DNA of 64,000 bases. Source: Robertmurraya dakarensis. GTDB lineage: Bacteria; Bacillota; Bacilli; Bacillales; Cytobacillaceae. The translations under genes were made by a program, and so were the position numbers. This document shows, piece by piece, positions 1 to 64,000 of the stretch (position 1 is the stretch's first letter; every line of letters starts with the position of its first letter). The notes under the pieces were generated by a model, which worked only from the letters and a program-made list of their open reading frames with translations, searched no databases and was not told where the DNA came from. Location of the stretch: the NCBI RefSeq assembly GCF_900156875.1, contig NZ_LT707409.1, forward strand, positions 1,099,789-1,163,788. Reading direction: 5' to 3'.

Positions 1-810
1 GACCGCTTAAGAGTTGAACAAGAGTTGGGGCTCGATCAGCCCCTCGTTGTTCAATATTTAAGCTGGTTAGGGCGCACGCTTGAAGGAGATTTTGGCAGGT
101 CGATTATTAAGCAGCTGGAAGTAGGAACCTTACTATTTGATGCGATGAAAAATACGTTCATTCTAGCGATTGGAGCTGCTTTTTTCTCCTTTATCTTAAG
201 CTTAATAATCGGGGTATACAGTGCCTATCATCCGAAATCATGGATTGCTTCATTTGGAAATATGATTGGCCTGACCGGTGTAAGTATTCCGAATTTCTGG
301 GCCGCTCTTCTGTTAATTGGTCTATTCTCCGTAATCTTAGGATGGCTCCCCTCTACAGGAATGTCTGGTGTGGGGGGTGGAGGAGGCAGCTTTGATATGC
401 TGAAACATATGATTTTGCCGTCCATTGCTGCAGGCATGACTACACTCGGTGTTATGACGAGAATGATTCGGAGTACTGTGATCGATTTGCTGCAAAAGGA
501 TTTTGTGATTACTCTCAAGGCCAAAGGAGCCAGTTCTTACATTATATTGATGCATGTCTTAAAAAACTGCACACCGACGATTCTAACCGTTGCAGGTTTG
601 CAGTTTGGCTATCTAATTGGAGGTTCCGTTCTTGTTGAAACCGTCTTTTCATGGCCGGGTGTCGGACAGTTAATTTATCAGGCGATTAGTCAACGAGACT
701 TCCCGATTATCCAAGCAGGTGTACTGATGGTGTCCATTGTGTTTGTACTGCTGAATTTAATGGTTGATTTATTACATGCTGTCATTGATCCAAGGGTAAG
801 ACACGCATAG
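1..810 (+). CDS. DppB/OppB-type ABC transporter permease (5' end cut by window)
   Basis: Inner-membrane permease of a peptide/nickel-type (binding-protein-dependent) ABC importer. The frame is open to base 1 and already reads DRLRVEQELGLDQP, the conserved region after the first membrane segment of DppB, so the real start lies upstream. About five hydrophobic segments follow. The EAA-loop region is near residues 165-190 of the visible part (LKAKGASSYIILMHVLKN), and the family C-terminus ends in DPRVRHA. It is the first visible gene of a tight operon: the next permease starts 13 bases on, then an ATPase. The solute-binding protein and the DppD-type ATPase are presumably left of the window. The substrate cannot be read from the sequence. 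The downstream hydrolases suggest a small amide or ureide rather than a peptide, which is inference. Confidence 0.93.
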   Translation, partial: DRLRVEQELGLDQPLVVQYLSWLGRTLEGDFGRSIIKQLEVGTLLFDAMKNTFILAIGAAFFSFILSLIIGVYSAYHPKSWIASFGNMIGLTGVSIPNFWAALLLIGLFSVILGWLPSTGMSGVGGGGGSFDMLKHMILPSIAAGMTTLGVMTRMIRSTVIDLLQKDFVITLKAKGASSYIILMHVLKNCTPTILTVAGLQFGYLIGGSVLVETVFSWPGVGQLIYQAISQRDFPIIQAGVLMVSIVFVLLNLMVDLLHAVIDPRVRHA

Positions 811-823
811 GAGGGTGATTGAT

Positions 824-1723
824 ATGATTACTGAAAATACTGGGCAACTATCAAATCCGGTTATTTTGAATAAGGAAGAAAAAGAGGATTCAAGATTCAA
901 AGAGTTTTCTAGGAGATTTTTAAAAAATCGGCCTGCATTCTTGGCTTTAATCCTGTTAGGGATCATTGTTATTTCTACTATAATGGCACCGATTATTGCA
1001 CCGTATGATCCCTATGAGGGCGAAATTACGAATCGCTTGCAAGTGATTGGAGCCGAGGGCCATATTTTAGGAACTGATGAACAAGGACGCGATATATTAT
1101 CACGAATTCTATATGGAGGTCAACTTAGTCTACTAGCAGGTATAGTACCAGTTCTGATTGCTGGTTTAATAGGTGGGTCTTTAGGAGTAATGGCAGGTTA
1201 TTTTGGCGGAATGATCAATACAATCATCATGCGGACACTCGATATCTTTTATGCATTCCCTGCCATTTTACTCGCAATTGGAATTTCAGCCGCTTTAGGG
1301 CAAGGTATCGATAACATCATCATTGCGATATCGATTGTCTTTATCCCGCCCGTGGCTCGGATCGCTGAATCTGCCGTAAAGGAGGTGAGGGAAGAAGAAT
1401 TTATTGAAGCGGCAAGAACGACCGGTGCAAAAAACTTTTCGATTATCCGCTATCACATCCTCATGAATATTTTCAGCAGAGTGTTTGTCTATTGTACGAC
1501 TCAAATCAGCATCAGCTTAGTGCTTGCTTCTGGCTTAAGTTTCTTAGGATTAGGAGTATCTCCACCAACAGCAGAATGGGGCGTCATGCTGAATAACTTA
1601 AAAGAACAGATCTTTATTAACCCTTTAGTGACGGTAATTCCAGGTTTATTTATCTTCATTTCTGCCTTAACGATTAACTTGGTAGCAGACGGCTTTCGAG
1701 ATGCCCTTGAAATCAAACAATAA
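824..1723 (+). CDS. DppC/OppC-type ABC transporter permease
   Basis: Second permease of the importer, about 299 aa. The order is a cytoplasmic N-terminus, a first membrane segment near residues 40-60 (LALILLGIIVIS), the DppC-type linker with GTDEQGRDILSRILYG, further membrane segments, and the EAA loop around EEEFIEAARTTGAKN. A GTG at 815 is also in frame, but ATG 824 lies 8 bases behind AGGAGGGT and is preferred. It follows the first permease by 13 bases and precedes the ATPase by 14, as expected for one transporter operon. Assignment to the DppC/OppC family is secure; the substrate is unknown. Confidence 0.93.
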   Translation: MITENTGQLSNPVILNKEEKEDSRFKEFSRRFLKNRPAFLALILLGIIVISTIMAPIIAPYDPYEGEITNRLQVIGAEGHILGTDEQGRDILSRILYGGQLSLLAGIVPVLIAGLIGGSLGVMAGYFGGMINTIIMRTLDIFYAFPAILLAIGISAALGQGIDNIIIAISIVFIPPVARIAESAVKEVREEEFIEAARTTGAKNFSIIRYHILMNIFSRVFVYCTTQISISLVLASGLSFLGLGVSPPTAEWGVMLNNLKEQIFINPLVTVIPGLFIFISALTINLVADGFRDALEIKQ

Positions 1724-1737
1724 GAGAGGTGAAACAA

Positions 1738-2727
1738 GTGGAAAACATACTAGAAGGAGTCAATATAAGCAAATCATTTCCAATTAAAGGCTTTCTTGGT
1801 AAAACAAAAGGGACTGTATCCGCAGTCCACGACGTGTCTTTTTCACTTAAAGAGCAAGCCACCCTTGGTATCGTCGGTGAATCTGGATGCGGGAAGTCAA
1901 CTCTAGCAAGATTGATCATGCGCTTGATCCAAACTGATGAAGGGAAGGTGAATTATCGGGGAGAAAATATTCTTAACCTTACAGGAAGCAAGCTTCAAGA
2001 TGTTAGAAAAAAAATCCAAATGGTGTTTCAAAACCCTTATTCCTCTATCAATCCAAAGTTATCCATCATAGACAATGTCGCCTTTTCCCTTTGGGAAAAT
2101 GGTGTGCCAAAAGAAGAAGCACGAAAAAAAGCACTCTATTATCTTGATGCAGTCGGTCTGCCAAAATCTTATGCCCTCCGCTTTCCTTCTAGTTTAAGCG
2201 GAGGACAAAGGCAGCGTGTCGCAATTGCTAGAGCATTAGTGCTAGAACCAGAGATTGTGATTGCAGACGAAGCTGTATCAGCTCTTGATAAATCGGTCCA
2301 GGCCCAAGTATTAAAATTGTTTCAAGAGTTGAAAAAAGAATTCTCACTATCGTTGATTTTCATCTCCCATGATTTAAATGTTGTGGAATATATGAGCGAT
2401 GAAGTAATGGTGATGTACTTAGGAAAAGTAGTTGAAAAAGGGCCGGCTGTACAAATTTATTCCAACCCTCATCATCCGTACACACAAGCGTTATTCAACT
2501 CAATCCCTTCCATGGAAGTGGGGGAATCAACATTAAATAATTCTCCAATTAATGGGGAATTGCCTAGCCCAATGAATCCCCCATCAGGCTGCCGTTTTAG
2601 GACGCGCTGCCCCCTTGTTACCGAAAAATGCGCAGGGGATTTGCCACCTAATGTAGAGATTAGCCCAGGACATACAGCAGCCTGTGTTCTATATGAAAGG
2701 GTAGGAAATGAGAAAGTACTATCTTAA
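1738..2727 (+). CDS. OppF/DppF-type ABC transporter ATP-binding protein
   Basis: ATPase that energises the importer. It shows Walker A (GESGCGKST), a Q-loop (MVFQNPYSS), the signature LSGGQRQR, Walker B (EIVIADEAVSALD), and an H-loop (FISHD). The C-terminal oligopeptide/dipeptide transporter domain carries the Cys-rich motif GCRFRTRCP. The length is complete. GTG 1738 is 7 bases behind AGAGGT and is preferred over the in-frame GTG at 1729. Only one ATPase is visible; this family usually has two, so the partner (DppD type) is probably upstream of the window. The final codons run into the ribosome-binding region of the cysteine hydrolase. Confidence 0.93.
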   Translation: MENILEGVNISKSFPIKGFLGKTKGTVSAVHDVSFSLKEQATLGIVGESGCGKSTLARLIMRLIQTDEGKVNYRGENILNLTGSKLQDVRKKIQMVFQNPYSSINPKLSIIDNVAFSLWENGVPKEEARKKALYYLDAVGLPKSYALRFPSSLSGGQRQRVAIARALVLEPEIVIADEAVSALDKSVQAQVLKLFQELKKEFSLSLIFISHDLNVVEYMSDEVMVMYLGKVVEKGPAVQIYSNPHHPYTQALFNSIPSMEVGESTLNNSPINGELPSPMNPPSGCRFRTRCPLVTEKCAGDLPPNVEISPGHTAACVLYERVGNEKVLS

Positions 2728-2751
2728 TAAAATAATTGGAGGCTGATGAAA

Positions 2752-3381
2752 ATGAAAAACCATTTAGATCCAAAAGAAACTGCCTTAATTCTTGTTGATA
2801 TCCAAAATGATTTCTGCCATGAGGATGGTATTTGTGCTCAGCGAGGAAGAAATGTGACAGGAGCACAGGCAATTATTCCAAATGTAGAACTTTTAATAGA
2901 AAATGCTAATGCATTATCAGTGCCGGTTATCTTTATTCAAATGACACAGACTGAACATACCGTTTCTGATGCATGGTCAAACCGCCCACGGAAAGAAGGA
3001 TATGCACATCCGTTAGAAGTTTGTAAAAAGAATTCCTGGGGTGCAGATTTTTATAAGGTGGCTCCAATGGAAAATGACATTGTCGTTGAAAAACATCGTT
3101 ATAGTGCTTTTATTGAGACTGAATTGAACATGATACTAAAAAATTTGAAATGTAAATCTCTTATCGTGACAGGTGTGGCTACCAATGTTTGTGTCGAGTC
3201 GACGGCACGGGACGGATTTATGCTTGATTACAATGTCACAGTTGTAAAGGATGCCAGCGCCGGTTATGTGGAGGAGCTGTATCACGCAACCTTCCAAAAC
3301 ATAGAAAATAACTTTGGGCTTGCACTTGAAACAAATGAAATCATTAGTTACTGGGTAAAGCAATTGAAAAAAATTGGTTAA
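2752..3381 (+). CDS. Isochorismatase-family cysteine hydrolase (biuret-hydrolase/amidohydrolase-like)
   Basis: Cytoplasmic hydrolase of about 209 aa. The family triad is visible: Asp in ALILVDIQNDF, Lys in VVEKHRYSAF, and the nucleophile Cys in VATNVCVESTARDG. The family includes biuret hydrolase, N-carbamoylsarcosine amidase and ureidoacrylate amidohydrolase, all of which cut C-N bonds of ureides. ATG 2752 lies 9 bases behind GGAGG; ATG 2746 is too close. It sits between an ABC importer and an AtzG/AtzE-like pair, a context that favours a carbamoyl/ureide substrate such as biuret. A plain nicotinamidase or isochorismatase role is less likely. Family assignment is firm; the substrate is inference. 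Confidence 0.88.
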   Translation: MKNHLDPKETALILVDIQNDFCHEDGICAQRGRNVTGAQAIIPNVELLIENANALSVPVIFIQMTQTEHTVSDAWSNRPRKEGYAHPLEVCKKNSWGADFYKVAPMENDIVVEKHRYSAFIETELNMILKNLKCKSLIVTGVATNVCVESTARDGFMLDYNVTVVKDASAGYVEELYHATFQNIENNFGLALETNEIISYWVKQLKKIG

Positions 3382-3406
3382 AAAACATTTTAGAGGAGGA
3401 AACAAA

Positions 3407-3589
3407 ATGAGCAAGGTGTTATTCGAATCGATGAGCGTTGAACTAAACGGCCGAACATTAGATCATGTTATGGAAGAAGCTATTTCCATTTATATGAAAG
3501 ATTTCATGCCTGTCCTTAACGGCCTTCGCAATATGTCAAAGGAATTTCCATTGTCCCTTGAACCAGCTCCTGTCTACTCGCCTGAATAA
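3407..3589 (+). CDS. AtzG-like (DUF4089/GatC-like) small amidase subunit
   Basis: Small protein of 60 aa starting at ATG 3407, 7 bases behind AGAGGAGGA. The first half is helical (LDHVMEEAISIYMKDFMP). The tail EFPLSLEPAPVYSPE resembles the C-terminal belt motif of DUF4089 proteins such as AtzG, a GatC-like subunit that wraps around the amidase AtzE in 1-carboxybiuret hydrolase. It is directly followed by a GatA/AtzE-type amidase, which supports this reading. It lacks the usual N-terminal extra helix and is slightly shorter than AtzG (about 68 aa). I inferred the family from the tail motif and the neighbour, not from a search. Confidence 0.68.
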   Translation: MSKVLFESMSVELNGRTLDHVMEEAISIYMKDFMPVLNGLRNMSKEFPLSLEPAPVYSPE

Positions 3590-3605
3590 ATACTTAACCA
3601 CAGGA

Positions 3606-3637
3606 CTGTCCCATGATCTAATATCTTCATGGGACAG
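3606..3637 (+). other. Intra-operon hairpin between small subunit and amidase
   Basis: An 11-bp perfect inverted repeat (CTGTCCCATGA / TCATGGGACAG) with a 10-base loop lies between the AtzG-like gene and the amidase. No T-run follows on the plus strand, so it is not a standard terminator. It could be a processing or mRNA-stability site that sets the subunit ratio. Confidence 0.6.
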
Positions 3638-3718
3638 GACCTCCCTAAAAGACTAGAAAAACTTCATAACGCAACTCGTACAGAACCAATTTGATTAAAA
3701 ATAAGGAGGTACTTATCA

Positions 3719-5137
3719 ATGGAACAAAATGATCAAATATTTACAATAAGCGGCTTGGCTAGACAAATAAAAGATAAAGAAGTGTCCCCGGTAGAACTGT
3801 TGAACACTTTGCTGGAACGAGTGAAAAAATATGAAGGGAAGTTAAACACTTTTATCACCGTTATGTCGGACATCGCCAAGAAACAAGCATTAAAAGCGGA
3901 AAATGAAATTATGTCTGGCTTGTACAAAGGGCCGCTGCACGGAATTCCAATATCGATCAAAGATATAATATCTTTCGCACAGATCCCACTCACAAACGGG
4001 TCGAGAGTTCAACCTGATTATATTCCTTCCACCCACGCAACCGTTACGGAAAAACTACTTAAATCTGGAGCTGTTATTCTAGGAAAAGCCCATTTACATG
4101 AATTTGCCTATAAAGAACCGCATCCTTATTATCAATGGACCAAAAACCCATGGGATTTAAACCGTGTTCCAGGGGGTTCAAGTTCTGGTTCAGGAGCAGC
4201 CGTCCAAGCGGGCCTTGTGCTAGGGTCAATTGGTTCTGATACAGGGGGTTCAATTCGATTTCCAGCAAGCTTTTGCGGGGTGGTAGGCTTAAAACCAACT
4301 TATGGCAGAGTAAGCCGCTATGGGGTAACCCCGCTCTCTTGGTCACTTGACCATATTGGTCCATTAACAAGAACCTGTGAAGACGCTGCTATTATTCTTG
4401 CAAGTATAGCAGGATACGATGAAAAGGATCGTGCTTCTTTCCCAAGATCAGACTGGGATTTAAAGGAGTTTAAAAAATTAGATGATTTAAAAGGAAAGAA
4501 AATCGGTGTTCCTGAATCCTTTATTTTTGAAAACTTAGGAAAGGATACGGAAAGAGCATTTCGGTCAGCCATTACAACTCTTGCTGAAGCAGGAGCAACT
4601 TTGATTCCAATCGAATTAAAGGGAATGAAAGAACTTCAATTTGCGCAAACAGCCATTCTAATCTCAGAAGCTTACAGCTATCATATGAACCATTTAGAAA
4701 GTCATTCAGAAGGGTATAATCCCCGTTTGCGTCAGTCGTTTGAAGTCGGTCAATTTTATTCTGCAGCTGATTACATTCAAGCTCAGCGCTGCCGCAAGCA
4801 GATGAAGGAAAAATTCTACGAGATCTTTGAGAATGTCGACTGCATTGTAACACCTACAGCTCCAGATGTAGCGCAGAAAATTGAAGAATACGAGAAGGAA
4901 ACATCATTTACAAGAGGAAAATTCACGTATATGGCCAATATTCTAGGATTACCCGCACTCTCGATTCCATGCGGCTTTTCAAAAGAAAACATGCCAATTG
5001 GATTACAAATTATCGGACCTTCCTGCCATGAAGGAGAGGTATTGTCAATCGGATCGGTATTTGAACAAATGAACAATTACCATAAAGTGATGCCAGATAC
5101 ATCATTATGGGAGGAACCTGCCGAATTTTTAACGTAA
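3719..5137 (+). CDS. Amidase-signature enzyme (AtzE/GatA-like)
   Basis: Amidase-signature hydrolase of 472 aa. The Ser-cisSer-Lys triad is visible: Lys in PISIKDII (about residue 80), cis-Ser in PGGSSSGSGAAV, and the nucleophile Ser in SDTGGSIRFPAS. ATG 3719 follows AAGGAGGT by 8 bases. Family members include GatA, AtzE (1-carboxybiuret hydrolase), allophanate hydrolase and many amide hydrolases. There is no gatB or true gatC nearby, so a tRNA-amidotransferase role is unlikely. The tiny upstream AtzG-like gene and the cysteine hydrolase point to an AtzE-like ureide amidase. The MFS pump begins 13 bases after the stop. The substrate remains inferred. Confidence 0.88.
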   Translation: MEQNDQIFTISGLARQIKDKEVSPVELLNTLLERVKKYEGKLNTFITVMSDIAKKQALKAENEIMSGLYKGPLHGIPISIKDIISFAQIPLTNGSRVQPDYIPSTHATVTEKLLKSGAVILGKAHLHEFAYKEPHPYYQWTKNPWDLNRVPGGSSSGSGAAVQAGLVLGSIGSDTGGSIRFPASFCGVVGLKPTYGRVSRYGVTPLSWSLDHIGPLTRTCEDAAIILASIAGYDEKDRASFPRSDWDLKEFKKLDDLKGKKIGVPESFIFENLGKDTERAFRSAITTLAEAGATLIPIELKGMKELQFAQTAILISEAYSYHMNHLESHSEGYNPRLRQSFEVGQFYSAADYIQAQRCRKQMKEKFYEIFENVDCIVTPTAPDVAQKIEEYEKETSFTRGKFTYMANILGLPALSIPCGFSKENMPIGLQIIGPSCHEGEVLSIGSVFEQMNNYHKVMPDTSLWEEPAEFLT

Positions 5138-5150
5138 GAAGGAGAGGAAA

Positions 5151-6578
5151 ATGAATGATCATCCGCCTGCAGCACCCATAAATAAATATGGTGTCTTACT
5201 TGCTATGCTATTGGGTTCGTTCTCCGTCATCCTAAATAATAGCATGATGAATGTGTCGATTCCATTTTTTATGGAGGAATTCGGGCTTAAAACAGTAGAA
5301 GCACAGAATATTATTCTCGGATTTATGATTCCGATGATGATCACGATATCGTTATCCGCTTATCTATCAGATGTATACGGTAAGAAATTGGTTTATTTAA
5401 TTGGAATGGCCTTATTCTTAAGCGGTTCACTTTTCGGAACGTTAGCTTGGGACTTTCAAACTCTAATCATGGCTAGGGCGATCCAAGGTATCGGAGGCGG
5501 GATAGTGATGCCGCTAAGTATCGTGATTCTCTTTTCATATTTTGAAAAAAATGAAAGAGGTTTTGCGACAGGACTTTGGGGAGTTGCTGTGATGGTGGCA
5601 CCCGCGATAGGTCCAACAATTGGTGGACTTCTATTAGTCAATAATTCGTGGGAAATGTTATTTTCGATCAATATCCCAAGCGGTTTATTTTGCATAGCTG
5701 CCACACTTTACTTTATTAAAGAAAAAGTGATTAGGAAAAAGCTAAAATTTGATTATATCGGTTTTATTGCCATATCAATTGGAGTAATTTTGCTAACTGT
5801 TGGAATAAACCGACTTCCAAATGGGGGATTAGAACAAGGCGGCATGAATGCAGCCTTGATCATCTTAGGTTTATTGGGAATCTTCTATTTTGTTTGGACG
5901 GAACTACATACATCCGTTCCTTTAATTGATATTCGTGTTTTTAAAAATCCAGTCTTCGCGATAAGCACGATGCTCGTCGCAGTCAATACCGCTTGTTTGT
6001 TCAGCGGCATGCTCCTAATTCCGCTGCTGCTGCAAGATGTATTGAAATTTAATGCACTGACCTCTGGTTTGGTTTTATTACCCCAAGGAATTATGATGGG
6101 GGTGGCGATGACGATTAGCGGAAGAATTGTAGATAGACAAGGAACCAATTTAATTATCCCGGTCGGTTTTATGATTGTAACTGCAGCCACCTTTACAATT
6201 GGTGTTTTTATAGGTGAAAGCAGTTTTTTTCTCTTAATGCTTCTCCTTGTCTTTAGGGGAATTGGCATTGGATTTATTAATACACCGGCTACAACAGCTG
6301 GTTTAAACGCTCTTCCTCATGTTCAAATATCACGGGCGATGAGCATCAATAATGTGGTAAGGCAATTAACTGGGGCACTAACTGTAACGATTTTCTCCAT
6401 GTTTTATGAGACAAGGAGAACGATTTATATGGAAGAAATGCCCCAGCAAGAAGCAGGGATCATGGCGATTCAACATTCCTTCCTATTAATGGGAGTGATC
6501 GTTCTTCTATTTTCCCCGATGCTGTTAAAATTAAATTCCTCCACACGATCACTAAAGAGGGAGAAAAGTTTTACATGA
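5151..6578 (+). CDS. MFS transporter, DHA2 (EmrB/QacA-like) family
   Basis: Membrane transporter of 475 aa with about 14 predicted membrane segments. The MFS motif A-like loop SDVYGKKLVYLIG lies between segments 2 and 3, and a DHA motif region GIGGGIVMPL follows. ATG 5151 lies behind GAAGGAGAGGAAA. It is the last gene of the ureide operon, 13 bases after the amidase, and ends in a strong terminator. It may export a product or a toxic analogue, or exchange substrate; the sequence does not say which. Confidence 0.88.
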   Translation: MNDHPPAAPINKYGVLLAMLLGSFSVILNNSMMNVSIPFFMEEFGLKTVEAQNIILGFMIPMMITISLSAYLSDVYGKKLVYLIGMALFLSGSLFGTLAWDFQTLIMARAIQGIGGGIVMPLSIVILFSYFEKNERGFATGLWGVAVMVAPAIGPTIGGLLLVNNSWEMLFSINIPSGLFCIAATLYFIKEKVIRKKLKFDYIGFIAISIGVILLTVGINRLPNGGLEQGGMNAALIILGLLGIFYFVWTELHTSVPLIDIRVFKNPVFAISTMLVAVNTACLFSGMLLIPLLLQDVLKFNALTSGLVLLPQGIMMGVAMTISGRIVDRQGTNLIIPVGFMIVTAATFTIGVFIGESSFFLLMLLLVFRGIGIGFINTPATTAGLNALPHVQISRAMSINNVVRQLTGALTVTIFSMFYETRRTIYMEEMPQQEAGIMAIQHSFLLMGVIVLLFSPMLLKLNSSTRSLKREKSFT

Positions 6579-6587
6579 CAATGAATA

Positions 6588-6627
6588 GGGCCTAATCCCG
6601 GTAAGCTGGGGTTAGGCCCTTGTTATT
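6588..6627 (+). terminator. Intrinsic terminator of the ABC/amidase operon
   Basis: A 12-bp stem (GGGCCTAATCCC / GGGGTTAGGCCC, one T-G pair) with an 8-base loop is followed by TTGTTATT. It lies 9 bases after the MFS stop and closes the operon. Confidence 0.88.
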
Positions 6628-6777
6628 GACGTTGCAAAAATATCTATTTCCAAACTCTCGCTTCCAAAAATGGGTCTTTTTGGGGATAGAAAAGAATCTA
6701 CTGTTTGTTATTTTTAAAAGATACTATTTTCGTTTACAATTGTTGGAACAGCGTTTGACGTCGAAAGGAGCAAGGGT

Positions 6778-9700
6778 ATGAACATCAGTCAGTTTTCAAT
6801 CCGGAGGCCCATTTTTACTATAGTAACCATGTTGCTTGTCCTGATACTGGGGGCAGTATCGCTTTTTAATATTCCACTCAAGCTGATTCCGGATATCAAT
6901 CCTCCGGTTGGTGTGGTTGTCACCAATTATCAAGGCGCGGGTCCTGAAGAAGTAGTTGAAAAAGTGACCAAACCGCTTGAAGCCAGTCTCGCAACACTTC
7001 CGGGTTTGAAAACGATGACCTCTACCTCTCAAGAAGGAGCCAATTTGATTTTACTGGAGTTTTCTTGGACCACCGATATTGATGAAATTCAGGATGATGT
7101 CATCCAAAGACTAGACACAGCAGTCATGCCTAACGATGCAGATCGGCCGAGGTTTTTAAAATTTGATCCAGCTCAATTTCCAATCATTCAACTGACTTTG
7201 AGTACCAGCGGAGCGGAAGATGAGCTTAAGAATTTAGCAAAAGAACTCGAACTGCAGCTTAGCAAAGTTGACGGAGTTGCTAGTGTTAATCTGTCTGGAA
7301 CATCTGTCAAGGAAGTTAGAGTTGAACTCGATCAGGACATGCTTATGGAGTATGGGTTGACTCAATCTGATATTGTCCAAATAATCCGTTCTAACGATAT
7401 CTCAATGCCAGGAGACACGATTTTAACAGACGGAAAAGAATTGACAACCAGAATTATTAGTACGATCGATACGTTAGATACATTAAAAAACCTTACCGTA
7501 ACCATCGATCCTTTAACGGGTCTGAAGGTCAAACTTCATGAGATAGGAGAAGTTAACCTCCAAGAAGAGGATGACCGCACGATTACGAGGACGAATGGAG
7601 AGCCGTCCGTTCTTCTGAGCGTTCTGCAGCAATCTGATGCGAATACCGCGGTGGTTTCAAAAGAGTTTAAGAAGGAACTGGATGAGCTGTTAACACGAGA
7701 CAAATATAAAGAAATCCAATCCGAAATTATGTTCGATCAAGGTGATTTTATAAAAATTGCTATCGGTAATATCTCGAACTCCCTTATTATCGGGGGCATC
7801 TTTGCGATGGGAGTGTTATTCTTTTTTCTAAGGAATGTGAAAAGTCCCCTTATTATCGGTATCTCGATTCCTTATTCAGTTATTTTTACATTTGTACTGA
7901 TGTATTTTGCTGATTTCACATTAAATATTATGACACTTGGCGGACTAGCCCTCGGAATTGGAATGCTAGTAGATAATGCGATTGTTGTGATTGAAAATAT
8001 TTATCGGCATCTGGCAATGGGGAAAGATTCCAAGGAGGCTGCCCGTGATGGAGCGAGAGAAGTGGGTGCTGCTATTACGGCTTCGACGCTTACGACGGTT
8101 GCCGTTTTTCTTCCGGTTGTCTTCATCACCGGAATTATCGGAGAGCTTTTCACAGAATTTGCGATGACCATTTCGTTTAGTTTGATTGCTTCACTAATTG
8201 TGGCGCTGACTGTTGTGCCAATGCTCGCCAGTATGATGCTGACATCGCCAAAGACGAATATAGAAATCAAAAGGCAGCAGTCGGGGATGATGACGCTGCT
8301 TGACCGAATGGTGAGGTGGGCACTTCTTCACAGACTTACTGTGATTCTATTTACGCTCGTTATTCTTGGTGGCAGCGTATACGGGATGACAACAGTTGGA
8401 ATGCAATTTCTTCCTGCATCAGATGAAGGATTTTTTAGCATAAGAGTGAAGCTCGAGAATGGAGCGGCATTGACCGAAACCGAGAAAGTGCTGACTGCAT
8501 TAGAAGCTGAATTGAAACATGAAGATGATGTTGATGCCTATGTTAGTTTGATCGGCACAACACAGGAAGCATCCTTCCGCGGCACCAAAAGTGCCAATGT
8601 AGCAGAACTGTATGTCAAGATGAAGGGACAAGGTGACCGAGGCAAATCCACTTTCGCATTTGTTGACCAAGAAAAAAAGAATTTGGAAAAGGCCGCACAA
8701 AGTGTTAATGAAACTGCAAAATTGAAGTTCAATTTGCAGTCAACATCCGGGTCGACCCCACATACGCTTACGTTTAGCGTAAGGGATTATAATGAGGAAC
8801 GTTTAAATGAGTCAGTAGATAAAGTATATAATAAGTTACAAAACCTTGAAAATGTCAATGAATTATCGACTGACGTGAAGAAAACTGTAGAAGAAGTAAG
8901 TATGACTGTTGATCGAGATAAAGCCCTGGCATATGGACTGCAACCAGCACATATTGCACTGGTTGTGAACGACGTGACGCGTGGAACGATGGCTACGAGA
9001 ATGATCACTGAGAGCGGTGATGTTATGGGAGTCCACGTTGAGTACGATAATAAAGTGACACAGGACTTGGAACAGTTAAAAAACCTGTTGATAAAAACAC
9101 CAGATGGCAGCTATATACCGCTTTCAAGTGTTGCTAATATTGAAAGAGGAAATGGCCCAGTCAGTATACAGCGAATAAATCAGCAGGATGCGGTTAAATT
9201 TACATTAAAATACACATCGACTACGAATCTTGGTGCCATGTCTAAACAGGTGGACCAAGCGATAGCAGATTTGAATTTATCAGAAGATACCGAGGTTGTT
9301 TTCAGCGGTGATCGAGAGTTGCTGGAATCTTCCATGGACGAGCTGATCCTTGCGCTTGGGTTAGCTGTTGTATTTGTTTATTTAGTGATGGCTGCTCAGT
9401 TCGAATCACTGAAATATCCGTTTGTCATCATGTTTACTGTACCATTGATGGTGATAGGAGTTGCCGGAGCATTGGTTATAACAGGAACTCCCATATCATT
9501 GACAGTGGTAATTGGCTTAATTGTCCTTGCAGGTATTGTGGTAAATAACGCGATTGTCATAGTGGATTACATTAATCAGAAAAAGCAAAGCGGCATGATT
9601 GGATGTGAAGCAATTGTGGTTGCTGTTAAGGATCGAGTAAGACCGATAATGATGACTGCGCTGACCACGATTTTAGGACTGATTCCGCTAGCATTGGGGA

Positions 9701-9939
9701 TCGGGGAAGGTACGGAAATCAATCAGCCAATGGCTTTATCCGTTATCGGCGGTTTGATCAGCAGCACATTTCTTACTTTATTTGTTATCCCGGTAGTATA
9801 CTCCCTGTTCGATAATGAAACGCGGAAGCTAAGTGCTGTTGATGTCGTTCATGCCACTGACCAAAAGCCTACGACGTCGAATGGAGTGAATTTTTATAAG
9901 CGAAGGCTGAAAGATAAAGATGAGCTGCCAGAACGTTAA
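6778..9939 (+). CDS. RND-family efflux pump (AcrB/SwrC-like)
   Basis: Large proton-driven RND transporter of 1053 aa. The N-terminus has the family start (ISQFSIRRPIFTIVTMLLVLI). Two porter domains alternate with two bundles of six membrane segments. TM4 carries the essential acidic pair in GMLVDNAIVVIENIYRH, and the second half has the matching VVNNAIVIVDYI segment. In Bacillus the best-known relative is SwrC/YerP, linked to surfactin resistance and swarming. No membrane-fusion protein or outer-membrane gene is adjacent, as expected for Gram-positive RND pumps. ATG 6778 follows AAAGGAGCAAGGGT. It is a single-gene unit with 256 AT-rich bases after it. Confidence 0.92.
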   Translation: MNISQFSIRRPIFTIVTMLLVLILGAVSLFNIPLKLIPDINPPVGVVVTNYQGAGPEEVVEKVTKPLEASLATLPGLKTMTSTSQEGANLILLEFSWTTDIDEIQDDVIQRLDTAVMPNDADRPRFLKFDPAQFPIIQLTLSTSGAEDELKNLAKELELQLSKVDGVASVNLSGTSVKEVRVELDQDMLMEYGLTQSDIVQIIRSNDISMPGDTILTDGKELTTRIISTIDTLDTLKNLTVTIDPLTGLKVKLHEIGEVNLQEEDDRTITRTNGEPSVLLSVLQQSDANTAVVSKEFKKELDELLTRDKYKEIQSEIMFDQGDFIKIAIGNISNSLIIGGIFAMGVLFFFLRNVKSPLIIGISIPYSVIFTFVLMYFADFTLNIMTLGGLALGIGMLVDNAIVVIENIYRHLAMGKDSKEAARDGAREVGAAITASTLTTVAVFLPVVFITGIIGELFTEFAMTISFSLIASLIVALTVVPMLASMMLTSPKTNIEIKRQQSGMMTLLDRMVRWALLHRLTVILFTLVILGGSVYGMTTVGMQFLPASDEGFFSIRVKLENGAALTETEKVLTALEAELKHEDDVDAYVSLIGTTQEASFRGTKSANVAELYVKMKGQGDRGKSTFAFVDQEKKNLEKAAQSVNETAKLKFNLQSTSGSTPHTLTFSVRDYNEERLNESVDKVYNKLQNLENVNELSTDVKKTVEEVSMTVDRDKALAYGLQPAHIALVVNDVTRGTMATRMITESGDVMGVHVEYDNKVTQDLEQLKNLLIKTPDGSYIPLSSVANIERGNGPVSIQRINQQDAVKFTLKYTSTTNLGAMSKQVDQAIADLNLSEDTEVVFSGDRELLESSMDELILALGLAVVFVYLVMAAQFESLKYPFVIMFTVPLMVIGVAGALVITGTPISLTVVIGLIVLAGIVVNNAIVIVDYINQKKQSGMIGCEAIVVAVKDRVRPIMMTALTTILGLIPLALGIGEGTEINQPMALSVIGGLISSTFLTLFVIPVVYSLFDNETRKLSAVDVVHATDQKPTTSNGVNFYKRRLKDKDELPER

Positions 9940-10196
9940 GAGTCAAACCTACAAATTTAAAGGGGTTCTTATACGCAAAAACTTGTTAATAAGTGGAAGA
10001 TAAGTCCTATAAAAACTCTTTATCAAACAAAATATGGATTAATTTGGAACATTACGTTGTAAAAATTTTTTTATAGCGCTAAATCTGGTTAAAAATAGAA
10101 AAAGTATACTTAAAAACTAATTTTGAGAAAAAAGTTATCCAAAAACTAGGAAATCAATGTCCAAAACATAAAGAGTACAAGTTGGAGGAATACGGT

Positions 10197-10601
10197 ATGA
10201 ACGATTCTAAAGAATACGAACAAGGCTATAAAAAATATGAATCAAAAGCTATCGAGTATATGGAAGATAAAGAAAAGGCTGAAGGTTTATTAAAAAATGC
10301 GATTAGTAAGGCAAATGAGAAAAAAGGTAAGCTCGGGGAAGCATGGGAGAAGCTGCAGTTATTGTTTGAAGTACTCCGTGCTTGGATCAAAGGAGAGTAC
10401 AAGGAAATCCCCAAAGGTTCAATTATCATGATTATCGCTACAATCATCTATTTTATCTCTCCCGTAGACCTTGTTCCTGACTTTATCGCGGGACTGGGTT
10501 TAATCGATGATGCAGCAGTCATTGGCTTTGCGATCAAGCAAATTTCTAATGATCTTGAGAAATTTAAGATTTGGAAAAATAATCATAAAATCGAAGAATA
10601 A
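10197..10601 (+). CDS. YkvA/DUF1232-family membrane-associated protein
   Basis: Protein of 134 aa. The N-terminal half is charged and helical. The C-terminal half carries the DUF1232 signature (YFISPVDLVPDFIAGLG followed by LIDDAAVIG), a hydrophobic hairpin. ATG 10197 is 8 bases behind GGAGG; an in-frame TTG at 10182 would overlap that Shine-Dalgarno site. The function of the family is not established. It stands alone, followed by a terminator. Confidence 0.85.
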   Translation: MNDSKEYEQGYKKYESKAIEYMEDKEKAEGLLKNAISKANEKKGKLGEAWEKLQLLFEVLRAWIKGEYKEIPKGSIIMIIATIIYFISPVDLVPDFIAGLGLIDDAAVIGFAIKQISNDLEKFKIWKNNHKIEE

Positions 10602-10623
10602 GAAGTGTTATGAGATTTGTTTA

Positions 10624-10656
10624 AAAACCTAGTCCGCATTGGGCTAGGTTTTCGTA
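10624..10656 (+). terminator. Intrinsic terminator after the DUF1232 gene
   Basis: A 12-bp stem (AAAACCTAGTCC / GGGCTAGGTTTT, one T-G pair) with a 5-base loop, lying 22 bases after the stop codon. The stem itself ends in TTTT. Confidence 0.8.
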
Positions 10657-10810
10657 CGTGCCCGCACCCGGAGTCCAACTGTATGAACATAATTCATCAA
10701 CACCACCAAATGATATCTCCAGTTTTTAAAAACATCGTTGTAATATTCCTTAGTATTTTCTCTTGTATTTGTACAATATAAAAACATCTTAACAAGAGGA
10801 GGGGATATGG

Positions 10811-10951
10811 ATGGATGAGCTATGTTTTTACTGTGATAACAGCATTGAGGACAAGTATTACCACGGGGTGTTTGTTATGCAAAATGAACATGTAGAGAAA
10901 CCCTTATGTAAAGATTGTTATCAGGACTGGCTCGAAGGAATTAAAGAGTAA
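10811..10951 (+). CDS. 46-aa double-CxxC (zinc-ribbon-like) small protein
   Basis: Short gene of 46 codons. It reads MDELCFYCDNSIEDKYYH, then a linker, then PLCKDCYQDWLEGIKE. Two CxxC pairs (CFYC and CKDC), 27 residues apart, form a likely zinc-binding treble-clef or ribbon fold. ATG 10811 is behind AGGAGGGG; overlapping ATGs at 10807 and 10815 are out of frame. A hairpin terminator follows. I do not recognise a named family. It could bind nucleic acid or protein, or be a small metal-buffering protein. Confidence 0.72.
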   Translation: MDELCFYCDNSIEDKYYHGVFVMQNEHVEKPLCKDCYQDWLEGIKE

Positions 10952-10968
10952 TGAGTCTTAGTATAGAA

Positions 10969-10987
10969 AGAAGGGCATTGCCCTTCT
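10969..10987. terminator. Bidirectional terminator hairpin
   Basis: An 8-bp stem (AGAAGGGC / GCCCTTCT) with a 3-base loop sits between the double-CxxC gene and the convergent minus-strand gene ending at 11003. T-rich sequence follows on both strands (CAATTTTG on plus, TTCTA on minus). Confidence 0.72.
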
Positions 10988-11002
10988 CAATTTTGTACTT
11001 CT

Positions 11003-11386
11003 TCACTGTTTGTACTCTGCATTATACGAATTTTCCCCAGAATGGACGGATAATAAGGTATCAGCATACCCTACCAAACGGTTAACTATCTCATCAGCTA
11101 TGGCATAAACCAAGTGGTGATGTTCAGGTTTGTGCAGAGCTGGATCATCCAGGATAATCGTTGTATTAATAAAAATTTCCCGAGTATCTAACAGATTGTA
11201 ATGAATGATGGTTTTACCTGCTGCCCCGCCTGTTATCGGGTCATGAAAGGTAGGCAGAAATACATACCATTCTTCAGCTGAAGGAGAACGGAAATTTTTT
11301 GTAAAAGAAAGCCCGCTAATTTCACGCTGAATTTGCTCTTTTTGTTTGTCACTCAACACTTCAATGATGTCATCTTCCATATACAT
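11003..11386 (-). CDS. Conserved hypothetical protein, 127 aa
   Basis: Soluble protein with no signal peptide or membrane segment. ATG 11386 lies 9 bases behind a weak AGGA; an in-frame TTG at 11395 would nearly touch the upstream stop. The middle contains hydrophobic strands (EEWYVFLPTF, KTIIHYNLLDTREIFINTTIILDD) followed by a His-rich stretch PALHKPEHHHLVYAIADEIVNRL, possibly metal-binding. It starts 15 bases after a DUF1292 gene, so the two are probably co-transcribed. I do not recognise the family. Confidence 0.72.
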   Translation of the reverse strand: MYMEDDIIEVLSDKQKEQIQREISGLSFTKNFRSPSAEEWYVFLPTFHDPITGGAAGKTIIHYNLLDTREIFINTTIILDDPALHKPEHHHLVYAIADEIVNRLVGYADTLLSVHSGENSYNAEYKQ

Positions 11387-11401
11387 TTTACACAATCCTA
11401 G

Positions 11402-11668
11402 TTATTCAGCTGGATTTGCATCTACGGCAATTTCATACGCATCGAGAAGCATTTCTTTATCATCTGCGTTATCTAAACCGATAAGATGCTGTCCATTCTC
11501 ATCTTCTTCAACTTGCATAATAAACGTATCATCCTGGTCGTAAGCTGATCTTAATAATGCGTATGTTTTATCTTTAATATCAAACAAGGCCTCAACAGCA
11601 AATTGTTGTTCTTGTCCATTTTCGTCCGTGACTGTGATATAATCCCTTAATTCATCATTCTTCATCAT
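11402..11668 (-). CDS. DUF1292-family protein
   Basis: Small acidic protein of 88 aa. The motif ITVTDENGQEQQFAVEALFD and the later YALLRSAYDQDDTFIMQVEED are typical of DUF1292 proteins, which are widespread in Firmicutes and have no established biochemical role. ATG 11668 is behind GGAGGTGTACA; a second ATG at 11665 is equally well placed, while the upstream in-frame start at 11692 has no ribosome-binding site. First gene of a two-gene minus-strand unit. Confidence 0.85.
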   Translation of the reverse strand: MMKNDELRDYITVTDENGQEQQFAVEALFDIKDKTYALLRSAYDQDDTFIMQVEEDENGQHLIGLDNADDKEMLLDAYEIAVDANPAE

Positions 11669-11901
11669 TGTACACCTCCAGTGAAATTTCAAGGTTAGTA
11701 TTTCCCTGTTGCTTTATTTTCATTTCTTTATTAACTGTCTGTAACAGGACTTAAGATGTTGCTGTCGGTAATTCTTTCCATTCAAATGTGAAAACTTCGA
11801 CCTTTTGTAGTATTTTGGTGAAATTAATCGAAAAAACTCGTTTTTGAATGTATAATAGTAAATTGCAAGTGTATGTTTCATTGAGGGAGGATTACAATTA
11901 A

Positions 11902-12276
11902 ATGGAATGGGCATTAACAATCTTATTCTGTATTGCGGCTGGTTTGCTGATTTGGTCAACAATAAAAGCAAAACAAGATCAACGAGCAAAACAGCGGGAA
12001 ATGGATACATCCTATGTTGCACTGATGGAAGAAATTACAAAACTGCAAAAGCATGTACGCAGTGTTGAACTAGATGGAGAAATAACTGCACAAGTAGCCG
12101 GCATCTCCGGTGAGGAACGTGCATTATTGAGAAACCTCCTAGATTTATACAAGCGCGGCTACACTGTTGAAGGAATTGCTGCGAACTTGGAGATAAGTGA
12201 AAACGAAGTAAAACGTTTAATAGCTCCTTATATGTCATCAAAAGGCGAAAGGAGAAAAGTTGCCAATGACCGCTAA
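11902..12276 (+). CDS. Membrane-anchored protein with C-terminal HTH-like segment
   Basis: Protein of 124 aa. One N-terminal membrane segment (WALTILFCIAAGLLIWSTI) is followed by a charged coiled-coil region, and then a helix-turn-helix-like stretch (LYKRGYTVEGIAANLEISENEVKRLI). This layout resembles DUF2802-type proteins. ATG 11902 follows GAGGGAGGATTACAATTAA. The stop overlaps the next gene by 11 bases, so the pair is translationally coupled. A TATAAT at 11851-11856 may be its -10 box, but I see no good -35. Confidence 0.78.
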   Translation: MEWALTILFCIAAGLLIWSTIKAKQDQRAKQREMDTSYVALMEEITKLQKHVRSVELDGEITAQVAGISGEERALLRNLLDLYKRGYTVEGIAANLEISENEVKRLIAPYMSSKGERRKVANDR

Positions 12277-12739
12277 AGGGATGCGCAGTTTTGCCGCAGG
12301 ACTAATTGTTGCTGCGGGTGTACTTGCAGCTGTTTACTATTCGGGTCCAACCGAGGAAACGAAAGCACAGGCACCTAAAAGTTTGACTGAAGAGGAAATG
12401 AAGACGACACTAGCTTCTAGTGGGTATGTCATTCTGACTGAAGAAGAATTGAATGAGCAGCTTGCAGCTGTTGAACAAAAGGAGCCAAAGCAAGAAGCTG
12501 TTAAGGAACAAAAAGACCAAAAAGAAAAAGTGGTTTACCGCACAATTATCAATGTTGCATCTGGCATGACGAGCATTGATGTAGGAAATGCATTGGTACA
12601 GGGAAAAATCATTGATAATGCAAAAACCTTTTTTAATGAAGTGGAAAAAAGAGGGTTATCAAATGAATTGCGGCCTGGAACGTTTGAACTAGACAGCAGC
12701 ATGACAATGGATGAAGTCATTGCGATTATTTTTAAATGA
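12266..12739 (+). CDS. MltG/YceG-like N-terminal-domain protein (no catalytic domain)
   Basis: Exported or membrane-anchored protein of 157 aa. The N-terminal hydrophobic helix (FAAGLIVAAGVLAAVYY) is followed by a Lys/Glu-rich linker and a LysM-like domain (SGMTSIDVGNALVQGKII, then ELRPGTFELDSSMTMDEVIAII), as found N-terminal to the catalytic domain of endolytic transglycosylase MltG. The catalytic part is absent, and the protein stops at the end of that domain, so it may bind glycan or regulate MltG. ATG 12266 is used; an in-frame TTG at 12260 is possible. It overlaps the preceding gene and ends in a strong terminator. Confidence 0.78.
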   Translation: MTAKGMRSFAAGLIVAAGVLAAVYYSGPTEETKAQAPKSLTEEEMKTTLASSGYVILTEEELNEQLAAVEQKEPKQEAVKEQKDQKEKVVYRTIINVASGMTSIDVGNALVQGKIIDNAKTFFNEVEKRGLSNELRPGTFELDSSMTMDEVIAIIFK

Positions 12740-12751
12740 TAAGATAGTATG

Positions 12752-12792
12752 AGAGACTGCATTATAATAGTAATGCAGTCTCTATTTTGTTT
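12752..12792 (+). terminator. Strong intrinsic terminator
   Basis: A 13-bp perfect stem (AGAGACTGCATTA / TAATGCAGTCTCT) with a 6-base loop is followed by ATTTTGTTT. It closes the two-gene unit. Confidence 0.9.
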
Positions 12793-12809
12793 AAGGAGGT
12801 CAGAGCCCT

Positions 12810-13376
12810 ATGAATTCGAGAGAAAAGTGGAATGGGAAGTACCAAGAACGATTAAACGATTTTAAGCAACCCAATCCAAATACAAGATTAACTAATCTTT
12901 CTAATTATCTAAAAGGTGGATTCGCACTAGATCTAGCTTGTGGCCTTGGTGGTAACAGCCTGTTTCTTGCAGGGCAGGGTTATGCTGTAGATGCCATCGA
13001 CATATCTGATGTGGCGATTACCTATTTAAAAGAACATACTGAAGTGCAAAACTTATCAATCACTGCAAAACAATGTGATTTGACTAATTTAGACAGTCTC
13101 AACTTCCAAAATGAGTTCTATGATCTTGCTGTTATTACATACTATCTTGATCGAAAAATCTTCCCGTATTTAAAGACACTTATTAAAGAGAATGGATATA
13201 TATTTATAGAGACGTTTTATTTGGCAGAAGAAAATAAAAATGAGCACATCTCAAATGAGTACAAGCTTCAACCTCAAGAATTACTCCGGGAATTTTCTGA
13301 TTGGCTGATTCTTTATTATGAAGAAAATGAACAGGACGGAAGGCAAACCATTTTCTGTAAAAAATCTCAGAAATAA
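12810..13376 (+). CDS. Class I SAM-dependent methyltransferase (TehB-like)
   Basis: Cytoplasmic methyltransferase of 188 aa. Motif I is ALDLACGLGGNSLFLA (about residues 38-53). The acidic end of strand 2 is AIDISDVAI, followed by QCDLTNLD and the motif IV region YDLAVITYYLD. The N-terminus WNGKYQERL fits tellurite-resistance TehB/thiopurine-type small-molecule methyltransferases. ATG 12810 is behind AAGGAGGTCAGAGCCCT. It has no obvious operon partner. The substrate is unknown. Confidence 0.85.
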   Translation: MNSREKWNGKYQERLNDFKQPNPNTRLTNLSNYLKGGFALDLACGLGGNSLFLAGQGYAVDAIDISDVAITYLKEHTEVQNLSITAKQCDLTNLDSLNFQNEFYDLAVITYYLDRKIFPYLKTLIKENGYIFIETFYLAEENKNEHISNEYKLQPQELLREFSDWLILYYEENEQDGRQTIFCKKSQK

Positions 13377-13586
13377 ACATAGAGAACATATCCCGGCGGG
13401 AATTTCCATCTCCGAAAAACTACTAGACACGCATGCAAGTTAAATAATTCATCGCCTCCCACGTACCTGAATAGTATAAATTTTTAAAAAATTTACTATA
13501 AAAGTCTTTCTAAAGCAGGTATAAATAGAATAAAATAGAGAAAACATGAATGACAGCCTGACAAATTAAGAGGGGGAGGAATTTAT

Positions 13587-13871
13587 ATGGCATCTATTAA
13601 TATTACAGCCGTTATTAAAGCTAAGGAAGGTCTTGGAAACCAATTAAAAGAGGAACTAAAAAAAGTACAGGTACTATCACAGCAGGAAGAAGGCAACATT
13701 AAATATGATCTTTTTCAATCAAATGAGAATACCTTTATTTTTCAAGAAGAATGGGCGACAAAAGAAGCATTAAAGAATCATGCGCAAGCGCCGCATTTTC
13801 TGGAATATCGGGATCGTTCTGCCGATTTAGTTTTAGATCGAGATGTGTATATGTTAAGGAAAGTAGAATAG
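13587..13871 (+). CDS. Antibiotic-biosynthesis-monooxygenase (ABM) fold protein
   Basis: Small ferredoxin-like dimer protein of 94 aa with the ABM pattern: an N-terminal strand (INITAVIKAKEG), then EEGNIKYDLFQS, then TFIFQEEWATKEALKNHAQAPHF. Members include quinol monooxygenases (YgiN type) and stress-related proteins. ATG 13587 is behind AGGGGGAGGAATTTAT. An AT-rich imperfect palindrome at 13472-13499 (ATAGTA to TACTAT) lies 90 bases upstream and could be an operator. Specific activity unknown. Confidence 0.85.
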   Translation: MASINITAVIKAKEGLGNQLKEELKKVQVLSQQEEGNIKYDLFQSNENTFIFQEEWATKEALKNHAQAPHFLEYRDRSADLVLDRDVYMLRKVE

Positions 13872-13891
13872 TGCATTAGGAAGTTTATAGG

Positions 13892-13932
13892 CATGAGTCC
13901 GTACTTGAACGGACCCATGTCTATTATTTTTT
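13892..13932 (+). terminator. Intrinsic terminator of the ABM gene
   Basis: An 11-bp stem with one A-C mismatch (CATGAGTCCGT / ACGGACCCATG) and a 6-base loop, followed by the T-rich run TCTATTATTTTTT. Confidence 0.78.
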
Positions 13933-14261
13933 GGCTATCATGTGCGGCAGGAGCATTTATGTCAATTTTGTGAACATTCTATTGACGAACCATTAAACTT
14001 AACTATACAATAAATGGTAATATACTTTTCCGAACATTTAGATTTTTTATAAAATCAAGTCATTCCCTAAATCATTAGCTCTTACTTAAGTAGTGTGTTT
14101 TAAACATACGTGCTATTGGGTTGACGATAAGCATATCTTATTAATGTTAACACACTGTAATACCCTGGTATGTTTATGACGATCGCCATATTACCATTGC
14201 AAAAAGAACCCACTTTGGTAAGGAGGATTAGAGAAGGGTCATAAAAAAGGAGAGGGGCAAG
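13933..14261. other. Non-coding stretch upstream of MFS gene with candidate operator
   Basis: No gene is seen in these 329 bases. They hold a TTGACG-like -35 near 14122 and a near-palindrome centred on GATC at 14176-14189 (ATGACGATCGCCAT, one mismatched pair), about 75 bases before the MFS start. This could bind the pump's regulator, but no regulator gene is adjacent. Confidence 0.3.
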
Positions 14262-15890
14262 ATGGAAAGTCTTGAGTTTAAGAAAAAGATCGTAATCATG
14301 TTAGCTGTCATGTCAGCGATGTTATTCGCTGCCCTTAATCAAACAATTGTGGGTACAGCTCTGCCTAAGATCATTTCTGAACTGCAAGGAATCAACTATT
14401 ACAGCTGGGTCTTTACCATGTTCATGCTAGCATCGAGTGTTACCGCTATATTGGTAGGTAAATTATCGGATATATATGGACGTAAAATCTTTATTTTAGT
14501 AGGAATCGGCATCTTTACTTTAGGATCATTTCTTTGCGGCCTAGCCAATACCATGGTGCAGCTGATTATTTTCCGCGGCATTCAGGGGTTTGGAGCTGGG
14601 ATGATTATGTCAACATCCTTTACTGTTGTCGGAGATTTATTTTCTCCAAGAGAAAGAGGTAAATGGCAAGGGTTAATGACCAGCATTTTTGGTATTTCAA
14701 GCTTAATCGGACCCACATTAGGCGGCTGGATTGTTGATAATGCAGACTGGCATTGGGTATTTTGGGTGTTTTTACCCGTTGGCGTTGTAGCTTTTATAAT
14801 GATCTTAATTATTTATCCAAGTCACACAGTTAAGGCAAAAGAGCCAATTGACTATTTTGGATCTATATTCATATCATTAACGATCATTCCATTACTGCTT
14901 GCTCTCACATGGGGAGGAAATGAGTATGAATGGTCATCAACTCCGATTCTGCTGCTATTTGCGGGTACTATCATCGCTTTTTTCTTCTTTATTTATACAG
15001 AAAAAAGAGTTACGAGTCCTGTACTTCCATTAAATTTATTTAAAAATAGGATTTTTACGATCTCGAATATTATTAACCTTCTAATTGGAATAGGGATGTT
15101 CGGGGCGATTATGTATATGCCGTTTTTCATTCAAGGTGCGCTTGGTTCATCTGCAACTAAGTCGGGGCTTATTATGATGCCGATGACATTTTGTATGGTT
15201 TGTACGAGTGCGATATGTGGTCAGTTAATATCTAAAACTGGTAAATATAAAATATTCGTTATTCTTGGTTTACTTGTAATGGGAACAGGGATGTTCTCTT
15301 TATCATTTATGGATTTACATACTACAAGCATAAGAGCCGTGATTAATATTATTATTGTAGGAGTTGGAATAGGACTTTGTCTTCCAGTCGTCACGTTAGC
15401 TGTGCAAAACGCCGTGTCCCAAAAATTATTAGGTGTCGCCACATCATCCGTGCAGCTTTTTAGACAGTTAGGAGGTACTGTAGGGGTTGCGATCATGGGA
15501 ACCATCATGAATATGAGTTTGCAAAATCGGATGTCTGATGCAACAACAAATTCTGAGCTTGGAGAGCAGATTCAACAAAATCCTAATCTTCAACAACTCC
15601 AGGATCCACAAATCCTAATGAATCATGAGGAATTAACCAATATAAGAGAATCATTGTCTCCAGAGCTTCAAGTAACGATGTCCAACATGATCGCCATGGC
15701 CAGGGAGGCACTCAGCTACTCGTTAACGAATGTATTTTTTATTACGAGTATTATACTTTGCATCGGTTTTCTTTTGACATTTTTATTAAAAGAAATCCCA
15801 TTGAGGCTATCCAATAGTGTGAAGGAGGAAGAGACACCCGCCCCAAGCCCGTGTCAAAAAAAGGAAACATCAGCATTTTCAAATCATTGA
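14262..15890 (+). CDS. MFS multidrug transporter, DHA2 (EmrB/QacA) family
   Basis: Membrane pump of 542 aa with about 14 membrane segments. Early conserved residues LNQTIVGTALPKI (D1-type motif of DHA2 pumps) are followed by the motif A-like GKLSDIYGRKIFI and motif C region SLIGPTLGGWIVD. A hydrophilic loop near residues 415-470 precedes the last segment, as in MDR-type Bacillus proteins. ATG 14262 follows AAAAGGAGAGGGGCAAG. It is a single-gene unit ended by a bidirectional terminator. Substrates are probably lipophilic drugs or metabolites, but not known. Confidence 0.9.
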   Translation: MESLEFKKKIVIMLAVMSAMLFAALNQTIVGTALPKIISELQGINYYSWVFTMFMLASSVTAILVGKLSDIYGRKIFILVGIGIFTLGSFLCGLANTMVQLIIFRGIQGFGAGMIMSTSFTVVGDLFSPRERGKWQGLMTSIFGISSLIGPTLGGWIVDNADWHWVFWVFLPVGVVAFIMILIIYPSHTVKAKEPIDYFGSIFISLTIIPLLLALTWGGNEYEWSSTPILLLFAGTIIAFFFFIYTEKRVTSPVLPLNLFKNRIFTISNIINLLIGIGMFGAIMYMPFFIQGALGSSATKSGLIMMPMTFCMVCTSAICGQLISKTGKYKIFVILGLLVMGTGMFSLSFMDLHTTSIRAVINIIIVGVGIGLCLPVVTLAVQNAVSQKLLGVATSSVQLFRQLGGTVGVAIMGTIMNMSLQNRMSDATTNSELGEQIQQNPNLQQLQDPQILMNHEELTNIRESLSPELQVTMSNMIAMAREALSYSLTNVFFITSIILCIGFLLTFLLKEIPLRLSNSVKEEETPAPSPCQKKETSAFSNH

Positions 15891-15896
15891 TGTCTT

Positions 15897-15931
15897 AAAA
15901 GTCTTGCTGCCGCAGCAAGACTTTTTTATTT
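15897..15931. terminator. Bidirectional terminator
   Basis: A 12-bp perfect stem (AAAAGTCTTGCT / AGCAAGACTTTT) with loop GCCGC lies between the MFS gene and the convergent small gene. T-runs follow on both strands; the minus-strand gene's stop lies inside the plus-strand T-run. Confidence 0.9.
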
Positions 15932-16141
15932 CTTCTTCTTAGTATCCTTAGCGGATGGTTTTGGTTTTTGTACTTTTTCAAAGAGCACATGCACATGAAT
16001 CGTATGATCGTCAATTTGTGTGATAGAAGCAACTTTTCCTTTACGGCCTTTGATTTTAATGTTTTCGTTCAAGACAGGAACTGTGCTGCGAAGTTGTGTC
16101 AAAACCACATTATTGTGGTCAAAAAAATGAATGACTGTCAT
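15926..16141 (-). CDS. Small conserved hypothetical protein, 71 aa
   Basis: ATG 16141 lies behind AAGGAGGAAAAATCG; the longer in-frame start at 16159 lies upstream of this site. The protein starts MTVIHFFDHNNVVLTQL, continues with beta-rich KGRKGKVASITQIDDHTIHVHVLFE, and ends in a Lys-rich tail. The middle looks like a small SH3/KOW-like barrel that could bind RNA or protein, but I do not recognise the family. Monocistronic and convergent with the MFS gene. Confidence 0.7.
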   Translation of the reverse strand: MTVIHFFDHNNVVLTQLRSTVPVLNENIKIKGRKGKVASITQIDDHTIHVHVLFEKVQKPKPSAKDTKKKK

Positions 16142-16330
16142 CGATTTTTCCTCCTTCATTCAGCCTAAGTGAGGGATGAGGAAATCCACCGTCTCCTTAC
16201 TAAACTATTTTGACGTTTTTGATTTTAGACCGGACTATTTAGTGATAATTTATTTGTTTTATCCGCATGGCGATATATGCTATTCAAACACTTAAAGATG
16301 TATGAAAGTCTGCAATGATACCTATTTGAC

Positions 16331-16339
16331 TGGTATAAT
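16331..16339 (+). promoter_or_regulatory. Extended -10 promoter (TGGTATAAT)
   Basis: A TGnTATAAT extended -10 box lies 41 bases before the GTG start of the secreted protein. A weak -35 (TGCAAT, 16311-16316) lies 17 bases upstream. The match fits SigA. Confidence 0.55.
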
Positions 16340-16380
16340 TTTGGCGTTTTTACAGAAAATGTAGAAACGGAGGTGGGGAT

Positions 16381-18030
16381 GTGTTCAATCAGATAAAATT
16401 TTTCGTAATGTTTTGTTTTGTGGTTGTGCTGGCGGTTATAAATTCTGAACAAGTATATTCTTCTGAATTACCTCAAGAGAAGGCTTCCATTTCCTTACCA
16501 AACTCTGCACAATTAAATTTGGAAGTACAAGGAAAACTACTGCAAAAAAGCAATAGTAGTCAAAATAAAAATATTCGTTCGAAGGATATAACTACTGTTT
16601 ATGAAGTTGTTGAAGATCATAAGAATGTTGGTTCACTTAATGTAACCATTAGAGAATTAGATAACGGAGATTTTTTCATCTTCACCCAATTAAAGAATAA
16701 TAGCAGCAATGGATATGACGCTTCCATATCAATGCCTATAAGCGGAAATGTAAGGTACAATCTGACTGATTTTGAACGAACGGAAATTCAACGTGAACAT
16801 CATCATGTGTATGGAATTGACCCAACAACCTATCCTGTTGGTCTATTGAAGGTTAGAGAATATGATCAATTGGTCACTAATATGATGATTAGTCGAAACT
16901 ACGTTTCAAAAGAACTTGTAAAAGAATATGAAAATGGAGAGAAGAGTGTGCTCCGTGAATTGACAAGTGAGAATAAAGCTTTGAATTTAGCTATGGATAA
17001 TAGTGGTCTCACTGTCACTCTTCCACTCCATTCAACAGGCAATGATCTATCTGAAAATTGGATGCTGGTGTCTAAAGAGCCTCTTTTTAAGGATAAGGAA
17101 GTTCTGGATGAATGGATAGCGCGAACATCAAAACAATATACCGAAATTAATAAATGGTTTACAGCGAAAGGACCTTACAGCAAACTCCCTTGGTCCATCG
17201 AACCTGGAACGACGTTAGGATATGGGCGTAATCTTGTAACCGTTCAAGATAAAAAAGCATTAAATCACTATGATGCTACAAAGGAAAGATATTTCTATGA
17301 TCTCATTTTAAACTCTGTTGCGAATTTATTTATCTTTCAGGGAGAGAAAGAGGGATTATGGGAAACAGAATACACAAGTACATGGCTGAAAAGGGATTAT
17401 GGTATAAATGCGCCATATGTTGATACAAGACACAATGAAAATATAGCGCTATTTTTGAAGCATACGGGGGAATTACTAGATATCGATGAGCTAAAGAAGG
17501 CCAATATTATGTATGCTGACTTCTTGGTTAACCAGGTGGAGATTGGAAACATCATTGAAATACCAAATGGCGGTTATTTTGTGACAGATTATTATTCCCC
17601 CCAGCAGACAAGAAAGACACATGTTTCCTTAAACCACGCTTTAGGAGAAATGAACTTTTTATTAGAGACCTATCAACAAACAAAGAAAAAAGCCTATTTA
17701 GAAGTAGCAAAAAATATGAGATTGGCAGTAGAAAATATTGGAGAAAAGTGGGTGCGCGATAACGGTGATGTATGGTACCAAATAAATGGCGATCTCACCT
17801 TTGGAGGCACAGACTACCCTTTATTAACATTAGAAGATCTATTGAAATCACAAAAGCATTGGGAGGAAGCGGGAGAAAAGAGAAGTGACATGTTTGATCT
17901 GCTCATTCGTTCTAAAACAAAATATCTTGTTGATAGCAAACAAGAAATTCTTGGTCATGTAGCGAATGCACTTGCCGAACAAGGGTTTGAGGAAATAATT
18001 GATGGCTACGAAAATATTTCAAAGTTTTAA
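16381..18030 (+). CDS. Secreted protein with alpha-helical toroid-like C-terminal region
   Basis: Protein of 549 aa starting at GTG 16381, 5 bases behind GGAGGTG. An N-terminal signal peptide (FFVMFCFVVVLAVINSEQVYSSE) indicates export. Residues 60-220 are strand-rich and rather polar. From about residue 260 the sequence is helical with repeated aromatic/acidic motifs (SIEPGTTLGYGRNLVT, APYVDTRHNENIALFLKHTG, HVSLNHALGEMNFLLE), reminiscent of alpha/alpha-toroid glycan-active domains such as the C-terminal domain of glucuronyl C5-epimerase. That resemblance is by eye only. It stands alone between a promoter and a terminator. A role in cell-wall or exopolysaccharide metabolism is possible. Confidence 0.65.
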   Translation: MFNQIKFFVMFCFVVVLAVINSEQVYSSELPQEKASISLPNSAQLNLEVQGKLLQKSNSSQNKNIRSKDITTVYEVVEDHKNVGSLNVTIRELDNGDFFIFTQLKNNSSNGYDASISMPISGNVRYNLTDFERTEIQREHHHVYGIDPTTYPVGLLKVREYDQLVTNMMISRNYVSKELVKEYENGEKSVLRELTSENKALNLAMDNSGLTVTLPLHSTGNDLSENWMLVSKEPLFKDKEVLDEWIARTSKQYTEINKWFTAKGPYSKLPWSIEPGTTLGYGRNLVTVQDKKALNHYDATKERYFYDLILNSVANLFIFQGEKEGLWETEYTSTWLKRDYGINAPYVDTRHNENIALFLKHTGELLDIDELKKANIMYADFLVNQVEIGNIIEIPNGGYFVTDYYSPQQTRKTHVSLNHALGEMNFLLETYQQTKKKAYLEVAKNMRLAVENIGEKWVRDNGDVWYQINGDLTFGGTDYPLLTLEDLLKSQKHWEEAGEKRSDMFDLLIRSKTKYLVDSKQEILGHVANALAEQGFEEIIDGYENISKF

Positions 18031-18092
18031 ATAGTTCGGATTGGATTACTAGAGCAGGATTTCTTATGCCCCTTAGAGCATCTTTCGAGCGT

Positions 18093-18128
18093 AAAAGGAG
18101 AAAACATTTAAATGTTTTCTCCTTTTTT
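18093..18128 (+). terminator. Strong intrinsic terminator
   Basis: A 17-bp palindrome (AAAAGGAGAAAACATTT with its exact complement) ends in a T-run. It lies 62 bases after the secreted-protein gene and may also serve the convergent DMT gene. Confidence 0.85.
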
Positions 18129-18182
18129 ATTGCTAATTATCGTAAGTCCAGTATCAAGTTTCTCTCCTAAGTAGTACAGTTG

Positions 18183-19151
18183 TTAGGAGGTCCGCTCACG
18201 CAATTTGGTTTGAACATGCACTTTGGATTCTTTCTTTTGTGATATTCGTACAAAAATATTATTAGACACAAGCGAAACAATGATAAAGACCGTACCAATG
18301 AGATCGAACGATGTTACAGGACTTCCTTGGATGATCGCAATTAAAAGGGTTGTAACGGGAACAAAGTTAATAAATAGGAGCCCATTTAATGGTGATAATA
18401 TTCCCACACCGATATTCCAGCCAAGTAATGCAATGACACCAGGGAAAATTGTCATAAACAATAAATGCGGGCTCACAATTTTAATAGCTTCTACCGATGG
18501 AACTGATATATATCCTGTAAATGTTACCCCTGCGGTTACCACAATAGCTGTAACCGTACCTAGTAAACAACTTAGGGTTGAATACCGTAAAGCTGACCAG
18601 CCCCTAAACTTACTGCCGCCCATTGTGTAAATGACCCACCCAATAACGGCAATGAGGATAAGCAGGGAAGGGATGATATCTTCCGTTGCTCCTAAAAATG
18701 CTTTAATATCCCCTTTTGTTATTACTAACACAGCACCGATAAAGGACACAATTACACAGAGTAATGTAAAAAGATGGGGGCTTTTCTTAAAGATCACCCA
18801 TGCAATCACGATTGATATCATTGGCATTAATGATTCCATAATTGATGCCACCATTACTCCTGGTTCTCCTAATAAATCCTCTCCCCAAAAGATGAAAAGA
18901 TTATAAACCGTAAAGGCCATTGTGCCGTAGAACCATAGCTTGAGACCTTTTCCTTCAAAACGAAAGGCCTTCTTTCCTTCTTTCCATAAAAGCAACACAA
19001 CTAAAATTATCGTAACAGATCCATAACGGATGATTGTAAAATAGAAGGGGTCAATATGTTTGAAGGCCGCATGTGCCACTGGAAACATTGCTCCCCATGA
19101 AACAGCAGCAATAAAACATAAGATGGCTCCTAATAATAAACTATTTTTCAA
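18183..19151 (-). CDS. EamA/DMT-superfamily permease
   Basis: Membrane protein of 322 aa with ten predicted segments in two EamA repeats. The first repeat contains AVSWGAMFPVAHAAFKHIDPFYFTI, and the second contains GWVIYTMGGSKFRGWSALRYSTL. Typical members export metabolites or amino acids. The start is TTG 19151, 9 bases behind GGGAGGT. It is transcribed away from a LysR-type gene across 145 bases, the usual layout of a LysR regulator and its target, so its substrate is probably the LysR inducer or a related compound. Confidence 0.88.
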   Translation of the reverse strand: MKNSLLLGAILCFIAAVSWGAMFPVAHAAFKHIDPFYFTIIRYGSVTIILVVLLLWKEGKKAFRFEGKGLKLWFYGTMAFTVYNLFIFWGEDLLGEPGVMVASIMESLMPMISIVIAWVIFKKSPHLFTLLCVIVSFIGAVLVITKGDIKAFLGATEDIIPSLLILIAVIGWVIYTMGGSKFRGWSALRYSTLSCLLGTVTAIVVTAGVTFTGYISVPSVEAIKIVSPHLLFMTIFPGVIALLGWNIGVGILSPLNGLLFINFVPVTTLLIAIIQGSPVTSFDLIGTVFIIVSLVSNNIFVRISQKKESKVHVQTKLRERTS

Positions 19152-19228
19152 TGATCCTCTACCTCCCTCACTAAGCTGACTTAATTCATTATCTATGTAT
19201 TTAATTATCTTGTAAAACGAATAAAAAT

Positions 19229-19244
19229 AATGATTATTATCATT
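19229..19244. promoter_or_regulatory. AT-rich palindrome in the divergent DMT/LysR region
   Basis: AATGAT-TATT-ATCATT is a 6-bp inverted repeat in the shared intergenic space. It is a plausible LysR-type or Fur-like operator. It matches 14 of 19 positions of the classical Fur consensus by eye, which is weak in AT-rich DNA. Confidence 0.35.
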
Positions 19245-19296
19245 TTTATTGATACCATAGAAAGTAAGAGCGCGAATGATAAAAGGGGGATAACAA

Positions 19297-20151
19297 ATGG
19301 AATTTAAAGACTTAGAGATTTTTCAAAGGGTAGCGGAAAAGGGAACGATCACAGAAGCGGCAAAAGAGTTTCGATATGTGCAATCGAATATTACTTCGAG
19401 AATACAAAAGCTCGAAACGGAATTGAATACACCTTTGTTCAACCGGCATCGCCGCGGTATGAGTTTGACCCCAGAAGGAAAAAAACTCTTAACTTATTGT
19501 GAAAAAATATTACGATTAACAGATGAAATGAAAAAAGCCGTTCAAAGTAAAGACGAACCTCATGGAAAACTAGAAATCGGCACAGTTGAAACTGTCATTC
19601 GTTTACCCCAAATATTATCTACCTATATCAAAAAATATAAAAATGTGGATTTGTCACTATATACAGGAGTCACGGAAAATTTAGAGCAAGATGTTTTAAA
19701 TCATAAGTTAGACGGAGCGTTCGTGACAGAATCAAAGTTTCATTCCGACCTTGTATCACATGAGGTCTTTCAAGAGGAGCTTGTCTTAATTTCTGATAAC
19801 AGTGTCTCTAAATTGGAAGAATTAGAGGGGCTGCCTATTCTATGCTTTAGTGAAGGGTGTGGATATCGATCACGTCTCAGCGCATGGTATAAAGACCATA
19901 ACAAAACGCCACAAAAAATAATGGAATTCGGTACATTAGAGACGATTCTGCGGAGTGTGGCAATGGGACTAGGGATTACATTTGTTCCAAGATCAGCAGT
20001 CTCTCATATGGAACAAAGCGGACTGATCCGATGTCATTTACTTCCAGATCAATATAGTAAAATTAAAACCGTTTTTATAAGAAGAGCAGATACTTACTTA
20101 ACTTCAAGTATTGAAAAATTCATCGAAACAATTGAAATGAATAAGCAGTAA
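19297..20151 (+). CDS. LysR-family transcriptional regulator
   Basis: Regulator of 284 aa. The N-terminal winged HTH is clear (LEIFQRVAEKGTITEAAKEF, then SNITSRIQKLETELNTPLFNR, then MSLTPEGKKLL). From about residue 90 a LysR substrate-binding domain follows. ATG 19297 follows AAAGGGGGATAACAA. It is divergent from the DMT permease and most likely activates it. The inducer is unknown. Confidence 0.92.
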   Translation: MEFKDLEIFQRVAEKGTITEAAKEFRYVQSNITSRIQKLETELNTPLFNRHRRGMSLTPEGKKLLTYCEKILRLTDEMKKAVQSKDEPHGKLEIGTVETVIRLPQILSTYIKKYKNVDLSLYTGVTENLEQDVLNHKLDGAFVTESKFHSDLVSHEVFQEELVLISDNSVSKLEELEGLPILCFSEGCGYRSRLSAWYKDHNKTPQKIMEFGTLETILRSVAMGLGITFVPRSAVSHMEQSGLIRCHLLPDQYSKIKTVFIRRADTYLTSSIEKFIETIEMNKQ

Positions 20152-20166
20152 TTCATTAGAAGCTGT

Positions 20167-20208
20167 AAACGGGGTGGGGAGGACGAAATGTTTTTCCCCA
20201 CCCTGTTT
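20167..20208 (+). terminator. Hairpin after the LysR gene
   Basis: A 13-bp stem (AAACGGGGTGGGG / CCCCACCCTGTTT, one G-T pair) with a 16-base loop. The following T-run is weak (TCTGTGTTC), so termination efficiency is uncertain. Confidence 0.62.
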
Positions 20209-20308
20209 CTGTGTTCAAGATTTTAACAAACAGTTAATTTAAAAGGATTCTATATTTGTTATGTTGAATATATATGTATATGTGATGTTTAAGAAAGGTG
20301 GTAAAGAA

Positions 20309-20959
20309 TTGACAGTAGTTCCTAGAAAGGCGTCGACCGTTGTTTTAATGGATCAGGACTTAAAAACGTATTTAACCAAGCGACCGCTTACGATGAAATT
20401 TTTTGGGGGACATTATGTTTTTCCTGGAGGTGCAATAGAACAAAGTGACCTGGATATAAGTAATGAATACATGAAAGGTCAAAACTTGAATCCAACATTT
20501 GAAAAACCTCATTATGTAGCGGCAGCGAGAGAATTATTTGAAGAAGTCGGGATATTAATAAGTGATGACCTTTCGAATCTGCCTCATGATAAAATCAATG
20601 AGTATCGACAGCTTCTCAAAAATAAAGAAATTTCTTTTTTACAAATGTTAATACAAAAAGATATTACAATTAACCTAGACCGCTTACGTTATTTTGGACA
20701 TCGTGTGACATCAAAAGGAAGACCCATTCGTTTTGATACAAGATTCTTTCTTACACAACTGCCAAAAGGACAAACCCCATTACCTGACTTCAGCGAGATT
20801 GATGAAGCAAGATGGTATACCCCTAAAGAAGCACTAACTGCACATGAAAATGAAGAAATTGCCTTACCTCTGCCTACGATTCTTGCACTGAATTCCATCA
20901 TTGATCATCTGGAAGGAAAACCTTTAATATTACCAGGTCGTAAACCTGAATCCAATTGA
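20309..20959 (+). CDS. Nudix hydrolase with split Nudix box
   Basis: Nudix-superfamily hydrolase of about 216 aa. The protein starts MTVVPRKASTVVLM. The Nudix box is interrupted: FPGGAIEQSD is separated by about 25 residues from AAARELFEEVGIL, which supplies the RExxEE metal-binding helix. This split box is known in NUDT7/NUDT19-type CoA-related Nudix enzymes. TTG 20309 is 7 bases behind AAAGGTGG; in-frame ATGs at 20261 and 20285 lie upstream without a good ribosome-binding site. The substrate may be an acyl-CoA or another nucleoside diphosphate derivative; this is inference. Confidence 0.8.
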   Translation: MTVVPRKASTVVLMDQDLKTYLTKRPLTMKFFGGHYVFPGGAIEQSDLDISNEYMKGQNLNPTFEKPHYVAAARELFEEVGILISDDLSNLPHDKINEYRQLLKNKEISFLQMLIQKDITINLDRLRYFGHRVTSKGRPIRFDTRFFLTQLPKGQTPLPDFSEIDEARWYTPKEALTAHENEEIALPLPTILALNSIIDHLEGKPLILPGRKPESN

Positions 20960-20998
20960 ATGCAGATTCCAAATATATAAATATAATCTATACATGCT

Positions 20999-21034
20999 GA
21001 GGAAGGTGAATAGGCCTTCCTCTTTATTTTAGTT
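20999..21034 (+). terminator. Terminator of the Nudix gene
   Basis: An 8-bp perfect stem (GAGGAAGG / CCTTCCTC) with an 8-base loop is followed by TTTATTTTAGTTT. It lies 40 bases after the stop. Confidence 0.85.
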
Positions 21035-21064
21035 TACATAATCAATAGAAATCATTCTATTTAA

Positions 21065-21093
21065 TTGCATAAAAGAACATTCGTTCGTATAAT
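21065..21093 (+). promoter_or_regulatory. SigA promoter with LexA (SOS)-type box in the spacer
   Basis: TTGCAT (-35) and TATAAT (-10) are separated by exactly 17 bases. The spacer holds AGAACATTCGTTCG (21074-21087), which matches the Bacillus LexA/DinR consensus CGAACRNRYGTTYG at 12 of 14 positions, including both GAAC/GTTC arms. This predicts DNA-damage-inducible expression of the two genes downstream. Confidence 0.7.
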
Positions 21094-21101
21094 AGAGATA
21101 G

Positions 21102-21563
<462 letters not shown>

Positions 21564-21566
21564 TAT

Positions 21567-21938
21567 ATGTGGAAAAAAGGAGAAGGAAAACTAATACAAA
21601 TTCCTGACCCCAGCAGAGTAAAATTTAGAACCAATATTAGTAAATCACTTCTAGAACAACTTAATAGAATTGCTGAAGAACATAACACTTATGTAAACTA
21701 TCTGATTGAAACTGGATTAAGGAACGTTTTATCTCAAAATGTTATAATTTTTAATAAGGAAACTAGACCTAAAGATCGTGTCCAGTATAAAACAACCTAC
21801 GATGAATCATTATTAAACGATGCAAAAGAGTTTGCTAAGAAACATAATCTGTACTTAAATGATTTAATTGAATATAGCGCAAAATTTATTGATTTAGAAC
21901 ATATTAAAAAAAGAGATTACAAACATAGGATTGAGTAA
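21567..21938 (+). CDS. Tandem ribbon-helix-helix-like protein
   Basis: Protein of 123 aa with two related units: KFRTNISKSLLEQLNRIAEE with NTYVNYLIETGLRNVL (about residues 19-56), and YKTTYDESLLNDAKEFAKKH with LYLNDLIEYSAKFI (about 74-107). Each has a short strand and two helices, as in Arc/CopG-type DNA-binding domains. A single chain with two RHH units could fold as a pseudo-dimer. ATG 21567 is 10 bases behind AGGAG. It follows the homing-endonuclease remnant by 3 bases and is probably co-transcribed from the LexA-type promoter. Function unknown; a transcription or accessory-element regulator is plausible. Confidence 0.68.
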   Translation: MWKKGEGKLIQIPDPSRVKFRTNISKSLLEQLNRIAEEHNTYVNYLIETGLRNVLSQNVIIFNKETRPKDRVQYKTTYDESLLNDAKEFAKKHNLYLNDLIEYSAKFIDLEHIKKRDYKHRIE

Positions 21939-21966
21939 AGTGGGGTACTCAATCCCTTATTTTTAA
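21929..21966 (+). terminator. Terminator overlapping the RHH stop
   Basis: A 9-bp perfect stem (GATTGAGTA / TACTCAATC) with an 8-base loop is followed by CCTTATTTTTAATTT. The stem includes the stop codon. Confidence 0.8.
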
Positions 21967-22338
21967 TTTCCTATAACGCCCCCAACATAATATACATTAT
22001 CGGAAGCAATTAAAACAAAGAAAAAGCAGGTCTCAATGACAAAGTATACTTATATTTATGAGACAAAATTTAATTTTTACTTAAATTCAACTTATGATTA
22101 TCTATAGTTTCCATAATAAATCATGGACTTATAACAAATCCTTAATTACAATGCCTATAAAATATCACAAGTAATTTAACAAAATATAAAATTTCGTAAT
22201 TAGCTGTACTGGATGTAAACAAAATAACTTATTTACATATCTAACGCTTGATCCCCCACAATCTTTATGCTTATTTTAGTTAACATAATATTCTCATGAA
22301 AATTACCTCCTGCTGCATAATATGTATGGATATTTCTT
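21967..22338. other. AT-rich non-coding stretch
   Basis: No gene is recognisable on either strand in these 372 bases. GTCTCA near 22032 and TGAGAC near 22060 could pair, but the loop is over 20 bases. It separates the SOS-type islet from the catabolic operon and may be decayed accessory DNA. Confidence 0.4.
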
Positions 22339-22377
22339 GATTTGCCCGAAGAATAATTATCATTCTTCGGGCAAATC
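22339..22377. terminator. 16-bp hairpin at the end of the catabolic operon
   Basis: A 16-bp perfect stem (GATTTGCCCGAAGAAT / ATTCTTCGGGCAAATC) with a 7-base loop lies 30 bases beyond the stop of the acyl-CoA dehydrogenase gene. The T-run is poor on the minus strand and modest on the plus strand (CATTCATTTTA). It may terminate from both sides or protect the operon's 3' end. Confidence 0.75.
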
Positions 22378-22407
22378 CATTCATTTTATATTGTTATAAA
22401 AGGATAA

Positions 22408-23628
22408 TTATTTTGAAACGTTACGCAATCTTTTTAAATCTAACTTTGCAATTGTTTCTTTATGCACTTCATCAGGCCCATCTGCAATACTTAATGCGCG
22501 CAAACCTGCCCACATTTTTGCTAATGGGAATACATCACTGACACCGCCGCCACCATGTACTTGGATGGCTCTGTCAACGACTTTTTGGGCCATGCGTGGT
22601 GCAACCACTTTAATCATCGCAATTTCTTTCCTCGCCACTTTATTTCCAACTGTATCCATCATATAGGCTGCGTGTAGAGTTAGAAGTCTTGCTTGATCAA
22701 TCTCACATCTTGACTCTGCTAACCAACTGCGAATAACACCTTGTTGTGTAAGCGGCTTGCCAAATGGAGATCTTTCTTCTGCCCTCTTAACCATCAATTC
22801 GAACGCGCGTTCGGCCATTCCAATTGCCCGCATACAGTGATGAATTCTCCCTGGCCCAAGACGCCCTTGAGCAATTTCAAAACCTCTTCCTTCTCCTAAA
22901 AGCATATTAGAAGCAGGAACACGAACATCCTTAAATTCAACCAATCCGTGACCATGTGGTGCATCGTCAAACCCAAACACAGGCAATGACCTTTTAATAG
23001 TAATTCCTGGCGTATCCATAGGAACAAGAATCATAGATTGCTGCCTATATGTTTCAGCAGTCGGGTCACTTTTTCCCATAACGATTAGCACTTTACAGCG
23101 GGGATCCATGATCCCTGACGTCCACCACTTTAAACCGTTAATAACATACTCGTCGCCTTCACGTTCAATTCTGGTGCAAATATTTGTTGCATCGGATGAA
23201 GCTACATCAGGCTCAGTCATAGCAAACGCAGACCGTATTTCCCCATTTAACAGTGGTATTAACCACTTTTCTTTTTGTTCTTCAGTGCCGTATTTCACTA
23301 ATACTTCCATATTCCCAGTATCAGGAGCAGCACTGTTAAATACTTCAGGTGCAATAGAAGATCGTCCCATAATTTCTTTTAAATGAGCATATTCTAAGTT
23401 TGATAATCCTGCACCATATTGGGGATCGGAAATAAAGAGATTCCATAATCCAGCTTTTTTTGCTTTCGCTTTCATTTCTTCCATAATAGGAGGAACCTCA
23501 CTCCATCTAGACTCTCCTTCATTGAGCTGGTCACGATAGGTCTGTTCGTTCGGATAAATAACCTCATCCATAAAGACTAGAAGTTTCTCTCTTAATTCTT
23601 TAACTCTATCATTCATTTCTAATAACAT
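22408..23628 (-). CDS. Acyl-CoA dehydrogenase family protein
   Basis: FAD enzyme of 406 aa. It has the acyl-CoA dehydrogenase signatures [16 protein letters not shown] (FAD/substrate loop, about 136-151), [13 protein letters not shown], and the C-terminal FAD-binding [22 protein letters not shown]. The sequence pattern is closest to ACAD10/11-type enzymes by eye. ATG 23628 follows GGGAGGACTTAAT. It is the last gene of the seven-gene operon, 64 bases after the cyclase. Its presence suggests that the pathway produces a CoA thioester, although no CoA ligase or transferase is in the operon. Confidence 0.9.
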
Positions 23629-23692
23629 ATTAAGTCCTCCCTAAATATTATATTTTAGTAAAAACCTCTATCAAAAAAACAAATGATCCTCC

Positions 23693-24496
23693 CTAAGCAA
23701 TCGCAATCGGCCGAACAGGAGATCCCGTCCCACCTTTTATCCTCAAAGGAAGACAAATAAATAAAAATTCATACACTTGGCTGCTTGCTAACGCTTCTAA
23801 ATTCAAAACTTCCATAATATGAATACCTTGTTCCATTAAAAGATAGCGGTGTACGGGCAGTTCATGCGTGGGTTGTTTCTCGTATGCTACCGTGTCGCTG
23901 CCTGTAATTGACATCCCTTGTTGTACTAACCAGCGTGCGCCGGATTCCGTGACGCCTGGTACTCCTTTGTCGCCTGATAAAAATAGTCTTGGATTCGAGT
24001 AATGATTTGCCCACCCGGTTCTAACTAGGACGGCATCATCCTTTTTTAACTCTATTCCTTGATTCTTAACTGCAGACTCTAAAACATCCTCTGTAATTTC
24101 AAAATCATGATCCAGTATATCGACATTAACCAAACTTGGTATATCTAATAACACGCCTCTCTTAATAATGGGCGCTGCATCCATGATACTGTGAACTTTT
24201 AGCCCTTCCGTTTTGGACTGATTCTCCTCGGCGTCAAAACCTCCGTGCAAATGACCATTGCAAGAAATATGTCCAATTGCATCAATATGTGTACCGGTAT
24301 GTGTCCCGCTCGCAAAAAAGTCGTTGGCAGTGGACAAGCCCTTTTCATAAAAGGCATCGTTGTGCATCTTCCCCATTGAATAAATAAAAGGCGCATGTGC
24401 AGAATGATGAGGGACTCCTTGATATAGAGGCTGACCTAATTCAAACACCTGCCCTTCTTTTGGGACTGAAAAAATCGTTGGATCCAGTTGAAACAT
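23693..24496 (-). CDS. Cyclase-family (kynurenine-formamidase-like) metal hydrolase
   Basis: Metal-dependent hydrolase of 267 aa. The family motif appears as FASGTHTGTHIDAIGHISCNGHLHGG (about residues 62-87, the HxGTHxDxPxH region with Gly at the first His position), and the later ITGSDTVAYEKQPTHELPVHRYLL matches the second conserved segment. Members hydrolyse formamides, lactones or cyclic imides. ATG 24496 is behind GGGAGAGG. In this operon it may open a lactone or similar ring made by the enolase-superfamily enzymes. Substrate unknown. Confidence 0.86.
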   Translation of the reverse strand: MFQLDPTIFSVPKEGQVFELGQPLYQGVPHHSAHAPFIYSMGKMHNDAFYEKGLSTANDFFASGTHTGTHIDAIGHISCNGHLHGGFDAEENQSKTEGLKVHSIMDAAPIIKRGVLLDIPSLVNVDILDHDFEITEDVLESAVKNQGIELKKDDAVLVRTGWANHYSNPRLFLSGDKGVPGVTESGARWLVQQGMSITGSDTVAYEKQPTHELPVHRYLLMEQGIHIMEVLNLEALASSQVYEFLFICLPLRIKGGTGSPVRPIAIA

Positions 24497-24530
24497 AAAA
24501 ACCTCTCCCTCTCTCTATTTTTATAAAAAC

Positions 24531-25532
24531 TCAAGAATGAATCTCCCAAACACTTTCATTCAACAAATTTTTAGGCTTAACGCCATTTAACGCATCTAAC
24601 ACTTGCTTTGCTGCAGAAAGTGATAACTTACGATTGGTTTCCTCTGTTAAACCGGCAATATGCGGCGTAGCAATGATTCTTTCATTCAAACGTTCTATTT
24701 CCTCTCGATCAGGAGGTTCAATAGGAAAGACATCAATCCCTGCCCCAGCTATTTTCCCAGATTTAACAGCTTGAACTAATGCATCCTGATCCACTACATT
24801 ACCTCTAGCACAATTGATTAAGAATGACGTTGGTTTCATACACTCCAGAATACTTTGGTCAATCAAGTGATGCGTTTCTGCACTGTAGGGCAAATGAAGA
24901 GAAACATAATCTGCTTTTTCACAAATTTCTCGTACATCACGAAACCGTTCCACGCCATTCTCAATAAACACACCATCCGGAAGCAGTGGATCAAAGGCAA
25001 TAATTTTTACACCAAAACCATTACTAAGAATAGATGCTGTTTCCCTTCCGATATGACCGAAGCCAATAATCCCAACCGTTTTCCCGGTTAGTTCCACACC
25101 AAGATTTTCCTGAAGGAACGATTCTCTGCTATTCCAGCCTTTTTCTTTGAGCGCATTATTGCTCATCACGATCATTTTCCCAAGTGCGAGCATCAATCCA
25201 ACAACATGCTCTGCAACAGGACGCGCACCTACCCCGGCATTGTTAACAACCATGATCCCTTTCCTTGTTGCGCAATCAATATCAATATGATCGGTTCCAG
25301 TGCCGCTTGAAGAAATGATTTTTAAGATTGGAGCAGAATCCAGCAGCTCTTGATCCACCCCAGCAGGAAGCCTTACGATTATGCCGTCAGCATCATGCAG
25401 CTTTGCCAATATTTCATGTGATAATTTCTTTTGTTTTGAGTAAACAACCTCAACTTGCAGACCATTCTCTCTTAAAAAATCTTCCCCAGCACGATGGAGC
25501 ATAGGATTTATCAGCACTACTTTTCTTTGCAA
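24531..25532 (-). CDS. D-isomer-specific 2-hydroxyacid dehydrogenase
   Basis: NAD-dependent oxidoreductase of 333 aa. The Rossmann motif is VGIIGFGHIGRET (about 155-167). Catalytic Arg lies in INCARGNVVD, Glu in FPIEPPD, and His in ATPHIAGLT. The start is TTG 25532, with AAGG about 11 bases upstream. It lies 27 bases after the ThDP-enzyme gene. In this pathway it probably interconverts a 2-keto acid and a 2-hydroxy acid. 3-Phosphoglycerate dehydrogenase-type substrates are unlikely given the context. Confidence 0.9.
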   Translation of the reverse strand: MQRKVVLINPMLHRAGEDFLRENGLQVEVVYSKQKKLSHEILAKLHDADGIIVRLPAGVDQELLDSAPILKIISSSGTGTDHIDIDCATRKGIMVVNNAGVGARPVAEHVVGLMLALGKMIVMSNNALKEKGWNSRESFLQENLGVELTGKTVGIIGFGHIGRETASILSNGFGVKIIAFDPLLPDGVFIENGVERFRDVREICEKADYVSLHLPYSAETHHLIDQSILECMKPTSFLINCARGNVVDQDALVQAVKSGKIAGAGIDVFPIEPPDREEIERLNERIIATPHIAGLTEETNRKLSLSAAKQVLDALNGVKPKNLLNESVWEIHS

Positions 25533-25558
25533 AACATCACGACCTTCATAATCATCTA

Positions 25559-27214
25559 TTAGGAAAGAGCAAGCGGATAAACATCTGGCAAGACCTCGAT
25601 AAGACGGGGCCCTTTTTCACTAACAACTTCATTTAACACACTCGTTATTTGGTCATTAGAATTAATTCTCCATGTTTTCCATCCCATTCCCTCTGCTACC
25701 TTTCCAAAATCCACATTCCCAATGTCTGTACCGAAATGGCGGTTTGGAAATTGTTTTTCTTGATGTGCTTGGATTGTGCCAAAAATTCCATTGTTGATGA
25801 CGACGATTGTTACATCCAATCCATGTCTTGCAATCGTTTCTAATTCACCAACGGTCATCATCGAACCGCCATCACCGGCAACCCCCCATACAGGCCGATT
25901 ATGTAAACTAACTTTTGCTCCCAGTGCCGAAGGAATTCCATATCCCATCGCACCGTTAACCGGACCCAAGTAGACTCGTTCTCCACCAAAAGATATGTAT
26001 CGCAATAGCCAATGAGCAAAGTTACCAGCATCACTAGTAACAATCGCATTTTTTTCCATTACTTTATTGATTTCGTTAAAAACAAGATTTAAATTAGCTC
26101 TTTCGGTCCTATTTTCATCATTATTGAATCGGTTTTCAAATTGTTCCCGAAGTGAAGCAGTTCTCGGTCTATTCTTTTCCCTTAAGTTCTTCACCAGCGT
26201 CTCATCTTCTTTACAAATTTCCACTAATGCCGACAACACGCCTTTTTCTGAAGCAATAAAACCATGCAGTATTGAGTTTCCGCTTCTTCTGATACTGCCG
26301 CTGTCAATATGCTTTGCGACTTGAATAATTTGCGTATTGTCACTGATGAGAGATCCTCCGCTAACAGCTATATCTTCCATCGATTGACCAAAACCGATAA
26401 TGCAGTCTGCTTGCTTCATCGCATCTGATGTTACTTTTGGAGAACCTAAACCGACTGATCCAATAAAATGAGGATGATCATTTGGAAAAGAGGAGAATCT
26501 CCTCCATGCCCCGCACACCGGAACTCCTGTTAATGACGCTAATTCTGCAAGCAATTGACTTTCCTCACCGCGAACAGCAGGCAAAGCAGAAAGAAATAAT
26601 GGATATTCTGCTTGACGTATTTTTTCTAAAATAGAACAGGCAATGTCGTTTTCTTGGTCAGAAAAAGCGAGTCCGGGTGCTTTTGGCAGCAGGGCACCGT
26701 ACAATGTAGAGCCAAGAATGTCAGTCGGCAGAGTAATGACTACAGGACCTTGGCGTCCATTGCAAGCCAGCCAGTACGCTTGACGCAGCACTCCAGGTAA
26801 CTGTTCTACAGAGGTAATCGAAAAAACTTCCTTAGATATCGACCCAAAGAACGATTTAAAGTCAACATCTTGAAAAGCACCGCTCTGCATAATAGATGTT
26901 GGTACTTGCCCAATCAAAGCAATCATAGGCGTCTGGTCATAGTAGGCTGTTTGAACACCAATACTTAAGTTACTTGCTCCGGGTCCCCTAGTAGCCATGC
27001 ATACCGCTGGTTTTCCTGTCAATTTCCCATAAGCATCTGCTGCAAAAGAAGCCCCCGATTCATGTCTCGTTGTGATGGCTTGGATTTTGGGACTGTCATG
27101 TAAAGCATCTAGTACATGCAGAAAACTTTCTCCTGGAACAAAAAAGAATTTATCAATCTCCATTTGCTCCATCCATTTCACTAAATATTGTCCCGCCGTT
27201 ATTTGTTCACTCAT
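25559..27214 (-). CDS. Thiamine-diphosphate-dependent enzyme (acetolactate-synthase/benzoylformate-decarboxylase fold)
   Basis: ThDP enzyme of 551 aa with the three-domain fold. The catalytic Glu lies in ITTRHESGASFAADAYGK (about 55), and the ThDP/Mg motif is GDGGSMMTVGELETIARHGLDV with the closing NN (about 440-470). ATG 27214 lies 7 bases behind GAGGTG; the in-frame GTG at 27223 overlaps that site. No regulatory subunit (ilvN type) is present, so it is not a normal acetohydroxyacid synthase. A 2-keto-acid decarboxylase or ligase role in the catabolic operon is more likely. The exact reaction cannot be read from sequence. Confidence 0.88.
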   Translation of the reverse strand: MSEQITAGQYLVKWMEQMEIDKFFFVPGESFLHVLDALHDSPKIQAITTRHESGASFAADAYGKLTGKPAVCMATRGPGASNLSIGVQTAYYDQTPMIALIGQVPTSIMQSGAFQDVDFKSFFGSISKEVFSITSVEQLPGVLRQAYWLACNGRQGPVVITLPTDILGSTLYGALLPKAPGLAFSDQENDIACSILEKIRQAEYPLFLSALPAVRGEESQLLAELASLTGVPVCGAWRRFSSFPNDHPHFIGSVGLGSPKVTSDAMKQADCIIGFGQSMEDIAVSGGSLISDNTQIIQVAKHIDSGSIRRSGNSILHGFIASEKGVLSALVEICKEDETLVKNLREKNRPRTASLREQFENRFNNDENRTERANLNLVFNEINKVMEKNAIVTSDAGNFAHWLLRYISFGGERVYLGPVNGAMGYGIPSALGAKVSLHNRPVWGVAGDGGSMMTVGELETIARHGLDVTIVVINNGIFGTIQAHQEKQFPNRHFGTDIGNVDFGKVAEGMGWKTWRINSNDQITSVLNEVVSEKGPRLIEVLPDVYPLALS

Positions 27215-27240
27215 ATTTTTCACCTCACAGTGTTATATTT

Positions 27241-28320
27241 TTATCGACGATACTTCTGAAGTGCCTCCTCTGATAAAACAAACCCTAGACCTGGAGTATT
27301 ACTCAGCCTAATCTTGCCATTCTTTACCGCTGGTGCACCGTCAAACAACTCTTCCCACCAGCCTGGAATATATTCTGCCAAAGTACCGTTTGGTGCCGCT
27401 GCCATCAAATGGGCACTTACTTCTGTAAATGTATGAGAAGAGACAGCAATATTAAAAGAATCTGCAAGACTAGCAATCTGCATAAATTCAGTAGGTCCGC
27501 CGCATCGCATCAAATCAGGCATCAATACATCTGCCACTCCATTTTCAATTAGAGGCTTGAAGCCCGGACGAGCATAGACCGTTTCACCTGTTGCCAGCTG
27601 CTGAGGAATACTTTCTGCAACTCGTTTTGTCCCTTCTAGATCATGGATGTTAATCGGTTCCTCAAACCAGTATAAATCATATTCTTCTGTCGCTTTACCG
27701 AATCTGATGGCTTCTTGTACAGTCCAGGCTTGATTAGAATCAACCATAATTCCCAGATTGTAACCGATTTCATCACGAAGCAATTTAACCCTTTCTACAT
27801 CTGCACGCCAATCTTTCTGTCCTACTTTTATTTTGTAATGTGTATGGCCTTGTTCGACATACTTAGCCGCTTCATTTACTAGGTCCTCATTGGAATAGGA
27901 GATCCACCCGCCTGTTGCATAGACCGGAACTTCATCACGGACAGCGCCAAGCATTTTATAAAGAGGGACACCCTGTTTTTTTGAAAATAAATCCCACAAA
28001 GCCGTATCAATCGCTGCGAGGGCCATAACAGGAGGACCGGCCTGGCCGATAAAACTGATCTTCCACCATAGTTCATTCCAAATTCCTCGGATATTGGAAA
28101 CCTCTCTGCCAATCAGACCTTCCATCAAACTGTGAACCATCGACGTTATGGCATTTGCTTGATGATGATCAAAGCAAAATGCATAGCCTAGACCGGTTAC
28201 ACCTTCAGCGTGAATCTTGATGACGACATTTTCTAATCCGAGAAATTGATGTATTCCAGTTGTTAAGGGACGGTCGAATGGCATTGATAAATTTAAGACT
28301 TCAAAACGCTCTATCTTCAT
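27241..28320 (-). CDS. Enolase-superfamily enzyme (mandelate racemase/muconate lactonizing subgroup), copy A
   Basis: Enzyme of 359 aa. The catalytic pattern is clear: KxK in HYKIKVGQKDW, metal ligands Asp in IMVDSNQAW, Glu in YWFEEPIN and Glu in LATGETVYARPG, and a His in VSSHTFTEVSAH. KxK on one side with a late His points to racemase, dehydratase or cycloisomerase chemistry on a carboxylate substrate. ATG 28320 is behind GGAG. It lies 34 bases downstream of a second, divergent family member, so the operon has two such enzymes. Confidence 0.9.
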   Translation of the reverse strand: MKIERFEVLNLSMPFDRPLTTGIHQFLGLENVVIKIHAEGVTGLGYAFCFDHHQANAITSMVHSLMEGLIGREVSNIRGIWNELWWKISFIGQAGPPVMALAAIDTALWDLFSKKQGVPLYKMLGAVRDEVPVYATGGWISYSNEDLVNEAAKYVEQGHTHYKIKVGQKDWRADVERVKLLRDEIGYNLGIMVDSNQAWTVQEAIRFGKATEEYDLYWFEEPINIHDLEGTKRVAESIPQQLATGETVYARPGFKPLIENGVADVLMPDLMRCGGPTEFMQIASLADSFNIAVSSHTFTEVSAHLMAAAPNGTLAEYIPGWWEELFDGAPAVKNGKIRLSNTPGLGFVLSEEALQKYRR

Positions 28321-28354
28321 AACTTCACATACTCCTCTCCGTAAAACTGAACAT

Positions 28355-29485
28355 TCAAATTAAGTATGGTTTAATATGTTCTTCGTCTATTTCTACTCCC
28401 AATCCTGGTCCAGAAGGGGTGTCAATCTTCCCATTTTCAATCTTTAACTCTTTAAAACAATGATCTCTAATTGGATCGTTCAAGAGAGTACATTCATAAG
28501 GAAGCTGGACAAAATCTCCTAATAAAGAATAAAATTGCAGTGTTGCACCGTACATGAAGCCCGAACCCCACACATGGGGTGTCACGCCTACGTTCTCTTT
28601 CTGTGCAAAGTCTTTTAGATGCTCCACCTGAGAAAATCCACCGCATAAGGAAAGTTCGGGTTGTATAATGGCAACCCCTGAATCTATTAATTTTTTAAAA
28701 CCCTCCAGAGTGTACTCGTTTTCTCCGGCAGAAATCGGGATGTTAGCAGCGGATGCTAATCTGCCATACAAATGGTAGTCTGTCGGAGCAAAAGGCTCTT
28801 CCAGCCACTTTACTCCCATGTCCTGGAGGCGCCTTGCTAGTTCAACCGTTTCCTCAAATGTGTTCATTCCACAATTGACATCAACCATGATATCCACTGA
28901 GTCCGGCAATTCTTTTATAATCTGTTGTATTAGCCAACATTCCTGCTCAATCGAATAACGGCCAGCCTTCATTTTAATGGACTTATACCCCTTTTCCACA
29001 AATCCTTCTATTTCTTTCATAAAATAAGGAAGCTGGCCCATGTAATTGTCAACTTGACGGTAAAACAGACCAGTCCCATACACCGGAATGTCTTTTCTAG
29101 GTGCTGCCCCAAATAATTGACAGATCGATTTGTTTTCCATTTTTCCTTTTATATCCCAGTACGCTAGATTAAAGGCACTCTCAATGCTTCCTTGAAAATA
29201 AGGAGAAAGTTTCCCCTGAATTCTTGTACGAATCTCACCGAGAAGTTCCTCCCATTTTTCAAAACTGAAATTCACTAAATATGGAAAAAGCTCATTCATT
29301 GCTTTTCTTAATAAATCACTGTCGAAGCCATATGCGTCTCCATGGCCGACGATTCCGTCATCTGTGGTGATTTTTATAAGATTACAATACTTGCCTTCAA
29401 ACCATACTAATGAATTTCCAATAGGTTGTTCAAAAGGATAATATAAAAACATGCACTCCAGCTTTTTGATTTTCAAATCACTCAT
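28355..29485 (-). CDS. Enolase-superfamily enzyme (mandelate racemase/muconate lactonizing subgroup), copy B
   Basis: Second enolase-superfamily enzyme, 376 aa. Motifs: KSIKMKAGRYS (KxK), MVDVNCGMN (Asp ligand), KWLEEPFAP (Glu ligand), SAGENEYT (Glu ligand), and VTPHVWGSGF (His). It shares the fold and metal ligands with the neighbouring gene but differs in most loops, so the pair probably handles different or successive substrates rather than being a recent duplication. The ribosome-binding site is weak (AAAAGG close to the ATG). It follows the transporter by 22 bases. Confidence 0.9.
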   Translation of the reverse strand: MSDLKIKKLECMFLYYPFEQPIGNSLVWFEGKYCNLIKITTDDGIVGHGDAYGFDSDLLRKAMNELFPYLVNFSFEKWEELLGEIRTRIQGKLSPYFQGSIESAFNLAYWDIKGKMENKSICQLFGAAPRKDIPVYGTGLFYRQVDNYMGQLPYFMKEIEGFVEKGYKSIKMKAGRYSIEQECWLIQQIIKELPDSVDIMVDVNCGMNTFEETVELARRLQDMGVKWLEEPFAPTDYHLYGRLASAANIPISAGENEYTLEGFKKLIDSGVAIIQPELSLCGGFSQVEHLKDFAQKENVGVTPHVWGSGFMYGATLQFYSLLGDFVQLPYECTLLNDPIRDHCFKELKIENGKIDTPSGPGLGVEIDEEHIKPYLI

Positions 29486-29507
29486 CCTTTTATTTTCGTT
29501 ATTAACT

Positions 29508-30878
29508 TCATGCTTGTTCTTCTTTCATCCGCCGTACTTGTCTGTAATAAGATAAATGGGTAAAGCCTGCTATGCATAAAAGGAAGAACAGTACGAAAAA
29601 TATATTTCGATAAACTATCTCTGGTGAAAATCCTTCTTGCAAAGTAATAAGTATTCCAGAAAGAGTTGCTCCAATCCCTGCACCAACAAATTGGAGCAGC
29701 TGAAGAATACCCATGCCTGAGCCAAGGTCTTCCCTTTTTAGCAATCTGGAAACCTCATTAGAAAGTGCGGAACTTGTCATTGTAAAACCGATACTGGCAA
29801 ACATATAGATAAATAGAATGTAATAGGGAGACAAGGTTGATAGAAATGCAAACAATATGGAAGATGTCATAAGAAGTCCTTGTCCAATAAAGATGATAGG
29901 CATAGATCCATAAGTATCAATGAATTTCCCTAAGTATTTCCCGGCAAACACAGCCAAAATAGCTCCGGGAAAAATCATGATACCGACCTCCAATGGTTCT
30001 TTATGAAACAAGCTAGTTAAGATGATGGGCATAAGAAATAGGTTTGCAAAGTTCAGAAGAAAGTTCGTAAATCCAATGGTTAACAGCTTTGCATATTGTT
30101 TGTTTCTTAAAAGGTACGGCTGGATAAAAGGTACATCTTTTTTGTTCAGGTAGATCCACCAGACAGCCAATAAAATCAACGAACCTATTAAAATAACATA
30201 AGAAAAAGTAGACAGAAACAGGAGTACGCCTGTAACGCATACTGCAGTTAGGACTGCGCCTGCTAAATCAAAATTTCCTTTTTTAAATATCTCTTTTGGA
30301 ATCAATTTTTTAAAGACTGGCAAGAGGAAAATCACGAAAATTGTGACCATAAATAAATAATGCCAACCTAAATACTGAATGATGACACCGCCTACAACGG
30401 GACCGAGACCAAAGCCTAATGATGCACCTGCTGCAATGATGGCCATTGCTTTCCCGCGTCTTTCTATAGGAATATAGCGGCTTGTTATAATCATCCCTAA
30501 GCCTTGGACCGCACCCGCTCCAATTGCTTGAACGATCCGTGCAATTAATAAAACGTAGAATTGATTTGAATAGAAGCCTAGAACAGATGCTACAGCAAAT
30601 AAGACCAGACCTATCAGCAATAACCTCGTTAATGGGATAAAATCAGAAAGCCGGCTGAACGTTAAGGTTGAAAGAGCAAATGCAATGGCATTGGCAGAAA
30701 CAATCCATGCGACAGTGGAGGAGTTTAAGGACAGATCAATTAGGATGGATGGCAGAGCAATATTGAACATAGTTGAATTCATGACTACAAACCAAGTTGA
30801 AATCCCCAATATAACTATAAGTTTATTTTCTTGAATAGGAACGTTAGCCTTTGCAGCAGGTAATGTTATCGTTTGCAT
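29508..30878 (-). CDS. MFS transporter (DHA2-like), first gene of catabolic operon
   Basis: Membrane transporter of 456 aa with about 14 segments; the early motif is VVMNSTMFNIALPSI, and the motif A-like loop is FSRLSDFIPLTRLLL. ATG 30878 follows AGGTGTGATCAA; the in-frame start at 30920 lacks a site. As the promoter-proximal gene of an operon of carboxylate-modifying enzymes, it most likely imports the substrate, although DHA2 members are usually exporters and efflux is possible. Confidence 0.85.
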   Translation of the reverse strand: MQTITLPAAKANVPIQENKLIVILGISTWFVVMNSTMFNIALPSILIDLSLNSSTVAWIVSANAIAFALSTLTFSRLSDFIPLTRLLLIGLVLFAVASVLGFYSNQFYVLLIARIVQAIGAGAVQGLGMIITSRYIPIERRGKAMAIIAAGASLGFGLGPVVGGVIIQYLGWHYLFMVTIFVIFLLPVFKKLIPKEIFKKGNFDLAGAVLTAVCVTGVLLFLSTFSYVILIGSLILLAVWWIYLNKKDVPFIQPYLLRNKQYAKLLTIGFTNFLLNFANLFLMPIILTSLFHKEPLEVGIMIFPGAILAVFAGKYLGKFIDTYGSMPIIFIGQGLLMTSSILFAFLSTLSPYYILFIYMFASIGFTMTSSALSNEVSRLLKREDLGSGMGILQLLQFVGAGIGATLSGILITLQEGFSPEIVYRNIFFVLFFLLCIAGFTHLSYYRQVRRMKEEQA

Positions 30879-30939
30879 TTGATCACACCTAAACATATTG
30901 ATATTTAATTTTACACTCAAAGAAACATATTATGGTAAA

Positions 30940-30969
30940 AGGTTAGCATGCTTTTTTTGCGTTTGTCAA
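30940..30969 (-). promoter_or_regulatory. Candidate promoter of the catabolic operon
   Basis: On the minus strand TTGACA (30964-30969) is followed after 18 bases by TAACCT (30940-30945). The -35 is perfect and the -10 is weak, which suggests a regulated promoter. No regulator gene is adjacent. Confidence 0.45.
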
Positions 30970-31017
30970 ATAATTTTTAATTTTCAATAAATTTACGCAA
31001 TGCTCTTTCGCAACAGT

Positions 31018-31049
31018 AAGCACGCCCAACTACATTGTTAGACGTGCTA
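31018..31049 (-). terminator. Stem-loop after the aldo/keto reductase gene
   Basis: On the minus strand AGCACGTCTAAC pairs with GTTGGGCGTGCT (G-T pairs included) around a short loop, 10 bases after the stop. No T-run follows, so this may be a weak terminator or a 3' stabiliser. Confidence 0.5.
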
Positions 31050-31059
31050 TCTTTCTCTA

Positions 31060-31887
31060 TTAATTTGAAAATGTATCCGGATCTGGACCTGTGCGTTCAT
31101 CTTTATTTAATTGATCGATTTTCTCTACTTCCTCTGAAGTTAGACTAAAATCAAAGACATCAGCATTTTCAATGATTCGATGTTCCTTGACTGATTTTGG
31201 GATGGTTACAACCTCATGCTCAAGATCCCAACGAAGAACAATCTGTGCTGGCGTCTTTCCGTATTTTTCAGCAAGCTCCGTAATGACAGGATGATCTAGT
31301 ATCTTCCCTCGCATTAAAGGCGCCCATGCTTCCAGCTGGATATCATTCTCTTTACAGAATTGTAAGACATCTTTTTGTGTTAAGCGTGGATGATATTCAA
31401 CCTGATTAATAACTGGTTTAACTTCACAGCTGCTTAGTAAATCCTCTAAATGATGAACCTTAAAGTTACATACACCAATCGCACGAACTTTTCCTTCATG
31501 ATAAAGCTTTTCAAGTGCTCTCCACGTATCTTTAAATTTACCTTTGACAGGCCAGTGAATAAGAAATAAATCTATGTATTCTAAGTCAAGTTTTTTTCTG
31601 CTTTCTTCAAATGAAGCCAATGTATTTTCGTAACCCTGCATGTCATTCCAGACTTTCGTTGTGACAAAGATTTCTTCACGAGGAATTCCAGACTCTTTTA
31701 TGGCCTTGCCTACACCCGCTTCATTTTGATAAAAAGCAGCTGTATCGATGCTGCGATAGCCATGCTTTAGGGCAGTATTAACGGCATTTTCTACTTCTGC
31801 GCCCTCTTCTGATTTATAAACACCGAGACCAAACCAAGGCATCTTCACACCATTATTCAGAACTGTGCAGCTACTAAGATCTTTCAT
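31060..31887 (-). CDS. Aldo/keto reductase
   Basis: NADPH-dependent reductase of 275 aa. The AKR tetrad is visible: Asp and Tyr in RSIDTAAFYQNE, Lys in VTTKVWND, and His in DLFLIHWP. The cofactor motif IPKSVKEHRIIENADVF lies near the C-terminus. It resembles Bacillus glyoxal/methylglyoxal reductases of the YvgN/YtbE type. ATG 31887 follows GGAGGCTTAATAA. It is monocistronic and separate from the catabolic operon to its left. Confidence 0.9.
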   Translation of the reverse strand: MKDLSSCTVLNNGVKMPWFGLGVYKSEEGAEVENAVNTALKHGYRSIDTAAFYQNEAGVGKAIKESGIPREEIFVTTKVWNDMQGYENTLASFEESRKKLDLEYIDLFLIHWPVKGKFKDTWRALEKLYHEGKVRAIGVCNFKVHHLEDLLSSCEVKPVINQVEYHPRLTQKDVLQFCKENDIQLEAWAPLMRGKILDHPVITELAEKYGKTPAQIVLRWDLEHEVVTIPKSVKEHRIIENADVFDFSLTSEEVEKIDQLNKDERTGPDPDTFSN

Positions 31888-31985
31888 TTATTAAGCCTCC
31901 ATTAGCAATGATTATGATTGAAAGTAGTTAACAATTATAGTTTATCATGTGTGATCATTTAGGAGTAGTGAGAGGTTGACAGAAA

Positions 31986-32012
31986 TGAAAAAACACAGGA
32001 AAATCCTGTGTT
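31986..32012 (-). terminator. Terminator of the Staygreen-like gene
   Basis: On the minus strand AACACAGGA pairs with TCCTGTGTT (9 bp, 3-base loop), followed by TTTTTC. The first T of the stem is the end of the stop codon. Confidence 0.83.
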
Positions 32013-32491
32013 CAAGAAACTGACTGCTTCAGTGCTGAAGCTAAATATTGTCTTGGAGTTCCATAGTAGAGTACCTGGTGATACGTTGGGTAAATGGATT
32101 CGAATTCAATATAAATCGGGGAATCCAACAACCATGGGTAGTTGTGAAAAAAGATCCGATCACCATAAATAATTGCTGTTAAAGCCAGATTTAACTCGCG
32201 TTGAAAGATCATAAAGCGGACTTTAGAATATTGCTCGTCAAACTCTCCTCCGCTCACATGAACTTTTCCTTTTAGCACGAACTGACCACCTGATGGTACC
32301 CATTCTGCCAGCACTTCGTCATGTTTTTCAGCGTTAATCATGCTTATATCATAACAATAACCAACCGTTAAGAATAACTCACCTGTTTCATCTGAGTGTG
32401 TCATGGTATATTTTCTTTCCTCAACAGGCTTATATGGTGTCGCTGGCGGTAAGAAAGTCACACTTAGGTTAGAAGGATTAAACTTGCTCAT
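32012..32491 (-). CDS. Staygreen-domain protein (bacterial SGR homologue)
   Basis: Protein of 159 aa matching the plant STAY-GREEN (Mg-dechelatase) core by eye: FNPSNLSVTFLPP, RKYTMTHSDETGELFLTVG, HDEVLAEWVP, KVHVSGGEF, VRFMIFQRELNLALTAIIYGD, and FFHNYPWLLDSPIYIEFES all have counterparts in SGR proteins. There is no signal peptide. ATG 32491 is behind AGGGGGACATATTCC. The catalytic role of plant SGR is removal of Mg from chlorophyll a. Some bacterial homologues also have Mg-dechelatase activity in vitro, but a non-photosynthetic Bacillus has no chlorophyll. The real substrate is unknown. Monocistronic. Confidence 0.8.
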   Translation of the reverse strand: MSKFNPSNLSVTFLPPATPYKPVEERKYTMTHSDETGELFLTVGYCYDISMINAEKHDEVLAEWVPSGGQFVLKGKVHVSGGEFDEQYSKVRFMIFQRELNLALTAIIYGDRIFFHNYPWLLDSPIYIEFESIYPTYHQVLYYGTPRQYLASALKQSVS

Positions 32492-32571
32492 GGAATATGT
32501 CCCCCTAAATTAAATAGTTTTATCTAAGATATTTTATGTATCTAGACAAATAATGTGACAACCGCCTACCG

Positions 32572-33345
32572 TTATTTTCCTTCATCTTCCTTCTTTACTT
32601 GCTTCACCTTTGTTTTAATTAATTTCCACTCGCCTTTATGATGCAGCCATGAGGATTCAATCTTGGCAATATGATCCTCTTCATGTGTACCATAAATGTT
32701 CTGAATCCCTACTAATCCCCATTTGTTTCCTTTGACTTTGGCAAGTTCCAAAGTATCATATGCTAATACCATCAGTTCCATTGGTTCATTCAACATTCCG
32801 TCATAATATACTCCAAGGCTTTCATATTCTTTTGCTCTGTCTTTCATATTAAATTTATAAGATTTGTTATTGTTTTCAATGTTAATTTTTGCTTTATAGT
32901 GATTTAAGAATTCACTTTGAATCACTAGTGGTTCAGGTACACTGATCTCCGTCAGCTTTTCATCCTCTATCGTGTAAAGATAAAAATTTGATAATTGTTC
33001 ACTGCCACCTGTTGGCATAGAAATAAACAAGTCGTTAACTCCATCGTTGTTAACGTCTTTTATGTCGATACTAGGCTTTTCACCACTTTCATCTAAAGGA
33101 GTTTTATGCACCTTTCCGTCTTTTTCTTCAATGTGTAGGAAGATGTTTCTTAAAAGCTTCTTATCTATGTCACTTTGTTCAGCCTTTATATAAATGGAAT
33201 CTTCAATTCCATCACCTGTCACGTCAGCACTTTCCTCTGAGAGGATCTTTATCTCATTAGTTTCCTCAACTGCGTTTACTACTGACAACGCCGACAATGA
33301 CATAAAAAAGAATGCTGCAAAAGCAAAAAGCATCTCTTTTTTCAT
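32572..33345 (-). CDS. Secreted protein with Ca-binding-like DxDG repeats
   Basis: Exported protein of 257 aa. The signal peptide is MKKEMLFAFAAFFFMSLSALSVVNA. Two acidic motifs, SADVTGDGIEDSIYI and DIKDVNNDGVNDLFIS (about 38-52 and 91-106), resemble VCBS/FG-GAP or EF-hand-like calcium loops. There is no lipobox Cys. The C-terminus is Lys/Glu-rich. ATG 33345 follows AGGGAGGAATGAATA. It is a single gene next to alsT; the function is unknown. It could be a cell-surface or sporulation-related protein. Confidence 0.72.
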   Translation of the reverse strand: MKKEMLFAFAAFFFMSLSALSVVNAVEETNEIKILSEESADVTGDGIEDSIYIKAEQSDIDKKLLRNIFLHIEEKDGKVHKTPLDESGEKPSIDIKDVNNDGVNDLFISMPTGGSEQLSNFYLYTIEDEKLTEISVPEPLVIQSEFLNHYKAKINIENNNKSYKFNMKDRAKEYESLGVYYDGMLNEPMELMVLAYDTLELAKVKGNKWGLVGIQNIYGTHEEDHIAKIESSWLHHKGEWKLIKTKVKQVKKEDEGK

Positions 33346-33423
33346 TATTCATTCCTCCCTAGACATGATATATTCTATTATGTCCATTTTTGGAAAAAAC
33401 ATGTAAAATCTATAAAAAGGGAA

Positions 33424-33452
33424 ATAAAAAAAGGGTGGACTGTATGTCCACC
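33424..33452 (-). terminator. Terminator of alsT
   Basis: On the minus strand GGTGGAC pairs with GTCCACC around a 5-base loop, followed by CTTTTTTTATTT. It lies 21 bases after the alsT stop. Confidence 0.87.
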
Positions 33453-33473
33453 ACTTAAGGTTGTTTCCTCGAT

Positions 33474-34874
33474 TTACTTTGATTGTTTCCGTGACTCCCA
33501 GCCCTCGACTCCCTTCAGTCCAGGGATTGAGTCTGAATAAAAGACTGGGTCTTTTCCTTGCTTTCTTTGTTTCTTATAATCTGTCAGCGCCTTAAAGGCA
33601 ATGTTCCCGAGCAAGACAATAGCAGCAATATTAATTAAAGCCATAATTCCCATAAATAAATCTGCCATGCCCCAAACGACTTCAAGATCGACTAGTGCAC
33701 CAAATAATACCATGCCAATTACAGCCAGGCGATAAATTAATAGTGCAGGGTAACTCTCTTTAATAAATTCAATATTTGTCTCTCCGTAATAGTAATTTCC
33801 AATTACAGAGCTGTAAGCAAATAAAAATATCGCGACCGCAACAAAAATAGTTGCCCATTCCCCAAGATGGGAACTCAAAGCAGTCTGCGTTAATTGGATG
33901 CCCGTCTCACCAGATAAGAAATCATTGGAAAGTAAAATCATAAATGCGGTTGCCGAACAGATTAAGATAGTATCTACAAAAACTCCCAGTGTTTGGATCA
34001 GTCCTTGTTTTACAGGGTGTGAAACGCTGGCCGTTGCAGCTGCATTCGGAGCACTTCCCATCCCAGCTTCGTTAGAGAATAAACCACGCTTAATCCCCAT
34101 CATTAAGGCAGCACCCATTCCACCGCCAACCATTTCTTGTATTCCAAATGCGTTCTCGAATATCATGACGAACAAGGAAGGAATTAGTGTAAAATTTATG
34201 ATCACAACGTAAAGAGCAATCGCTAGATAGATAACAGCCATAATCGGTACAATGATTTGAGTTACATGAGCAATTCGTTTCACTCCTCCGAAGATGACAA
34301 TCGCTGTTAAAATTGCAAGAATAATCCCAACAACAACACGGCTCATGCCAAATGCTTCAACAAATGCAAGAGAGATTGTATTAGATTGGACGGAATTAAA
34401 TACTAATCCAAAGCAGAAAGTAATAATAACCGCAAATAAAATCCCCATCCAGCGCATATTAAGTCCTTTTTCCATATAATAGGCAGGACCGCCTCTAAAA
34501 CCATCTCGATCTTTCACTTTATAAATTTGTGCTAATGTACTCTCGACAAAGCTGGATCCAGCACCCAAAAAGGCAATCACCCACATCCAGAATACGGCAC
34601 CGGGACCACCAGCAGCAATTGCGGTCGCAACCCCGGCAATATTTCCGGTCCCAACTCGAGAAGCGGCACTGATTGTAAAAGCTTGGAAAGAAGAAAGTCC
34701 TTTCTGTCCATCAGTTGAAACCATCGCTTTGTCACCCAAAATTCGAAACATCTCTCCAAAATAACTTAATTGGACAAATTTGCTGCGAATACTAAAAAAC
34801 AAACCAGCCCCAATTAAGACGACAATTAAAATATAACTCCACATCAAATCATTCAAAAAATTTAAAATGGCCAC
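33474..34874 (-). CDS. alsT: Sodium:alanine symporter (AGCS family)
   Basis: Membrane transporter of 466 aa, the usual length of Bacillus AlsT. Family motifs include VGTGNIAGVATAIAAGGPGAVFWMW (about 85-109) and GLFSNEAGMGSAPNAAATA (about 275-293), which hold Na and substrate residues. GTG 34874 is behind GAGGGGGAAACAGA; a longer in-frame ORF to 34928 has no site. It lies near parC as in B. subtilis. Likely substrates are alanine, glycine or glutamine with Na. Confidence 0.92.
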   Translation of the reverse strand: MAILNFLNDLMWSYILIVVLIGAGLFFSIRSKFVQLSYFGEMFRILGDKAMVSTDGQKGLSSFQAFTISAASRVGTGNIAGVATAIAAGGPGAVFWMWVIAFLGAGSSFVESTLAQIYKVKDRDGFRGGPAYYMEKGLNMRWMGILFAVIITFCFGLVFNSVQSNTISLAFVEAFGMSRVVVGIILAILTAIVIFGGVKRIAHVTQIIVPIMAVIYLAIALYVVIINFTLIPSLFVMIFENAFGIQEMVGGGMGAALMMGIKRGLFSNEAGMGSAPNAAATASVSHPVKQGLIQTLGVFVDTILICSATAFMILLSNDFLSGETGIQLTQTALSSHLGEWATIFVAVAIFLFAYSSVIGNYYYGETNIEFIKESYPALLIYRLAVIGMVLFGALVDLEVVWGMADLFMGIMALINIAAIVLLGNIAFKALTDYKKQRKQGKDPVFYSDSIPGLKGVEGWESRKQSK

Positions 34875-35060
34875 TCTGTTTCCCCCTCGGTGTATTGCTG
34901 TTATATTCTTATAACAGCGTTTAGACATTCATGACTGTCATATTTAGGAAAAAGGTCGTCAGTCATCATTAGTTTTTATTCCCATTTTTATTAAACAATA
35001 TGCCTTAGCATCATTTTGTTTTATGTAATACGGCGTGGGACTTGCCGCTAAACCTCTCCG

Positions 35061-35093
35061 CCTAAAAAACCCTCCTGCTCCAACAGAAGGGTT
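35061..35093 (-). terminator. Terminator of the parE-parC operon
   Basis: On the minus strand AACCCTTCTG pairs with CAGGAGGGTT (one mismatch) around a 6-base loop, followed by TTTT. It lies 10 bases after the parC stop. Confidence 0.85.
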
Positions 35094-35103
35094 TCAGAAT
35101 ACA

Positions 35104-37545
35104 TTATTCTATCTTTTCCTCTTGTACAGCATCGACTTTCCAAATTGTCGTAACTTTACCGCTTTCTGTTTCATCAATAAAGAAGGACCCATTAGAATAT
35201 CGATCATTATGTCGTAAATCTGACACTTTCAAGCTTACAATTTGTCCTTTTTCAGACTGAATAAATACTTCATCATCGTTCATGGCAAGAACAGCACCTA
35301 CCACTCGATGTGGATTAGATTTTAGCTCTCTAAGCATAACGAGACCGCGTTTGGCCCGCGATGTTAACTCAAACTCATCAATCTTCATCCTCTTAGCGGC
35401 ACCGCGCTGGGTGACAATCACGATACTTTGCTGGTTTGCGTCATGGATTACGTTTCCGCTTGTGACATAGTCACCATCTTTTAAGTTAATGCCCTTGACA
35501 CCCGCTGCACGTGCGCCAACAATACTAACCTCTTCCTCAAGAAATCTTAATCCATATCCTAGATAAGTCGTAAGGATCAATTCTTTTGTTCCATCTGTTT
35601 CATGAACATCTACCACTTCGTCATCACCTTTTAAATTAACAGCAACAAGTGGTTTAGAATAACGCTGCGCTTTATATGCTTTTAATTCTGTTTTCTTAAC
35701 CATCCCATTTTTTGTAATAAACAGGAGGTATGCTTCCTTTTCAAAATCATGAACTGGAATCACTTTAACAATGGATTCATTTCGATCAATTGGAACGATA
35801 TTAGCGATATGCTGTCCAAGATCTTTCCACCTGATATCCGGCAATTCATGAACAGGACAATATAAATAATTACCTCTATTCGTGAACAAGAGAAGAACAT
35901 CCGTTGTGTTCATATTTAACTGAGCAAGCACTTGATCGGAATCTTTCATACCAAAATCTTGACCATTTGAAGCAGCATATGATCTTGGGCTTGTCCTCTT
36001 CACATAGCCTTCCTTTGTAACAGTGACGATGACATCTTCACTAGCTACGAGAACTTCCAAATTAATCTTGATTTCTTCAATTTCAGCTTCAATCACTGTT
36101 CTCCGCTCATCTTCGAAGCGTTTTTTGACGTCTTTTAACTCTTTTTTGATCACTGATAGGAGCTTCTTTTCACTTTCCAAAATAGCCGTCAGTTCTGTAA
36201 CCTTTTTCTCAAGCTCTTCAGCCTCTGCTTGAAGTGCAGTTATATCGGTATTGGTTAAGCGGTAAAGCTGTAAGGAAACGATGGCTTCTGCCTGTGCCTC
36301 GGAAAATTGAAACTTCGCAATTAAATTATCCTTTGCATCACGCTTATCTTTTGAAGCACGGATCGTTGAAATGACTTCATCAAGGATGGAAAGAGCCTTC
36401 ATCAACCCTTCAACAATATGCTGACGGTCTTTCGCTTTTTGAAGATCATACTGTGATCTTCTTGTAACCACTTCTTTTTGATGCTCTACATACGCGACCA
36501 AAAGATCTTTCAGGCTCATTAACTTTGGTCTGCGATTATAAATAGCCACCATATTAAAGTTATAGGTGATTTGAAGATCGGTATTTTTATATAAATAATT
36601 TAAAACGCCCGCTGCATCGGCATCCTTTTTCAGTTCAATAACAACTCGTAAACCTGTTCGGTCTGTTTCGTCACGGACTTCAGCAATGCCTTCCACCTTC
36701 CGATCTAATCGGAATTCATCCATTTTTTTTACAAGATTGGCCTTATTCACTTCGTAAGGTATCTCTGTAATGACAATTTGCTGCTTACCGCCGCGAATGG
36801 TTTCAATCTCTGTTTTACCGCGGACGATTACTTTCCCTTTTCCTGTTTCATAAGCCTTCTTAATGCCTTCCAAACCCTGGATTATTCCGCCTGTTGGGAA
36901 ATCTGGTCCTTTGATAACCGTCATAAGCTGCTCAACTGTACAATCGGGATTGTCCATTTGCATCATAACAGCATCAATGACCTCGCCTAAATGATGGGGA
37001 GGTATATCTGTCGCATAACCTGCAGAAATCCCAGTTGACCCGTTAACAAGCAAATTCGGGTACATTGCAGGAAGTACTGTAGGTTCATTAGCGGTATCAT
37101 CAAAGTTCGGGATGAAATCAACCGTTCTTTTATCAATATCTCTTAACAGCTCAGAAGCGATAGCTGATAGCCGTGCCTCTGTATAACGCATCGCAGCGGG
37201 AGGATCTCCATCGATGCTCCCGTTATTTCCATGCATTTCAATCAGCAGCTTTCGAACCTTCCAATCCTGGCTCATACGAACCATGGCTTCATATACTGAA
37301 CTATCACCATGCGGGTGATAGTTACCAATCACGTTTCCGACAGTTTTTGCTGACTTTCTGAATCCCTTTTCATAGGTATTCCCTTCAACATGCATTGCAT
37401 AGAGAATCCTGCGCTGTACCGGCTTTAGGCCATCACGCGCATCTGGCAGGGCACGATCCTGAATAATATACTTACTGTACCGTCCAAAACGGTCTCCTAA
37501 TACATCTTCTAACGGAAGGTCACGAAACATCTCAGCTGAACTCAT
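35104..37545 (-). CDS. parC: DNA topoisomerase IV subunit A
   Basis: Breakage-reunion subunit of topoisomerase IV, 813 aa; it decatenates daughter chromosomes. The N-terminus has [34 protein letters not shown]. The quinolone-resistance region is [18 protein letters not shown] with unaltered Ser and Glu. The active-site Tyr is in [10 protein letters not shown] (about 120). The C-terminal region forms a beta-pinwheel, and the GyrA-box (QRRGGKG) is not seen, which supports ParC over GyrA. Its ATG overlaps the parE stop by 4 bases, so the two are translationally coupled. Confidence 0.97.
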
Positions 37546-39521
37546 TCTTTAGCGACCTCCTCTGTAACCGAAATATTTTCATTTTCTAAAATACTACCGT
37601 CCTCTTCTAATCCGAATGCTACGTTGGATTCAATCCACTTGCGTCTCGGCTCTACTTTATCACCCATAAGCGTTGTAATCCGTCGTTCAGCTCTTGCGGC
37701 GTCGTCTATTCTAACGCGAATCAGCGTTCTCGTTTCAGGATTCATCGTTGTATCCCAAAGCTGATCGGCGTTCATTTCACCAAGACCTTTGTAGCGCTGA
37801 ATCATATAGCCTTTACCGACTTTCTTAATGGCATCCTGCAGATCATCATCGCTCCATGCATATTCGATGACTTCTTTCTTTCCTGCTCCCTTGCTTACCT
37901 TGTATAAAGGCGGAAGAGCGATGAACACTTTACCAGCCTCAACCAGCGGCTTCATATAGCGGTAGAAGAATGTTAATAGAAGTACTTGAATATGAGCACC
38001 GTCTGTATCGGCATCCGTCATAATCACGACTTTATCATAGTTGCAATCTTCAACTTGGAAATCCGAGCCCACACCAGAACCGATGGTATGAATAATCGTG
38101 TTGATTTCTTCGTTTTTAAAAATATCAGCAAGTTTAGCTTTTTCCGTATTAATGACCTTACCCCGTAGTGGCAGAACCGCTTGGAATCTACGGTCACGCC
38201 CTTGTTTAGCTGAACCGCCGGCTGAATCTCCCTCAACAAGATAAAGTTCATTACGATCAGGATTTCGCGATTGCGCTGGTGTTAATTTCCCTGAAAGCAG
38301 TGTTTCAGAACGCTTTCTTTTCTTTCCGCCTCGTGCATCCTCACGTGCTTTTCGAGCAGCTTCGCGGGCTTGATAAGCCTTAATAGATTTTCTAATTAAC
38401 AAGGAACTTATATCCGGATTTTCCTCCAGGAAATACGATAAATACTCAGAAACAACTGAATCAACAGCGGATCTTGCTTCGCTTGTTCCTAATTTTCCCT
38501 TCGTTTGTCCCTCGAACTGAAGCAATTCTTCTGGAACTCTTACAGAGATAATCGCAGATAATCCTTCACGAATATCGGAACCTTCCAAGTTCTTGTCTTT
38601 TTCCTTTAATAGATTTACTTTACGTGCGTACTCATTAATGACACGTGTCATGGCTGTTCTAGCTCCGACCTCATGAGTCCCGCCATCCTTTGTGCGGACA
38701 TTGTTAACAAAGGACAAGACATTCTCCGAATAGCCGTCATTGAATTGAAAGGCAAAATCCACCTCAATGTTCGCATGAGCACCTTCAAAGCTGACGACTG
38801 GATGAAGTACATCCTTCTCTTCATTTAAGTATTCTACGAAAGCTTCAATACCGTTTTCATAATGAAAAATCTCTCGAACTTCATTTCGTTCATCAATAAT
38901 CTCAATTTTCATGCCTTTTAATAGAAAGGCAGATTCACGAAGTCGTTCACATAATGTTTCATAGTTATAAGTAGTAGACGAAAAAATCGTGGTATCCGGC
39001 TTGAAATGAATGGTTGTCCCTGTTTGGTGTGTTTTCCCCACCTTCTCAAGTGTTGTTACAGGCTTACCTCCATTTTCAAATCTTTGCTCATAAACAAACC
39101 CGTCACGTTTAATTTTAACAACCAGCCACTCTGATAAGGCGTTGACGACAGATGCCCCAACTCCATGTAATCCACCGCTTGTCTTATAACCGCCCTGGCC
39201 AAACTTCCCGCCAGCGTGCAGAATCGTTAAGATGACTTCTGGGGTAGGTTTTCCTAGCTTATGCATTCCAGTCGGCATTCCACGGCCTTTATCTTGAACA
39301 CTTATGGAATTATCTTTGTGTATTTTTACAATGATATGATCCCCGTATCCAGCAAGAGCCTCATCCACAGAGTTATCGACAATTTCATAAACTAAGTGAT
39401 GAAGTCCTCTGCCATCAGTGCTTCCAATGTACATTCCTGGGCGTTTACGAACCGCTTCCAGACCTTCCAGTACCTGTATGGCATCATCATTGTAATCAAA
39501 GCTTTGTTGATTGTTTGCCAC
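37542..39521 (-). CDS. parE: DNA topoisomerase IV subunit B
   Basis: ATPase subunit of topoisomerase IV, about 659 aa. GHKL motifs: [15 protein letters not shown] and DKGRGMPTG; the transducer domain follows. The TOPRIM domain has [32 protein letters not shown] and [12 protein letters not shown] 39521 is 7 bases behind AAAGGGG; ATG 39527 is almost on top of that site, so GTG is preferred. It is the first gene of the parEC operon. A LexA-type box 90 bases upstream agrees with the reported SOS control of parEC in B. subtilis. Confidence 0.97.
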
Positions 39522-39819
39522 GAACATACCCCTTTCATTTGCTGCACATACATCAATCTTGCCTTCATATTTCTCTAAAATTCTTTATTAATATCGATCA
39601 ATATATACGTTAGAACGAACGTTCTCATGACTTATTTTAGCACAAGAATGAAAAACGTTCATGCTTAATTGTATAGAAAGATAAAGATTTGGCAAATGCC
39701 CCTAGTAGGAAAAGCTGGTCAAACTTTTCTAAGATAGAATTTTTTGGCCGTATAATTCCTGTCCCTTTAACATCTTACCAGAACCAACCTGATAAAGAGT
39801 AGAAAAATATGTGAATAAA
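39522..39819. other. parE upstream region (298 bases, no gene)
   Basis: No coding sequence is seen. The stretch holds the parE leader, the LexA-type box and promoter listed separately, and AT-rich spacer up to the yneT terminator. Confidence 0.5.
39612..39642 (-). promoter_or_regulatory. parEC promoter (extended -10) with LexA-type box
   Basis: On the minus strand an extended -10 (TGCTAAAAT, 39634-39642) is followed by AGAACGTTCGTTCT (39612-39625). The box keeps both GAAC/GTTC arms of the Bacillus SOS consensus and differs only at the outer bases. It would cover the transcription start. Confidence 0.68.
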
Positions 39820-39843
39820 AGCTGCCGAGTTACCTCGACAGCT
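39820..39843 (-). terminator. Terminator of yneT
   Basis: A 10-bp stem (minus strand AGCTGTCGAG / CTCGGCAGCT, one T-G pair) with a 4-base loop, followed by TTTATTC. Confidence 0.82.
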
Positions 39844-39855
39844 TCAGTAAAAATA

Positions 39856-40269
39856 TTACTTTGTTAAAGCATGCTCGACTTTTATACAGCGGTCCATTAC
39901 TACAGTATAGCCTTTTTCTTTCAAGAAGTCATATGCTTCTTCGTTAACGAGACCTAACTGAGCCCAAAATATATCTGCATCGATTTCAGCGAATTCTTTT
40001 GCTACATCGAATAAGTGCTCAGAACGGCGGAATACATTGACGATATCAACATGACCTTGAATCTCACCCAATGATTTTACCGCTTTAACCCCTAATACTT
40101 CATCGACAGTAGGATTTACTGGAATGATCTCATATCCTGCATCCTGCATCGCTTTTGACACCATGTAGGAGGTTTTTTCTGGATTTGCACTTAGTCCAAC
40201 AACAGCAATTCTTTTTGCCTTTTTTAAGATTTTGCCAAGTTCTTCACGACTAGGGATTTCAATAGCCAT
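39856..40269 (-). CDS. yneT: CoA-binding-domain protein (YneT/YccU family)
   Basis: Small Rossmann-like protein of 137 aa. The CoA-binding domain begins IAVVGLSANPEKTSYMVSKAMQDAGYEIIPVNP (about 20-52); EILGVKAVKSL-type residues follow as VDEVLGVKAVKSLGEI, then ADIFWAQLGL. It corresponds to B. subtilis yneT, which also neighbours parE and plsY. The family resembles the N-terminal part of succinyl-CoA synthetase alpha. Physiological role unknown. ATG 40269 is behind AAGGAGATGTTTACAT. Confidence 0.9.
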   Translation of the reverse strand: MAIEIPSREELGKILKKAKRIAVVGLSANPEKTSYMVSKAMQDAGYEIIPVNPTVDEVLGVKAVKSLGEIQGHVDIVNVFRRSEHLFDVAKEFAEIDADIFWAQLGLVNEEAYDFLKEKGYTVVMDRCIKVEHALTK

Positions 40270-40395
40270 ATGTAAACATCTCCTTTTATTTATAGCGCTT
40301 ACAATCAGTTTACTTTTAAAACATGGAAATTTCTACCCACTGTGTAATTTTCCTAAAAAGAAATTTAAAAAACTATGTCATTTTGACACAAACAA

Positions 40396-40423
40396 CCCTA
40401 CTAGCATGCATCTGCTAATAGGG
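40396..40423 (-). terminator. Terminator of the GH18-like gene
   Basis: An 11-bp stem (minus strand CCCTATTAGCA / TGCTAGTAGGG, one T-G pair) with a 6-base loop, followed by TTGTTTGT. It lies 10 bases after the stop. Confidence 0.8.
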
Positions 40424-40433
40424 TGCAGGTCAA

Positions 40434-42152
40434 TTATTTTTGTGTCACTTGCTGATTAATAGAGTTAAGAGCTGTCCAAGCTGTTTCATCAGCGAAATAT
40501 CGAGACCAGCTGGCAATACCTGCGAGTTCGTAGGTTTGAGCCAATTCTGCCCTTTTTCTTAATGATAGCTCATCCTCTAACCAAACTTTATAAGTGGTTT
40601 TCTCTTCTTCTACGTAAAGCTCCGCATAATTTTGTCCACTACCTTCATCATATGCCGGGGTCAATCCATTTTCAGTCAGCCACTTTTTCACTTCTTGCAT
40701 TGATAAAGCTTTTGAAGAAACCTCCCCAGAATCACTTTCCGCCCATAAACGGGTATACAACGGTACACCTAATACGAGCTTTTCGTTCGGAATCATTTCA
40801 AGGAGCTTTTTCAAATTGGACTCCACCCACGGAAAGCTTGACACACTTCCTGCTACAGGCGATGAGCCCCAGTGCTCATCATAAGCCATGACAATCAAGT
40901 AATCTACTATACTAGCAAGCTTATCTCTTTCATAAAAAGCAGACCAATTGCCTCCCGCTATGAATGTGATATCCATCGAAACGATTAGTCCCGCTTCATG
41001 AAAATAAGGTGTTGCTTCCCTGACAAATTGAGTAACCAATGGTCCATGCTCTGGATTCACGTTCTCAATATCAAGGTTGATTCCATCGAGCTCATACATT
41101 TGACTATAATGCAAAAGCTGCCTTATCATTTTTTGTCTCGTTTCAAAATCCTTAAATGCTAAATACGTTAACTCCGGGTCAAAAGCGTTTGAAAATAAGC
41201 CCCATACCTGGTAGCCTTGCTTCTTTGCCCAATGAACATAGTCCAAAGAGGCTAAATTATAAATTTCTCCCGTTTCATCTCCAAGTTCAAACCATGTTGG
41301 CGAGACGATATTGACACCAGGCATCTTTGGAATCATCTCTGTATTAGGGTTTTTCGTATAGACAGCTTCCCATGTTAATTGAATAGGTCCTTTTATTTCA
41401 GGCAAACTAACTTCTTTTTGTTCGCGCTGAACGGTAATTTTTTCAGTCTCCCCAACAGTCACATACTTTTTACCTAAGTATCCCGCTGTTCCGTCTTCCT
41501 TACGTACAAAATAGAAATCTTCGTTTTCACTTTCTATGAAAATAGGTTCATTCGGGTATACTTGCGCAGTATAGGCTGAGCGAATACTTGTTTCCGTTCG
41601 CAAACGCAGCAATTCTTCATGTACACTCTCATTTGTAATTTTTCCATGAGTAAATTCATCGCCATCCTTCTGAACCCAAACACCATTGCTATCAGGTAAA
41701 ACTTCATACTGAACAGCGTAAAAATTAATGATAGGGTCTAAGGAAACAAATAGCACGCCCTCTTCATCAATGATTGGAGAAAAATGCAGCTCTACGGGGG
41801 TTTCATTCACATAGTATGTTAACGACTCTGTAGGCATTTGAACCACTTTGTCCTTTGTCGTTACAATAATGGAATTTGATTTCTCATCAAAGGTAATGCT
41901 ATCGTCTATATACTCTTTCATAAAATCCAGTGGGACATATACAGATTCACCATTTAAGATGGCGTTACCTGCCTGCTCTCCATTAAAAATAATCGGATGT
42001 TCACCCTCAAAATAAGCGGATTTATCAGAAGAGGCAAAGGGATATAAAAGCAATAGAATACTAGAAACGCACATCAAAAAGGCAGCTAGTAATCCAGCAA
42101 GTATCCACCCTCTTGTTACTGGTTTTTTCTTATAATACTCAACACGACTCAT
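40434..42152 (-). CDS. Membrane-anchored GH18 hydrolase (SleL/YaaH-like) with N-terminal accessory domains
   Basis: Protein of 572 aa. A short cytoplasmic tail precedes one membrane segment (WILAGLLAAFLMCVSSILLLLY, 16-37). Residues 45-150 resemble a copper-amine-oxidase-N-like domain (GESVYVPLDFMKEYIDDSI). Residues 190-245 resemble a bacterial SH3 domain (AYTAQVYPNEPIFIES to AGYLGKKYV). The GH18 domain from about 260 has DGINLDIENV with the catalytic Glu of DxxDxDxE-type sites, then YLIVMAYDEHWGSSPVAGSV. It resembles cortex-lytic SleL/YaaH but is anchored by a membrane segment rather than LysM repeats. A role in peptidoglycan remodelling, perhaps in sporulation, is likely. It is inserted between yneT and plsY. 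Confidence 0.85.
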   Translation of the reverse strand: MSRVEYYKKKPVTRGWILAGLLAAFLMCVSSILLLLYPFASSDKSAYFEGEHPIIFNGEQAGNAILNGESVYVPLDFMKEYIDDSITFDEKSNSIIVTTKDKVVQMPTESLTYYVNETPVELHFSPIIDEEGVLFVSLDPIINFYAVQYEVLPDSNGVWVQKDGDEFTHGKITNESVHEELLRLRTETSIRSAYTAQVYPNEPIFIESENEDFYFVRKEDGTAGYLGKKYVTVGETEKITVQREQKEVSLPEIKGPIQLTWEAVYTKNPNTEMIPKMPGVNIVSPTWFELGDETGEIYNLASLDYVHWAKKQGYQVWGLFSNAFDPELTYLAFKDFETRQKMIRQLLHYSQMYELDGINLDIENVNPEHGPLVTQFVREATPYFHEAGLIVSMDITFIAGGNWSAFYERDKLASIVDYLIVMAYDEHWGSSPVAGSVSSFPWVESNLKKLLEMIPNEKLVLGVPLYTRLWAESDSGEVSSKALSMQEVKKWLTENGLTPAYDEGSGQNYAELYVEEEKTTYKVWLEDELSLRKRAELAQTYELAGIASWSRYFADETAWTALNSINQQVTQK

Positions 42153-42320
42153 GATCTTTCCTCCCTGCTACCATCGTAACGAAAAGGGCAGCACAATTAA
42201 AGAAATTTTTTGGAAAAGTTTATATATATATAACGAATTTTGACGAATAAAAGTTTCAAATTTGTCTTTAGTTAGTAATGCTTGGCGCAAGTCAGGCTCC
42301 TATTTCACAAATGCTGCGAT

Positions 42321-42349
42321 AAAGCTGTTGGAAAGAGCAGCTTTTTTTT
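42321..42349 (+). terminator. Orphan intrinsic terminator upstream of plsY
   Basis: A 7-bp stem (AAAGCTG / CAGCTTT) with a 10-base loop is followed by eight T residues, with no gene in the 170 bases before it. It could end a small RNA or form a leader attenuator. Confidence 0.6.
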
Positions 42350-42398
42350 CATGCGATGGAAATATTTCGATAATTATTGGAGTTTTTTCCTTGATACG

Positions 42399-42407
42399 TG
42401 ATACAAT
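42399..42407 (+). promoter_or_regulatory. Extended -10 promoter of plsY
   Basis: TGATACAAT is an extended -10 element, with TTGGAG 19 bases upstream as a possible -35. It is located 37 bases before the plsY ATG, after the orphan terminator. Confidence 0.48.
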
Positions 42408-42443
42408 TGATAACGTTATATGAAGTGTGAAGGAGATCAATTT

Positions 42444-43028
42444 ATGGTAATAGCATTCATCCTTATTCTAGCTTACTTACTAGGCTCGATCCCCTCCGGT
42501 TTGATTGTAGGGAAAGCGTTTTATGGCATTGATATTCGCGAACATGGAAGTGGAAATTTAGGCGGAACAAACAGCTTCCGCATATTAGGGAAAAAAGCGG
42601 GAATTGCAGTAACTTTGGCAGATATCCTAAAGGGAACACTTGCTACGTCTTTACCTTTCTTTTTTCAGTCCGATTTACATCCATTAATTGCGGGGGTATT
42701 AGCGGTAATCGGCCATATGTTTCCGATCTTTGCTTCTTTCAAAGGTGGTAAAGCAGTGGCTACTTCAGGTGGAGTACTGTTATGTTACGCACCGTTTATG
42801 TTTGTGATTATACTAGCAGTCTTTGTCATCAGCTTATTCACAACGAGATATGTTTCGCTTTCCTCGATAATGGCAGGGTTAGCAGCACTTATTTATGCGC
42901 TCATTAACGGAGACATTCCTCTTATCATTGTCGTCTCCATTCTAGTATTCTTTGTCATCTATCGGCATCGTGCGAACATTCAACGAATTAGAAATAAAAC
43001 AGAACCAAAAGTTAAATGGAGAAAATAA
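42444..43028 (+). CDS. plsY: Acyl-phosphate:glycerol-3-phosphate acyltransferase
   Basis: Membrane enzyme of 194 aa that transfers the acyl group from acyl-phosphate to glycerol-3-phosphate in phospholipid synthesis. The three PlsY motifs are visible: [12 protein letters not shown] (motif 1), [15 protein letters not shown] (motif 2, about 36-50), and [15 protein letters not shown] (motif 3, about 100). ATG 42444 is behind GAAGGAGATCAATTT; the in-frame ATG 42420 is too far upstream. It is transcribed away from the parE side, as in B. subtilis (yneS). Confidence 0.96.
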
Positions 43029-43060
43029 TACATCACTAACATAGTGGTGTATTTTTTATT
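43029..43060 (+). terminator. Terminator of plsY
   Basis: A 10-bp stem (TACATCACTA / TAGTGGTGTA, one T-G pair) with a 3-base loop is followed by TTTTTTATTTT directly after the stop codon. Confidence 0.85.
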
Positions 43061-43096
43061 TTAAAAAATTCTTTAAAAAGAATTCGCTGTTCTTAA

Positions 43097-43125
43097 TTGA
43101 TATATATTCTTACTTCATATATGAT
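43097..43125 (+). promoter_or_regulatory. SigA-type promoter of the kinase gene
   Basis: TTGATA and TATGAT are separated by exactly 17 bases. It lies about 160 bases before the kinase TTG, leaving a long leader. Confidence 0.5.
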
Positions 43126-43287
43126 GGACGATGGTAGAAAAAGGTAAAGGAATGGATCCCTAAAAATAAACTTACAATCTTATACATATAGTGATCTTTT
43201 TCGTCATAGATATATGGTATTCATGTCTATTTTTATAAGCAATCCTCAGGCAATGATGAATAGAATATCTTTAAGGATGGATGAAAA

Positions 43288-44064
43288 TTGTCAGAAAACC
43301 AATTGATGAACATGCAAACTGATGAGTGTAAAAATTCTTATGAAGCTTTGAGAAAAGATTACGATGAACTAGTATTAAAATCGGCCTATCATGAACAAAT
43401 CGGTACATTAGCTGCAGGCATTGCTCATGAAATTAGGAATCCCTTAACGACAGTAAAAGGATTTCTGCAGCTGATCCAACCATTTCTAGCTCAAATTGAA
43501 AAAGAAGAATATGCCAAGATTGCTCTCAAGGAAATTGACCGTGCCAATGAAATCCTATACGAATTTTTAAATGCAGTTAAGCCTTCCTCTAGGGTTTCAA
43601 CATCCATTGATGTCAATCATCTTCTTCGAGAAATAGAACTTCTCTATGAAAGTGAAGCCAAGCTGCGAAATATTATTTTAACCATAAAGTACGACACGGA
43701 AAATCCGTTTATTTATATGGATGAAAAACAATTAAAACAAGTGTTAATCAATATGATTAAAAACTCTATAGAAGCAATTGATAGCCGCCATCAAGGGAGA
43801 ATCGAGCTCTCATCAGAAATTTCGGGAAAGTATGTTAACATCATCATTAAGGACAACGGCTGCGGGCTGCCTGAAGATGCTGTACAAAGCATTTTCACCC
43901 CATTCTTTACGACGAAATCGGAAGGAACTGGGCTGGGTCTTCCTATATGCAAAAAAATTATTGACGAATCTGGTGGTCAAATTAACATTAGCAGCAGGCT
44001 TGGCGAAGGAACGATGATTAAAATTGAATTGCCATTATGCACAGAATTTAAGTTGAATGCTTAA
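43288..44064 (+). CDS. Soluble sensor histidine kinase (sporulation-kinase-like)
   Basis: Histidine kinase of 258 aa without membrane segments. H-box: AAGIAHEIRNPLTTVKGFLQLI (His about 47). N-box: QVLINMIKNSIEAI. G1/F/G2: KDNGCGLPEDAVQSIF, PFFTTKSEGTGLGLP. There is almost no sensor domain, only about 35 N-terminal residues of likely coiled coil. The form matches the small phosphorelay-type kinases of Bacillus that feed Spo0F. No response regulator is adjacent, which fits an orphan phosphorelay kinase. The start is TTG 43288 behind AAGGATGG; no better start is in frame. Confidence 0.85.
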   Translation: MSENQLMNMQTDECKNSYEALRKDYDELVLKSAYHEQIGTLAAGIAHEIRNPLTTVKGFLQLIQPFLAQIEKEEYAKIALKEIDRANEILYEFLNAVKPSSRVSTSIDVNHLLREIELLYESEAKLRNIILTIKYDTENPFIYMDEKQLKQVLINMIKNSIEAIDSRHQGRIELSSEISGKYVNIIIKDNGCGLPEDAVQSIFTPFFTTKSEGTGLGLPICKKIIDESGGQINISSRLGEGTMIKIELPLCTEFKLNA

Positions 44065-44200
44065 TTGTTTCCCTGTTAACCATGGTGGTAATGAATATTT
44101 ATTCATTTTTCGCAAAACCGTCAAATTATTTTCAGTTATTCCGTTCCCTTTTATCCTAAAATAAAACTAACAAATAATCGCAATAAGGACGGTGCTTTAC

Positions 44201-44392
44201 ATGAAAGCTCCTCAGAAAATAAAAAATGACTATATGTTTGCCACCTGCATTTCAAGCTCTTGTGAAGGCGATAAATTCTTAGTTGAACTTTCCCCACTTT
44301 CCTCAAATTTAGAGAATAGCAGTGAAGCCTCTCAGTTAATACGGAATTTCGATGAATTAATAGATTTCTTTGAGGAACATTTTGAAGAATAA
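44201..44392 (+). CDS. Small acidic hypothetical protein, 63 aa
   Basis: ATG 44201 is behind AAGGACGGTG. The product MKAPQKIKNDYMFATCISS continues with a polar, Ser/Glu-rich stretch and ends DELIDFFEEHFEE. There is no signal or membrane segment. A terminator follows directly. I do not recognise the family. It lies opposite the HesB-like selenoprotein gene. Confidence 0.55.
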   Translation: MKAPQKIKNDYMFATCISSSCEGDKFLVELSPLSSNLENSSEASQLIRNFDELIDFFEEHFEE

Positions 44393-44396
44393 GGAA

Positions 44397-44430
44397 AAGG
44401 AATCCTATGTTCGTAGGATTCCTTCCTTTT
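44397..44430. terminator. Bidirectional terminator
   Basis: An 11-bp perfect stem (AAGGAATCCTA / TAGGATTCCTT) with a 6-base loop sits between the 63-aa gene and the convergent HesB-like selenoprotein gene. T-rich tails occur on both strands (CCTTTTTG and TTCCTTAT). Confidence 0.85.
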
Positions 44431-44433
44431 TGT

Positions 44434-44724
44434 CTATAGCTTAATCAATTGCAACCGGCCCTTCCCTAGAACATCTTTTACATAGTCCAGTTTTGTATGA
44501 TCAAAATAGACCTTATCTTTTTCATGAATGAGGATTTTTAAATCGCCAAATTCAAATAATTCGTCCTTGCTTAACGGCCGCTCTTCCAGAGACAGCTTAA
44601 TCTCGGGGCCCCCTCAACCAATTCCGGTTGTGACTCGAACCAATAGCTGTTCCTCGTCATGTGCTTTTTCCTGCTCAATGATGGAAACAAGGAAATCGTG
44701 TGCACTTCCTGTAATCTTAAACAT
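44434..44724 (-). CDS. HesB-like selenoprotein (in-frame TGA = Sec37)
   Basis: A 96-codon gene that ordinary gene calling misses because codon 37 is TGA (44614-44616). The first part reads MFKITGSAHDFLVS to LLVRVTTGIG; after the TGA it continues GGPEIKLSLEERPLS and GDLKILIHEKDKVYFDHTKLDYV. This follows the HesB/IscA fold, with Sec exactly where IscA has its first metal-binding Cys (VRVxxGGC). The C-terminal CGC motif is absent. HesB-like selenoproteins are a known bacterial Sec family. ATG 44724 is 6 bases behind GAGGTG. Both halves match the family in one frame, and selA and a Sec-containing selD lie in the window, so readthrough as Sec is more likely than a pseudogene. Confidence 0.85.
44577..44596 (-). 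promoter_or_regulatory. Candidate bacterial SECIS of the HesB-like gene
   Basis: On the minus strand, 18-37 nt after the TGA, GCTG pairs with CGGC and CTCT with AGAG, with a bulged T between the two helices and loop GGA. A bulged U on the 5' side is a feature of the E. coli fdhF SECIS; the usual GU of the loop is not complete here. Confidence 0.55.
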
Positions 44725-44754
44725 CATTCTCACCTCTTATACATCCATGCTTCT

Positions 44755-44784
44755 AGTATACGAAAAATTCGACAAAATTAACAA
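44755..44784 (-). promoter_or_regulatory. Promoter of the HesB-like selenoprotein gene
   Basis: On the minus strand TTGTTA (44779-44784) and TATACT (44755-44760) are separated by 18 bases, 31 bases before the start codon. Confidence 0.5.
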
Positions 44785-44875
44785 TCACAAGCATCAGCTC
44801 GCAAAACGAATGGGATCATAGAATGCTCTTTTTAGCTAACAATGGTTCCGATCATGTTAAAATAGCAGTAAGAAC

Positions 44876-45712
44876 ATGACGGAAAGGGTGACTCATACGA
44901 TTGAGAAAAATAAAAGCAAATTAATGGCCATTATTCTTGTTATTCTATTTTTATCCATTCAATTGCTGTTCCTACTGAAGACTTTTACTTTAGTTTTCAT
45001 CATTCTGCTTGGGCTTTTACTCGGAATTTTATTTATGGCTGAACGAAATCGGTTGTTTGTATGGATGACCATTAGTTTTACAGTTGGGCTTCTTGCCTTT
45101 ATTTACGGAGACCGTCTTATATTGGAAGTGAATGTGACACACGCTGAAATTTTAATCCTAAATCGAATTTTGCTCTTCCTCCCCATTATCTTAGTCGCTT
45201 TTGTAGTGTATAAGTTTAATCGTGGAGTTCTATCTTTCCTTCATAAACCGAGTTGGAACGAGAACACCAAATTACCTTTTATATGGAGTGGCTTTTGGGA
45301 ATTATCTGTAAAGCGCTTTTTTATCATTGGCACGGTCGTTTACATCGTGATCCTTCTTATACTCGGTGTCAACGCTGGACCCCTAAATTGGCATATAGTA
45401 GGAAACATCTTCTTCTTTTCCATCTTGAATGGAATTACCATTGAATTTTTATGGAGAAGTCTCTTCTTAGCCCAGATACGAATGCTAATAGGGGATAAAT
45501 CTGCTGTATTGGTCACAAGTCTTTCCTGTGCGATGTTTTATTATCTTTTGGGGTTTTCCTTAGCTCATTGCTTGATTTTCTTTGTGGCAGGTATTTTTCA
45601 CGGTGGAATAACACTCCGTTCAAACAGCCTGTATCCTGCAATGATTTGGAATATATGTCTTACTATCACATTTGTTTTTACAGGTTCTATTCCATTACTA
45701 GCACTAATGTAA
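44876..45712 (+). CDS. CPBP-like (CAAX protease) intramembrane protein with degenerate motifs
   Basis: Membrane protein of 278 aa with about eight segments. The C-terminal part follows the CPBP/CAAX layout, but motif 1 reads TIEFLWRSLF instead of EExxxR, motif 2 is GFSLAH (FxxxH type), and motif 3 is a weak IWN. Loss of one of the paired Glu residues suggests altered or lost protease activity. The ribosome-binding site before ATG 44876 is weak. It lies between the Sec-HesB gene and yneR, and has no clear partner. Confidence 0.68.
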   Translation: MTERVTHTIEKNKSKLMAIILVILFLSIQLLFLLKTFTLVFIILLGLLLGILFMAERNRLFVWMTISFTVGLLAFIYGDRLILEVNVTHAEILILNRILLFLPIILVAFVVYKFNRGVLSFLHKPSWNENTKLPFIWSGFWELSVKRFFIIGTVVYIVILLILGVNAGPLNWHIVGNIFFFSILNGITIEFLWRSLFLAQIRMLIGDKSAVLVTSLSCAMFYYLLGFSLAHCLIFFVAGIFHGGITLRSNSLYPAMIWNICLTITFVFTGSIPLLALM

Positions 45713-45830
45713 AAATGACATAGATTTTTCAAAAAACTTTGAACAAAGTTTGTACATTACTTCACAAAATCCTCCATTAATAAATTTTCATATATACTAA
45801 GGGTGTCCAACAAAGAAGGAGTTGATCATA

Positions 45831-46118
45831 ATGAAAATCAAAATTAGTGAAAAAGCATCTGCATGGTACAAAGAAGAAATGTATGTAACTGAAGGCGATC
45901 ATATCCGGTTTTTCGCACGCTACGGTGGTTTTAGCACAGTGCACCCAGGCTACTCTTTAGGGATGTCTAAGGACGAACCATTTGATCTTGGAATTGAAAC
46001 GATTATTGATGGAGTTCACTTTTTTATTGAAGAAAAAGATTTATGGTACTTTGACGGTCATGATTTGTTGGTAGATGTAAATCCAAAAATAGGCGAACCT
46101 GAATATATTATCGCATAA
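45831..46118 (+). CDS. yneR: HesB-like YneR protein (Cys-free)
   Basis: Small HesB-fold protein of 95 aa. MKIKISEKASAWYKEEM begins the family pattern; the position of the usual first Cys reads RYGGFSTVHPGYSLG, and no CGC motif is present, so it cannot bind an Fe-S cluster in the usual way. It corresponds to B. subtilis YneR by sequence pattern and by its place near yneQ/yneP. ATG 45831 is behind AAGGAGTTGATCATA. Together with the Sec-HesB gene, two unusual HesB-like proteins lie within 1.4 kb. Confidence 0.88.
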   Translation: MKIKISEKASAWYKEEMYVTEGDHIRFFARYGGFSTVHPGYSLGMSKDEPFDLGIETIIDGVHFFIEEKDLWYFDGHDLLVDVNPKIGEPEYIIA

Positions 46119-46123
46119 AAAAC

Positions 46124-46150
46124 GCAGGCGAAAAATCGCCTGCTTTCCTT
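46124..46150. terminator. Bidirectional terminator
   Basis: An 8-bp perfect stem (GCAGGCGA / TCGCCTGC) with a 4-base loop, T-rich on both sides, lies between convergent yneR and yneQ. Confidence 0.87.
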
Positions 46151-46447
46151 TTAAAATTTAATAATAGTATGGAGGAGATTCTCTTTTTGCAGTATTTTCT
46201 TCTGCCAGTCGCCAATCAGGTCATAATGCGAATACCCATCTTTGCGTATATGAATCCATTCTGCTTTCAAGTCATGCTTCTTCCCCCATGCCTTAAGCTT
46301 TTCTAAATCATTGCAGCCGACTTTCGTGACAGTATTGCTTCCAGGAAAACGGTCGTCCATCCAATAATGAGTTAAAAAAGCGATTTCTCCTTTGTCAATT
46401 TGAGCTTTCCATTTCTTAAGCTCCTCACGTTTAATGCCAAAAGCCAT
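46151..46447 (-). CDS. yneQ: YneQ-like conserved protein
   Basis: Protein of 98 aa, MAFGIKREELKKWKAQIDKG, then FLTHYWMDDRFPGSNTVTKVGC, with many aromatic and charged residues. It corresponds to B. subtilis YneQ by position between yneP and yneR. The function is unknown. ATG 46447 is behind AAGGGGTTGTAACA and 12 bases downstream of the yneP stop, so it is probably in one unit with yneP and the AAA+ gene. Confidence 0.85.
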   Translation of the reverse strand: MAFGIKREELKKWKAQIDKGEIAFLTHYWMDDRFPGSNTVTKVGCNDLEKLKAWGKKHDLKAEWIHIRKDGYSHYDLIGDWQKKILQKENLLHTIIKF

Positions 46448-46459
46448 TGTTACAACCCC

Positions 46460-46894
46460 TTATGCTTCCACCGATTGCTTTTTGGCTTTCTCATAGGCCT
46501 CATGCCAATCTGGATACTTTCTTTTGATTGATATTGGACGGAAAGAATCTTTTTGCACACAGACATGCTTGGATACTCCTGTAACAGCAAGTTCTCCGTC
46601 TTCTTTCAGGATTTCATATCCATAAGTGACTCTCAATCCGTCATACTCCTCAATCCATGTATTGACAATCGCTTTTTCACCATAACGTACAGGCATCTTG
46701 TAAGAAGCTTGAATGTCCAATACGGGAGAAATAACCCCTTCCTTTTCTAACTCTGCGTAATTAAAACCAAGTTCCGAAATTAGACTTGTTCTTCCTAACT
46801 CCATCCAAATAAGGTAGTTGGCATGATAGACAACACCCATCTGGTCTGTTTCAGCATAACGCACTTCGATTTCTTTACTTGCAACAATCATCAT
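46460..46894 (-). CDS. yneP: Acyl-CoA thioesterase, 4HBT hotdog family
   Basis: Thioesterase of 144 aa with the 4-hydroxybenzoyl-CoA thioesterase/YbgC pattern: VRYAETDQMGVVYHANYLIWMELGR (catalytic Asp about 16) and SYKMPVRYGEKAIVNTWI. It hydrolyses short acyl-CoAs in related bacteria. ATG 46894 overlaps the stop of the AAA+ gene by 4 bases, with AAAGGGGAATC as ribosome-binding site. It corresponds to YneP in the conserved block. Confidence 0.9.
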   Translation of the reverse strand: MMIVASKEIEVRYAETDQMGVVYHANYLIWMELGRTSLISELGFNYAELEKEGVISPVLDIQASYKMPVRYGEKAIVNTWIEEYDGLRVTYGYEILKEDGELAVTGVSKHVCVQKDSFRPISIKRKYPDWHEAYEKAKKQSVEA

Positions 46895-49236
46895 GATTCC
46901 CCTTTTCTAATCTTCTTTAGTGCTCTATCCATATCCTCTTCTGTTATTCTCGTCACCTGTTGTATCGATGTTGCTGCATCAGGGTCTTCCATCAGTCTCA
47001 GTGCTTGAGCTTGAATCGCTTCATCCATCACATTTGCTGCAAACCGGCCATTGCCATTAATCGTCGTCTCAGCTAGTTCTTTTGTTAAAAATTCTTTAGC
47101 ACCTTCTGTGAGCTCATACTGAAAACGCGCACTGTAGGACTCCATGATGCTAATTAATTCTGGCATTGTGTAATCATGGAAATGAAAGAATTTCTTAAAG
47201 CGTGATTTAAGACCAGGATTGCTCTCTAATAGCTGCTTCATCTCATTTGGATAACCAGCTAAAATCACGACTAAGTTCTCATTGTGCTTCGTCATTTCAT
47301 CGACGATCGTATCAATGACCTCTTTTCCAAAGTCACCTTGTGTTTGACTAAGAAGTGCATAAGCTTCATCAATAAATAGGACACCGCCCAATGCTTCGCG
47401 AATTTTCTTTTTGGTTTTAATCGCAGTTTGTCCAACATATCCAGCTACAAAATCTGCCCGGCTCGTTACAATTAAATGACCCCTTTTTAGGATCCCGCAT
47501 TCTTTCAAAAGCTCTGCGTAAAGCTTGGCAACCGTTGTCTTTCCTGTTCCCGGGTTTCCCATAAAGACGGAATGGAGCTGAATTGGCACAACTGGTAAAT
47601 TACTTTCTCTTCTCATTTGCTGAACTTTTACAAAGGAGATTAACGAGTGCACTTCTTCTTTTACGTTTTTCAAACCAACCAGCTCTTCTAGCTTGATTGA
47701 CGGACTAATATCGTCCTGTTTCTCCTCTATATAAAAATCTTCTTTTTCCAAAATCGTGTAATCAAGAATATTATGCACTTCCTTGAGGCCAGATCCTTTT
47801 TTGAAGATGGCATCAAGAACGATATTACGAACAGTCCGTGCATTTCCGAATGTATCGTCTACACGTTCTTTATCAAGACGTTTTTCAAGTTCGACTTTAG
47901 CATTAGCAGTTAAAACATAATCATTATCCTCTGCAAGCTTTTCGGCAATTTGGATGAGCTCTTCATTGCTGTAATCTTCCAAATGAATTTGATTTGAACC
48001 TGGAAAGCGGCTTCTTAATCCTGGATTGGCATCGAGAAATTGGCGCATCTCCTCCGGATAACCTGCCAGGACCACTGCAAATTTACCGCCATACTCTTTT
48101 CCTGTCATCAGCGACACAAGTGTATCAACGACAGTCTGTCCATAATCATTTCCTGTTTGTCCTTCTCGTTTCAAACTATAGGCTTCATCTATAAAAAGAA
48201 CACCGCCTAACGCTTTCTCCACAATGGCTCGCACATTTTCTTCTGTTTGCCCGACATAAGCACCAACAAGCTGCGATCGGTCAGCCTCGATCACTTCTTC
48301 CCTAGGTAAAACACCTAACTCATGAAAAATTTTTGCAAGAAGACGCACGAGTGTAGTCTTGCCCGTTCCGGGATTTCCTGTTAACACCATGTTCAGGCTG
48401 ATTTCATCTTTTGTTAAAAACCCAAGTGCTTTTCGTTCTTTTTGGTATTTTAGGAATTGATAAAAGTCGTTTACACGCTTTTTTACAGCTGTTAAACCGA
48501 TCATTTGGTCAAGCTCTTTCAGCGCACTTTCAGAATCTCCATCGGCCTTAACATTTTCTGAAAAGAGCTGCGTCCATTCTTCCTTGATTTGTTCGATGCT
48601 CTCTAAATGAGCCTTCATTTCATGGTAGTACGGTGTATTATAGAATACTCCTGATATTGATTGTTGAAATTCCTCAGCGGATTTCAAGACACCGCCTGTT
48701 TCTTCCATAGATTTTTCAAGGAGATTGATTAATGCATCATATTTTTTGATTAGACCATGATCACCATATGGCTTCACTATTTTCCGACTTTTTTCCAGAT
48801 CCTCCAAATGGTCCTCTACGTCATTAAGAAATTGTCGAGAAATTTGAATGATTTGATCGGCCGTTTTCTTTTTTGTTTGACGGTGATCAGTTTCCCGAAT
48901 CGTTGGGAATACTAAAATATCAAAAATATCCTTCTTCGCTTTCCATTGAAACTGTGCAAGAAATTCAGATACCTTTTCATTTTCAGAATCTAAGCTCTTT
49001 GCCCGGTCCATCCAGGCCAGTACAAGAGAATCCGAATCATGGAGCTTTCCCATCCGTGACATAGCGGCTATGCTCAATAATAAAGAAAGCAATTCCGGGT
49101 GGTCTATTTCATTGAGATTCTTCATTTCCTCAAAGACTGATTTTTCATTTTCTATGTATCCTGCTATTTTAAGCTCATGCTCCCATGCTTTTATTTGCTT
49201 CGACAATCGATTCAAATGTGTTTCTTGCTGCTTCAT
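46891..49236 (-). CDS. Tandem AAA+ ATPase (SpoVK/CbbX-like)
   Basis: ATPase of about 781 aa. An N-terminal helical domain (about 1-220) precedes two CbbX/SpoVK-type AAA+ modules. Module 1 has Walker A LTGNPGTGKTTLV and Walker B GGVLFIDEAYSL; module 2 has FMGNPGTGKTTVA and GGVLFIDEAYALL. Each is followed by LAGYPxEMxxxL and an arginine-rich GLxSRF. SpoVK is a single-module sporulation ATPase; this is a double version. Its place, next to the spore genes tlp and sspN and translationally coupled to yneP, suggests a sporulation-time remodelling role. ATG 49236 is preferred, but in-frame ATG 49242 and GTG 49245 are possible and the ribosome-binding site is weak. Confidence 0.85.
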   Translation of the reverse strand: MKQQETHLNRLSKQIKAWEHELKIAGYIENEKSVFEEMKNLNEIDHPELLSLLLSIAAMSRMGKLHDSDSLVLAWMDRAKSLDSENEKVSEFLAQFQWKAKKDIFDILVFPTIRETDHRQTKKKTADQIIQISRQFLNDVEDHLEDLEKSRKIVKPYGDHGLIKKYDALINLLEKSMEETGGVLKSAEEFQQSISGVFYNTPYYHEMKAHLESIEQIKEEWTQLFSENVKADGDSESALKELDQMIGLTAVKKRVNDFYQFLKYQKERKALGFLTKDEISLNMVLTGNPGTGKTTLVRLLAKIFHELGVLPREEVIEADRSQLVGAYVGQTEENVRAIVEKALGGVLFIDEAYSLKREGQTGNDYGQTVVDTLVSLMTGKEYGGKFAVVLAGYPEEMRQFLDANPGLRSRFPGSNQIHLEDYSNEELIQIAEKLAEDNDYVLTANAKVELEKRLDKERVDDTFGNARTVRNIVLDAIFKKGSGLKEVHNILDYTILEKEDFYIEEKQDDISPSIKLEELVGLKNVKEEVHSLISFVKVQQMRRESNLPVVPIQLHSVFMGNPGTGKTTVAKLYAELLKECGILKRGHLIVTSRADFVAGYVGQTAIKTKKKIREALGGVLFIDEAYALLSQTQGDFGKEVIDTIVDEMTKHNENLVVILAGYPNEMKQLLESNPGLKSRFKKFFHFHDYTMPELISIMESYSARFQYELTEGAKEFLTKELAETTINGNGRFAANVMDEAIQAQALRLMEDPDAATSIQQVTRITEEDMDRALKKIRKGES

Positions 49237-49311
49237 ATTCATCACTTCTTTTCATAAATTCACATCTATCTTAACATATTTCCTATTTTGTTTAAAAAAA
49301 TAGCAATGGAT

Positions 49312-49342
49312 TTAAAAAGACCTGATCTAAAAAGACCAGGTC
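49312..49342 (-). terminator. Terminator of tlp
   Basis: On the minus strand GACCTGGTC pairs with GATCAGGTC (one mismatch) around a 6-base loop, followed by TTTTTAAA. Confidence 0.82.
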
Positions 49343-49363
49343 ATCACCACATTATAATAGATG

Positions 49364-49603
49364 CTACTCCGTTTTAAAACCGTTTTGTTGAGCACGATAT
49401 TCGTCTTTAATTTCTGCTCTCATACCTTCAATACTTTCACGTCGTCTGTCATTTTTAGCCGCAATGTTTGCGCGTTCATCCTCACTTGCAAACTCCATGG
49501 TAGCTTCAGCCTCTTCCATGTTTTCAATGGTATTGTGAACCATCTCCTGAAGCTTTTCCACATTATCGCTGCGGTCATCTGGTTTTGGTTTGTTATAAGC
49601 CAT
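49364..49603 (-). CDS. tlp: Small acid-soluble spore protein Tlp
   Basis: Spore protein of 79 aa, [19 protein letters not shown], then [39 protein letters not shown], the characteristic highly charged Tlp pattern. It is made in the forespore under SigG in B. subtilis. ATG 49603 is behind CAGGAGGTTACAAAA. In B. subtilis sspN and tlp form one operon; here they are adjacent with a terminator and about 140 bases between them. Confidence 0.95.
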
Positions 49604-49737
49604 TTTTGTAACCTCCTGTGAATAAAGATTTGTTACGTAGTTAGTTTGTGTTTTTCTAAGTAAAATATAAAGGAAAGGAATGGATTTTAATTATTAACGG
49701 TAATTATTTTATGTAAACTAAATCTCTCAACAAAAAA

Positions 49738-49758
49738 CTCGCCATGCATGATGGCGAG
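49738..49758 (-). terminator. Terminator of sspN
   Basis: An 8-bp perfect stem (minus strand CTCGCCAT / ATGGCGAG) with a 5-base loop is followed by TTTTTTG. Confidence 0.87.
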
Positions 49759-49770
49759 CTGCTTTTTTAT

Positions 49771-49923
49771 TTACTCTCCCTTAGTTTGAATCACATCAGG
49801 ATGTTGTCCAGACTGATCTTGCATTTTTTTGCCTTTATTGCCTCCAAATCCACGTGGTTGAGTACCGATATGGTTAGGTACAAAATGTTCGGAGTTACGT
49901 TTTTTATGTTTGCTTTTGCTCAT
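49771..49923 (-). CDS. sspN: Small acid-soluble spore protein N
   Basis: A 50-aa gene. Product [20 protein letters not shown] continues with [25 protein letters not shown], closely following B. subtilis SspN (FAPNHIGTQ and GGNKGKQMQDQTG). ATG 49923 is behind AGGAGGGATCACT. Minor SASP of the mature spore core, expected under SigG control. It has its own terminator. Confidence 0.93.
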
Positions 49924-49994
49924 AGTGATCCCTCCTATTAAAGAGTATCACCATATCTATAGGATTCATGAATGGGAAAGTTTGTTTGTTTAGG

Positions 49995-50126
49995 TTATCT
50001 TGCTTTTCCAAGACGTTTTTGCTCAAGACGCTCCTCGATCTTTTCTAATGCCTCTTGATCTTGTAATAATTGGCGTTTATTTTCCAGAATAAGTTCTGAA
50101 AAAGAACGTTTTCTTGGCTTTCTCAT
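49995..50126 (-). CDS. FbpB-family small basic protein
   Basis: A 43-aa gene, MRKPRKRSFSELILENKRQ then LLQDQEALEKIEERLEQKR. The pattern matches the Fur-regulated basic protein family (FbpB-like), small basic proteins that in B. subtilis act with the iron-sparing small RNA FsrA. ATG 50126 lies 8 bases behind GGAAGGTG. An inverted repeat 32 bases upstream could be a Fur-family operator. It is inserted between yneN and sspN. Confidence 0.78.
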   Translation of the reverse strand: MRKPRKRSFSELILENKRQLLQDQEALEKIEERLEQKRLGKAR

Positions 50127-50157
50127 TATGTCTTCACCTTCCTTAGCACCATTGTAA

Positions 50158-50179
50158 CAGTTATTATTGACAATAACTG
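50158..50179. promoter_or_regulatory. Fur-family-like inverted repeat upstream of the FbpB-like gene
   Basis: An 8-bp inverted repeat (CAGTTATT / AATAACTG, 6-base spacer) contains a 6-1-6 perfect palindrome TTATTG-A-CAATAA at 50164-50176. It resembles Fur/PerR boxes in length and AT pattern but does not match the 7-1-7 consensus closely. Confidence 0.48.
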
Positions 50180-50330
50180 TTTTAATTATTACAACTTTTT
50201 GAAAATTTACCCTATAAACTTAAAGAGTAAACCTTTGTTGTTAACAAAAATCTGATTATTCAAAATTTTTATTAGAAAGATTTCAGACCTCTATATGTTA
50301 TGCAGAACACTCAAGGTTTGTTACAGATAA

Positions 50331-50354
50331 GAAAGCCCCGGCAATTGTGCCAGG
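50331..50354 (-). terminator. Terminator of yneN
   Basis: A 7-bp stem (minus strand CCTGGCA / TGCCGGG) with a 4-base loop is followed by GCTTTCTT just after the stop. Confidence 0.68.
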
Positions 50355-50358
50355 ACCT

Positions 50359-50871
50359 CTATAGATCTGATAGGTATTCCTTCATTTTATCCAGCGGGAT
50401 TGCACCAATAATCTTTTGTTTTATGATGCCGTCTTCGTCTATAAAAAAGGTAGTTGGGATAGAGATAATATTGTACTGCTTCATTACATCCTCTTTTTTA
50501 TCTAAAAGGATTGGAAAAGTGAGTCCATATTCTTCTACGAATCCAGCTACATCGTTATCGGGGTCAATATTTACGGAAACAATTTTTATTTCCTCCCCTT
50601 TTTCCTTGTGAAGTGCTTCCATATCCGGCATTTCTGCTTTACAAGGTGGACACCAGGTTGTCCAGAAATTTAGCATGATTCTTTGCCCTTTATAATCAGA
50701 AAGCTTCACTGTTTTTCCATCAATCGTTTGCAGTTCGAAATCCTTGGCTTTAAAACCAATATCTACACCAGGAGGCTGATTTGCTGATGTGTTCTCTTTT
50801 TCCATTGCTTGAACGACGACAACCATCGTAAGTGCAAATAGTACAACCGCTGCGATTATCTTTTTAAACAT
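50359..50871 (-). CDS. yneN: Membrane-anchored thiol-disulfide oxidoreductase (TlpA/ResA-like)
   Basis: Thioredoxin-fold protein of 170 aa. An N-terminal anchor (IIAAVVLFALTMVVVVQAM) places the domain outside the membrane. The redox motif is NFWTTWCPPCKAEMPDM (CPPC), and the cis-Pro loop is ISIPTTFFID. It corresponds to YneN next to citB in B. subtilis. The family usually reduces disulfides in apocytochrome c or in spore and cell-envelope proteins. ATG 50871 is behind AAAGGAGGTAGACA. Confidence 0.92.
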   Translation of the reverse strand: MFKKIIAAVVLFALTMVVVVQAMEKENTSANQPPGVDIGFKAKDFELQTIDGKTVKLSDYKGQRIMLNFWTTWCPPCKAEMPDMEALHKEKGEEIKIVSVNIDPDNDVAGFVEEYGLTFPILLDKKEDVMKQYNIISIPTTFFIDEDGIIKQKIIGAIPLDKMKEYLSDL

Positions 50872-50989
50872 TGTCTACCTCCTTTGTAAAAAAATCCTAG
50901 TACATCGTAGTTTACCCATTTATATTAATTTCATTATAAACCGATTCAGTTTACACATAATGTGCAACATGTGACAATCCAACAACAAA

Positions 50990-51018
50990 AACACCTGCAA
51001 TTTTTAATTGCAGGTGTT
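50990..51018. terminator. Terminator of citB
   Basis: A 13-bp perfect stem (AACACCTGCAATT / AATTGCAGGTGTT) with a 3-base loop. T-runs follow on both strands, the stronger on plus, but on minus it is correctly placed 11 bases after the citB stop. Confidence 0.87.
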
Positions 51019-51028
51019 TTTTATTACA

Positions 51029-53737
51029 TTAGTTCGCTAATTTTTCACGAAGAACCATTTGCAGGATTCCACCATGACGGTAGTAATCGATTTCTACTTC
51101 AGAATCAAAACGTACAAGAACTTCGAATTCTTTCTTGCTGCCGTTTTCGTCAGTAGCAGTTACTTTTAGAAGATCACGTGGTCTTACGTTCTCATCAATT
51201 TGAACATCGATTGTTTCTTTCCCTGTTAAACCAAGTGTTTCAGCGTTTTCGCCTTCTTTAAATTGAAGAGGAAGAACACCCATCAACACTAGGTTTGAAC
51301 GGTGAATTCGCTCGAAGCTTTCTGCGATAACTGTTTTGATTCCAAGAAGGTTTGTACCTTTTGCTGCCCAGTCACGAGATGATCCCATTCCGTAATCTTT
51401 ACCAGCAAGTACAACTAAGCCTGTACCTTCTTCTTTGTACTTCATGCAAGCATCGTAGATTGAAGTAACTTCGCCTGTAGGCCAGTGAGTAGTGAATCCA
51501 CCTTCTGTACCAGGAGCGATTTGGTTACGGATACGGATGTTTGCAAAAGTACCGCGCATCATTACTTCATGGTTACCACGACGAGAACCATAAGAGTTAA
51601 AGTCGCGGATTTCTACGCCGTTTTCACGAAGGTATTTACCAGCAGGTGTATCTTTACCGATTGCACCAGCAGGAGAAATGTGGTCAGTTGTAACAGAGTC
51701 ACCGAACTTACCAACAACACGAAGACCAGCTAATGGCTTCACTTCTTCTGGATCTGGCTTTAAGCCTTCAAAGAATGGCGGGTTTTGAATATATGTTGAT
51801 TTATCATCGAATGAATATAATGGTTCGTTGCTTGTCTTAATTTCGTTCCAACGCTCATTATCATTGAAGACATTTTCGTATTCAGCTTTAAATAGTTCTG
51901 GAGTAACGGTACGTGACACTACTTCGTTAACTTCAGCAGTTGATGGCCAAATATCCTTAAAGAATACATCGTTACCATCTTTATCTTTTCCAAGTGATTC
52001 GTTTTGAAGATCGATATCCACTGTTCCAGCTAATGAGTAAGCTACTACTAATGGTGGTGAAGCTAAGTAGTTACCCTTCACTAATGGATGGATACGTCCT
52101 TCAAAGTTACGGTTACCAGAAAGTACAGATGTAACTAATAGATCGCTGTCAGCTACTGCTTTTTCAATTTCATCTTTTAAAGGACCAGAGTTACCGATAC
52201 ATGTTGTACATCCGTAACCAACAAGGTTATAGCCAAGCTGCTCAAGGTATGGAAGTAATCCAGAATCACGAAGGTAACCTGTAACTACTTTAGAACCAGG
52301 AGCCAATGAAGTTTTAACATACTTAGGAACTTCTAGTCCTAATTCTGTTGCTTTCTTCGCTACTAAACCAGCAGCTACTAGTACATATGGGTTTGAAGTG
52401 TTTGTACAACTTGTGATCGCAGCAATAGCGATTGCACCAGTCTTCATAACAGCAGTATCGCCGTTGTTGAAGTTTACAGTAACTTCTTTTTCAATTTCAG
52501 ACGCTTCTAATCCGAAACCTTGGTTTCCTTGTGGAGCTGTTAGCGCTTTATTGAATTCTTCTTTCATTTGAGAAAGAGGAATTAAATCTTGCGGACGCTT
52601 AGGACCTGAAAGATTCGCTTCAATTTCAGCAAGGTTGATTTCGATTACGTCAGTGTATACTGGATCAAGGTTTGGATCGAAGAATAATCCAGTTTCCTTG
52701 CAGTATGTTTCAACGATTTGGATTTGCTCTTCTGAACGGCCTGTTAAACGCATGTAGTCAAGAGACTCAGAATCTACTGGGAAGAATCCACATGTAGCAC
52801 CGTATTCAGGAGCCATGTTAGCAACTGTTGCACGGTCTGCTAATGGAAGTGTAGTCACACCAGGTCCGAAGAATTCAACGAACTTGCCAACTACTCCATG
52901 CTGACGAAGTACTTGAGTTACTTTTAATGCTAAGTCAGTAGCTGTAGCACCGTTTGGAAGTTCGCCAGTTAATTTAACACCGACAACTTCTGGTACTGGG
53001 AAGTATGAAGGTTGTCCAAGCATTCCAGCTTCTGCTTCAATACCACCAACACCCCATCCAAGTACACCGATACCATTGATCATTGTTGTATGAGAGTCAG
53101 TACCTACTAGTGAATCTGGGAATGTTTCGAATTCTCCGTTTTCACCTTCAACAGCGTGAACAACGTTTGCTAAGAACTCAAGGTTAACTTGGTGAACGAT
53201 ACCAGTTGCAGGTGGTACTGCACGGTAGTTATCAAATGCTTTTTGAGCCCAGCTAAGGAATTGATAACGCTCAGCGTTACGTTCAAATTCAAGATCCATG
53301 TTAGCTTGTAATGCATCAGCAGTTCCGTACTTATCAACTTGTACAGAGTGGTCGATTACAAGATCAACTGGTTTTTCAGGATTAATTTTATCAGGATCTC
53401 CACCTAGGTCAGCCATTGCTTTACGTAATGAAGCAAGGTCTACGACAGCTGGTACTCCTGTAAAGTCTTGTAGAATAACACGAGAAGGTTTGAAAGGTAC
53501 ATCAACCTCTTTAACCTCGTCAGTTCCCCATTTAGCTAAGTTTTCAACATGCTCTTTTGTAATAACGCGACCATCATATTGACGAAGGACAGATTCAAGA
53601 AGAACCTTTACAGAGTATGGAAGTTTTGAAACCTTGCCAATCCCTGCTGCTTCAAGTGCACCTAGGTCATAGAAGTTGTAACGTTTCCCGTTTAATTCGA
53701 ATGATTTACGGGAATTAAAAACGTCGTTTTTAGACAT
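51029..53737 (-). CDS. citB: Aconitate hydratase A
   Basis: TCA-cycle aconitase of 902 aa. The three cluster Cys are in [11 protein letters not shown] (one) and [12 protein letters not shown] (two). The catalytic Ser region is [13 protein letters not shown], read here as [14 protein letters not shown]. In B. subtilis this protein is also an RNA-binding regulator when its Fe-S cluster is lost. ATG 53737 is behind AAGAGGGGGAAATACAT. A CcpC-type dyad lies about 150 bases upstream. Codon use is more biased than in neighbouring genes, in keeping with high expression. Confidence 0.97.
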
Positions 53738-54071
53738 ATGTATTTCCCCCTCTTGTGATAATTCTATAACAACTTAAGGTATATTGTCGAAAAGTTTGAA
53801 TTTTTGCTCCCATCCTAACTTTTCTCACATTTCCTATATTAATACAACCTTGAACATAAGTAAATAACAAGAAAGTTATAGTTTATGATAAGTTTTTCTT
53901 ATATATTTAACTATTTTTAAGGTGATTAGCTTAATTATGCCCTTTTTTCGTCGATTTCCGAGCAATTTCTTATAAAATATTTTCCTTCGAAATTATACTA
54001 ATAAAGTTTTACAAATATTTTGAATGAAATTCCTTTCATAGGAAAAAGTAACAAATGGAGGTGAGACATAA
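53738..54071. other. citB/sspO divergent intergenic region
   Basis: No gene is seen in these 334 bases. On the minus strand they hold the citB promoter area (TTTACT-17-TAATAT near 53830-53860 as a candidate) and a CcpC-type dyad. On the plus strand they hold the sspO promoter area, which is expected to be read by forespore sigma factor. Confidence 0.5.
53888..53902. promoter_or_regulatory. CcpC-type dyad (ATAA-N7-TTAT) upstream of citB
   Basis: ATAA-GTTTTTC-TTAT matches the dyad bound by CcpC, the LysR-type repressor of citB and citZ in Bacillus. It lies about 150 bases before the citB ATG, upstream of the likely promoter, as the CcpC box I does in B. subtilis. Confidence 0.58.
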
Positions 54072-54221
54072 GTGGCAAAAAGAAAAGCAAATCATGTGCG
54101 GCCGGGAATGAACGCAGCTAGTGCACAAGGTACAGGAGCTGGCTATAACGAAGAGATGGCAAATGAACCACTAACCGAAGCACAAAAACAAAATAACAAA
54201 AAGAGAAAAAAGAATCAATAA
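54072..54221 (+). CDS. sspO: Small acid-soluble spore protein O
   Basis: A 49-aa gene from GTG 54072, behind ATGGAGGTGAGACATAA. Product [20 protein letters not shown], then [28 protein letters not shown], closely follows B. subtilis SspO ([27 protein letters not shown]). Minor SASP of the spore core, divergent from citB as in B. subtilis. There it is co-transcribed with sspP; here a convergent gene and a terminator separate the two. Confidence 0.95.
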
Positions 54222-54316
54222 ATTCTAAATGCGGAAGCACTGCAGCTGGATATAGAAAAGCGGAAGCACCCTTACGATAAAGCCGGCAATTTTCCACTAC
54301 TGAAAACTGTATATTA

Positions 54317-54348
54317 CAAAAAGAGGGCTTTCAGACCCTCTCTTTTTG
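54317..54348. terminator. Bidirectional terminator after sspO
   Basis: AAAAAGAGGG pairs with CCCTCTCTTTTT (one bulged C) around an 8-base loop. Poly-A and poly-T flanks suit both sspO and the convergent 86-aa gene. Confidence 0.82.
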
Positions 54349-54358
54349 TGATTTATAT

Positions 54359-54619
54359 TTATTCTGTTTGATTTACTTCTGTTACGATTGAGTGTAGATC
54401 TTGTCTGAACTGCTCTAGTCTGCTCCTTTGCGTGTCGGACGCCACCTCAAGAGCATTTTCTATCTGCTGCATGGCCTCATTCACTTCATTCTTTAGATGT
54501 TTCAATTGATGACCATAGCTTGCACTATCTCTTACAATATCTTGATACAGCTCTTGCGCTTCGTTTACCCCCTGCTGTGCTGCTTGAAAAGCTTGTTGCT
54601 TATCCTTATGGTATGGCAT
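54359..54619 (-). CDS. Small coiled-coil hypothetical protein, 86 aa
   Basis: MPYHKDKQQAFQAAQQGVNE, then a long amphipathic helix rich in Glu, Gln and Leu (YQDIVRDSASYGHQLKHLKNEVNEAMQQIENAL). No signal or membrane segment. ATG 54619 is behind AAAGGAGTTTTTGACA. It is inserted between sspO and sspP, which suggests a spore-related protein, but I do not recognise the family. Confidence 0.75.
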   Translation of the reverse strand: MPYHKDKQQAFQAAQQGVNEAQELYQDIVRDSASYGHQLKHLKNEVNEAMQQIENALEVASDTQRSRLEQFRQDLHSIVTEVNQTE

Positions 54620-54728
54620 GTCAAAAACTCCTTTCTAAAGTGTTTACGTTAAATTGTGCAGTGTGCAAATAAAATATTCGGTATAAATCTTTCTTCACAG
54701 CAGCATCTTATGGTTAGGAGGGATTACA

Positions 54729-54872
54729 ATGAATAAAAACGATGGAAAAGATATGCGCAAAAACGCACCAAAAGGAGAAAACTCAGGTCAGCCTGAACCG
54801 CTTAGCGGCTCCAAAAAAGTAAAAAACCGCAACCACACAAGACAAAAAAACAACCAACACCACGACATGTAG
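54729..54872 (+). CDS. sspP: Small acid-soluble spore protein P
   Basis: A 47-aa gene, [20 protein letters not shown], then [20 protein letters not shown] and NNQHHDM, nearly identical in pattern to B. subtilis SspP ([22 protein letters not shown] end). ATG 54729 is behind TTAGGAGGGATTACA. It is separated from sspO by an inverted gene. The 3' end runs into GGTACCTGGTACC and a GTGTCC/GGACAC inverted repeat (54890-54917), perhaps a repeat element. Confidence 0.95.
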
Positions 54873-54930
54873 GTACCTGGTACCGTAAAAGGACGGTGTC
54901 CGTTTGGTATGGACACTGTGATAATACAAA

Positions 54931-54968
54931 GAAGCTGTTGGTCTTGGTTAGATCAACAGCTTCTTTTT
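54931..54968. terminator. Bidirectional terminator of sspP and selA
   Basis: A 13-bp stem (GAAGCTGTTGGTC / GATCAACAGCTTC, one G-T pair) with a 7-base loop is followed by TTTTT on plus. On minus it follows the selA stop and is followed by TTTGTATT. Confidence 0.87.
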
Positions 54969-56378
54969 TCAGCCTATTTTTGCTAGTGTTTGTAGTATCG
55001 TCTGTTCTTCTTCGTTTGTAACGCATCTTAAGTCAAGAATGACTTCATCTTTTTGAATGCGAACGACAATCGCAGTGTCCTCTTCCACCCTTAGTTTTCT
55101 TGCCAAATTCTCTGCTGATAAGTCTTTATGCTTTAGAACAGCCACATATGTAGGGAGTTCCACCTCAGGCATAGTCCCACCTCCTACCTGACTCGTGCTT
55201 TCAGCAATAGCAATGTCATATTGATTGCTAACCTTCGATAATTCAGCCGCAAATTTCTCCGTTCTTTCTTTCATTTCTTCTTTCGTGGTAAGCATGTCTC
55301 CTACAACTGGGATATTCCTAATACCAGATTCCCCTTTTACATACTCAATCAACGTACCCTCCAATGCGGCCAGCGTCATTTTATCAACACGGACAACTCG
55401 CGCCAATTGATTTTTCTTTAATCGGTCAATCAGCGGCTTTTTCCCAACAATAATCCCTGCCTGTGGACCGCCCAGCAGTTTATCTCCACTAAAAGAAACA
55501 ATGTCAACACCCTTCATTAAGACATCCCCGACCACAGGTTCATTTCCAATGCCATGCTTACTGTAATCATAAAGGGCACCGCTGCCCAAATCCTCATAAA
55601 AAACCAGATTTTCATGAGCACTGGATAGATCAGCCAATTCCTCCGAACCGACTGACTTCGTAAAACCAATTACTTTGAAATTACTTGTGTGGACTTTCAT
55701 CACCATTCCGGTATTTTCGGAAATAGCTCGTTCATAATCATAAAGATGGGTTTTATTTGTAGTACCAATCTCAACAAGCTTTGCTCCGCTTTCCTCCATA
55801 ATAGATGAAATCCGAAAAGACCCGCCTATTTCAACAAGCTCTCCTCTAGAGACAATGACCTCTTTATCATAAGCTAACTCTCGCAGTATTAAATAAACCG
55901 CAGCGGCATTATTGTTCACGACCATTGCCGCCTCAGCTCCGGTAATCTCTTTAATAAGAGATTCTACATGTGAATGACGGGAGCCGCGCTCCCCTTCTTG
56001 GAGCTTATATTCTAAATTAGAATAAGACTCTGCCGTTTCCACCACATGTTTTATGGCCATTTTACTCATCCTGGCCCGCCCAAGGTTTGTATGTAAAATC
56101 GTGCCGGTGCCGTTTATTACTTTTTTTAATGTAAATTGAAATTGATGTTTAAGCCTCTCTTTAATGTTTTCAAAAAGATAGGAAAGAAATTCTTCATCTC
56201 CTGGAGAAGGTCCAGTATATTGTGCATGTAGTATATCTTCACGAATTTCATCAATCACCGCTTTAACATGCGCCGTCAGTTTCAATTGATCCAATCCATA
56301 TTTATATATAAGCGTGCTATACCTTTCATCCCTTTGCAGCTCATGCACAGGGGGAATATAGCGAAGCATCTGTTTCAT
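54969..56378 (-). CDS. selA: L-seryl-tRNA(Sec) selenium transferase
   Basis: PLP enzyme of 469 aa that turns seryl-tRNA(Sec) into selenocysteinyl-tRNA(Sec) using selenophosphate. Motifs: INGTGTILHTNLGRARMS (about 90-107), NLEYKLQEGERGSRHSH, NNNAAAVYLIL, and the PLP-Lys region SFSGDKLLGGPQAGIIVG. ATG 56378 is behind GGAGGATTTTTA. In most bacteria selA is followed by selB; here it stands alone between sspP and cotM, so selB must be elsewhere. Its presence shows that the TGA-containing genes in this window can be read as selenoproteins. Confidence 0.96.
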   Translation of the reverse strand: MKQMLRYIPPVHELQRDERYSTLIYKYGLDQLKLTAHVKAVIDEIREDILHAQYTGPSPGDEEFLSYLFENIKERLKHQFQFTLKKVINGTGTILHTNLGRARMSKMAIKHVVETAESYSNLEYKLQEGERGSRHSHVESLIKEITGAEAAMVVNNNAAAVYLILRELAYDKEVIVSRGELVEIGGSFRISSIMEESGAKLVEIGTTNKTHLYDYERAISENTGMVMKVHTSNFKVIGFTKSVGSEELADLSSAHENLVFYEDLGSGALYDYSKHGIGNEPVVGDVLMKGVDIVSFSGDKLLGGPQAGIIVGKKPLIDRLKKNQLARVVRVDKMTLAALEGTLIEYVKGESGIRNIPVVGDMLTTKEEMKERTEKFAAELSKVSNQYDIAIAESTSQVGGGTMPEVELPTYVAVLKHKDLSAENLARKLRVEEDTAIVVRIQKDEVILDLRCVTNEEEQTILQTLAKIG

Positions 56379-56524
56379 TAAAAATCCTCCATCCCAAGCT
56401 TTTACCGGTCCATTATACCACTTTCTTCACCATTTAAGAGAGTGTGAATAGAATGTTACAAGCATTCGAACTCTATCTTCATTTTACATTATGGCCAAAA
56501 AAATCAAAAAAGGGGTAAGGGTCA

Positions 56525-56920
56525 ATGATGGCTAGTTTAAACGAGGATTCTTTGTTTGATGGTAATGAAGTTGAAAAATGGCTAAGAAAATTATACTTAG
56601 ATCCACTAACTTCCTATTTAGATCAGACCATTTTTCGAATCGATATCTTTGAGACAGAACAGGAATATATATTAGAGGCACTTTTGTCAGACTACCAATG
56701 CAAGGATATCAGTGTTTATATAGAAGATGGTCAAATCAAAATAGAGGCCGTTAACACAGACCTTTCTGAGGAAGGTAAAAAAGCAAGGACCATCGACTTT
56801 CCTTTTAAAGTCATCGAAAAAGATGTAACCGCCACTTTTTCTGATGGGATATTAGAGATATTTATCTCGAAGATTAAGAAAGGCTCAGGAAAAAATCGAT
56901 TTATTTCCGTTCTAATATAG
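56525..56920 (+). CDS. cotM: Spore coat protein CotM (Hsp20/alpha-crystallin-like)
   Basis: Protein of 131 aa with an alpha-crystallin-like domain: PLTSYLDQTIFRIDIFETEQEYILEALLSDYQCKDISVYIEDGQIKIEA, then the C-terminal GILEIFISK strand. It resembles B. subtilis CotM (EVEKWLRKLYLDPL parallels DEWLRQFFEDPF) and lies on the far side of sspP, as there. CotM is a SigK-controlled outer-coat protein. ATG 56525 and 56528 are both possible, behind GGGGTAAGGGTCA. Confidence 0.87.
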   Translation: MMASLNEDSLFDGNEVEKWLRKLYLDPLTSYLDQTIFRIDIFETEQEYILEALLSDYQCKDISVYIEDGQIKIEAVNTDLSEEGKKARTIDFPFKVIEKDVTATFSDGILEIFISKIKKGSGKNRFISVLI

Positions 56921-56949
56921 CTGCTATACTATTTTTATTCTAAATAAAT

Positions 56950-56992
56950 AAGGATAGATAAAAGCTAATCATTCCGGCTTTTATCTATCCTT
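56950..56992. terminator. Strong bidirectional terminator
   Basis: A 16-bp perfect stem (AAGGATAGATAAAAGC / GCTTTTATCTATCCTT) with an 11-base loop lies between convergent cotM and the DinB-family gene. Confidence 0.9.
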
Positions 56993-57027
56993 TTATGTTA
57001 TTTATCTCGGTTAGTTCCCCGGTTGTA

Positions 57028-57492
57028 TCACATATTCGGCGGGTCAATCCCCTGCAGCCTTAAGAGTGCATTGACCTGACCTAAATGATACACCTCGTGA
57101 TCGAAGACTCGATGGATAATCCACCCAATTGATGGATTTTCAATCGGTTCCCCGCGGAAGCCCTCCGATGGAATGGTACGAGTCTCATCAAGAACGGTAA
57201 TTGGATTTTCTTGCAAATATGCTAAGGTTCTGCCTCTTGTTTCGTTAAGATAGTCTAGAATACTATCAATATCTTGAAGCTCTTTTCGTCTTTTAGGCGT
57301 CATATTCTCTCCCAGAATGACCGTCTGGAGAAACCAATCCTCTGCCTGAGCAATATGCCTTAATAAGAATCCGATACTGTTTTTAGAACCTTCCGGAGTC
57401 CATTCCAATTGTTCAGATGTAATTCCACCATATGCTGAGAAAAACTTATCTCTCAAATCATTCACAAAATAAAATCGTTCGATTGCTTTCAA
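57028..57492 (-). CDS. DinB-family four-helix metalloprotein
   Basis: Protein of 154 aa with the DinB/YfiT fold. The metal His triad is visible: LLRHIAQAEDWF (about 47), and two in RVFDHEVYHLGQVNALL (about 135-139). The family holds thiol-transferases (bacillithiol or mycothiol type) and stress-induced proteins; no substrate can be assigned. ATG 57492 is behind AGGAGGTGACATAG. Monocistronic and convergent with cotM. Confidence 0.88.
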   Translation of the reverse strand: MKAIERFYFVNDLRDKFFSAYGGITSEQLEWTPEGSKNSIGFLLRHIAQAEDWFLQTVILGENMTPKRRKELQDIDSILDYLNETRGRTLAYLQENPITVLDETRTIPSEGFRGEPIENPSIGWIIHRVFDHEVYHLGQVNALLRLQGIDPPNM

Positions 57493-57578
57493 CTATGTCA
57501 CCTCCTGTATATATTAGTTTAACTATTCTGTATATTTTAGAGAAAATCCTGCTATTACTATAAAAAATGGTAGTTAGC

Positions 57579-57776
57579 TTAGTTTCCTATCGTCTGATTT
57601 GGATTCTTCGAATGTACATTTATCACTCTTGTGCACTTTTCTTTTCTTCTCTTTCGTTTTTCCTTCTTCATCCTGCTTCTGCTTTCAGATTGAATAAACA
57701 AATACGTCAAATAAGATTTTAATTCGAACCGATCGCCTTCAATAAAGTGATTTAATAAATGCTTATTCTCCACCAA
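57579..57776 (-). CDS. Possible small basic protein, 65 aa
   Basis: An open frame from GTG 57776, behind GGTGAGGATTTG. The product begins MVENKHLLNHFIEGDRFELKS and contains a very basic stretch (SRSRMKKEKRKRRKEKC). It lies downstream of a cre-containing promoter and a 19-codon micro-ORF, so it could be the second cistron of that transcript. No family recognised and no strong terminator follows. It may be a chance frame. Confidence 0.38.
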   Translation of the reverse strand: MVENKHLLNHFIEGDRFELKSYLTYLFIQSESRSRMKKEKRKRRKEKCTRVINVHSKNPNQTIGN

Positions 57777-57853
57777 ATCCTCACCACCTCTGCTTAATTA
57801 TTATCCCGTATTCCTTTAGCATTACGCTTTACACTTTATATTCTCTATCTCTA

Positions 57854-57913
57854 CTAATCTATAAAAAAGTAAGTACTGGCCCCGACCATCGCCATGTACC
57901 GTGACAGCCACAC
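57854..57913 (-). CDS. Possible 19-aa micro-ORF
   Basis: GTG 57913 lies exactly 7 bases behind GGAGG (57921-57925). The frame encodes MWLSRYMAMVGASTYFFID and stops at TAG 57854. The DNA here (57876-57930) is markedly more GC-rich than its surroundings. A promoter with a cre site lies 20-48 bases upstream. It may be a leader peptide, a small hydrophobic peptide, or part of a structured RNA. Function unknown. Confidence 0.42.
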   Translation of the reverse strand: MWLSRYMAMVGASTYFFID

Positions 57914-57932
57914 GCGCCGTCCTCCTAAGTAC

Positions 57933-57961
57933 ATTCTAATTGAAAACGCTTTCAGTTTCAA
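57933..57961 (-). promoter_or_regulatory. SigA-type promoter with CcpA cre site in the spacer
   Basis: On the minus strand TTGAAA (57956-57961) and TAGAAT (57933-57938) are separated by 17 bases. The spacer contains TGAAAACGCTTTCA (57941-57954, plus-strand reading), a full match to the cre consensus TGWNANCGNTNWCA. This predicts carbon catabolite repression of whatever lies to the left. Confidence 0.68.
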
Positions 57962-58032
57962 TGAGTTCTTTGCATCAAGTTTCGACATTTTCATACTTTA
58001 ACAACGTTGTTATGTTACAAATGTTATTTAAT

Positions 58033-58071
58033 CAAAACGCTAACCATGACTGTCAGTATGACTGGTTAGCG
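58033..58071 (-). terminator. Terminator of the SelW-like gene
   Basis: On the minus strand CGCTAACCA pairs with TGGTTAGCG around a 16-base loop that can pair further, followed by TTTTGATT. It lies 27 bases after the selW stop. Confidence 0.8.
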
Positions 58072-58097
58072 CTGTCTTGTTCAATTCTTAAAAAACA

Positions 58098-58337
58098 CTA
58101 TAAGGCTTCCATCTTTTCGATGATTTCCTTATTTTTTGGAAAAAGCCCAGTATCATCCTTGGAATAAATCTTGTCTCCATTCACTGTGACTTCAAATATC
58201 CCTCCAGTACCTGGTGTCAAGATCATATTCTTAATGTCGGTACGAAAATGGGTAAACAAATCCTCCGCGAGACTCGCGGCCTTTGGTGCATAGTTTCATT
58301 GCATACAGAATTCTACTGTTACCTCATAAGCTTTCAT
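58098..58337 (-). CDS. SelW/Rdx-family selenoprotein (CxxU, in-frame TGA = Sec14)
   Basis: A 79-codon gene interrupted by TGA at codon 14 (58296-58298). It reads MKAYEVTVEFCMQ-U-NYAPKAASLAEDL, then DIKNMILTPGTGGIFEVTVNGDKIYSK and DTGLFPKNKEIIEKM. The CMQU motif sits at the Rdx-family redox site (CxxU or CxxC), and TPGTGGIFEVxVNG matches the family's second conserved strand. This is the SelW-like fold of small thioredoxin-like selenoproteins, probably redox-active. ATG 58337 lies 8 bases behind AAGGAGG; ATG 58341 is out of frame. It is divergent from selD. Missed by normal gene calling because of the TGA. Confidence 0.88.
58265..58279 (-). promoter_or_regulatory. Candidate bacterial SECIS of the SelW-like gene
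   Basis: On the minus strand, 17-31 nt after the TGA, CCGCGA pairs perfectly with TCGCGG around loop GTC. The loop begins with the GU that SelB recognises in known bacterial SECIS elements, at a typical distance from the UGA. Confidence 0.68.
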
Positions 58338-58380
58338 TCATGGTGCCTCCTTCGAAAGTTGTCTTCAGTTATACAAGGTT

Positions 58381-58408
58381 ATTGTAGTATACATTCAATT
58401 CTTTTCAA
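58381..58408 (-). promoter_or_regulatory. Promoter of the SelW-like gene
   Basis: On the minus strand TTGAAA (58403-58408) and TACAAT (58381-58386) are separated by 16 bases, 44 bases before the ATG. The divergent selD promoter may use TATACT at 58451-58456, for which I see no good -35. Confidence 0.55.
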
Positions 58409-58477
58409 AGTAACTAGCATGTTAGAAATGATTTTCATTTCTTTTATGTGTATACTGATTTATGGAGGTGAGCTCTG

Positions 58478-59530
58478 TTGAGTGAACATGAAAAAATTCG
58501 ACTTACATCGTTATCAACAAAAGCTGGCTGAGGCTGTAAAATTGGTCCAGAGGACTTAACTCAGGTTCTGAGTTTATTACCAAAACATGACCCTGTTCCC
58601 GAATTGCTTGTAGGCCATGAAACATCTGATGACGGCGGAGTCTATCAATTAACCGATACAATTGCACTTGTACAAACACTAGATTTCTTCACACCGATTG
58701 TGGATGATCCATATATGTTTGGGCAGATCGCTGCCGCAAATGCACTAAGTGACGTTTTTGCGATGGGCGGCACACCAAAAACGGTGATGAATATAGTTGC
58801 GTATCCTGTTAAAAAGCTTGGAGCTGAAATTTTAGCAGAAATTTTGAAGGGTGCAGGAGATAAAGTACACGAAGCCGGGGCTGTTACCATTGGCGGACAT
58901 TCCATAGACGATCAAGAACCAAAGTTTGGTTTATCAGTTACTGGCGTAGTCCACCCAGATAAGGTTTGGAAAAATGTTGGGGCTAGACCTGGAGATGTAT
59001 TAGTTTTAACTAAACCGATTGGCGTTGGAATTATGACTACAGGAATTAAGCGTCAAGCCGTGACAGCAGAACAGGAAAAAGTGGTTACTGAAGTAATGGC
59101 TGCGTTAAATCGTAAAGCTGCTGAAGCACTCCACAACTATTCTCCGAATGCCGTTACGGATATTACTGGTTTTGGATTGTTAGGCCACGGCAGTGAAATG
59201 GCTAGAGGCAGTAATGTAAGCTTTGAAATTTCCTACGAAGATGTACCGATGTTAGATGGAACAAATGAATTAGCCAAGAACGGTGTAGTTCCAGGCGGCT
59301 CAAAATCAAACCACAAATGGTTGGAAAACGACATCAATTACGAAGATATCAGCCCTGAAGAGCAACTTATCCTATGTGACGCCGTTACATCAGGCGGTTT
59401 GTTCGTATCTCTTTCTGAGCAAGAAGCGAAGCAATATGTTGCTGACCTTCATCAGCAAGGAATTAAAGATGCTGCAATCATCGGAAAAGTTACAGAGAAA
59501 AGAGACAAGCTTATTTTTGTAAAAAGGTAA
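58478..59530 (+). CDS. selD: Selenophosphate synthetase (Sec-containing SelD)
   Basis: Enzyme of 350 aa that makes selenophosphate from selenide and ATP. The start is TTG 58478, 7 bases behind GGAGGTG. Codon 18 is TGA (58529-58531): LSTKAG-U-GCKIGPEDL, exactly where SelD has its catalytic Cys or Sec before the essential Lys (U-G-C-K). Then HETSDDGGVYQLTDT, VGAxxxLSDVFAMGG-type DQIAAANALSDVFAMGG (here GQIAAANALSDVFAMGG), and TDITGFGLLGHGSEM follow. An ORF from 58604 alone would lack the active site. Selenoprotein SelD is known in Sec-decoding bacteria and makes Sec synthesis self-dependent. It lies divergent to the SelW-like gene. Confidence 0.96.
58558..58574 (+). promoter_or_regulatory. Candidate bacterial SECIS of selD
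   Basis: A 7-bp perfect stem (AACTCAG / CTGAGTT) with loop GTT lies 27-43 nt after the TGA. The loop starts with GU, and the spacing is within the range of known bacterial elements though at its far end. Confidence 0.62.
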
Positions 59531-59556
59531 AATCCCCTGTGATTTTACCTTTTTTA
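59526..59556 (+). terminator. Terminator of selD
   Basis: A 9-bp perfect stem (GGTAAAATC / GATTTTACC) with a 6-base loop is followed by TTTTTTACT; the stem includes the selD stop codon. Confidence 0.88.
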
Positions 59557-59561
59557 CTAAT

Positions 59562-59595
59562 TAAAAATAGAAGCAACCATGCAACAGTTGCTTCT
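59562..59595 (-). terminator. Terminator of psuK-psuG
   Basis: A 9-bp perfect stem (minus strand AGAAGCAAC / GTTGCTTCT) with a 9-base loop is followed by ATTTTTAA, 11 bases after the psuG stop. Confidence 0.87.
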
Positions 59596-59606
59596 ACCAT
59601 CATTCA

Positions 59607-60521
59607 TTACTTCATTCCATATAAACTAACTGCAATTTTCGCTCCTACTACAGCGTTATTCTTTACCAATTCAATATTGGCGTCGAGACTTTTCCCTTCA
59701 GTCAGTTCTTTTACTTTTGCTAGTAAAAACGGAGTAGTATCCTTGCCGTGAATGTGATTCTCCTCTGCCTCTTTAAGAGCTGATTGAATGACACCAGTAA
59801 TCATACTTTCTTCCATCGCATGTTCTTCTGGAATAGGATTAGCAATGACAGCTCCGCCTTTTAAATTCAAATCCCATTTTGCTTTTAACGTTGCAGCAAC
59901 AGTTTCTGGGTTATCAGCACGGAAGTTAACGTCAAATTCACTTGTTCTCGTATAGAATGCTGGAAGTACATCTGTTCCATAGCCAATTAGCGGTACACCC
60001 TTTGTTTCCAAATACTCCATTGTCAGCCCTAAATCTAGAATAGACTTCGCACCAGCACAAATGACGGCAACATTAGTATTTGCTAACTCCTCTAGATCAG
60101 CGGAAATATCCATTGTTGTTTCAGCCCCGCGGTGAACACCGCCGATTCCGCCTGTTACGAAGATTCGAATATCTGCAAGATCTGCACAAATCATTGTAGC
60201 AGCGACAGTTGTTGCACCATTTTTCTTTGTAGCGAGTAAATAAGGAATATCTCTGCGGGAAGCTTTTGCAACCTCGGTATTTTTCCCAAGCATTTCAAGC
60301 TCCTCATCTGATAAGCCGATCTTTATTTTCCCTTCTAAAATCGCAATCGTAGCTGGTACTGCCCCATTGTCGCGAATAATTTGTTCGACTTCGCGGGCAG
60401 TTTTAACATTTTGCGGGTACGGCATTCCATGTGAAATGATCGTAGATTCCAATGCCACAATCGGTTTTCCTTGTTCCTTCGCTGCACGTACTTCTTCTGA
60501 TAATGTGATATATTCTTTCAT
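59607..60521 (-). CDS. psuG: Pseudouridine-5'-phosphate glycosidase
   Basis: Enzyme of 304 aa that splits pseudouridine 5'-phosphate to uracil and ribose 5-phosphate. Family motifs: [17 protein letters not shown] (catalytic Glu region, about 23-39), [33 protein letters not shown], and [12 protein letters not shown]. Its ATG overlaps the psuK stop by 4 bases with AATTATC as spacer, so the two are translationally coupled. Together they salvage pseudouridine from RNA turnover. Confidence 0.95.
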
Positions 60522-61627
60522 GATAATTCCTCCATGTCTTTTTGTAATTGTGTTGCTGTTAAATCCTCTCGAACGGTAAATGGCGAATGAAGTGTTTTAT
60601 AGGCATTGACGATCCCTGCTTTGCCGATTTCCTTTAAAGCGTTCCCTTCCAGCCAAGAAAAAATCACCCCTGAACTGAAAGCATCACCCGCACCAGTTAC
60701 ATCAATAATTTGATCGGACTTAATCGCAGGAATATGAAAAACACCTTCTTCTTTATTTCCGATCATCACACCGTCTGCTCCCTTTGTAATGACAACATTG
60801 GATATACCAAGTGACAGCCATTTCTCAACAAATTCTCTCCACTCAGACTCGGTTTTTATTTCTTGTTGAAAAAACGTTTCTGATTCGTCCCGGTTTGTAA
60901 TTAACCAAGTCACACCCGTTAAGTCATCAGGAAGCCTAGCCATTTTCGGTGATGAAACAGGGATAAAAATCAATGGTCTATCGTGTTTTTTGGCAAAATA
61001 ACAAAGAGTTTGCAGCGCCTCTTTTGGGCAATTCAAATCAGCAATGATGCATTTAGCATGTTTCAATAAGCTTTCATGGCTTAGTATAAGTTCTGGTGTA
61101 ATATACTCGTACACTTCCATATCTGCTAAAGCAATAACCATGTCACCATTCTCATCCAGTACAGCTGAATAAGATCCTGTTGAATGGTCCGGACTTGGAA
61201 TAACCTTTTCAAGATTCATGTATAAGGAAGAGGAATCCTCTATGAATTTCCATTCCGAATCTGCGCCGCATTTTGTTAAAAGTGTCACATCCATCCCAAG
61301 GCGCCCGAGGTTCTCAGCAATATTTCGTGCGACCCCTCCTACACTTTGTGAAGATTTGACAGGATTAGATGTTCCAAGCATTGTCTTTTCTTTTAAGAAA
61401 AATTTTCGGTCAACATTCGCCCCGCCAATACAGACAATTTGTTCAGAATCATTCAGGATATAGGCTCGTCCAACGATCAAGCCTTTTTTCGTCAAACCAG
61501 AAATCATATTCGCAATCGATGGGCGCGACAAACCCAATATTTCTGCTAGTTCTTGCTGAGATATGAATGGATTTTCACGAATAAGATTGATCAGAGTCGT
61601 TTCCTTTCCTGACAACTTCTCAGGCAC
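60518..61627 (-). CDS. psuK: Pseudouridine kinase with N-terminal HTH (PfkB family)
   Basis: Carbohydrate-kinase-like enzyme of 369 aa. Residues 1-60 form a winged HTH ([34 protein letters not shown]), which is also seen in YeiC/PsuK-type fusions. The PfkB domain follows: [28 protein letters not shown], and the ATP/catalytic motif [20 protein letters not shown] 61627 is 6 bases behind GAGGGGT; the in-frame TTG 61642 precedes that site. The HTH suggests the kinase may regulate its own operon. It phosphorylates pseudouridine for PsuG. Confidence 0.92.
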
Positions 61628-61721
61628 AGTTTCACCCCTCAAACTTTTGTTTAATTTTAAACTTATGTTTATATCTTACTTCGTTTTATTTAGTTTGTCC
61701 ATCTAATATGTTTTTCTACAA

Positions 61722-61755
61722 AACAAAAAAACAAGCTTTAGAAACGCAGCTTGTT
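61722..61755 (-). terminator. Terminator of kbl-tdh
   Basis: An 8-bp perfect stem (minus strand AACAAGCT / AGCTTGTT) with a 10-base loop is followed by TTTTTTG; the stem overlaps the tdh stop codon. Confidence 0.82.
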
Positions 61756-62707
61756 AAAAATAACTATTCTGTTTGGTTAGTTTCTCCAGCATATCAATGG
61801 TCATGTTTTCAAGATCGTACGCTGGTTTAAACCCCCATTCACTTTTTGCTGCTGCTGCATCAATTGAATTTGGCCAGCTGTCAGCGATACGCTGTCTTAC
61901 GGGATCCACGTTGTAATCCATTACAAAATGCGGTAGATGTTTCTGTATTTCCTTTGCAAAATCCCCTGGCGTCACACTCATTGCTGTAACATTATAGGAA
62001 TTTCGATGTTTAAGCTTAGAAGACTCGGCTTCCATTAAATCAAGTATCGCAGCTAGTGCATCTGGCATATACATCATGTCTAATGATGTCCCTTTTGCTA
62101 AATAACAGGTGTAGCGTCCGTTTTTCAAGGCTTCTTCATAAATTTCAATGGCATAGTCCGTTGTCCCGCCTCCAGGAGGGGTTAAATACGAGATTAAACC
62201 AGGAAAGCGAAGTCCTCTCGTATCGACTCCATACTTGTAGAAGTAATAATCGGAGAGCAATTCGCCGGCAACCTTATTGATGCCATACATTGTGGTCGGC
62301 CGCTGAAGGGTAACTTGTGGTGTATTGTTTTTGGGAGTAGAAGGTCCGAATGCTCCTATTGAACTTGGGGTGAAAAACTGCGCCTTTACTAAACGTGAAG
62401 TTTCCAAGGCGTTCAGGAGACCGTCCATGTTTAATTTCCACGCCTTTAAAGGGTGATTTTCTGCCGTCGCAGATAAAAGCGCGGCCAAATGAAGAATACT
62501 ATCAACACGGTATTTTTTCACATATTCCAAAAATTTGTTTCCATCCATAACATCCAATATTTCAAATGGTCCGTTGGATAATTTCTCATCCTTCGGTTGG
62601 CGAATATCAGTAGCAATCACTTGATCCTCACCATATATTTCTCGGCATTTCATCGTCAATTCTGAACCAATCTGTCCTAATGCTCCAGTAATTAAGATTC
62701 TTTTCAT
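61754..62707 (-). CDS. tdh: SDR-type L-threonine 3-dehydrogenase
   Basis: NAD-dependent extended-SDR enzyme of 317 aa. Nucleotide motif ITGALGQIGSEL (7-18), Ser region FFTPSSIGAFGPSTP, and catalytic YxxxK in TTMYGINKVAGELL. The pattern and the partner kbl identify the SDR-type threonine dehydrogenase rather than the zinc MDR type. It turns L-threonine to 2-amino-3-ketobutyrate, which Kbl cleaves. It follows kbl with a 1-base gap. Confidence 0.93.
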   Translation of the reverse strand: MKRILITGALGQIGSELTMKCREIYGEDQVIATDIRQPKDEKLSNGPFEILDVMDGNKFLEYVKKYRVDSILHLAALLSATAENHPLKAWKLNMDGLLNALETSRLVKAQFFTPSSIGAFGPSTPKNNTPQVTLQRPTTMYGINKVAGELLSDYYFYKYGVDTRGLRFPGLISYLTPPGGGTTDYAIEIYEEALKNGRYTCYLAKGTSLDMMYMPDALAAILDLMEAESSKLKHRNSYNVTAMSVTPGDFAKEIQKHLPHFVMDYNVDPVRQRIADSWPNSIDAAAAKSEWGFKPAYDLENMTIDMLEKLTKQNSYF

Positions 62708-62708
62708 T

Positions 62709-63899
62709 TTAAATCATGCCCAATTCCTTTCCAACCTTCTCATAAATTGAAATCGCCGTATCGAGCATTTCTTTTGTATGAACTGCGGTTGGCATATTTC
62801 TTACTCTGCCCGTACCTTTAGAGACTGTTGGGAAAACAATCCCTTTCGCATAAACGCCTTCTTCAATTAAGCGCTTGCTGAACTTCTGTGTCAGAACCTC
62901 CTCACCGATGATACAAGGAGTGATCGGTGTTTCACTTTCCCCGATATCGAACCCTAGCTGGGAAAGTCCTTTTTTCAAATAGTTTCCGTTATCCCATAAT
63001 CTCTGATTTAATTCCGTACTTTCTGTTAAGAGATCAATGGCTTTTAAGCAAGCTGCTGCATCTGCCGGTGTCATTGCAGTAGAAAATAAAAACGGCCGGC
63101 TTCTCACTTTTAACCAGTCAATCAAAGATTTTTTCCCAGCAACATAACCCCCAACTACCCCGATTGCCTTTGATAATGTTCCAATTTGAAAATCAACTTT
63201 ATCTGATAAACCAAAATGCTTAACCGTACCTGCTCCGTCACCTAATACTCCTGATCCGTGTGCATCATCCACATAGGTGATTAAATCAAATTCTTCAGCT
63301 ATGTCAACAATTTCCGGAAGCTTAGCAATGTCTCCATCCATTGAAAAAACTCCATCGGTAATGACCATCACCTTATTAAATTGACGGGACTCAACAGCCT
63401 GTTTCGCTTTACTCCGCAAATCTTCCATATCAGAATGACGATAAGTGATGATTTTTGCCCCTGACAGACGGCAGCCGTCGATAATCGAAGCATGATTCAA
63501 TTCATCTGATAAAATTCCATCTTGTTTATTCATCACAGCAGAAATCGCTGCCATATTACAGTTAAAGCCAGATTGATAAGCAATTGCCGCTTCTGTATGT
63601 TTAAATTGTGCTAACTTTTCTTCAAGCTCTATGTGCAGCTTTAGTGTCCCGTTAATTGTCCGAACGGCGCCTGCCCCAACCCCAAATTCCTCAATTGCCT
63701 TAATCGCTGCTTCCTTTAATCTTTGATCAGTTGCAAGCCCCAAATAATTATTAGATGAAAGATTAATTAATTTTCTACCGGCTATTTTGATAATCGGACC
63801 GTTCGGGCTTTCGAGCTGATCAATATCATTGAAAAGACCATTCTCCTTTAAATCTTGAAGGCTTTTATTCAAAAAAGAATCCAATGCTGTACTGCTCAT
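62709..63899 (-). CDS. kbl: 2-Amino-3-ketobutyrate CoA ligase (glycine C-acetyltransferase)
   Basis: PLP enzyme of 396 aa of the alpha-oxoamine synthase family. Motifs: [33 protein letters not shown], and the PLP-Lys segment [17 protein letters not shown]. It cleaves 2-amino-3-ketobutyrate with CoA to glycine and acetyl-CoA. The pairing with an SDR threonine dehydrogenase gives the threonine-to-glycine route; KBL-like homologues such as BioF are excluded by that context. ATG 63899 is behind GAGGAGGATATGTC. The 101 bases to the window end contain no recognisable gene. Confidence 0.95.
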
Positions 63900-64000
63900 G
63901 ACATATCCTCCTCATTGATATCTTTTTCTATTAGTCTATTCCAAATATTTACCTCCTGTGTAAAAGGTCTAGTCTTGAAATAACAAATTTAGTATTATGT

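What the first reader, a model, noticed from the sequence alone, without database searches (positions are those of the whole stretch)
58098..59530. A selenoprotein pair: CxxU SelW-like gene divergent from a Sec-containing selD
The minus-strand frame at 58098-58337 is open end to end except for one TGA, at the exact redox position of a SelW/Rdx protein (C-M-Q-TGA). The plus-strand selD frame is open from TTG 58478 except for one TGA at its catalytic position (K-A-G-TGA-G-C-K). Both have good ribosome-binding sites and downstream GU-loop hairpins. Normal gene calling drops the first and truncates the second by 42 codons. If SelD needs Sec, Sec synthesis is partly self-dependent.
Basis: partly seen in the sequence, partly recalled or inferred. 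Interest (0 to 1): 0.93.

Follow-up and report, generated by a model that had tools for sequence, protein, structure and literature searches.

The report
Back-to-back selenoprotein genes, two-hairpin selD signal
A Bacillus-group bacterium carries two back-to-back genes, each broken by a single UGA codon that is likely read as the amino acid selenocysteine; one of them encodes, by family match, the enzyme that activates selenium for making selenocysteine, so that pathway would depend on its own product, and its UGA is followed by two predicted RNA hairpins instead of the usual one.

Summary
The minus frame at 58098-58337 matches Rdx/SelW (TGA at CxxU); the plus frame at 58478-59530 matches SelD (TGA at the first Cys of GCGCK in solved SelD 3u0o). 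The genome has selA (in the window), selB and tRNA-Sec. The TGA is kept in the 80 best-matching named relatives' selD, 74 of which have SelW divergently upstream. In 397 genomes of the order, SelW occurs in 165 of 180 with Sec-SelD, 0 of 39 with Cys-SelD and 0 of 178 without SelD. Such selenoproteins are a known kind.

The less ordinary part is the RNA signal in selD. Two tandem hairpins follow the UGA; both exceed what codon choice explains in Sec-selD (151 and 158 of 158 in the best tenth of synonymous versions) but not in Cys-selD (4 and 5 of 33). Usually only the second has the G[G/U] loop. The ten class-level relatives without the second hairpin all have GG in the first loop. I read this as a relocated SECIS whose old hairpin is retained, probably folding up the extra spacer. 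That mechanism is inferred; no recoding was measured.

The parts
58098..58337 (-). SelW/Rdx-like selenoprotein gene, 79 aa with Sec at residue 14 (CMQU)
   Evidence: Pfam Rdx E 2.5e-21, TIGR02174 CXXU_selWTH above cut-off; relatives with the same TGA
58296..58298 (-). TGA of SelW, likely Sec codon
   Evidence: conserved in relatives
58265..58279 (-). SECIS-like hairpin of SelW: 6 bp, loop GUC at 58271-58273, nt 20-34 from the UGA
   Evidence: 99.6% of cells paired over 94 sequences, pair 21-33 covaries; 6/6 pairs in 92 of 94 against 6% under synonymous codons
58478..59530 (+). selD, selenophosphate synthetase, 350 aa, TTG start, Sec at residue 18
   Evidence: TIGR00476 E 7e-122; TGA aligned with the first Cys of GCGCK in 3u0o_A
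58529..58531 (+). TGA of selD, likely Sec codon
   Evidence: TGA in 80 of 80 named relatives kept
58544..58556 (+). selD hairpin 1 (nt 16-28 from the UGA), loop AGA, no GG/GU at nt 21-22; reads as a retired SECIS hairpin
   Evidence: Sec-linked energy beyond synonymous expectation; GG loop here in relatives without hairpin 2
58558..58574 (+). selD hairpin 2 (nt 30-46), 7 bp, loop GUU at 58565-58567; predicted SelB-binding SECIS
   Evidence: 4 of its 7 pairs show two-sided changes; 158 of 158 in the best tenth of synonymous versions, Cys-selD 5 of 33
54969..56378 (-). selA, L-seryl-tRNA(Sec) selenium transferase
   Evidence: TIGR00474 E 1.4e-169, Pfam SelA; near selD in 74 of 80 relatives

Best explanation
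The two frames match the SelW/Rdx and SelD families and each is interrupted by one UGA that is likely decoded as selenocysteine, directed by a GU-loop hairpin just downstream that is predicted to bind SelB. Shown by sequence: family membership, position of the TGA at the redox/catalytic residue, conservation of the TGA, and presence of selA, selB, tRNA-Sec and selU. Inferred: SelD makes selenophosphate with Sec18, SelA uses it to make Sec-tRNA, and SelB brings it to the UGA of SelW, of two formate dehydrogenases and of selD itself. With no second SelD found in the genome, selenophosphate synthesis would be a closed loop that must inherit some active SelD. In selD the signal is a tandem: hairpin 1 (nt 16-28) sits where ten class-level relatives have a single hairpin with a GG loop, but here its loop lacks that motif, while hairpin 2 (GU at nt 37-38) carries one. 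I propose, as inference, that the SECIS moved to hairpin 2 and that hairpin 1 stays because folding its 13 nt brings the GU of hairpin 2 to an effective nt 24-25. That is close to nt 23-24 in both fdh genes and nt 26-27 in selW of the same genome.
For: Families. Machinery: tRNA-SeC with anticodon tca, selB 361.9 bits over cut-off, selA, selU. TGA conservation: selD in 80 of the 80 named loci kept; 180 Sec and 39 Cys among 219 SelD-bearing genomes of 397 in the order. SelW divergent upstream in 74 of 80. SelW (E to 1e-8) in 165 of 180 Sec-SelD genomes, 0 of 39 Cys-SelD, 0 of 178 without SelD at E to 1e-40. Hairpins: covariation, synonymous-codon nulls. Natural controls: L036 has SelW with TGT and only 4 of 6 hairpin pairs while its selD keeps TGA and the hairpin sequence; Cys-selD has no excess of either hairpin. 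Relocation: 10 of 10 class-level selD without hairpin 2 have GG at nt 21-22, against 8 of 200 with hairpin 2.
Against: No expression, Se-labelling or peptide data. Single-sequence folds of the window's hairpins are not better than dinucleotide shuffles (z +0.9 to -0.9). The window's own lowest-energy selD folds keep only one hairpin each (72 nt: hairpin 2; 47 nt: hairpin 1), only the 47-nt centroid having both, and for many relatives the lowest-energy fold is a longer hairpin. In SelW only one pair varies on both sides, no more than in shuffles (498 of 500 reach it), and the covariation score (0.143) is equalled by one slid version, though no shuffle reached it or the paired percentage. By a lenient count (4 bp or more) 26 of 34 Cys-selD also show something at hairpin 1 and 1 of 34 at hairpin 2, so only the comparison with synonymous versions separates hairpin 1. 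That null used the family's codon usage for all Sec sequences, and the sequences are related, not independent. The Cys-selD form one clade, so the Sec/Cys contrast may be one evolutionary event. The spacer-folding step is untested, and hairpin 2 (33 nt from the UGA) already lies inside the published 16-37 nt range, so it may need no help.
Confidence: 0.9

Rival explanations
1. Both UGAs are ordinary stops or sequencing errors in decaying genes, and SelD is made from a downstream start.
For: Table 11 gives a 308-aa SelD ORF from TTG 58604 and no SelW ORF of 60 aa or more.
Against: The same TGA is kept in the 80 named selD loci and in all but one of the listed family SelW rows (list cut). Frames downstream stay intact. 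The 308-aa form lacks the GCGCK loop.
Confidence: 0.02
2. UGA is read as another amino acid (for example Trp) by readthrough, not as Sec.
For: Of the six public SelW sequences I read (of 11 found), four carry W at the TGA.
Against: Those four are predictions on short contigs (918-1611 bases), and W at a CxxU site makes no redox sense. Neighbouring genes (selA, the DinB-like gene, the gene at 60518-61642) end in TGA. tRNA-SeC and selB are present, and hairpins follow the TGA and are weaker or absent with Cys.
Confidence: 0.02
3. Hairpin 1 of selD is only a leftover or serves something else (mRNA stability, ribosome pausing, extra SelB contact), and hairpin 2 alone is the SECIS.
For: Hairpin 2 fits the published single-hairpin model by itself: 33-nt spacing, G-first loop.
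Against: Hairpin 1 is held in 151 of 158 Sec-selD beyond codon choice and not in Cys-selD. It is formed by other bases in L184, L204, L212 and in L273, L274, L276 and L278-L282, which is more than a leftover would show.
Confidence: 0.4

Closest known systems
Sec-containing SelD of bacteria (38 in the table of PMC1794560, passages seen)
   Same: Sec form of SelD, here with TGA at the first Cys of GCGCK, in a genome with Sec machinery
   Different: Two conserved hairpins after the UGA instead of one; found here as the common form across an order of Bacilli
Bacterial SelW-like / Rdx selenoproteins (10 in the same table)
   Same: CxxU, Rdx family by sequence, about 80 aa
   Different: Divergent from selD in 74 of 80 relatives and near selA; tied to the Sec form of SelD over 397 genomes
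Bacterial SECIS model (bSECIS; PMC13188914, passages seen)
   Same: SelW hairpin and selD hairpin 2 each meet its stem, loop-G and 16-37 nt spacing terms
   Different: selD adds a second, upstream hairpin that lacks the G[G/U] loop in most members
E. coli fdhF SECIS (numbering G23 U24 recalled, not from a call)
   Same: GU in a small apical loop; both fdh genes of this genome have GU at nt 23-24
   Different: selD has GU at nt 37-38

Membership tests
Sec-decoding trait | selB | tested here: met
   TIGR00475 361.9 bits against cut-off 242.25, 637-aa frame
Sec-decoding trait | tRNA-Sec with UCA anticodon | tested here: met
   RF01852 57.1 bits over cut-off 47; ARAGORN tRNA-SeC (tca)
Sec-decoding trait | selA and selD | tested here: met
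   TIGR00474, TIGR00476
SelD (selenide, water dikinase) | family profile above cut-off and Cys/Sec in the N-terminal loop | tested here: met
   406.5 bits against 125; U18 aligned with first Cys of GCGCK in 3u0o_A
SelD (selenide, water dikinase) | selenophosphate synthesis | not testable with these tools
   no assay
SelW/Rdx | Rdx profile and CxxC/U | tested here: met
   PF10262 E 2.5e-21; TIGR02174 64.1 bits against 34.2; CMQU
SelTWH_Campy equivalog NF041051 | score above 88 bits | tested here: not met
   77.8 bits: not filed under this equivalog
Bacterial SECIS | stem 4-16 bp, loop 3-9 nt with G in first two positions, spacing 16-37 nt | tested here: met
   SelW: 6 bp, GUC, 22 nt; selD hairpin 2: 7 bp, GUU, 33 nt (model)
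Bacterial SECIS | minimum free energy at or below -7.5 kcal/mol | tested here: inconclusive
   SelW 49-nt stretch -10.8 with the hairpin: met. selD 47-nt stretch -11.0, but that fold opens hairpin 2; the centroid (-10.3) has both hairpins
Bacterial SECIS | binding by SelB | not testable with these tools
   no binding assay

The most novel reading that the evidence does not exclude
In Bacilli the Sec codon of selD is governed by a composite, two-hairpin SECIS produced by relocation. The hairpin nearer the UGA lost its SelB motif but is kept as a spacer-folding element, while a second hairpin, its loop 16 nt further on, took over SelB binding. Relatives with only the first hairpin, with both, and with the second plus a silent first would show the steps of a SECIS changing place inside one gene.
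Probability: 0.45. Interest if true: 0.72.

Novelty: new variant of a known kind. Interest (0 to 1): 0.55.

Why it matters
A sole SelD that itself needs Sec makes the Sec pathway depend on its own product, which can be tested in a cultured Bacillus relative. The strict link of SelW to the Sec form of SelD over 397 genomes suggests that SelW is a main client or partner of the pathway. The two-hairpin signal, with apparent intermediates in living relatives, offers a natural series for asking how SelB finds a UGA at a distance and how a SECIS can move within a coding sequence, which the published single-hairpin model does not describe.

Tried and rejected
Rejected: UGA as stop, pseudogene or Trp (see rivals). 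Rejected: hairpin 1 as the present SECIS of this selD, because its loop (AGA) lacks GG/GU at nt 21-22 and hairpin 2 covaries more. Considered and set aside: a long alternative fold pairing about nt 5-13 with nt 38-46, which is the lowest-energy fold in many relatives. Where the stem changed to CAG-GUU-CUG in L056, L064, L074 and L078 the printed folds do not show it and keep hairpin 2; the window's own 47-48-nt fold shows a different alternative that opens hairpin 2 (read by eye). So the choice of fold rests on covariation and codon nulls, not on energies.

Led nowhere: Rfam scan of the window at gathering threshold, 0 matches. The protein search with SelW gave 11 hits, of which I read six: four carry W at the TGA, one starts one residue before the W, one lacks the site. 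Paper searches for Neobacillus selenoproteins, for two stem-loops with SECIS and for tandem hairpins with fdhF and SelB gave no papers; bacterial SECIS spacing with selD gave only the 2026 review. One search listed four papers; I saw passages of two (PMC1794560, PMC13188914) and only the listing of the others. So 'two-hairpin SECIS not in print' rests in an open-access library, not on full reading.

Weak points kept: the selD tree has few columns (125) and 69 of 129 inner branches are open, so the number of SECIS switches (7 by count; at least 2 forced for the single-hairpin group) is unsure. For that tree I thinned the family and order rows by locus number (132 of 244 sequences, those being 210 Sec and 34 Cys). 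Alignment A1 used 71 of 81 selD stretches: ten were left out by hand, some near-duplicates, two at other offsets. The order and class stretches were picked by me from listed rows to spread over families, not at random. Two class loci (L308, L327) had their site placed in a second script after the first misplaced or missed it.

Full report
Observation. The minus frame 58337-58098 reads MKAYEVTVEFCMQUNYAPKAAS... to TAG with one TGA, and the plus frame 58478-59530 reads LSEHEKIRLTSLSTKAGUGCKIGPEDL... to TAA with one TGA. The first matches Pfam Rdx (E 2.5e-21) and TIGR02174 CXXU_selWTH above cut-off, but does not reach the cut-off of the narrower NF041051 (77.8 of 88 bits); the second matches TIGR00476 selD (406.5 bits, cut-off 125). 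In the alignment to 3u0o_A (recalled as E. coli SelD) the TGA stands at the first Cys of GCGCK, and the SelW TGA stands at the second Cys of the CxxC of solved Rdx proteins such as 3dex and 2fa8. Standard calling misses SelW at 60 aa or more and shortens SelD by 42 codons.

Machinery. selA lies at 54969-56378 in the window. The genome (5.48 Mb, 11 contigs) has one tRNA-Sec over the Rfam cut-off, which ARAGORN names SeC (tca), selB over its cut-off in an unbroken 637-aa frame, and selU/ybbB. selB and tRNA-Sec lie on contig C10, selA/selW/selD on C11. Only one SelD match was found. Two more TGA-bearing genes match formate dehydrogenase alpha (TIGR01591, 800 bits) and formate dehydrogenase-N alpha (TIGR01553, 1059 bits; its 3' end lies beyond the fetched locus), with the TGA before HAPSVAG and HSSTVAG. 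So the locus belongs to a selenoproteome of at least four. A systematic search for further families was not made.

Conservation. Of 526 relatives found among named genomes the best 80 were kept: all 80 selD have TGA. Their names are mostly Neobacillus, Mesobacillus, Robertmurraya, Cytobacillus and Bacillus. SelW was found in 74 of 80, each on the opposite strand upstream: in 71 its start (or first matched residue) is 123-185 bp from the selD start, in three (L056, L058, L082) about 1.8 kb. selA was found in 74 of 80. Because each locus ends 3 kb upstream or less, misses are not proof of absence. In the genus, 6 of 7 genomes have SelD, 5 with one TGA and one cut at a contig end. In the family, 160 of 193 genomes have SelW; every listed row but one (G038) has one TGA, and the list was cut. 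In the order, SelD (E to 1e-40) was found in 219 of 397 genomes, 180 Sec and 39 Cys (G221 is counted as Sec because its locus L222 has the TGA although the match began later). SelW (E to 1e-8) was found in 165 genomes: 165 of the 180 with Sec-SelD, 0 of the 39 with Cys-SelD and 0 of the 178 without SelD. All listed SelW rows there have a TGA, one (G406) with an extra TAA; that list was cut too.

SelW signal. Nt 20-34 from the UGA fold as 6 bp closed by GUC in the window. Over 94 distinct sequences 99.6% of cells pair and pair 21-33 changes as CG/UA/UG. The paired percentage and the covariation score were reached by 0 of 500 shuffles, but the count of pairs with two-sided change (1) was no higher than in shuffles and one slid version equals the score. 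Six of six pairs form in 92 of 94, against 6% (at most 14%) in 200 synonymous resamplings. In one genome (G038, locus L036) the TGA is TGT and 4 of 6 pairs form, while selD next door keeps its TGA and hairpin sequence: a single natural control.

selD signal. Two hairpins can follow the UGA: hairpin 1, nt 16-28, and hairpin 2, nt 30-46 with loop GUN at nt 37-39. In 71 of 81 family sequences five of twelve pairs show two-sided changes, and 98.6% of cells pair; slid versions reach at most 54%. The 16-codon window with the lowest third-position diversity in the whole gene begins at codon 19. Of 216 scored columns the two with no third-position change lie in the two stems: GAC in 81 of 81, and TTG in all 72 rows that use the TT box. 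Elsewhere in selD 24% of Asp codons are GAC (404 of 1683). In 137 Sec-selD (81 family, 56 order) a stem of 6 bp or more at hairpin 2 forms in 137, against 1.5% expected from synonymous codons, and 4 bp or more at hairpin 1 in 137, against 36%. Against each sequence's own synonymous versions, 158 unique Sec-selD average -5.6 kcal/mol for hairpin 1 (expected -1.0; 151 of 158 in the best tenth) and -9.2 for hairpin 2 (expected -1.3; 158 of 158). For 33 unique Cys-selD the figures are -2.4 against -2.0 (4 of 33) and -1.2 against -1.0 (5 of 33). The Sec null used codon usage from the family's selD, the Cys null that of the Cys genes. In distant Sec-selD hairpin 1 is formed by other bases and amino acids, for example UCGC...GCGA in L273, L274, L276 and L278-L282. 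Against this: energies of single sequences do not favour the tandem. The window's 72-nt fold keeps hairpin 2 only, its 47-nt fold hairpin 1 only, and neither beats shuffles clearly.

Relocation. Adding 40 class-level Sec-selD (two had their site placed in a second script, L308 and L327), 210 Sec sequences fall out as 192 with hairpin 2 and a hairpin 1 without G[G/U] at nt 21-22; 8 with hairpin 2 and GG at nt 21-22; and 10 without hairpin 2, all ten with GG at nt 21-22 in a hairpin 1 of 5-7 bp. Of the 8, two (L308, L323) have only a weak, displaced match for hairpin 2 and are better read as single-hairpin, and in two (L223, L302) hairpin 1 folds best in a shifted register; L309, L311 and L314, and perhaps L211, look like true double forms. 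One of 34 Cys-selD also passes the lenient hairpin 2 test and 26 of 34 pass the lenient hairpin 1 test. On a poorly resolved tree without the signal's codons the Cys form is one clade and the presence of hairpin 2 changes 7 times among Sec sequences. The direction of the move is not settled by that tree.

Mechanism. Family and pathway knowledge: SelD makes selenophosphate, SelA makes Sec-tRNA, SelB binds the SECIS and delivers it (review passages). The GU positions in this genome, counted from the UGA, are nt 23-24 (both fdh), 26-27 (selW) and 37-38 (selD). If hairpin 1 (13 nt) folds out, the selD value becomes 24-25. I infer that hairpin 1 is kept for this. The published range of 16-37 nt covers 33 nt without it, so the point is open.

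What is known. A 2006 study (PMC1794560; passages read) lists 38 SelD and 10 SelW-like among 285 bacterial selenoproteins and three selenoproteins in three families for Bacillales (families not named in what I saw), and already argues that Sec-SelD could help maintain the trait. The 2026 review (PMC13188914; passages) gives the single-hairpin model; PMC4561486 (passages) calls bSECIS a simple stem-loop; PMC12013277 (passages) notes atypical SECIS; PMC5029168 (passages) does not mention SelW. I found no description of a two-hairpin SECIS.

Verdict. The finding is right and of a known kind; the composite selD signal is the part worth a specialist's time.

Noticed in passing
L140:1486-3552 minus and L144:1-2415 minus (G000 contig C11, near 1564144 and 3471889): Two further selenoprotein genes of this genome, FdhA and a formate dehydrogenase-N type alpha subunit, each with one active-site TGA and a GGUCU stretch between complementary arms (UUGCC/GGCA); in L144 that hairpin is not the lowest-energy fold.
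   Followed up: partly
L036 (genome G038): SelW with TGT (Cys) in place of TGA and a partly broken hairpin, beside an intact Sec-selD: apparently a recent Sec-to-Cys change in one gene of the pair.
   Followed up: partly
L283, L324-L330 (genomes G513, G595, G663, G884 and others): A divergent SelD (about 39-46% identity) with TGA mostly in an AG-U-A or SG-U-A context; in some genomes (G513, G595, G663, G884, G590) present as a second copy besides the usual Sec-SelD.
   Followed up: no
genomes G069, G059, G170: Family members whose SelD is only 62-63% identical and lies far from or on another contig than SelW, as if selD had been replaced by a foreign copy.
   Followed up: no
L021 (genome G003): Same genus, Sec-selD present but no SelW match in the 1.5 kb beside it; two weaker SelW matches in the genome (best E 2.9e-13) suggest a broken or distant copy.
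   Followed up: no
P0003-P0006: In a 5.8-billion protein set the four SelW sequences I read that span the TGA carry W there, so gene calls on short contigs apparently used a Trp code: a gap in public annotation.
   Followed up: partly
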